This document shows, piece by piece, positions 1 through 23,076 of a stretch of 23,076 nucleotides of DNA. The translations under genes and the position numbers were made by a program. How positions within the stretch are numbered: the first letter of the stretch is position 1; every line of letters begins with the position of its first letter. The notes beneath the pieces were generated by a model. It was not told where the DNA came from. It ran no database searches and worked only from the letters and a program-made list of their open reading frames with translations. This stretch comes from a virus. The DNA lies in the IMG/VR virus record IMGVR_UViG_3300048838_001267, positions 1 to 23,076 of that record. One strand, 5' to 3'.

Positions 1-399
1 GCGAAAGCCTCCGAGGACAACGGTGCGACTGGATCGGACAGCGAGGTTCCGGCCGACTGCATGGCGGGAGAGGCGAGTAGGGTCGATGCCGGCCGGACTG
101 CATCTGCAACGTCTGAGAGAATGGACGTGACGGGCGGAGAGAGTGCCGCACCCTTTTCATTCCCGATCACATGGCACCAGCCCTACGAGGGCGGGCGCCT
201 GCTCGCGAAAGCCGGAGAGATCGAACTCGGCGCGGTGTTTCCGGACGGGGACACGGGGCGGTGCACATGGGCCTTCTGGCTGGGCAGGAGCGTCGCGCCG
301 CCGCACAAGCATGCGCGCACCGTCGAGGCCGGAAAAAAGGCGTTGACGAAGGAATGGCGCGGCTTTCTCGGTCGCGCCGGACTGGCGGTGCCGGCATGA
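1..399 (+). CDS. Hypothetical phage protein, possibly 5'-truncated
   Basis: The frame is open from base 1, so the protein may begin upstream of the window. Candidate internal starts are ATG at 61 (112 aa) and ATG at 121 (92 aa). The part after residue 21 of the longer form (WHQPYEGGR, GRCTWAFWLG, and a basic KKALTKEWRGFLGRAGL end) reads like a compact conserved alpha/beta unit. The first 40 or so residues are low-complexity (rich in A, S, T, G, D), like a linker. I recall similar sequences as the C-terminal part of larger phage proteins, which would fit truncation at the window edge. The stop overlaps the next start by four bases (ATGA), so it is translationally coupled to the methyltransferase. 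Function unknown. Confidence 0.55.
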   Translation, partial: AKASEDNGATGSDSEVPADCMAGEASRVDAGRTASATSERMDVTGGESAAPFSFPITWHQPYEGGRLLAKAGEIELGAVFPDGDTGRCTWAFWLGRSVAPPHKHARTVEAGKKALTKEWRGFLGRAGLAVPA

Positions 400-1109
400 G
401 CCCGATCCGCAAAGAGGTCACCATCGGCGACTGCCGCCTTATCCTTGGCGATTGTCTGGAGGTGCTGCCGCTGCTGGGCAAGGTCGATGCCGTCGTAACC
501 GACCCGCCTTATGGGATGAACTGGAACACCAACTCTTCCCGCTTCAGCGGCGGACATCGTGACAATGTGCATCGGCGGCAGCAGGGTCGCAGCGACTGGG
601 GCTCCGTCCACAACGACGACCGTGAGTTTGATCCGTCTCCGTGGCTGACGTTCCCGAAGTCTGCGCTTTGGGGAGCTAACCACTTCGCGTCGCGTCTGCC
701 GGTAGGAACAATGCTTGTCTGGCTGAAGAAGCTCGATGGCGCATTCGGTACCTTTCTTTCAGATGCTGAGATCGCGTGGATGAAGGGTGGCCACGGTATC
801 TATTGCCGTCGCGACCTGTCGATGAACCATGCGAGTGGAACGCTGCAGCGGCTCCATCCGACGCAGAAGCCTGTCGGCATCATGGAATGGTGTGTCGGAA
901 AGACGGAAGGCACCATCCTCGACCCATACATGGGCAGCGGCACGACCGGCGTTGCCTGCGTCAAGGTTGGCCGGAAATTCATCGGCATCGAGATCGACGA
1001 GGCCTATTTCGACATCGCCTGCAAGCGCATCGCCGATGCCGTCGCGCGACCCGATCTGTTCGTAGAGGCGGCCAGAGCGCCGGAGCCGAAGCAGGAGTCG
1101 CTGCTGTGA
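396..1109 (+). CDS. Beta-class DNA adenine (N6) methyltransferase
   Basis: A 237-aa protein starting at ATG 396, which overlaps the previous stop. The frame is open further upstream but overlaps the preceding gene, so 396 is preferred. Motif IV DPPY is at residues 36-39, near the N-terminus, and the SAM-binding motif I DPYMGSGTTG is near residue 175. This IV-before-I order defines the beta class (N6_N4_Mtase family). DPPY rather than SPPY favours adenine-N6 as target. The HPTQKP motif just before motif I is also typical. It is shorter than CcrM and lacks the extra C-terminal domain of that enzyme. No restriction nuclease lies beside it, so it is an orphan phage methyltransferase, likely for protection or for marking phage DNA. 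The recognition sequence cannot be read from the sequence. Confidence 0.93.
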   Translation: MSPIRKEVTIGDCRLILGDCLEVLPLLGKVDAVVTDPPYGMNWNTNSSRFSGGHRDNVHRRQQGRSDWGSVHNDDREFDPSPWLTFPKSALWGANHFASRLPVGTMLVWLKKLDGAFGTFLSDAEIAWMKGGHGIYCRRDLSMNHASGTLQRLHPTQKPVGIMEWCVGKTEGTILDPYMGSGTTGVACVKVGRKFIGIEIDEAYFDIACKRIADAVARPDLFVEAARAPEPKQESLL

Positions 1110-1426
1110 CGCGCCCTGACTTTTCCCCCGCCATGCTGTCGTTGTTCCTGCGCGCGCGGGCGCATTTCGCGCATGAGAACCGCGACGCCGAAGGCGCGCA
1201 GAAGGGAAAGCATCCGGCCTGCTGCGGCTTTCAGGCCACGGCGAAGCGCGAGAAAGCCATATGGCGAAAGCTCGCCCGCGTGACCCATGCCGAGATGGAA
1301 TTCGCATGGATGGGGCGGCTGCTGTCGCCGGCGCCACGCGCCCGCCTGTGGGGCGCGCTCGGCCATGCTCCGGGTGATCACGGCATCCTGCTCACCCATG
1401 GCGGACAGGAGCGCGCCGATGGCTGA
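1106..1426 (+). CDS. Hypothetical protein
   Basis: A 106-aa reading frame starting with GTG at 1106 in a GTGA overlap with the methyltransferase stop. It ends at 1426, overlapping the next gene (ATG 1419). The protein is basic and rich in Ala and Arg, with no signal peptide or membrane segment. An N-terminal helix (SLFLRARAHFAHENRD) and a central HPACCGF segment with two adjacent cysteines are visible. I do not recognise a family. It is kept because it fills the space between two real genes exactly, in the coupled overlap style used throughout this block. Confidence 0.6.
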   Translation: MTRPDFSPAMLSLFLRARAHFAHENRDAEGAQKGKHPACCGFQATAKREKAIWRKLARVTHAEMEFAWMGRLLSPAPRARLWGALGHAPGDHGILLTHGGQERADG

Positions 1427-1715
1427 CTTCGATCACGACGCCTTCGCCGAGGCCTTCGAGGCCCGCCTGTCGGCCATCGGCTACACGGCCGACCGGGCCG
1501 TGCAGAAGTGGCCGGACACCGACAAGGCCATGATCAGCCGCGCCCGCAACGGCAAGCCGCTCTCGTCCGGCAACATGCTGCTGCTCTGTCAGATGGCGGG
1601 CCTCGACCCCTTCGCCTTCCTGATCGTGAAACACAAACGCCGCGTGACGCGAAAAACCATCTTGAAACAGATGGTTACAGTGCCTGTCACCCGTGAAACA
1701 CCGGAGAATTGCTGA
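1419..1715 (+). CDS. XRE/Cro-like helix-turn-helix protein
   Basis: A 98-aa protein beginning MADFDHDAF at ATG 1419, eight bases inside the previous gene. Residues about 25-60 (WPDTDKAMISRARNGKPLSSGNMLLLCQ, then MAGLDPFAFL) match the Cro/C1 fold: a recognition helix followed by a helix ending in LDPFAFL. The C-terminal 30 residues are basic (KHKRRVTRKTILKQ) and are encoded by noticeably AT-richer DNA that holds an inverted repeat at 1655-1676. Probable DNA-binding regulator. Whether it is the lytic/lysogenic switch cannot be said, because no divergent repressor gene is present here. Confidence 0.75.
   Translation: MADFDHDAFAEAFEARLSAIGYTADRAVQKWPDTDKAMISRARNGKPLSSGNMLLLCQMAGLDPFAFLIVKHKRRVTRKTILKQMVTVPVTRETPENC
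1655..1676. repeat. Inverted repeat inside the XRE-like gene 3' end
   Basis: AACCATC at 1655-1661 and GATGGTT at 1670-1676 form a perfect 7-bp inverted repeat with an 8-base spacer. It is flanked by two direct copies of CGTGAAACAC at 1625-1634 and 1691-1700. This could be an operator or an RNA hairpin. The role is unproven. Confidence 0.4.
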
Positions 1716-2137
1716 TGGCCCGTATCTATCTGGCTTCGTCCTGGCGCAACCCGCATCAGCCGTGGATGATCGATCTGCTGCGGCAGAACGGGCATCAGGT
1801 CTATGACTTCCGCAACCCGCCGCACTCGACCGGATTCAAGTGGTCCGATATCGGTCTGACGCTTCCTTGCACGGCGGAAGAGTATCGCCGCGCGCTTCTT
1901 ACGCATCCGCGTGCGGCGCAAGGTTTCGGCGCGGATTTCGCCGCGATGCGTTGGGCAGATACGGGCCTGCTCGTGCTTCCATGTGGCCGCTCGGCGCATC
2001 TCGAACTCGGCTGGATGGCCGGCGCCGGCAAACGGACGATCATCCTGACGCAGGATGGTGAAGAGCCGGAACTCATGGCTCTGCTGGCTGACCAGATTTG
2101 CGTCAGCCCCGATGAAGTTTTGGGGGCGCTGCTGTGA
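1715..2137 (+). CDS. Nucleoside 2-deoxyribosyltransferase-like protein
   Basis: A 140-aa protein from ATG 1715, whose first base is the last base of the previous stop. A TTG at 1709 is an alternative start. The N-terminus ARIYLASSWRN is the first beta strand and loop of the deoxyribosyltransferase/DUF4406 fold. ADTGLLVLPCGRSAHLELGWMAGAGK (split here as D82, then E97 in HLELGWM) is the conserved centre, where the Glu is the expected nucleophile in this family. Such enzymes move or remove the base of deoxynucleosides. In a phage this suggests nucleotide-pool salvage or production of modified nucleotides. The substrate is unknown and a purely NMP-hydrolysing role is possible. Confidence 0.75.
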   Translation: MARIYLASSWRNPHQPWMIDLLRQNGHQVYDFRNPPHSTGFKWSDIGLTLPCTAEEYRRALLTHPRAAQGFGADFAAMRWADTGLLVLPCGRSAHLELGWMAGAGKRTIILTQDGEEPELMALLADQICVSPDEVLGALL

Positions 2138-2349
2138 CAGACCCCGTCAATCATCCTCCGCACTACACGTCGCACCCTTCGGGCGTCGAATGCATCCAGA
2201 TCGTGGAGCACATGGGTTTTTGCCTCGGCAACGCCATCAAATACATCTGGCGCGCCGATCTGAAAGGCAACGCGGTCGAGGATCTGGAAAAGGCGAGATT
2301 CTACATCGACCGCGAGATTGCGCGTCGCATGCGGGGAGGCACGGCATGA
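2134..2349 (+). CDS. DUF3310 phage protein
   Basis: A 71-aa protein starting with GTG 2134 in a GTGA overlap. It shows the DUF3310 signature almost end to end: VNHPPHYTSHPSGVECI, then GNAIKYIWRADLKGN and EDLEKARFYIDREI. Members are small phage proteins, sometimes labelled nucleotide kinase-like after a phage T7 homologue. No biochemical role is established that I can rely on. It sits directly after the deoxyribosyltransferase-like gene, so a shared role in nucleotide metabolism is plausible but only an inference. Confidence 0.85.
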   Translation: MTDPVNHPPHYTSHPSGVECIQIVEHMGFCLGNAIKYIWRADLKGNAVEDLEKARFYIDREIARRMRGGTA

Positions 2350-2594
2350 AGGCCTCCGATCTCGGCAATGCGCAGCGGCTGCTGGACCATCTGGCCTCGA
2401 CGCGCGGCCTGCTCGCCCGGCTGGAATCAGGCGCGGCGATCACGCTCGTCGTCGGGGAGGGGAGCGCCAACGCCGCGCTCCATCTCTCCGCGAAATACAT
2501 CGAAGGGCTGCGCCATGACGTGGTCGGCAGCCTGAAGCAGCGCGCGCATCAGCTCGTCGGCGATCTCGCCGCGCTCGGGGTGGAGGCGGACTGA
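2346..2594 (+). CDS. Conserved-looking small phage protein
   Basis: An 82-aa protein from ATG 2346 (ATGA overlap) to a TGA that shares its last base with the next ATG. The pattern is two helices (LGNAQRLLDHLASTRGLLARLES and EGLRHDVVGSLKQRAHQLVGDLAALGVE) around a short strand region (AAITLVVGEGSANAALHLS). I recall similar small proteins in rhizobial phages but know no function. No DNA-binding or catalytic motif is visible. Confidence 0.65.
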   Translation: MKASDLGNAQRLLDHLASTRGLLARLESGAAITLVVGEGSANAALHLSAKYIEGLRHDVVGSLKQRAHQLVGDLAALGVEAD

Positions 2595-3094
2595 TGTCGG
2601 CCCTGCTCAAGCCATCGCCCGCACCGCCCGCGCGCCTCGCCCGCGTGCATGTCAGTTTCCCGATGACGTTGTCGGGTCGTCTTCGCCTGCTGGCGGCGGC
2701 GCGGCGCGAGCACACGGAAGCGATGATCGCCGCGCTGATCGACTATGTCGTGGCGCACGACCTCGCCGACGACATTCTGGACGCGATGCGCGGCGCGCTT
2801 CGTCCCGGTCAGGGGCGCATAGAGGCCGGCGGCGAGACGCTAACGCACAACCAGGCCGCGATCCTCTTCCTTGTCGGAGAGAACACGGGGGCCGACGGAG
2901 TGTGCCGGCTGTCGCTGGACAAGCTTTCCCTGCTGTCCGGGCGCGGCCACAGCGCCGTCGGCAACGCCGTCGCGGCGCTCGTGCGCTTCAGCATGATCGA
3001 GCGCGATCCGTCTCCGGTGCCGGGGCGGCTGCGGCCCTGTCGCCTGACCGCGTCCGGCTACGCGGCATGGCACGATCTGGCGAGGGGCGAATGA
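2594..3094 (+). CDS. Putative winged-helix DNA-binding protein
   Basis: A 166-aa protein from ATG 2594 (TGATG junction). An N-terminal strand (ARVHVSFPMTLSGRL) plus two helices (RLLAAARREHTEAMIAALIDYVVAHD) could form a ribbon-helix-helix or a dimerisation unit. From about residue 80 (LTHNQAAILFLVGENT, then LSLDKLSLLSGRGHSAVGNAVAALVRFSMIERDPSP and RPCRLTASGYAAW) it reads as a winged helix of MarR-like layout: helix, helix-turn-helix, wing, and the TASGYAAW ending. Likely a regulator or replication accessory protein. The family assignment is by pattern only. Confidence 0.6.
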   Translation: MSALLKPSPAPPARLARVHVSFPMTLSGRLRLLAAARREHTEAMIAALIDYVVAHDLADDILDAMRGALRPGQGRIEAGGETLTHNQAAILFLVGENTGADGVCRLSLDKLSLLSGRGHSAVGNAVAALVRFSMIERDPSPVPGRLRPCRLTASGYAAWHDLARGE

Positions 3095-3648
3095 CGGACG
3101 GCCAGCAACTCGCGGCCATTCGCGCCGACCTCGCGGCAATCGCTCCCGGCAAGTGGCTGCGGGCTGCGGACGCCGAAGGCGAGTTCGTCGAGGCGCATGG
3201 CGATATGGGCGAGATCCTGACGATCTGCCGCATCCATCCCGGCGCGAGCGATGCGGAGCGTCGTTTCCTCGCGGCTGCACCGGACATGGTGCGCTTCCTG
3301 CTGGCCTTGGTCGATCGCGCCGCCGACACGGTGCGGCGCCTGCGCGCTCCGGCGGACGGGCAGGACGGCTGCGGCATGGATTCCTCGCACGACGTGAAGG
3401 ACCGGCACGGCCTGAGCGGCAAGGATTATGCCGCGCAGGCCGCGATGCAATGCGCCTCGCCGGCCTTCCTGCGCTTCCTTGCGGAGAAGCACGGGCTGGA
3501 AAGCCCGCTGACCGAAGAGCGCGCGGCGCAAAGGGTCCGTTCGCTCTGCGGCGTGACCAGCCGGCGGGAGTTCAACGACGGCGACGCCGCCGCGGCGCGC
3601 TGGAAAAGCCTGATGGCTGAATTCGAGAACTGGAAGAGGGCGGGATGA
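3091..3648 (+). CDS. Hypothetical phage protein (Ea22-like N-terminus)
   Basis: A 185-aa protein from ATG 3091 in an ATGA overlap. The N-terminal half (LAAIRADLAAIAPGKW..., then a segment ending RFLAAAPDMVRFLLALVDRA) resembles the Ea22/ead-like early proteins of phages, where an AAPD motif is followed by a coiled helix. The C-terminal half contains AAMQCASPAFLRFLAEKHG and a repeated-helix region (ERAAQRVRSLCGVTSRREF, AAARWKSLMAEFENW), which looks like a separate small domain. Function unknown. It is coupled by overlap to the C5 methyltransferase. Confidence 0.6.
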   Translation: MTDGQQLAAIRADLAAIAPGKWLRAADAEGEFVEAHGDMGEILTICRIHPGASDAERRFLAAAPDMVRFLLALVDRAADTVRRLRAPADGQDGCGMDSSHDVKDRHGLSGKDYAAQAAMQCASPAFLRFLAEKHGLESPLTEERAAQRVRSLCGVTSRREFNDGDAAAARWKSLMAEFENWKRAG

Positions 3649-5789
3649 CGGCTCATGTCGGACCTCAGGACCTGTTCGGCGCTGTAGGCATTGCTGCTCC
3701 GCGCAAGCGATGGCGGTGCCTTAAGGTGCCCGGCTTCATGCCGGCGGCCAAGCTGCCACTGCCGGTCATACCGCCTTCGAAGTCTGGCATCCGGCGCATC
3801 GTCGCCGTGGACAGCTTTGCCGGTGCTGGCGGGGCGTCCGGCGGCATCAAGGAAGCCTTCCATCGCCTTGCCATGGCCGGTCTTCTGCCGTTCGGCCATC
3901 CCATGGGGCCGACCTATGCGATCAATCATGACGAGCCCGCGCTCATCATGCATGAGATCAACTATCCTGACACGATCCACCTTCGCCACAATGTCTGGCA
4001 GGTCCGGATGCAGGAAGTGCTGGGCGACGATCTGTTCGGCTTCCTCTGGCTGTCGCCGGACTGCCGCGACCATTCATCTGCGAAGGGCGGGCCGATCACC
4101 TCGCGCGCCGTGCGCGACCTTGCCTGGGTGCTGATCAAATGGCTGAAGGAACTGCCGGACTGGCAGCGCCCTTGGACGATCTGTCTGGAGAACGTGGGCG
4201 CCTTCGCCAAATGGAGCCCGCTGATCGAACGGCCGGACGGCAAGGGCTTCATGCGCGATCCGGACAGAATCGGGCACACTTTCCACCAGTTCGTGCACGC
4301 GCTTTCGCGTTTCGGTTATTCCGTCGGCTGGGGCGAGATGGTGGCCTGCGAGCATGGCGACCCGACCATCCGCAAGCGCCTGAAGCTTTGCGCGCGGCGC
4401 GACGGGCAGCGCATCGTGTTCCCGAGGCCGACGCATGGCGACCCGAAATCGGAGGCTGTGGTGTCCGGCCGCCTGAAGCCATGGCCGGTCGCGGCCGACA
4501 TCATCGACTTCTCGCTGCCGTGCCCTTCCGTGCTGATGACGAAGGAAGAGGCGCGGGCCTATACGAAGTCGACCGGCCAGAAGATCATCCGGCCGCTGGC
4601 GATGAAGACCGATGCGCGGCTCGCCAAGGGCGTGAAGCGCCATGTCATCGACGCAGCGGCCAAGGGCGAGGCCTTCATCGTCACATGCAACCATGCCGGC
4701 GACGGGTTTCGCGGGCAGGGAATGCGGGAGCCGCTGAAGACGGTTGCAGCTGCTCGCGACGCGCACGGCCTGGTCGTGCCGCATCTGATGACAATGCGAA
4801 ACTCCGCCAAACCGACCAGCGCCGCGAACGAACCCACGCATACGGCCACGGCAGCCGGCGCGCATCTTTTCGATGTAGAGACCACGATCGCGCCCTTCCT
4901 CAGCCGCGGGCAGCATGGCGGCGGCAATCGGCCTGCCAATGTTCCGCACACCACGATCGCCGCCTCCGATGGCGATCAGAATCAGGTCGTTGTGCCTTAT
5001 CTGGTGCCGCGCTACGGCGAGCGCGCCGGGCAGGAGCCGCGAAGCTTTGCGATCGACCGTCCGGCCCCGACGCCGGTGCCCGACGGCAATGGCGGCAGCC
5101 TGGCGGCGGTCTATCTTGCTCAGCACAATGGCGGCTCTCGCGGTCCGATCGGCCGGGGCGCGGCCGCGCCCCTTTCGACGGTCGAAACGGCGGGATCGCA
5201 ACAGCAGATCGTCGCGGCACACATGCTTTCGCTCAAGGGCAGCGATCGCCGCGATGGATCCTGCGAGGCACCGCATCCTGCCGTGTGCGCCGGCGGTCAG
5301 CATTCGGCGCTGATCACGCTGCCGCTGATGACCGCCTACTATTCGACGGGAGGCCAGAGCGCAGCGATCGGCGATCCGATGCTCGCGGTGCCGACGAAGG
5401 CGCGATTCGGACTGACGCATGTCGACGCCGCGCCGCAGCCGCTTACCGATGCGCAGCTTGCCAGCGCCCGTCGCGTAGCCGCCTTCCTGCGCAAGCATGG
5501 CTGCTGGGACGGCGGCGACATCGTCACCATCGAGATCGAGGGCATAACCTTCGTCATCGTCGATATCGGCATGCGCATGCTGACGCCGCGCGAGCTTGCG
5601 CGCGCAAACGGGTTTCCGGAGAGCTTCTTCCTCGATCCGATCTGGAAGGGAAAGCCGCTTTCGGAGACCCAGCAGCGGCACAAGATCGGCAACGCCGTCT
5701 GCCGTCTGCCGGCCGCCGCCTTCATCGAGGCGAATTATCGCCCGCCGCTCGAATGGGGCCAGAAAGCGTTTCTGGAGGCAGCGGAGTGA
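3645..5789 (+). CDS. C5-cytosine DNA methyltransferase with extended tandem-module region
   Basis: A 714-aa protein from ATG 3645 (ATGA overlap). Ordered C5-methyltransferase motifs: I FAGAGGASGG at 58-67; IV SPDCRDHS with the catalytic Cys at 140 (the usual PCQ is replaced by PDC); VI ENV at 182-184; VIII TIRKRL from about 241; then RMLTPRELARANGFPESFF (IX) and KIGNAV (X) near 675-683. Between VIII and IX, where the target-recognition region lies, residues about 344-594 consist of seven modules of 34-38 residues. Each begins with a hydrophobic strand such as VPHLM, IAPFL, VPYLV or AVYLA, and most carry a P-x-x-T-V/I/A-type strand. The protein is roughly twice the size of a minimal enzyme. 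No cognate nuclease is adjacent. Specificity cannot be read from sequence. Confidence 0.93.
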   Translation: MTAHVGPQDLFGAVGIAAPRKRWRCLKVPGFMPAAKLPLPVIPPSKSGIRRIVAVDSFAGAGGASGGIKEAFHRLAMAGLLPFGHPMGPTYAINHDEPALIMHEINYPDTIHLRHNVWQVRMQEVLGDDLFGFLWLSPDCRDHSSAKGGPITSRAVRDLAWVLIKWLKELPDWQRPWTICLENVGAFAKWSPLIERPDGKGFMRDPDRIGHTFHQFVHALSRFGYSVGWGEMVACEHGDPTIRKRLKLCARRDGQRIVFPRPTHGDPKSEAVVSGRLKPWPVAADIIDFSLPCPSVLMTKEEARAYTKSTGQKIIRPLAMKTDARLAKGVKRHVIDAAAKGEAFIVTCNHAGDGFRGQGMREPLKTVAAARDAHGLVVPHLMTMRNSAKPTSAANEPTHTATAAGAHLFDVETTIAPFLSRGQHGGGNRPANVPHTTIAASDGDQNQVVVPYLVPRYGERAGQEPRSFAIDRPAPTPVPDGNGGSLAAVYLAQHNGGSRGPIGRGAAAPLSTVETAGSQQQIVAAHMLSLKGSDRRDGSCEAPHPAVCAGGQHSALITLPLMTAYYSTGGQSAAIGDPMLAVPTKARFGLTHVDAAPQPLTDAQLASARRVAAFLRKHGCWDGGDIVTIEIEGITFVIVDIGMRMLTPRELARANGFPESFFLDPIWKGKPLSETQQRHKIGNAVCRLPAAAFIEANYRPPLEWGQKAFLEAAE

Positions 5790-6031
5790 GCGCGCCATTT
5801 GAAAACGGCCCGCCGGCCGCACTCCATGGACTGGCGGAGCGCCGCGAATCGCGGCGCGCGCTGATACTGGCCACTATGCCGGTTGGCGAGCTGGTGCGCG
5901 CCAGCGACATTGCAAGCTCAGTGCAGATATCGGAACGATCAGTCTATCGTCATATCGCCGCGTTGAAGGCCTGCGGCGTGCCGATCATGGGACAGACTGG
6001 CGTCGGCTACATGCGGCGGTGTGTCCGATGA
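5786..6031 (+). CDS. Small HTH_11-type DNA-binding protein
   Basis: An 81-aa protein starting with GTG 5786 (GTGA overlap with the methyltransferase stop). RRALILATMPVGELVRASDIASSVQISERSVYRHIAALKACGVPIMGQTGVGYMRR is a nearly complete HTH_11/DeoR-type winged helix: recognition helix ISERSVYRHIAALK and the classic GVGY wing ending. Only the DNA-binding domain is present, with no effector domain. It overlaps the replication protein start by four bases, so it may regulate that gene or assist at the origin. This is inference. Confidence 0.75.
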   Translation: MSAPFENGPPAALHGLAERRESRRALILATMPVGELVRASDIASSVQISERSVYRHIAALKACGVPIMGQTGVGYMRRCVR

Positions 6032-7248
6032 GTCACGCTGCGACGAAGTGGGCTTTCGATCAGCCTGAGCTGCACCGGGACATGAAGCCGTCCGAATGGG
6101 CGGTGCTGATGGTGCTGGCGGATTGCCACAACCCGGTGAACGGCTGCTTCCCCAGCCAGGACTACATCTGCACGAAGACCAACCTCGGCGAACGCGCGGT
6201 GCGCGATCAGCTGTGTCGTCTGCGCGAGCGCGGACTGATCGATTGGGACAGCGCGCGGGAGAACGGCCGGCGCGGCTCGAACCGCTACATCCTCGGCTTT
6301 GAGGCGGGATTTCAACCGGCAAATTTTGCCGGTAGCTCAACCGGCGAAATCGAGCAGGCTCAACCGGCAGATTCCGACAGTTTCAATCGGCAAAATTTGC
6401 CGCCTAACCCTGTAAGGGAACCAGTAAAGGAACCTGAGAGAGGGTGTGAGCGCGAGGATCAGAAATCCGAAACGGATACCGTCGTGCCCGACGACGACAT
6501 GCCGGGACGGGCAGCATTCGACAAGCGCGTCATGCGGTTCATGTCCGGCCGCGGCTTCGTGGCGGGGCCTTGGCCGAACTGGGACAGCGGTGGCACGGCG
6601 ACGCCGGCGTGGGTGACTGCCCGCTTTGCCGAGCTGACATCGCAGCAGCGCATCGAGGCGGAGCGCTGGCGGGATGCATACCTGCTCGACATTGCTGGCC
6701 GAAAGCTTGAGCCAAAGCCTGTGGGGACGTTCATCCGCGACCGGGTGTGGGAAGGGCTCGACCCCGCCATTCTCGACCGGGCCGAGAGGGTGAGGCAGGG
6801 CCGGCTCTCGCCGGATGAGCGTTCGCGCCCTGATGGCTGGGCGAAGTGTCTCGGTCCCGTCGGCATGGCGCGCTACTTCGCGGACCTGCTGGCCGGAAGC
6901 GCGAAAGGCCTCGCGCTGGAAGGCTCGTTCGTTCCTGATCCGGTGTTGCGGGACAAGTGGCCAGAGCTTTGGCAGTTCCGGACCATCCTGCGGCAGAAGC
7001 AGGGCGTCGTGTTCGGGCCGCGCTGGCATTCGCTCAAGGGCGCGATGGAGCCAGTCCCGCAGGGTTCCGACATGCTGGCTCGCTGGAAGGCGACGTTTGC
7101 CGAGCGCGGCTGGCTTTGGCTCAGCGAGTTCGATCGGGTCGATGTGGTGTTCTGTCCGGCAGGCGGGCCGGAGGGACTGATGCAATTCGAGCAGGCGGTG
7201 CGAGGCAGGACGGATGATGATGGCGGAAGATCCGAAGCGGCTGAGTGA
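6028..7248 (+). CDS. HTH replication-initiator-like phage protein
   Basis: A 406-aa protein from ATG 6028 (ATGA overlap). Residues about 20-90 (KPSEWAVLMVLADCHNPVNGCFPSQDYI, ERAVRDQLCRLRERGLIDW, RGSNRYILGF) are an HTH_36-type winged helix, the DNA-binding module found in phage and plasmid replication proteins. Residues about 94-150 form a low-complexity linker encoded by DNA with four 14-bp repeats. The remaining ~250 residues (a segment with ARFAELTSQQRIEAERWRDA, GTFIRDRVWEGL, and a Trp-rich end) are of unknown fold. The layout DNA-binding domain, origin-bearing linker, C-terminal domain parallels lambda O. There is no adjacent helicase or helicase loader in the window. The 3' end overlaps the antiterminator gene by 35 bases. 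Confidence 0.75.
   Translation: MSHAATKWAFDQPELHRDMKPSEWAVLMVLADCHNPVNGCFPSQDYICTKTNLGERAVRDQLCRLRERGLIDWDSARENGRRGSNRYILGFEAGFQPANFAGSSTGEIEQAQPADSDSFNRQNLPPNPVREPVKEPERGCEREDQKSETDTVVPDDDMPGRAAFDKRVMRFMSGRGFVAGPWPNWDSGGTATPAWVTARFAELTSQQRIEAERWRDAYLLDIAGRKLEPKPVGTFIRDRVWEGLDPAILDRAERVRQGRLSPDERSRPDGWAKCLGPVGMARYFADLLAGSAKGLALEGSFVPDPVLRDKWPELWQFRTILRQKQGVVFGPRWHSLKGAMEPVPQGSDMLARWKATFAERGWLWLSEFDRVDVVFCPAGGPEGLMQFEQAVRGRTDDDGGRSEAAE
6316..6332. repeat. Palindrome 1 of the iteron array
   Basis: CCGGCAAATTTTGCCGG: perfect 8-bp arms around one central base. It combines the first iteron core with an inverted copy. Confidence 0.85.
6388..6402. repeat. Palindrome 2 of the iteron array
   Basis: CGGCAAAATTTGCCG: perfect 7-bp arms around one central base. 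Its centre is 71 bp from that of palindrome 1, with two single-orientation iterons between them. Confidence 0.85.
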
Positions 7249-7885
7249 GGCTACAGCCGTCGGGCCGACGGACAGGCAATCCGCGAGGCTCGATGCCGCC
7301 CGCGCCATCTCCCGCAGGCAGCAGGCGCTGCTTGCGGCAGCGGGAGAAATGGCTCCCGATCGTCGGTGGGCCATACTCCATGTCGACAATCGGCGCGACA
7401 ATGATGTGGATAACCAGCTCTCACGGGCGATGATCGAGCATTGGTTGCCGCTGAGAAAGGCGGATGAAACGCGCAGCGGGAAGCGCCGGGGCGCTCCGGG
7501 CCAGCCGGTTTGGATGCTTGCGTGGCCGGGCTATGTGTTCATCAAGATCACCGATACGGCGGCCGCGTGGCAGGGCATCATGACCATCAAACATGTGAAG
7601 TCCGTTCTCGGCGTGGGTGAGCGGCCGTTCTTCCTTGACGATGACAAGCTCATGAGATTCAAGGCGGAATTGGCGACGCTCAAGGTCTGCACCGGCCCGG
7701 AAACGATGTATGTCGAGGGAGAAGCCGTGACGGTGATCGATGGACCGTTTGCCTCGTTCCCCGGCAAGATCCTCGACATCGCGGATAGCTCGGTGCAGGA
7801 AGGCCGGGCGCGTGTCGAGGTGATGATCTTCGGGCGCGCTGTGCCTGTCGAACTCGATCTTGCGCAGATCGCGAAACGCGTATAG
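7214..7885 (+). CDS. NusG/RfaH-like transcription antitermination protein
   Basis: A 223-aa protein. Three ATG codons lie at 7214, 7217 and 7220; the exact one is uncertain. It overlaps the previous gene by 35 bases. After a ~50-residue N-terminal extension, residues 52-150 read as the NGN domain: RRWAILHVDNRRDN, then EHWLPLRK, WPGYVFIKI and IKHVKSVLGVG. Residues 167-220 read as the KOW domain: VEGEAVTVIDGPFASFPGKI, then VEVMIFGRAVPVELDLAQI. NusG paralogues bind the RNA polymerase clamp and make it resist pausing or termination. The gene ends the early block directly before the tRNA and late genes, so control of late transcription is a reasonable inference. No recruitment site is identifiable. 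Confidence 0.85.
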   Translation: MMMAEDPKRLSEATAVGPTDRQSARLDAARAISRRQQALLAAAGEMAPDRRWAILHVDNRRDNDVDNQLSRAMIEHWLPLRKADETRSGKRRGAPGQPVWMLAWPGYVFIKITDTAAAWQGIMTIKHVKSVLGVGERPFFLDDDKLMRFKAELATLKVCTGPETMYVEGEAVTVIDGPFASFPGKILDIADSSVQEGRARVEVMIFGRAVPVELDLAQIAKRV

Positions 7886-8014
7886 GCGAGTCGTCCTTAG
7901 GATCTCCGACAGATTCGCAGTCCAGGTGACCAGCGACATCGGACCCGGAACAGACGCCACGCAGACGTGGTCAGCCTGCTCGCAACGGTGAAGATTCTAC
8001 CAACATCCAATCAC
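7886..8014. other. Intergenic region before tRNA, probable control region
   Basis: 129 bases without a gene, the largest gap between the early and late blocks. It contains a small hairpin, CCACG (7957-7961) with CGTGG (7966-7970) and a CAGA loop, too short and without a T-tract to be a standard terminator. I see no convincing sigma-70 promoter. A late promoter, antiterminator loading site or cos would be expected near here, but none can be shown. Confidence 0.3.
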
Positions 8015-8091
8015 GTCGGGGTAGAGCAGCCCGGTAGCTCGTCAGCCTCATAAGCTGAAGGTCGGCGGTTCGAATCCGCTCCCCGCAACCA
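8015..8091 (+). tRNA. tRNA-Met (CAT anticodon), initiator-like hybrid
   Basis: 77 bases including an encoded CCA. D arm: GAGC (8024-8027) with GCTC (8037-8040). Anticodon stem: TCAGC (8042-8046) with GCTGA (8054-8058). Loop CTCATAA with anticodon CAT at 8049-8051. T arm GGCGG/CCGCT around TTCGAAT. The acceptor pairs CGGGG with CCCCG, while the first two positions (G1 with A72, T2 with C71) are unpaired. Initiator features are the unpaired 1-72 position, the A11-U24 D-stem pair and the 77-base length. The three G-C pairs of the initiator anticodon stem are replaced by A-U, G-C, C-G. A lysidine-modified tRNA-Ile is a less likely alternative. The near-complete cloverleaf argues for a working gene rather than an attachment remnant. 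Confidence 0.88.
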
Positions 8092-8118
8092 ATCACGACA
8101 GCAAGGCGAACCCCGCCA

Positions 8119-8448
8119 ATGGCGAAGCTGAAGACGCTCGGTCCGTCGGTCCGGACTATGGATACGCGCACGGTGAAGCCGTTGCCGAAGCGCGCCGATC
8201 CGGAACTCCTGACTCCAGAGCATCGCGCCTGGCGCGCCGAGGTGCTTCGGCGCGCCGGCTACCGGTGCGAACAGATAGAGAGGGGCAAGCGTTGTGAGGT
8301 GAGGGAGCCCGCTCGCCTGTTCGCCGATCACGTCGTGGAGCGCAGGGATGGTGGCGCGCCCCTCGATCCGGCCAATGGCCGATGCCTGTGTGGTTCACAT
8401 CACACCCGGAAGACGGCCGCGGCGCGGGCGGCCCGCCTCTCTCGATAG
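8119..8448 (+). CDS. HNH endonuclease
   Basis: A 109-aa protein from ATG 8119, 27 bases after the tRNA. HNH core: ADHVVERRDGG (D70-H71), a central DPANGRCLCGSHHTRKT (N86, H94/H95). Cysteines at 50, 59, 89 and 91 could hold a structural zinc. Small HNH proteins next to the terminase genes are a conserved feature of HK97-like phages; in HK97 the gp74 protein assists terminase in cos cleavage. The position immediately upstream of the terminase pair supports that role here, rather than a free-standing homing enzyme. Confidence 0.88.
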   Translation: MAKLKTLGPSVRTMDTRTVKPLPKRADPELLTPEHRAWRAEVLRRAGYRCEQIERGKRCEVREPARLFADHVVERRDGGAPLDPANGRCLCGSHHTRKTAAARAARLSR

Positions 8449-8508
8449 GGGGGTGGTCGGATCTCCACGGCCTTTGGGGGCCGGAACCGCACGGGGGACA
8501 CCAGCAGA

Positions 8509-8516
8509 TTTTTTTT
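8509..8516 (+). promoter_or_regulatory. U8 tract in the small terminase leader
   Basis: Eight consecutive T directly upstream of the small terminase ATG (8520), where a Shine-Dalgarno sequence would be expected. A weak 5-bp hairpin (8468-8472 with 8479-8483) lies about 25 bases earlier, too far away to form a standard terminator with it. It may be a ribosomal protein S1 binding enhancer. No purine-rich SD is visible at the usual distance. Confidence 0.35.
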
Positions 8517-8519
8517 GCC

Positions 8520-9032
8520 ATGGCACAAGATTTGGACCTTTTCGGAAACCCCTATGACCCTGCCGGACGAAAACAGGGGCGGCCCGAGCACCAGCCATCC
8601 GAGGAAAACATCATAACAATCATGGTGTTACTCGCGAGCGGCATGACAAATGGCGAGATCGCAAAGACGATCGGCATCTCGGTGCCAACGCTGCGCAAAC
8701 ATTATTTGCACCTGACACGGCATCGCGAGGTCATGCTTGGTCGGCTCAAGGGCAAGCTCCGCACGGCTCAGATCCGGGAAGGGTTGAAGGGTAATGCCGC
8801 TGCTCTTTCGGGAGCACTCAAGATGCTCGACGCGGTCAGCGCCGAGAACGCCCATCGCGACCTGCAGAATCGCGCGGCCAATCAGCCCGGACGGCGAGGC
8901 TACGTTTCCAAGAAGGAGCAGCGCCTCGACCGTGCCAGATCGATCGGCGGGAAGTATGCGGTTCCGCCGGCGCCCCGACTCGTCTCGAACAACGGTCAGG
9001 CTGTCGCCGCGGCCCAGCCGGACGAAGAGTAG
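8520..9032 (+). CDS. Terminase small subunit-like protein
   Basis: A 170-aa protein from ATG 8520. The frame is open further upstream (to ATG 8382), but that part overlaps the HNH gene and reads as non-native, while MAQDLDLFGNPYDP is the typical start of this phage family. Residues 31-62 (IITIMVLLASGMTNGEIAKTIGISVPTLRKHY) form a helix-turn-helix of resolvase-like type, as expected for the DNA-recognition part of a small terminase. The middle is helical (KLRTAQIREGLKGNAAALSGALKML) and the C-terminus is low-complexity. It lies between HNH and the large terminase. It recognises the packaging site and delivers DNA to the large subunit. Confidence 0.8.
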   Translation: MAQDLDLFGNPYDPAGRKQGRPEHQPSEENIITIMVLLASGMTNGEIAKTIGISVPTLRKHYLHLTRHREVMLGRLKGKLRTAQIREGLKGNAAALSGALKMLDAVSAENAHRDLQNRAANQPGRRGYVSKKEQRLDRARSIGGKYAVPPAPRLVSNNGQAVAAAQPDEE

Positions 9033-9044
9033 CGGTCAAGGTTG

Positions 9045-10895
9045 ATGCGCTTTTCCACTGCGTGCCCCGATTGGGAACGGCGGATCGTCGAACGGGAAAG
9101 TCTGATCCCGTTCGCGCCGCTGTTCGAAGACGAGGCCGCCGCGGCGCTTGCAGTTTTCAAGTCGTTGCAGATCACGGATATCCCTGCGTTCGTCGACCGG
9201 AAGACTGGCGAGGTTCGGCATCCCACATTCGGGGAGTCCTGCGAGCAATACGTCTTCGATTTCGTGGCTGCGATCTTCGGCGCCTATGACGCACAGTCGG
9301 CGCGTCGCCTCATCGAGGAGTTCTTCCTCCTCATCTCGAAGAAGAACATCAAAAGCACCCTTGCTGCCGGCATCATGGTAACGGCGCTTATCCGCAACTG
9401 GCGTCATGATCAGGAGCTGATCATCCTCGCCCCCACGCGTGAGATCGCGGATAACTCGTTCAAACCGGCGGCCTCCATGGTGAGGGCCGATCCGGAACTT
9501 CGCGACCTTCTGCATGTGCAGGACAACCTGAAGATGATCACGCACACGATCACCCGGGCTGTCCTAAAAGTCGTTTCTGCAGACTCGGCCACAGCCGGTG
9601 GGAAGAAGGCGGGGTTCGTTCTCGTCGAGGAGCTGTGGTTGTTCGGCGAGCGCGCCGGCTCCAGCTCGATGTTGCAGGAGGCGACCGGCGGGCTGATCTC
9701 GCGTCCTGAGGGCTTCGTGATCTACCTCACCACCCAGTCGGACAAGCCGCCGGCCGGCGTGTTCAAGGAGAAGCTGGATTACTTTCGGGACGTCCGCGAC
9801 GGGAAGATCGACGACCCGCATAGCCTGGCCGTGATCTATGAGTTTCCCGAGGCCATGATCGAGGCGGAGACGTATCTCGACCCGAACAACTGGTACATCA
9901 CCAACCCGAACATGGGCCGGTCGGTGCGCCGAGACTGGCTGGAGCGGAAGCTGCTCAACGTGCGCAGTGGCGCGGACGAGGAAGGCGATACCTTCCAGAG
10001 CTTCCTCGCCAAGCATCTCAATGTCGAGATCGGGATGCGCAACCGCGCCAACCGGTGGCCCGGCGCCAATCACTGGGAAGCGGCGGTCGATAGCGAGTTG
10101 GCGCAGCTATCGCACTTCGATGCTCTGGAGCGCCTTCTCGACCGCTGCGAGGTGGTCGTCGTCGGGATCGACGGGGGCGGACTGGATGACCTGTTCGGAT
10201 TCTCGATCGTTGGAAGAGAGCCGGACGAGATCGAGGTCCCGGTTGTTGTGAATGGTCGCGAGACCGTCGTTTACATGAAGCGATGGTTGTCGTGGTCCCA
10301 CGCATGGTGTCACCGCGAAGTCCTGAAGCGTCGCAAGAAGATCTCTCCGATCCTTCTGGACATCGAGAAGGCGGGTCATCTCACGATCATCGACGTCGCG
10401 CTGGAGGACATCGCGGCGATCGTCGAGCTTCTGAAGCTGATCAAGGCTCGCGGCATTCTCGGAGCCGTCGCGGTCGATCCCGCCGGCCTGGGGGAATTCG
10501 TCGATGCGCTCGCTCTGCCGGATGTCGATATCACGTCGGACAATGGGTTGCTCATTGGCGTGCCGCAGGGCTTTGCCCTGATGAACTCGATAAAGACCGC
10601 AGAGCGCCGGCTGTCCAACGGCATGCTGCGGCATGCGTCCGGACCGCTGATGCCATGGTGCGTCTCGAATCTGAAGATAGAGGCGACCGCAACCGCGATC
10701 CGGGCGACGAAGCAGACGGCTGGCGATGCCAAGGTGGATCCGGCCTTCGCCTTGTTCGATGCGGTCGCGGTGATGGTGAAGAACCCTGAGCCGCGAAACG
10801 TGACGTCCGGCTGGGATACCGACGACTTCGACGCGCTGGAGGCCAAGATTGAGGCCGAGATCGCGCGGGCCGAAGACTTCGTTCACGTCTACTGA
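9045..10895 (+). CDS. terL: Terminase large subunit
   Basis: A 616-aa protein. ATG 9045 is preceded by AAGG; TTG 9042 is the alternative. ATPase part: SKKNIKST (98-105) is a Walker A variant lacking the usual GK[ST], followed by LIILAPTREIADNSF. Walker B-like VLVEELWLFG is at about 192-201, with a Thr-rich motif III (YLTTQSDKPP). Nuclease part: VVVGIDGGGLDDLFGF from about 371, AVAVDPAGLGEF near 475, and DPAFALFDAVAVM near 570-583 supply the acidic residues of the RNase H-like fold. The enzyme cuts concatemeric DNA and pumps it through the portal. Length is normal for HK97-type large terminases. Confidence 0.93.
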   Translation: MRFSTACPDWERRIVERESLIPFAPLFEDEAAAALAVFKSLQITDIPAFVDRKTGEVRHPTFGESCEQYVFDFVAAIFGAYDAQSARRLIEEFFLLISKKNIKSTLAAGIMVTALIRNWRHDQELIILAPTREIADNSFKPAASMVRADPELRDLLHVQDNLKMITHTITRAVLKVVSADSATAGGKKAGFVLVEELWLFGERAGSSSMLQEATGGLISRPEGFVIYLTTQSDKPPAGVFKEKLDYFRDVRDGKIDDPHSLAVIYEFPEAMIEAETYLDPNNWYITNPNMGRSVRRDWLERKLLNVRSGADEEGDTFQSFLAKHLNVEIGMRNRANRWPGANHWEAAVDSELAQLSHFDALERLLDRCEVVVVGIDGGGLDDLFGFSIVGREPDEIEVPVVVNGRETVVYMKRWLSWSHAWCHREVLKRRKKISPILLDIEKAGHLTIIDVALEDIAAIVELLKLIKARGILGAVAVDPAGLGEFVDALALPDVDITSDNGLLIGVPQGFALMNSIKTAERRLSNGMLRHASGPLMPWCVSNLKIEATATAIRATKQTAGDAKVDPAFALFDAVAVMVKNPEPRNVTSGWDTDDFDALEAKIEAEIARAEDFVHVY

Positions 10896-10910
10896 GCATG
10901 GGGACGGCAC

Positions 10911-11141
10911 ATGCGATTTGTATCAACCGCGATGCACGCCGCACGGCGGGCCGGCATTGCCGTCATTCGCGCGATTCCTCCGCTGATGCGGGACGCCGTC
11001 GGCGTCAGCGGGGCCGGCATGATTGTCTATGGGGTATGGCAGATGCATCAGCCGTCGGCGTGGATCGTTGGGGGAATTTTTCTCGTCGCGACAGCCTGGC
11101 GTCTGGCTGTGCGTCCGCGTCTGGCCGGCGAGGTAGATTGA
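10911..11141 (+). CDS. Small membrane protein between terminase and portal
   Basis: A 76-aa protein from ATG 10911, ending in a TGATG junction with the portal gene. It has two hydrophobic stretches (about residues 29-45 and 49-66, the second SAWIVGGIFLVATAWRLA) separated by a short QMHQP turn, with a basic N-terminus (MHAARRAG) and Arg near the C-terminus. This suggests a two-helix hairpin in the inner membrane. I do not know the family. Small membrane proteins at this position are common in alphaproteobacterial phages but lack assigned roles. Confidence 0.6.
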   Translation: MRFVSTAMHAARRAGIAVIRAIPPLMRDAVGVSGAGMIVYGVWQMHQPSAWIVGGIFLVATAWRLAVRPRLAGEVD

Positions 11142-12442
11142 TGCGTGGCCTGTTCGGTTCGCTCGCCGCCGGCGTCGAGCGAAAGGATGCAGCATCCAGC
11201 CGGTACGGGTTGGTCGACGAGATGTGGGCCGACTTCTTCGGCGGCGCCCGCACCTCGAAATCAGGCGTGTCCGTCAACTGGAAATCCGCGCTCTCGGTCA
11301 CGACGGTCCTTGCCTGTGAACGCGTCCGCGCCGACGGGCATGCCTCGGTGCCGTGGAAGCTTTACCAGCGCACGGAAACAAGCAGAAATGGCACGACCGT
11401 CGCCGGACGTCGGGAGGCGCGCGATCATCCTCTGTACGATCTCCTGGCCACGGCGCCGAATGAATGGATGACAAGCCTTGAGTTTCGGGAGACGCAGAGT
11501 TTCCATGTCGACCTTGCGGGTCGGTCCTATGCCTTCCTGAACAAGGTTCACGGTCAGATCGTCGAGATGATCCTTCTCGATCCCGGCCGCGTTACATGCA
11601 GCGTCAGCCGGGACTTCTCCAGGGTCTACACCCTGCATGGACTCGATGGAACGTTTGAGAGGGTCAGCGCCGACAAGATCTGGCACGTCAAGGGGCCGTC
11701 GTGGGACACCATCGAAGGTCTCGACGTCATTCGCCTCGCCGCCGAGGCGATCGGCCTCGCGCTGGCCACCGAGGAAAGCCATGCAGCCTTCCATCGCAAT
11801 GGCGTGCGCCCGAGTGGCATGCTCTCCGTGGAAGGCAACCTGAACGAGGCCGGGTTGATCCGGCTTGCCGCATGGGTGAGGCGGAACTTCGGCGGCGCGA
11901 GCAACACCGGCCGCATGATGACGGTCGATCGAAACGCCAAGTTCATTCCGTTCCAGATGAACGGAGTCGATAGCCAGCATCTGGAAACCCGCAAGTTTCA
12001 GGTGGAGAGGATATGCGAGGTGCTGCGCGTGATGCCGATCATGATCGGCTTCTCGGGTGACAAGAACGCGACGTTCGCCTCGGCCGAGCAAATGTTCCTG
12101 GCGCACCTGATCCATTGCGTCCGACCGATCCATCGTCGCTTCGCCGGATCCGCGGACCTTTTCCTGCTGACCAAGGAGGAGCGCCAGAAGGGGTTCTACA
12201 CCGGTTTTGTGGACGCCGACTTCCTCAGCCCGGCCATGAAGGACAAGGGCGAATTCAACAAGACGGCCCTTGGCGGCGGCAATCCAGGCTGGCTTACTCA
12301 GAACGAGGTGCGCGGCTTCGACGAACTGCCGCCGATTGACGGCGGCGATCGCCTCTATGTGCCGGCCAACATGGCCGCGATCGACAAGGACGGCAATGCC
12401 GTGCCGCTCGTCACACGTCCTGCGCTGCCCACTGGAGAATGA
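11141..12442 (+). CDS. Portal protein, HK97 family
   Basis: A 433-aa protein from ATG 11141; upstream in-frame codons overlap the membrane protein gene and are excluded. Family signs: SVNWKSALSVTTVLACERVRADGHASVPWKLY, DHPLYDLLATAPNEWMTSLEFRE, then KIWHVKGPSWDTIEGLDVIRLAAEAIGLALATEE, RNGVRPSGMLS, and a FQVERICEVLRVMPIMIG helix with the downstream NATFASAEQM. It forms the dodecameric ring at the capsid vertex through which DNA enters and leaves. Length is typical (about 400-430 aa). It overlaps the protease gene by four bases. Confidence 0.93.
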   Translation: MRGLFGSLAAGVERKDAASSRYGLVDEMWADFFGGARTSKSGVSVNWKSALSVTTVLACERVRADGHASVPWKLYQRTETSRNGTTVAGRREARDHPLYDLLATAPNEWMTSLEFRETQSFHVDLAGRSYAFLNKVHGQIVEMILLDPGRVTCSVSRDFSRVYTLHGLDGTFERVSADKIWHVKGPSWDTIEGLDVIRLAAEAIGLALATEESHAAFHRNGVRPSGMLSVEGNLNEAGLIRLAAWVRRNFGGASNTGRMMTVDRNAKFIPFQMNGVDSQHLETRKFQVERICEVLRVMPIMIGFSGDKNATFASAEQMFLAHLIHCVRPIHRRFAGSADLFLLTKEERQKGFYTGFVDADFLSPAMKDKGEFNKTALGGGNPGWLTQNEVRGFDELPPIDGGDRLYVPANMAAIDKDGNAVPLVTRPALPTGE

Positions 12443-13146
12443 CCATGGAGCACTTCACTTCAGATCTTTGCGAGGTCAAATTCGCCACCGGTACTGCTGA
12501 CGGCACGTTTTCCGGATACGGGGCGGTGTTCGGCAACATCGATTCCCACGGGGACCGCATCGAGAAGGGCGCCTTTGACGAAACGCTCCGCGAGTGGCGC
12601 TCGAAAGGCAAGTACCCGAAAATGCTGCTCCAGCACGGAGCGATGTTCTTCGGAGCGCCCGACGACGATCTTCCCATCGGCCAGTGGACGCTGATGGAGG
12701 AAAACTCGAAGGGTCTGAAGGTCGAAGGACGCCTCTTCGCACTCAACACCGATCGTGGCGCGCTGATCTACGAAGGCCTGAAGTCGGGAGAACTCGACGG
12801 CCTTTCGATCGGCTACCGCGCCAAGAAATACACGATGGGCACCAAGCCGCAGGATCCGACGCGCACCCTGCACCAGGTGGATCTCCGCGAAGTCAGCATC
12901 GTGACTTTTCCATCCAACGACAAGGCCACCATCGGGAGCGTCAAATCCGCCCTCGATATGTTGAATCCGCGCGAGTTGGAGCGCGAACTCAAGCAATTTC
13001 TCTCGGGAGCCGACGCCGTGAAGGCTGTCGCCATCCTGAAGAAGCACCTTCAGCGTGAGGCTGGAGGCCACTCGCCGCAAAGCTCTCGAGATGAGGATGC
13101 CGCGGTCGAACTGCTCGACACGCTGAAGAAGCTGCGAGCGGCCTGA
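12439..13146 (+). CDS. Prohead protease, HK97 (U35) family
   Basis: A 235-aa protein from ATG 12439 (overlapping the portal stop); ATG 12445 is an alternative. FSGYGAVFGNIDSHGDRIEKGAF is the standard family opening. Catalytic candidates are His66 in MLLQHG and Ser123 in DGLSIGY, followed by DLREVSIVTFPSN, which closes the protease fold. The C-terminal ~60 residues are a helical tail. It cleaves the capsid scaffold part during maturation. Confidence 0.93.
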   Translation: MTMEHFTSDLCEVKFATGTADGTFSGYGAVFGNIDSHGDRIEKGAFDETLREWRSKGKYPKMLLQHGAMFFGAPDDDLPIGQWTLMEENSKGLKVEGRLFALNTDRGALIYEGLKSGELDGLSIGYRAKKYTMGTKPQDPTRTLHQVDLREVSIVTFPSNDKATIGSVKSALDMLNPRELERELKQFLSGADAVKAVAILKKHLQREAGGHSPQSSRDEDAAVELLDTLKKLRAA

Positions 13147-13174
13147 CCTCAACCTTTCAATAACGGAGGGCAAG

Positions 13175-14554
13175 ATGCCCGAACTCAAGGACGTGCTGGA
13201 GGATGTCCAGCGCGAGGTGAAGAAGTTTGGCGACGACGTCGGTTCGCTGAAATCCACCATGGAAAAGGACCTCAAGGAGGTTCGCGAGCTTGCCGAGAAG
13301 GCGGGCAAGGCGGCCGGCGAGGGGACTCAGCTGAAGGCCGATCTCGCGGCGCTGGCACGCGGCGTGGAAGAGAAGCATGCAGCCATCGAGGCCAAGGTCA
13401 AGGAGATCATGGAAAAGGCCCAGAAAGAGGCCGACGCCATTCTCGAGATCCAGAAGAAGATGAACCGTCCGGGCGGTCTCGGCGGTGGCGATCAGGAGAA
13501 GCTTCTGAAGGACGCGATGGAATTCAAACGCGTCGCGATGTCCCGCCGCGGCGAGCTGAAGTCGAACACCGTTCTCTCTCCCGAGAGCGTCAATGTCGAC
13601 GAATACAAGGCCTACCAGGCGGCATTCGCAATGTCGCTGCGCCGGGAAATCAACCATCTCTCCACCGAAGAGCAGAAGGCGATGATGGTCGGCTCGGATC
13701 CCGACGGCGGCTCCCTGGTGCCGACGCAGACCAGCTCCCGCATCATCACCAAGGTCTATGAGACCTCGCCGATCGACGAACTCGCCTATCATGAGACCGT
13801 GTCGACCGACGCACTCGAAATCGCGATCGATACCGATGAGGCCGGCGCTGGCTGGGTGGGCGAGACGGAGGCGCGACCCGAGACCAGCACGCCTCAGGTC
13901 GGCGTGCAGCGCATCCCCGTTCACGAGATCTACGCCAAGCCGAAAGCAACGCAGCAGCTCCTTGAGGATGCCGGCATCGACATTGAGGCGTGGCTCGCGG
14001 GCAAAGTGAGCGAGAAGTTCGCTCGCATGCGCGCCCTGGCGTTCATCTCCGGAAACGGCATCAAGAAGCCGCGCGGCATCCTGACCTATCCGGCGGGCTC
14101 CAACGGTGTCAGGGGCACCATCATGCAGGTGCCGTCGGGTAACGCCACGCTGCTGACCGACAATGGTCTCGTCACAATGACGTTCTCCATCAAGGACAAG
14201 TATCTGGCCAATGCCAACTGGCTCATGAAGCGCGGGACTGTAGGTTCCGTGATGCTCTTCAAGGACCTCAATGGCCAGTACATGTGGCGCCCTGGCCTCG
14301 AAGCGGGCAAGCCCTCGGTACTGCTGGGCTACAATGTCCGCCGCGCCGATGACATGCCCACCGTTGCGGCCGGAACCTTGCCGGTCGCATTCGGTGATTT
14401 CCGGGCGGGCTACACGGTCGTCGACCGGCTCGGCATCCGCACCCTGCGCGATCCCTATTCCTCGAAGCCCTTCGTGGAATTCTACACGCGCCAGCGCGTC
14501 GGCGGCGACGTCGTCGATTTCGAGGCCTTCGCTCTTCAGGTCGTCGGCACCTGA
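13175..14554 (+). CDS. Major capsid protein, HK97 fold, with N-terminal scaffold domain
   Basis: A 459-aa protein from ATG 13175, preceded by a strong GGAGGG site. Residues 1 to about 105 are a continuous charged coiled coil (KDVLEDVQREVKKFGDDVG..., KVKEIMEKAQKEADAILEIQKK). They serve as the fused scaffold (delta domain) that the upstream protease should remove. Residues from about 130 show the HK97 fold: GSDPDGGSLVPTQTSSRII, ETSPIDELAYHETV, WVGETEARPETSTPQ, and the E-loop/P-domain region through DRLGIRTLRDPYSSKPFVEFYTRQRVGGDVVDFEAF. A perfect hairpin follows the stop. Confidence 0.95.
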   Translation: MPELKDVLEDVQREVKKFGDDVGSLKSTMEKDLKEVRELAEKAGKAAGEGTQLKADLAALARGVEEKHAAIEAKVKEIMEKAQKEADAILEIQKKMNRPGGLGGGDQEKLLKDAMEFKRVAMSRRGELKSNTVLSPESVNVDEYKAYQAAFAMSLRREINHLSTEEQKAMMVGSDPDGGSLVPTQTSSRIITKVYETSPIDELAYHETVSTDALEIAIDTDEAGAGWVGETEARPETSTPQVGVQRIPVHEIYAKPKATQQLLEDAGIDIEAWLAGKVSEKFARMRALAFISGNGIKKPRGILTYPAGSNGVRGTIMQVPSGNATLLTDNGLVTMTFSIKDKYLANANWLMKRGTVGSVMLFKDLNGQYMWRPGLEAGKPSVLLGYNVRRADDMPTVAAGTLPVAFGDFRAGYTVVDRLGIRTLRDPYSSKPFVEFYTRQRVGGDVVDFEAFALQVVGT

Positions 14555-14568
14555 TTCCCTCACTCGCC

Positions 14569-14592
14569 GAGGCGCAGACAAGGCTGCGCCTC
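14569..14592 (+). terminator. Hairpin after major capsid gene
   Basis: GAGGCGCAG (14569-14577) pairs perfectly with CTGCGCCTC (14584-14592), 9 bp with a 6-base loop. No T-tract follows, so it is more likely an mRNA-stabilising or attenuating hairpin than a complete terminator. Confidence 0.6.
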
Positions 14593-14647
14593 ACTACGCC
14601 AAACCACCCGGTCAGCGCGCGGCGCGCGGGAAATCACGGAGGGTCCC

Positions 14648-15073
14648 ATGCGGGACATCATCTCTCACATCGACTTGAAGCGCGGCGTTTCGCCGGCGGC
14701 CGCCGTCACGGACAATACCCCGATCGTGTCGCAGATCGTCGACCGTCTCGGCTACGAGTCCGTCGCGTTTCTTCTGCTTCTCGGCGCCATCGCCGATACC
14801 GATGCGACGTTCACGGTCCTTATGGAGCACGGCGACGCCGCCAACCTGTCGGACGCGACGGCCGTTCCGGACGACATGCTCAATGGAACGGAGGCGCTTG
14901 CGACGCCGCTGTTCTCCAGCGACGACAAGGTCTTCAAACTCGGATACGTCGGCGGCAAACGCTACGTCCGCGTCACGCTCACGCCCGCCGCGAACAGCGG
15001 CAATCTCTTCGCGGCAGGCACATGGTTGCTCGGAAGCGCGAACCTGCGTCCGACACCTAACCCGCCTGCGTGA
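14648..15073 (+). CDS. Putative capsid decoration/structural protein
   Basis: A 141-aa protein from ATG 14648 with a strong GGAGGGTCCC just upstream. Signature stretches: DNTPIVSQIVDRLGYESVAFLLLLGAIADTDATFTVLMEHGD, then TEALATPLFSSDDKVFKLGYVGGKRYVRVTLTPAANSGN. It is beta-rich with no membrane segment. I recall this type directly after the capsid gene in many siphoviruses and GTA-like clusters, without a proven role. It stands alone between two strong hairpins, suggesting its own expression level. A head-surface protein is the best guess. Confidence 0.65.
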   Translation: MRDIISHIDLKRGVSPAAAVTDNTPIVSQIVDRLGYESVAFLLLLGAIADTDATFTVLMEHGDAANLSDATAVPDDMLNGTEALATPLFSSDDKVFKLGYVGGKRYVRVTLTPAANSGNLFAAGTWLLGSANLRPTPNPPA

Positions 15074-15090
15074 TCGCGGCGGACCAGCCT

Positions 15091-15112
15091 TGCCGGCGCC
15101 TCGGCGCCGGCA
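15091..15112 (+). terminator. Hairpin after putative decoration gene
   Basis: TGCCGGCGCC followed by TC and GGCGCCGGCA is a perfect palindrome, realistically a 9-bp stem with a CTCG loop. No T-tract follows. It could act as a partial terminator or as an mRNA-processing or stabilising element. Confidence 0.6.
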
Positions 15113-15144
15113 TCCTCCATCAACCAGACAAAGGATCAGCCGCC

Positions 15145-15819
15145 ATGAAAAAGGGCGAGGTCATCAAGGCATTCCCGTTTGCTCTGGACGGGATCAACGT
15201 TTCGCATTTCGCTATCGGAGCCGCATTCCCGCCGGAGGGCGAGAAGGTCGCGGACAGCGCCTTCGACGGACTTGTGTCCGCGGGCTACATCACCGCGCTC
15301 GCCGCAGAGGAAATACCGGCAGAGGAGGCGCTCAACCGGCGTATCATCGACGTCATAGACCGCCGACTGGCGGCGGCCTCGGATCAGGAACTCAAGGATA
15401 TCATTGCACGGTCCGGAGCACCGTACAGTGGCAATCTCGTGCATGCCCGGCTTGTGTATGCTGCGAAGCAGCAGCTGCAGGCCGAAATGGAAGGCAAGGC
15501 GCCGATATTCGGGACCAATCCGAACGCCGGCGTGACAGAGCAGCCTTTGTCTAAGCCGGGTGAAGCAACCCCGCCTTCTGCGGCTGCGGCCGTCGACGCC
15601 CAGCATGCGCAGGAGCAGACCGCTCAGCGGCTCGCTGGTGAGAACAAGGCCACCGATCAGTTCGGTAATCCTCTGGGTTCTGGCAAGTCGGAGGTTTCCG
15701 ACGCGGATCTGGAGGGAATGAAAAAGGACGAACTGGAGAATCTCGCCAGGGAGCGCGACGTCGATATCAGCGGCGCCAAGACCAAGGCCGAGATCATCGA
15801 CGCGCTGAAGAGCGCCTGA
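15145..15819 (+). CDS. Phage head protein with SAP-like C-terminus
   Basis: A 224-aa protein from ATG 15145, after AAGGA. The N-terminal ~120 residues (KKGEVIKAFPFALDGINV..., GEKVADSAFDGLVSAGYI) contain FPPEGE followed by a helical domain. A low-complexity linker (Ala, Pro, Gln rich) follows. The last 37 residues (DLEGMKKDELENLARERDVD, TKAEIIDALKSA) fit the helix-extension-helix of SAP or Rho-N-like motifs, which bind nucleic acid. Its place between capsid and connector genes suggests a structural or DNA-entry role. The function is not established. Confidence 0.65.
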   Translation: MKKGEVIKAFPFALDGINVSHFAIGAAFPPEGEKVADSAFDGLVSAGYITALAAEEIPAEEALNRRIIDVIDRRLAAASDQELKDIIARSGAPYSGNLVHARLVYAAKQQLQAEMEGKAPIFGTNPNAGVTEQPLSKPGEATPPSAAAAVDAQHAQEQTAQRLAGENKATDQFGNPLGSGKSEVSDADLEGMKKDELENLARERDVDISGAKTKAEIIDALKSA

Positions 15820-15852
15820 GAAGTCTCGCCTATTTCATGATGGAGCGGCCGC

Positions 15853-16506
15853 ATGCGTTCTGCTTTCACAGTGCTCACGCCTGCGGTCGATCCAAACCTG
15901 CTGTCGCTCTCCCAGATCAGGCAGTGTGCCGGACTCGCACCGAATGACGACAGCTTCGATGCCGACCTGATCGCCTTGAACGCCCGTGTCACCGCCGATA
16001 TCGCGGCTGCCTGCAATATTCGCGGGGACGGCGGTAATCCACCAACACTCTGCCGCGAGACAATCCGCGAGATGTTTCGGCAACGACGAGGTGACGACGT
16101 GATTTTCCTGTCGCGGCGGTTCGTCTCATCGATTTCGTCAGTCACGGAAGACGGCACTCTTCTCGTCGCCGGCGATACGGAACTTGACGCCGAGGCGGGC
16201 ATGTTGAGTCGCCGCTCTGGTTACCGCGACATTGCGTGGCGCCGTGGCGAGGTCGTGATCGAGTATGTGGCAGGTTTCGAGGTGGTCCCCGGCGACCTCG
16301 TTGGCGCGGCGATGGATCTCGCCCGGGTCCGGCTTTCGGCAGATTCGACGGATCCTCTTGAGCGCAGTCGGACTGTGACAATCGAAGATATCGAAACAAC
16401 GCGAGTTGACCGCTGGGCGGGGAGCATGCCCGGCGCTTCAGCCGGACCAGTTCCGGCTGACATAGCTGCGCGGCTTCAGCGATACATGAATGTGGGAATC
16501 GCCTGA
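15853..16506 (+). CDS. Head-tail connector, gp6/gp15-like
   Basis: A 217-aa protein from ATG 15853. LLSLSQIRQCAGLAPNDDSFDADLIALNARVTADIAAACNI is the standard helical opening of the gp6-like connector family. Beta strands follow (RRFVSSISSVTEDGTLL, YRDIAWRRGEVVIEYVAGFEVVPGDLVGAAMDLARVRLS), then the ending helix IAARLQRYMNVG. It forms the ring under the portal. A one-base overlap joins it to the next gene. Confidence 0.85.
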   Translation: MRSAFTVLTPAVDPNLLSLSQIRQCAGLAPNDDSFDADLIALNARVTADIAAACNIRGDGGNPPTLCRETIREMFRQRRGDDVIFLSRRFVSSISSVTEDGTLLVAGDTELDAEAGMLSRRSGYRDIAWRRGEVVIEYVAGFEVVPGDLVGAAMDLARVRLSADSTDPLERSRTVTIEDIETTRVDRWAGSMPGASAGPVPADIAARLQRYMNVGIA

Positions 16507-16850
16507 TGCTGGATATGTCGAACACTCCTTCCGGCATGATCGCGAGACTGGACGATTCCCTGAGGCGCCTTGGCCAGGACGTGATCCTGCGCACGGGCAA
16601 CACGACCGTTGGACAGGTGACCGTCCGTGCACATGTCCGCACCGTGAAGGCGCGTGATGAACTGATCGGAGGGATCGTTCAGGGCGACAAGATCGTGCGG
16701 ATCAGCCCGACCGGCCTTGGGAGCTTTGGTGAGCCGAAGAAGGGTCAGTTTGTCGTCATCGGCGGCAAACCTCACGCAATTGTTGCCGAACCAGAGTTCC
16801 TGCGACCCGGTGGAACGCTGGTGCGCATCAACATGATAGTGAGAGGGTGA
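16506..16850 (+). CDS. Head-tail joining/head closure protein
   Basis: A 114-aa protein from ATG 16506, which shares the last base of the connector stop. Alternating strands (DVILRTGNTTVGQVTVRAHVRTV, GDKIVRISPTG, KKGQFVVIGGKPHAIVAEPEFLRPGGTLVRINMIVRG) form a small beta barrel typical of head-closure proteins of the SPP1 gp16/HK97 gp7 type. The position between connector and gp10-like gene is the expected one. Confidence 0.75.
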   Translation: MLDMSNTPSGMIARLDDSLRRLGQDVILRTGNTTVGQVTVRAHVRTVKARDELIGGIVQGDKIVRISPTGLGSFGEPKKGQFVVIGGKPHAIVAEPEFLRPGGTLVRINMIVRG

Positions 16851-16857
16851 TCAGCCG

Positions 16858-17463
16858 ATGGCGCTGAAGTACGCTCCCGGCTCGATGAGCTTCGACGTCG
16901 CCCGCCGCGCGACGGCGGAGGCGACGCAGCGGGCCATCGTGCGGACGGCGAAGCGATTGCACGGAGAGGTCATGCGCACAGATCCCCGGCCGGCGCGCTT
17001 CACGCGCATCGTCGACGGCCAGATCGGTGCGCGCGAGGAAAGCGTGAGAGCCGACGGCGTCATTACTTACCTCTACCCGCGCCTCGACGCCGTGGTGCAG
17101 TATGCCATGGAGGTGCTGTTCGAACTCTCGCCGGTGCTGTCCGGGCTCTATCGGAACTCGCATACCATCTTCGTCGGAGGAACGGCCGTGCCGAACCTGA
17201 AGGGCTGGCAGCCCGATGAGGAGGTCGTCATCACGAATACCGTGCCGTACGCGCGGAAGATCGAGCTTGGCATCATGAAGATGCGCGTTGCGGGGTCTGC
17301 CCGCGTCTACGCTCAGGCTGCGAGGAAGGTACGCGCTCGCTTCGGAAACGTCGCGAAGATCGGTTTCACCTATCGCGGCATCATCGGCGGCGGCGTGTCA
17401 TCGTCGCGCGCCGGCAACAAGTCGGACTTGCGCTATCCGGCGCTGGTGATCACGGAACGCTGA
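16858..17463 (+). CDS. HK97 gp10-like neck/tail completion protein
   Basis: A 201-aa protein from ATG 16858, eight bases after the previous stop and preceded by GAGAGG. FDVARRATAEATQRAIVRTAKRLHGEVM is the N-terminal helix pair. YRNSHTIFVGG and ITNTVPYARKIELGIMKMRVAGSARVYAQAARKVRARFG match the HK97 gp10/minor tail pattern, in which a strand and the PYARKIE helix are conserved. It is somewhat longer than the usual ~140-aa members, the extra part being in the middle. It joins the head connector to the tail. Confidence 0.78.
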   Translation: MALKYAPGSMSFDVARRATAEATQRAIVRTAKRLHGEVMRTDPRPARFTRIVDGQIGAREESVRADGVITYLYPRLDAVVQYAMEVLFELSPVLSGLYRNSHTIFVGGTAVPNLKGWQPDEEVVITNTVPYARKIELGIMKMRVAGSARVYAQAARKVRARFGNVAKIGFTYRGIIGGGVSSSRAGNKSDLRYPALVITER

Positions 17464-17464
17464 C

Positions 17465-17917
17465 ATGGCCGATATTGCCGGCGCTCTCGCTGCCATAGAG
17501 CAGCGGTTCAATGCCGCGTGGACCGCGACGCCGAAGGCCTTCGAGAACGGCCCCGCGCCTCAGGTTCAGGACGTCAACGGCATATTGCTGCCGTGGGTGT
17601 TCTTCGAGGCCTATGTCAACGAGGCCGACATTCGGGGTGCTGGTCGGCCGGGCAACCATGTCGTCATCGATCGCGGGGAGATCGCGGCGACGGTGTTCGT
17701 GCCGCTGAACAGCAATCGCGCCACGGCGCTTCAGCATGCCGCCGCCATAGGCGAGGTCTTCCGTGTGCAGGAGTTCTATCACGCGGAGCCCGGCTGTTGC
17801 GTCAGGACGTGGACGCCGGTTGTCGGGCGGGGCGCCCGCACCGTTACCGAAAATCCCGACGGCAACTGGTGGGCCGTGACGGTGACCATTCCCTTCGAGT
17901 TCATCCGCTTCGCTTGA
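17465..17917 (+). CDS. Tail terminator-like protein
   Basis: A 150-aa protein from ATG 17465, one base after the previous stop. It opens with a helix (IAGALAAIEQRFNAAW) and is then beta-rich (VNGILLPWVFFEAYVNEADIRG, RGEIAATVFVPLN, VGRGARTVTENPDGNWWAVTVTIPFEFIRFA). This is the layout of the gpU/DUF4128 tail terminator fold, and it occupies the slot just before the tail tube gene. These proteins cap the tail tube and set the joint to the head. Confidence 0.72.
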   Translation: MADIAGALAAIEQRFNAAWTATPKAFENGPAPQVQDVNGILLPWVFFEAYVNEADIRGAGRPGNHVVIDRGEIAATVFVPLNSNRATALQHAAAIGEVFRVQEFYHAEPGCCVRTWTPVVGRGARTVTENPDGNWWAVTVTIPFEFIRFA

Positions 17918-17925
17918 AGCGTCCG

Positions 17926-17946
17926 GCGGCGTGACGCCCGCGCCGC
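17926..17946 (+). terminator. Hairpin before the tail tube gene
   Basis: GCGGCG (17926-17931) pairs with CGCCGC (17941-17946) around a 9-base loop. A short CTCTT follows. Weak, and only suggestive of a partial terminator. Confidence 0.4.
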
Positions 17947-18002
17947 TCTTCAATCCATGCCGGTCGGGCGACGGCGCTCCCTCAAGATGAAGGAATGCAA
18001 AG

Positions 18003-19193
18003 ATGGTGCATCAAACAGGGCGCCAGATCGAAGTCGCCTATAAGGTGGAGTCGGCATACGGCGCACTCGCGGGCGCGAGCGGCGCGAAGGTCTTCCGACC
18101 GAATTCCGGCAACCTCTCGATGTCGATCGAGCCGATCGGCTCCAATGAAAATCGCCGCGACGGCATGAAGACCCGTGGTCGCCATGGCACCCGCAACGTG
18201 ACCGGGCAGTATACGGGAGACCTCTCGGTCGGCTCGTATGACGACTGGATCGAGGCGGTGTTCCGCGGCACGTTCAGCGCGGCGCTCGAACTGGACGAGG
18301 GCGATTTCACCTCGATCACGACGACGGCGAATACGATCGTGCTGGCCTCGGGCTCGCCGATCTCTCTCGGCCTGCGCGTCGGCGACATAATTCGCCTCAG
18401 CGACCACGCCACGGCCGCCAATAATGACCGCAACCTTCGCATCACGGCGCTGGACTCCACGACGATCACCGTCGCCGAGACGATCACGCTGAACAATACG
18501 CCGGATACCGACGTGACCATCACCCGGCCAAAGAAGGTGATTCAGGGCGTCACTTCGCGCTCCTTCACCGTGGAAGAGCGCGAGATCGACATCGACAGTT
18601 CGGAAGTCTTCACCGGTATCCGCGTCGGCCAGATGCAGCTGCAGATGCAGCCGAACGGAATGGCGACACTGAGCTTCAGCCTGGTCGGACAGGATATGCA
18701 GGTGAAGAGCGGCGCTGACAGCCCGTACTTCACAACTCCTTCCGAGACGACCACGATCGGTCTCACTTCGGTCGAGGCGAAGATCAGGATCGGCTCCGAG
18801 GATGTCGTCGATATCACGTCGCTCGACCTGACGCTGAACCTCAATGCCGCCGGTCAGCCGGTCGTCGGGTCGAACCTGACGCCCGACGTGTTCACCAACC
18901 TCGCCGACGTGCAAGGTTCGATCACGGCGCTGAAGCGGGATGCGGCGCGCACTCAGCAGTATCTCGATGAGGACGGCTTGTCGCTCTACCTGCTTTTTGA
19001 AGAGAAGGTTGAAAGCGGCACGCCGGGATTCTGCGCCTTCTGCATCCCGAACCTGACGCTGGCGAGCGCCACAAAGTCCGATCTCGGCACTGACGGCGCG
19101 CGCACACAGTCGTTCTCCCTGCTTGTCGGCAAGGATCTGCGCGGCGGCGCGTATGACCCGACGATGCTGACATTCCAGACGAGTGCGGCGTGA
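18003..19193 (+). CDS. Tail tube (major tail) protein
   Basis: A 396-aa protein from ATG 18003, after AAGGA at the usual distance. TGRQIEVAYKVESAYGALAGASGAKVFRPNSGNLSM and the GRHGTRNVTGQYTGDLSVGSYDDWIEAVFRGTF block are typical of tail tube proteins. Residues about 97-175 form an inserted beta domain rich in Thr/Ile/Asp (TSITTTANTIVL, ITALDSTTITVAETI), probably surface exposed. It then returns to the tube fold (VEEREIDIDSSEVFTGIRVGQMQLQMQPNG). The long form is common in this group. It polymerises into the tail tube. Confidence 0.88.
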   Translation: MVHQTGRQIEVAYKVESAYGALAGASGAKVFRPNSGNLSMSIEPIGSNENRRDGMKTRGRHGTRNVTGQYTGDLSVGSYDDWIEAVFRGTFSAALELDEGDFTSITTTANTIVLASGSPISLGLRVGDIIRLSDHATAANNDRNLRITALDSTTITVAETITLNNTPDTDVTITRPKKVIQGVTSRSFTVEEREIDIDSSEVFTGIRVGQMQLQMQPNGMATLSFSLVGQDMQVKSGADSPYFTTPSETTTIGLTSVEAKIRIGSEDVVDITSLDLTLNLNAAGQPVVGSNLTPDVFTNLADVQGSITALKRDAARTQQYLDEDGLSLYLLFEEKVESGTPGFCAFCIPNLTLASATKSDLGTDGARTQSFSLLVGKDLRGGAYDPTMLTFQTSAA

Positions 19194-19408
19194 TGAGCGC
19201 CGCCGACAAGGTGCGCGAGGCTGCGTCGGTGCTTGCCGCCGCGATCTCGCAGGCGCAATCGGCCGGCTATATCGTGACATGGCCGCGCCGCGCGGCCGAT
19301 CTTCCGGCCATCGCCGTCAGCGCCACGGCGCGCGCTCTGGAATCGGAAGCTGCTCCAGCCGCCGCGAAGCCGGCTCCGCGAGCGCGTCCGGCCCGCAAGA
19401 CATCCTGA
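19193..19408 (+). CDS. Small phage protein after tail tube
   Basis: A 71-aa protein from ATG 19193 (TGATG junction); GTG 19190 is an alternative. One helix-rich part (ADKVREAASVLAAAISQAQSAGYIVTWPRRAADLPAIAVS) is followed by an Ala/Pro/Arg-rich basic tail (AAPAAAKPAPRARPARK). No recognised domain. It lies exactly between the tail tube and the chaperone, where siphoviruses often carry a small accessory tail gene. Confidence 0.6.
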   Translation: MSAADKVREAASVLAAAISQAQSAGYIVTWPRRAADLPAIAVSATARALESEAAPAAAKPAPRARPARKTS

Positions 19409-19451
19409 TCACCATCCCGTCGGCAACGGGCATCTGGAAACTGCGCAGTGA

Positions 19452-19482
19452 GCGGGCCGGCGTATTGCCGACGTCGGCCCGC
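19452..19482 (+). terminator. Hairpin before the tail chaperone gene
   Basis: GCGGGCCG (19452-19459) pairs perfectly with CGGCCCGC (19475-19482), 8 bp with a 15-base loop. No T-tract. It lies in the 103-base gap before the chaperone. Confidence 0.55.
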
Positions 19483-19511
19483 GACCCTTACGGCAAAAGG
19501 AATTTCGAGCC

Positions 19512-19964
19512 ATGGCAAAGAACGAAAACGTCGCCGTCATCGACTTCAGCGACGACGACCTGAACACGCAGGACACCGCCGACATGGTCGTCGTCGTCGG
19601 CGGCAAGCCTACCGACTGGATATGGACCTTCGCCGGCCCCGGCCACCCGCAGACGGTCGAGCACAACAACCGCGTCGCCCGCGACGCGCTGCACGAGTCG
19701 CGCCAGCATGAGCAGAGCCGGTTGAACGGCAAGAAGGTCAAGCTGCCCGACGAGAGCGTCGAGGAGGTCCGCGAGCGCAACGTGCAGTGGATCGTCGCCC
19801 GCCTGATAGGCTGGACGCCTGTCCGCATCAATGGCGAGGACTACGCGTTCTCGCAGGACAATGCACGGAAGCTCCTGCTCGATCCGCGCAAGCCGTTCCT
19901 GCAACAAGCCATCGACTTCCTGACGGCGGACGATTCTTTCACGAAGCGCTCGGCGAAGATCTGA
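19512..19964 (+). CDS. Tail assembly chaperone, short form (gpG-like)
   Basis: A 150-aa protein from ATG 19512, preceded by AAAAGGA. It has an acidic beginning (VIDFSDDDLNTQD), a central TDWIWTFAGPGHPQTVEHNNRVARDALHES, and a helical end (EEVRERNVQWIVARLIGWTPVRINGEDYAFSQDNARKLLLDPRKPFLQQAIDFLTADDSFTKRSAKI). The position just upstream of the tape measure gene and the size fit the gpG-type chaperone. These chaperones bind the tape measure protein before tube polymerisation. A second frame opens in its 3' end, see the next entry. Confidence 0.82.
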   Translation: MAKNENVAVIDFSDDDLNTQDTADMVVVVGGKPTDWIWTFAGPGHPQTVEHNNRVARDALHESRQHEQSRLNGKKVKLPDESVEEVRERNVQWIVARLIGWTPVRINGEDYAFSQDNARKLLLDPRKPFLQQAIDFLTADDSFTKRSAKI

Positions 19965-20317
19965 AGGCGCACGCCGAGCGCACATTCGCGCTCAACGAGA
20001 TCGATCCGGAGACGAAGGTCAGCTATCGCGAGACGCTGCAAGGCCTTCTGGATCGGGCGCGCGCCGACGAGCGGCGGGCGGAACTGGAGGCGGAGCTTGC
20101 CGTTCCGCCGCTGCCTCGCGAACTTGACTATCTGTGGCGGGCCTTCTGGCGGCTCGCCGGCCGCCGGCAGAGCTCCGGCTTCGGCCCGGCGCGCATCAGC
20201 TGGATGGAGATCGACGCATTTGTGCGGCTGTCAGGGATGCGGCTCGCGCCGTGGGAAATCGAGCTGATCGAGGAACTGGACGATCTGTATCTAATGGAGC
20301 GGAAGGGGACGGAGTAG
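19937..20317 (+). CDS. Tail chaperone extension (gpT-like), made by -1 frameshift
   Basis: This frame is -1 relative to the short chaperone and is open from 19712 to the stop at 20317. From 19964 to beyond 20100 it has no ATG, GTG or TTG. The only start codon in the overlap that I find is GTG 19787, from which the translation reads as non-native for 50 residues. From about 19934 it becomes natural (FFHEALGEDLKAHAERTFALNEIDP, then a block ending FGPARISWMEIDAFVRLSGMRLAPWEIELI). That last block is typical of tail assembly chaperones in alphaproteobacterial phages. A -1 shift near TTCTTTC at 19934-19940 would give a fusion of about 268 aa. The exact site is uncertain; coordinates start at the candidate. 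Confidence 0.7.
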   Translation, partial: FHEALGEDLKAHAERTFALNEIDPETKVSYRETLQGLLDRARADERRAELEAELAVPPLPRELDYLWRAFWRLAGRRQSSGFGPARISWMEIDAFVRLSGMRLAPWEIELIEELDDLYLMERKGTE

Positions 20318-20614
20318 CTATTTCTTCTTTCGCCAGACTAGGGGATCGGCGGCGTAGGCTTCGTAATAAGGGTTAAGTTCGCTTTCCTTCAAGATCAGCT
20401 TGGTTGTCCGGTCAAGAAGGCGGCGTTCATCGCAGGAATAAAGCATCATGACCGCGCTCTTGGCTTCCTCTTCGGAATAGGGTTTGGCCCGAAGCGTCAG
20501 ATCTGAAATCGCTCGCTCGCACCACGCAATCCATTGCGGCGTCGGAAACACCTGGGCTCCAGACGGACTGGCCGCCCCCAACATCATAACCAACAGCAGA
20601 AATTCTGTTCGCAT
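20318..20614 (-). CDS. Secreted small protein, candidate moron
   Basis: A 98-aa protein on the minus strand, the only gene so oriented. The start is ATG at 20614 (complement), 7 bases after GGAGG (20622-20626), which is better than the upstream alternative at 20665. Signal peptide: MRTE, hydrophobic FLLLVMMLGAA, cleavage expected after SGA at residue 20. The mature part (QVFPTPQWIAWCERAISDL..., SEEEAKSAVMMLYSCDERRLLDRTTKLILKE, ending WRKKK) has cysteines 32 and 61 that could pair. By eye its GC is clearly lower than in neighbouring genes. Its stop abuts the chaperone stop without a gap (TAG next to CTA). It lies between tail chaperone and tape measure, interrupting an otherwise fixed order. 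Function unknown; export suggests envelope modification or superinfection exclusion. Confidence 0.75.
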   Translation of the reverse strand: MRTEFLLLVMMLGAASPSGAQVFPTPQWIAWCERAISDLTLRAKPYSEEEAKSAVMMLYSCDERRLLDRTTKLILKESELNPYYEAYAADPLVWRKKK

Positions 20615-20636
20615 CGTCGCGCCTCCGAAGGGCGGC

Positions 20637-20665
20637 ACGATAGCGTGGCGTTCAAAAGCGGGCAA
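20637..20665 (-). promoter_or_regulatory. Candidate sigma-70 promoter of the moron
   Basis: On the minus strand: TTGCCC (complement of 20660-20665) as -35, 17-base spacer, TATCGT (complement of 20637-20642) as -10. Four of six matches each. The start of transcription would lie about 16 bases before the ATG. The promoter sits in the short gap before, and directly beside, the tape measure start. Confidence 0.45.
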
Positions 20666-20667
20666 TC

Positions 20668-23076
20668 ATGGCCTCTGAACTCAATCGCATCGTTACCGAG
20701 CTGATCATCGACGCCCGCGGCTCTGTCGCGGGCGCTGCTCAGCATGTGCGCGCGTCGAAGGAAGCTGAGCTTGCTTCGAACAAGCTTTCGGATGCGGAGG
20801 AAAAGGGCCGGATCGCGCGTGAGAAAAGCGCGGCGTCGTTTATGGGCGTCAGCAGCTCGATCGCGCGGGTGAGGTCCGAATACACCAACCTTCAGGCTCG
20901 GCTCGATCCAGTGTTCTCCGCGCAGATCAGGCAGCAGAAGGAGCTGGAGCGTGCGATCCTTGTTACGGATGCGGCTGTACGTCGGGGTGTGACGACCGAG
21001 CAGCAGGCAACGGCCACAATCTCGCGCCTGCGCGACCAGCAGATACGCGACATGCAGCGCGTGAAGGCTGCAGCGCAGGATCTGATACGCGTCCAGCGTG
21101 CCGCCAACGACAATTCCTCGAAATTCGCGACGGCGAATATCGCTGCACAGTTTCAGGACATCGGCGTCACGGCCGCCATGGGCATGTCGCCGCTCCAGAT
21201 CGCGCTTCAGCAAGGCACGCAGTTGCAGGCGGTGCTTGGCCCTATGGGCGCAGCTGGAGCCGTCAGGGCTCTCGGATCGGCATTCCTGTCGCTCCTCAAT
21301 CCGGTGAGCCTTGCGACGATGGCCCTCGTAGCGGCTGTAGCCGCCGCGATTCAGTATTTTACCGCCACCGATGAAGCGGAAGAATCCAACCAGAAGATTC
21401 GCGAGCACGCGCAGATCATCGACGGCGTCGTGCGGGCGTGGGGAGATGCCCTCCCAGCGCTCAAATCCTACAACACTGAACTTGAGCGACGAATCGCCCT
21501 CGACGAACTGTCGCGGGCCACCGAAGCCTATGTCGAGAAGCAGTACGCGCCTGTCCGGCAGGAGATGCCGGATGTGCGGAGCCAAATCGCTGCCGGAGCG
21601 GGTAAACTATACATTGAGGACATGGACGCGGCGATAAGACTTCGCGACGCGTTCCAAGCGCTTACGGATGCCGTTGCCGATAACAAGGCCACGGTTGAAC
21701 AGGTCGATGCGGTCATCAACGCGCTCAGTGTTTCGATGCTCGCAGCTTCCGAGCCAGTGCAAGCAGCAATCGATAAGCTCCGCGATTTTCGAGAGACGAT
21801 CGCCGATGCGAACGAGAAGGCCGATCCGGCGCGCATTCAGAAGTATTTCGCCGAACTCGGCTCGGCGATGCAAAAGTGGTGGGGCCAGTATTCCGGTCCC
21901 TTCATCGTCGCGTGGGAGAAGTTCAAGGGTTTCGTCAAGGAATTCGACGATCTCAATAAGCGCGAGGGCGCCGCTGTCCCGATCCCGACACGCCGCCCCA
22001 ACGACATCCAGCGCATGGATGAGGAGGCTGCTGCCGCAGAAAGGGCCGAGAAGGCGCAGGGCAAACTCACTGCCGCCTATGATCGAACCATCGAGAGCGC
22101 CCGCGAACGCAACGAGCAGCTTCAGGTAAGCCTGAAGTATCTCGGCGACTACAGCGTCGAGGCGCAGGCCGCCGTCTACGCTCAGCAGCTGATGAACCAG
22201 GCGCTTTCCGACGGGAAGTCGCTGACGCCGGAGCAGACGGCGGAGATCAACCGACTGGCGCAGGCGTATGCCGAACTCTCTCAGGCGATCGGTATCGCGC
22301 GCGCCGAGCAAGACCTCCAGTTCGAGCGCGACCAGCTTTCCCGCACGCCTGTCGAGCAGCGTGTCTATGCCGAACTGCGCAATCTCGGTCTCGACATCAA
22401 TTCGATCGAAGGCCAGCGCATCGCCGACAACATCCGGATCAACGAGGAGCTGGAGCGGCAGATCAGCTATGCGGAGGATGTCCGCGATACGCTGAAGGAA
22501 GGCGCGTCCAGCTTCTTGCAGGACCTGTTCACCGGCAAGGACTTGATGGAATCGATCGTCCGGCTCGGCGATCGCTTCGCGTCCATGAACTTCGACGCCT
22601 TCGTCGAGGGCGCCAGCAACTGGATGAGCGGCAAGGGCTTCACGCTGAGCTCGTCGTCGGCCCGCGCCAACATCCCGGCCGCGAGGGCAACGGGACAGGA
22701 GATCGCCAAGCCGGTCGTCTCGGCGATCAAGGACATCGCCGAAGGGCCGGCATGGGAACGGCAGGGGCGCGGTGGAATTCCCGGCATGCCCGCCGCGATC
22801 CAGACGGGCAAGGCCATGGCGCAGGGCGTGGTGCCGGCCATTCAGGAGCCGTTGAACCGACAGGTCGATGTTATCGCCGGCGCGATCAGGAAGATCGAGA
22901 GCGGGAACAACTACGGCGCTGTCGGCATGCAGACGAAGTATGGAAAGCCGCTCGGGGCCTACCAGATACTCGAAAGCAACCTGCCGCAGTGGTCTCAGCA
23001 AGCGCTTGGCCGAGTTGTGTCGGCATCGGAGTTTCTCGGCGACCGGCTCACTCAGGATCAGGTTGCCTATTATCAG
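20668..23076 (+). CDS. Tape measure protein with lytic-transglycosylase-like domain (3'-partial)
   Basis: Open from ATG 20668 to the right edge (803 codons, no stop). Residues 1-150 are coiled coil (HVRASKEAELASNKLSDAEEKGRI...). From 161, QFQDIGVTAAMGMSPLQIALQQGTQL is the signature of the prophage tail length tape measure family. Residues about 199-232 are hydrophobic (SAFLSLLNPVSLATMALVAAVAAAI), as usual for membrane-interacting tape measure segments. From about 740, IRKIESGNNYGAVG with the Glu at 744, then GKPLGAYQILESNLPQWSQQALGR, resembles the lysozyme/transglycosylase-like fold that opens the peptidoglycan during entry. It sets tail length and is injected early. Confidence 0.88.
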   Translation, partial: MASELNRIVTELIIDARGSVAGAAQHVRASKEAELASNKLSDAEEKGRIAREKSAASFMGVSSSIARVRSEYTNLQARLDPVFSAQIRQQKELERAILVTDAAVRRGVTTEQQATATISRLRDQQIRDMQRVKAAAQDLIRVQRAANDNSSKFATANIAAQFQDIGVTAAMGMSPLQIALQQGTQLQAVLGPMGAAGAVRALGSAFLSLLNPVSLATMALVAAVAAAIQYFTATDEAEESNQKIREHAQIIDGVVRAWGDALPALKSYNTELERRIALDELSRATEAYVEKQYAPVRQEMPDVRSQIAAGAGKLYIEDMDAAIRLRDAFQALTDAVADNKATVEQVDAVINALSVSMLAASEPVQAAIDKLRDFRETIADANEKADPARIQKYFAELGSAMQKWWGQYSGPFIVAWEKFKGFVKEFDDLNKREGAAVPIPTRRPNDIQRMDEEAAAAERAEKAQGKLTAAYDRTIESARERNEQLQVSLKYLGDYSVEAQAAVYAQQLMNQALSDGKSLTPEQTAEINRLAQAYAELSQAIGIARAEQDLQFERDQLSRTPVEQRVYAELRNLGLDINSIEGQRIADNIRINEELERQISYAEDVRDTLKEGASSFLQDLFTGKDLMESIVRLGDRFASMNFDAFVEGASNWMSGKGFTLSSSSARANIPAARATGQEIAKPVVSAIKDIAEGPAWERQGRGGIPGMPAAIQTGKAMAQGVVPAIQEPLNRQVDVIAGAIRKIESGNNYGAVGMQTKYGKPLGAYQILESNLPQWSQQALGRVVSASEFLGDRLTQDQVAYYQ

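Follow-up and report, generated by a model that had tools for sequence, protein, structure and literature searches.

Why would a siphophage carry a single reverse gene inside its tail operon, between the tail assembly chaperone and the tail tape measure gene, and what could such a gene be doing there? We addressed this question for P0001, a small ORF of the IMG/VR record IMGVR_UViG_3300048838_001267, whose complete 23,076 bp form the stretch of DNA analysed here (hereafter the window; Table 1). A first-pass annotation, made from the sequence alone, had proposed an antisense secreted moron, and its description of the locus was borne out. P0001 is the sole minus-strand gene called in the window, and its stop codon (20318-20320) touches that of the convergent second chaperone ORF (20315-20317, plus strand). 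A strong Shine-Dalgarno sequence, GGAGG, stands 8 nt before the ATG, and the GC content of the gene is 53.9% against 63.5% for the window, a value as low as that of just 0.1% of 297-nt windows. A plausible signal peptide could be read from the sequence (MRTEF / LLLVMMLGAA / SPSGA-QVFP, with Ser at -3 and Ala at -1), and the mature part contains two cysteines, C32 and C61, both invariant among the homologues described below. Regarding the neighbours, the second chaperone ORF is 66-68% identical to its counterparts in two related loci (L109 and L117), the overlap of the chaperone ORFs (window 19712-19964) contains no slippery heptamer of the form XXXYYYZ, and the tape measure gene is truncated by the contig end.

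Table 1. Coordinates of P0001, its predicted signals and the genes that flank its slot
Feature	Position	Strand	Remarks
Window	1-23,076		whole 23,076-bp IMG/VR record IMGVR_UViG_3300048838_001267
P0001, probable moron gene	20318..20614	-	ATG start, 98 aa + stop
Shine-Dalgarno GGAGG of P0001	20623..20627	-	8 nt upstream of ATG
Predicted signal peptide of P0001	20552..20614	-	residues 1-20/21, SGA-Q cleavage site
Weak sigma70-like promoter candidate TTGCCC-N17-TATCGT	20637..20665	-	8/12, beside tape-measure start codon
Tail assembly chaperone, first ORF, upstream slot flank	19512..19964	+	PHROG tail assembly chaperone 8.2e-05
Tail assembly chaperone, second ORF, -1 frame	19964..20317	+	Phage_TAC_18, Pfam 1.2e-15
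Tail tape measure protein, other slot flank	20668..23076	+	TMP_2 1.8e-16; PHROG 3.6e-71

Evidence that P0001 is a real gene

We asked whether P0001 might be no gene at all, its frame being open by chance in non-coding DNA. High-GC DNA yields many long antisense ORFs, and the codon score of P0001 is weak (+1.9, the top of the six frames, yet matched by many antisense ORFs); therefore, in DNA this rich in GC, ORF length and codon use alone prove no gene. We compared P0001 by phmmer with the 5157 ORFs of 80 loci that carry a related tape measure gene. Only five matches were significant (E 3.5e-08 to 3.3e-07), and all five (in L033, L038, L039, L043 and L069) are minus-strand genes lying in the same slot between chaperone and tape measure. 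Identity to these homologues is about 29%, with 25 invariant columns that include both cysteines, and the family shares a conserved C-terminal block, PY/L-E-Y-A-N/D-P-VWR. Between the homologue of L039 and the others dN/dS was 0.09-0.11, whereas in the frame control for L039 four other frames gave 1.3-2.5 and one antisense frame gave 0.19. A dN/dS of about 0.1 indicates that the reading frame is under purifying selection in the relatives. A lack of frame conservation in related phages, together with a lack of a minus-strand transcript, had been named beforehand as what would refute the moron, and the frame is kept in the five same-slot homologues. Because protein-level homology at the same locus comes together with purifying selection in the relatives, P0001 is almost certainly a real gene. 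The reading as a spurious ORF, which we rejected, has a negligible probability considering the homology in five records, the invariant columns, the dN/dS values, and the Shine-Dalgarno sequence and signal peptide that are in place.

The close P0001 family is small, since a scan of 2.9 million viral contigs with a DNA pattern for the C-terminal motif returned the five known records only. Single-sequence searches with P0001 gave zero matches in viral contig, phage and plasmid collections, and so did two scans of a genome collection with the family alignment.

The chaperone/tape measure junction is a recurrent cargo slot

P0001 had been thought to break an otherwise invariant adjacency of chaperone and tape measure genes, and this part of the first-pass annotation proved wrong. 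We gathered loci by similarity of the tape measure, tail tube or chaperone, called the slot genes with a simple home-made caller and judged export by hydropathy. By automatic calls, minus-strand genes occupy the slot in 59 of 82 loci and, after collapsing loci whose tape measure N-termini are at least 90% identical (82 to 46 loci), in 27 of 46; hand inspection revealed at least five further occupied slots, bringing the total to 32 of the 46 dereplicated loci. Upstream of the slot, minus-strand genes account for only three of 318 called genes (Fisher p ~3e-25 against the 27 of 46 slots, in loci that are not phylogenetically independent). The chaperone/tape measure junction is a recurrent cargo slot, a hot spot for reverse genes.

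We also looked at the presence or absence of P0001 in related phages, a comparison that had been suggested from the start and that revealed a patchy distribution. The gene is missing from the relatives nearest by tape measure (L002-L006), all with an empty slot. In the window's own tail lineage, defined by a tail tube identity of 46-73%, nothing fills the slot of L111, L113, L115, L121, L122 or Bradyrhizobium phage ppBdUSDA122-1. Other members of this lineage carry different cargo, namely a membrane-anchored protein (L109), a two-helix membrane protein (L114), a secreted protein (L116) and lipoproteins (L110, L112, L117 and L118).

Annotated phages also have minus-strand genes at this position. 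Hypothetical genes fill the slot of Rhizobium phages RHph_Y3_1 (EVB59_043), RHph_N28_2 (EVB88_027) and RHph_TM3_3_3 (EVB37_026), and in Paracoccus phage Pkon1 it contains p57, encoding a peptidoglycan-binding domain protein. These genes share slot and strand with P0001, and their products are likewise small, with an N-terminal export or anchor segment where read; they differ from P0001 in belonging to other families, all hypothetical except p57. No gene sits in the slot of phi3LM21, Vibrio phage Vaitephage, Nostoc phage Nsp-JY10 or Rhodobacter phage RC1, and that of Rhizobium phage RHph_X2_24 holds a plus-strand gene annotated as a homing endonuclease (L103:1497-2123).

Slot cargo is diverse, mostly export-like and exchanged

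Slot proteins fall into about 25 families, a count from which a called and probably spurious slot gene of L008 was excluded. An export-like N-terminus is present in 20 of the 25 families if YbjQ is included, as the export call for this family rests on an upstream extension, and in 19 without it; of 110 control families, made up of small plus-strand genes in these loci, 11 have one. A number of slot genes entered the set by eye, in part on account of their export signals, and the comparison to rely on is therefore that of the automatically called slot genes, with 13 of 19 families against 11 of 110 (p = 1.6e-7). The types of cargo are heterogeneous and include lipoproteins, proteins with two transmembrane segments, the peptidoglycan-binding protein of Pkon1 and YbjQ (PF01906, 9.9e-23), a cargo without export that has an N-terminal CxxC...CxxC stretch.

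Pairs of loci that agree by at least 90% in the tape measure N-terminus number 156 and are not independent of each other; the content of the slot differs in 80 of them, including pairs where these N-termini are 99.75% identical. For example, DNA identity between L049 and L051 is 90-100% across the tape measure start and the initial 40 nt of the leader, drops to about 15-50% for the greater part of the cargo and recovers to 85-100% on the chaperone side. Slot cargo is therefore exchanged between near-identical backbones, with sharp swap edges.

Some further observations concern individual cargo genes. YbjQ is the commonest slot cargo (L048:3027-3479, L051:3027-3473 and about 20 more), and the same protein is encoded elsewhere in the genomes of Rhodobacter phages RC1 and RS1. 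A HIRAN-like protein (weak Pfam match, 0.00013), likewise a cargo without export, is the second reverse slot gene of L050 (L050:2251-2961) and L066 (L066:2250-2960) and matches weakly the PADLOC candidate PDC-M03B. In addition, many relatives sharing the P0001 slot carry another minus-strand gene immediately downstream of the tape measure gene, about 165 aa long and strong in codon score (L033:6182-6676, L039:6192-6686, L043:5966-6460, L069:6553-7047, and others), which is possibly a second reverse-cargo site.

Expression signals and link with lysogeny

We looked for signals that could drive transcription of the reverse genes. In occupied slots of the relatives, a sigma70-like minus-strand promoter at a fixed place has its -35 element, TTGTCA or TTGCCA, within codons 2-4 of the tape measure gene, followed by a spacer of 18 or 17 nt and a -10 element (TAGAAT, TAAAAT or TATAAG) over the ribosome-binding site of the same gene. 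Results showed that a sigma70-like score of at least 9 out of 12 is reached in 14 of 32 occupied slots, in none of 14 empty ones and in 0.45% of 19,680 control windows. The candidate of the window itself, TTGCCC-N17-TATCGT, scores 8 out of 12 and is weaker than the pattern of the relatives. As a score of 8 recurs in 3.3% of the window's 70-nt windows (19% under a laxer rule), the window's own promoter is a weak candidate. A scan of the window for consensus promoters and terminators was negative, and no terminator for P0001 was found in 20200-20900. By a simple scan, a GC hairpin lies on the tape-measure side of the reverse gene in 12 of 27 occupied slots; as it is present in this fraction of slots and missing from the window, we discarded it as a universal part of the slot.

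We also asked whether occupied slots go along with lysogeny. Among records of at least 30 kb, integrases above the Pfam cut-off were found in 26 of 31 with an occupied slot versus 12 of 21 with an empty one (Fisher two-sided p = 0.055), and none was found in the window, a 23-kb fragment. This distribution agrees with a lysogenic role of the slot genes, without proving one.

The P0001 protein

To describe the product, we used an AlphaFold2 model of P0001 based on the five-sequence alignment, which has a mean pLDDT of 79, above 90 over most of the mature part and below 50 for residues 1-19, as expected of a signal peptide. The model is all-helical (residues 26-41, 48-63, 69-77 and 81-89), with C32 and C61 sitting in the first two helices, and a C32-C61 disulfide in the periplasm is likely. 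P0001 is thus predicted to be an exported, all-helical, two-cysteine protein, export being read from the signal sequence.

The family had not been recognised at first sight, and profile and sequence comparisons agreed, as P0001 has no match in Pfam, PHROGs, NCBIfam, PADLOC or PDB. A fold search with the model gave no match at E <= 0.001 in PDB and viral fold libraries. The best PHROG candidate, phrog_23484 (E 0.19), was rejected as the family of P0001, its homologues having no match to it. The P0001 protein family is new. Two-cysteine slot proteins such as those of L045, L101 and L109 look alike by eye, with C-x15-30-C and then a Gly-Tyr/Leu-Ile-Thr-like stretch; a profile comparison gave no support to a wider superfamily of such proteins (L045, L101, L109 and others), which is therefore not claimed.

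Moron status and likely function of P0001

P0001 is very probably an accessory envelope moron. Its slot is empty or otherwise filled in close relatives, and its deviant composition, within the lowest 0.1% of equal windows for GC, is a moron trait. The initial suggestion of a lysogenic-conversion gene acting at the envelope stands in part: P0001 reads as a secreted reverse moron in a late operon, it is missing from several close tail relatives and most relatives have integrases, but the invariant adjacency that accompanied the suggestion does not hold.

What could this moron do? By analogy, we give about even chances to a superinfection exclusion protein acting at genome entry. Exclusion is favoured because the slot adjoins the tape measure gene and because HK97 gp15 provides a precedent, being a superinfection exclusion moron (Cumby et al. 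2012, as summarised in PMC10883804). The gp15 gene lies in the same slot, between the frameshifted chaperone and the tape measure gene, and like P0001 it is accessory and its product has an N-terminal hydrophobic segment. In contrast to P0001, it is on the plus strand and encodes a predicted inner-membrane protein of 62 aa, whereas the signal peptide of P0001 is of the cleavable type and precedes a helical domain with two Cys; the 2 proteins gave no alignment at E <= 100. Another parallel is Ltp of Streptococcus phage TP-J34, which works outside the cytoplasmic membrane, with the tape measure protein as its target, and blocks DNA injection (PMC3952083). Ltp and the related Sie lipoproteins are small and act outside the cytoplasmic membrane, where P0001 is also predicted to be; action on the tape measure protein is known for Ltp and presumed for P0001. 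Ltp differs in being a lipoprotein of Gram-positive hosts with its gene in the lysogeny module, while P0001 is without a lipobox (no Cys in the first 31 residues) and without a PDB fold match. More generally, no sequence or fold similarity was found between P0001 and exclusion proteins. As P0001 is, as far as tested, non-homologous to gp15, Ltp and the tail assembly blocker Tab, it would work like a gp15-type moron by its location and envelope targeting, and would not be a member of that family.

In a lysogen with a silent late operon, P0001 would be transcribed from its own promoter, and the protein would cross the inner membrane by Sec and shed its signal peptide. It would fold in the periplasm into a small helical domain, the two cysteines probably joined, and would most likely block the genome entry of superinfecting siphophages. 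Its target might be the tip or the tape measure protein of the incoming tail; alternatively, it might disable an inner-membrane or periplasmic host factor used by the tail. During lytic growth, strong plus-strand late transcription would override the reverse gene.

A different benefit to the lysogen is possible, even if rather unlikely in our judgement: P0001 might alter the surface or periplasm of the host (receptor masking, stress or root-association fitness) and leave DNA injection alone. The export signal and the two conserved cysteines would suit such a protein, and the heterogeneous slot cargo is what general lysogenic conversion would be expected to produce. Considering that some cargo (YbjQ, HIRAN) is not obviously envelope-targeted, the slot may serve lysogenic functions generally, and P0001 may have a role other than exclusion. 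However, the site beside the tape measure gene and the gp15 precedent favour exclusion, again by analogy.

We consider it improbable that P0001 is an accessory protein of the lytic phase, involved in lysis timing or virion assembly and placed on the minus strand by happenstance. P0001 does lie among late genes, and Sec-exported small proteins are also found in lysis cassettes. Against this reading, its strand is opposite to the late operon, so that it is not co-transcribed with it, it is missing from close relatives with otherwise intact tail operons, and unrelated proteins replace the slot cargo in near-identical phages.

Very doubtful is an interference of the Tab/Tai type, in which P0001 would act inside the cell on the tape measure or tail proteins of competitors. 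In phage JBD26, the tail assembly blocker Tab has the tape measure protein as its target, and its gene is a moron on the minus strand that is served by a separate promoter (PMC10884400). Like P0001, it is a small orphan protein encoded on the minus strand amid plus-strand late genes; its promoter has a counterpart in the relatives of P0001, which for its part adjoins a tape measure gene. However, a cleavable-type signal peptide would take P0001 out of the cytoplasm, the compartment of tail assembly, and most slot families are predicted to be exported, while export is not described for Tab. Moreover, Tab sits between terminase genes and requires its partner anti-Tab, which was not seen here, and P0001 has no PADLOC match.

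With superinfection exclusion as the preferred role of P0001, we put forward a wider picture, tentatively and with more doubt than conviction. Alphaproteobacterial siphophages would keep a dedicated exchange site for reverse cargo, with a lysogen promoter embedded where the tape measure gene has its ribosome-binding site and first codons, and about 25 swappable, mostly exported families of small proteins behind it; the position beside the tape measure gene would stem from an arms race that makes exported exclusion proteins and tape measure proteins move and recombine jointly, and P0001 would represent a new class of disulfide-closed, helical, periplasmic exclusion factors. Morons are usually found singly; here, one tail-operon junction of rhizobial-type siphophages receives cargo recurrently, with a bias in orientation and towards export. 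This offers a simple harvest rule, as candidate proteins for superinfection exclusion and lysogenic conversion could be collected from phages of symbiotic and soil bacteria by reading the minus strand immediately ahead of the tape measure gene. Two questions also become directly testable at this slot. One is whether an exclusion protein travels along with the tape measure protein that is its target; the other is how the start of an essential late gene can accommodate a promoter and stay unharmed.

Other genes of the window

Four other plus-strand genes of the window deserve mention. Upstream of the terminase genes, a NusG/RfaH-like protein is encoded at 7214-7885 (PF02357 5.2e-12, weak KOW 0.001), possibly a phage-borne antiterminator of the late operon. 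A tRNA-Met (CAT) lies at 8014-8091, between the early and late regions, and the minus-strand ORF overlying it is the usual spurious one. Finally, the window encodes a DNA methyltransferase of the N4/N6 type (171-1109, 9.8e-20) and a C5-cytosine methylase-like protein of 714 residues (3645-5789, 4.8e-12).
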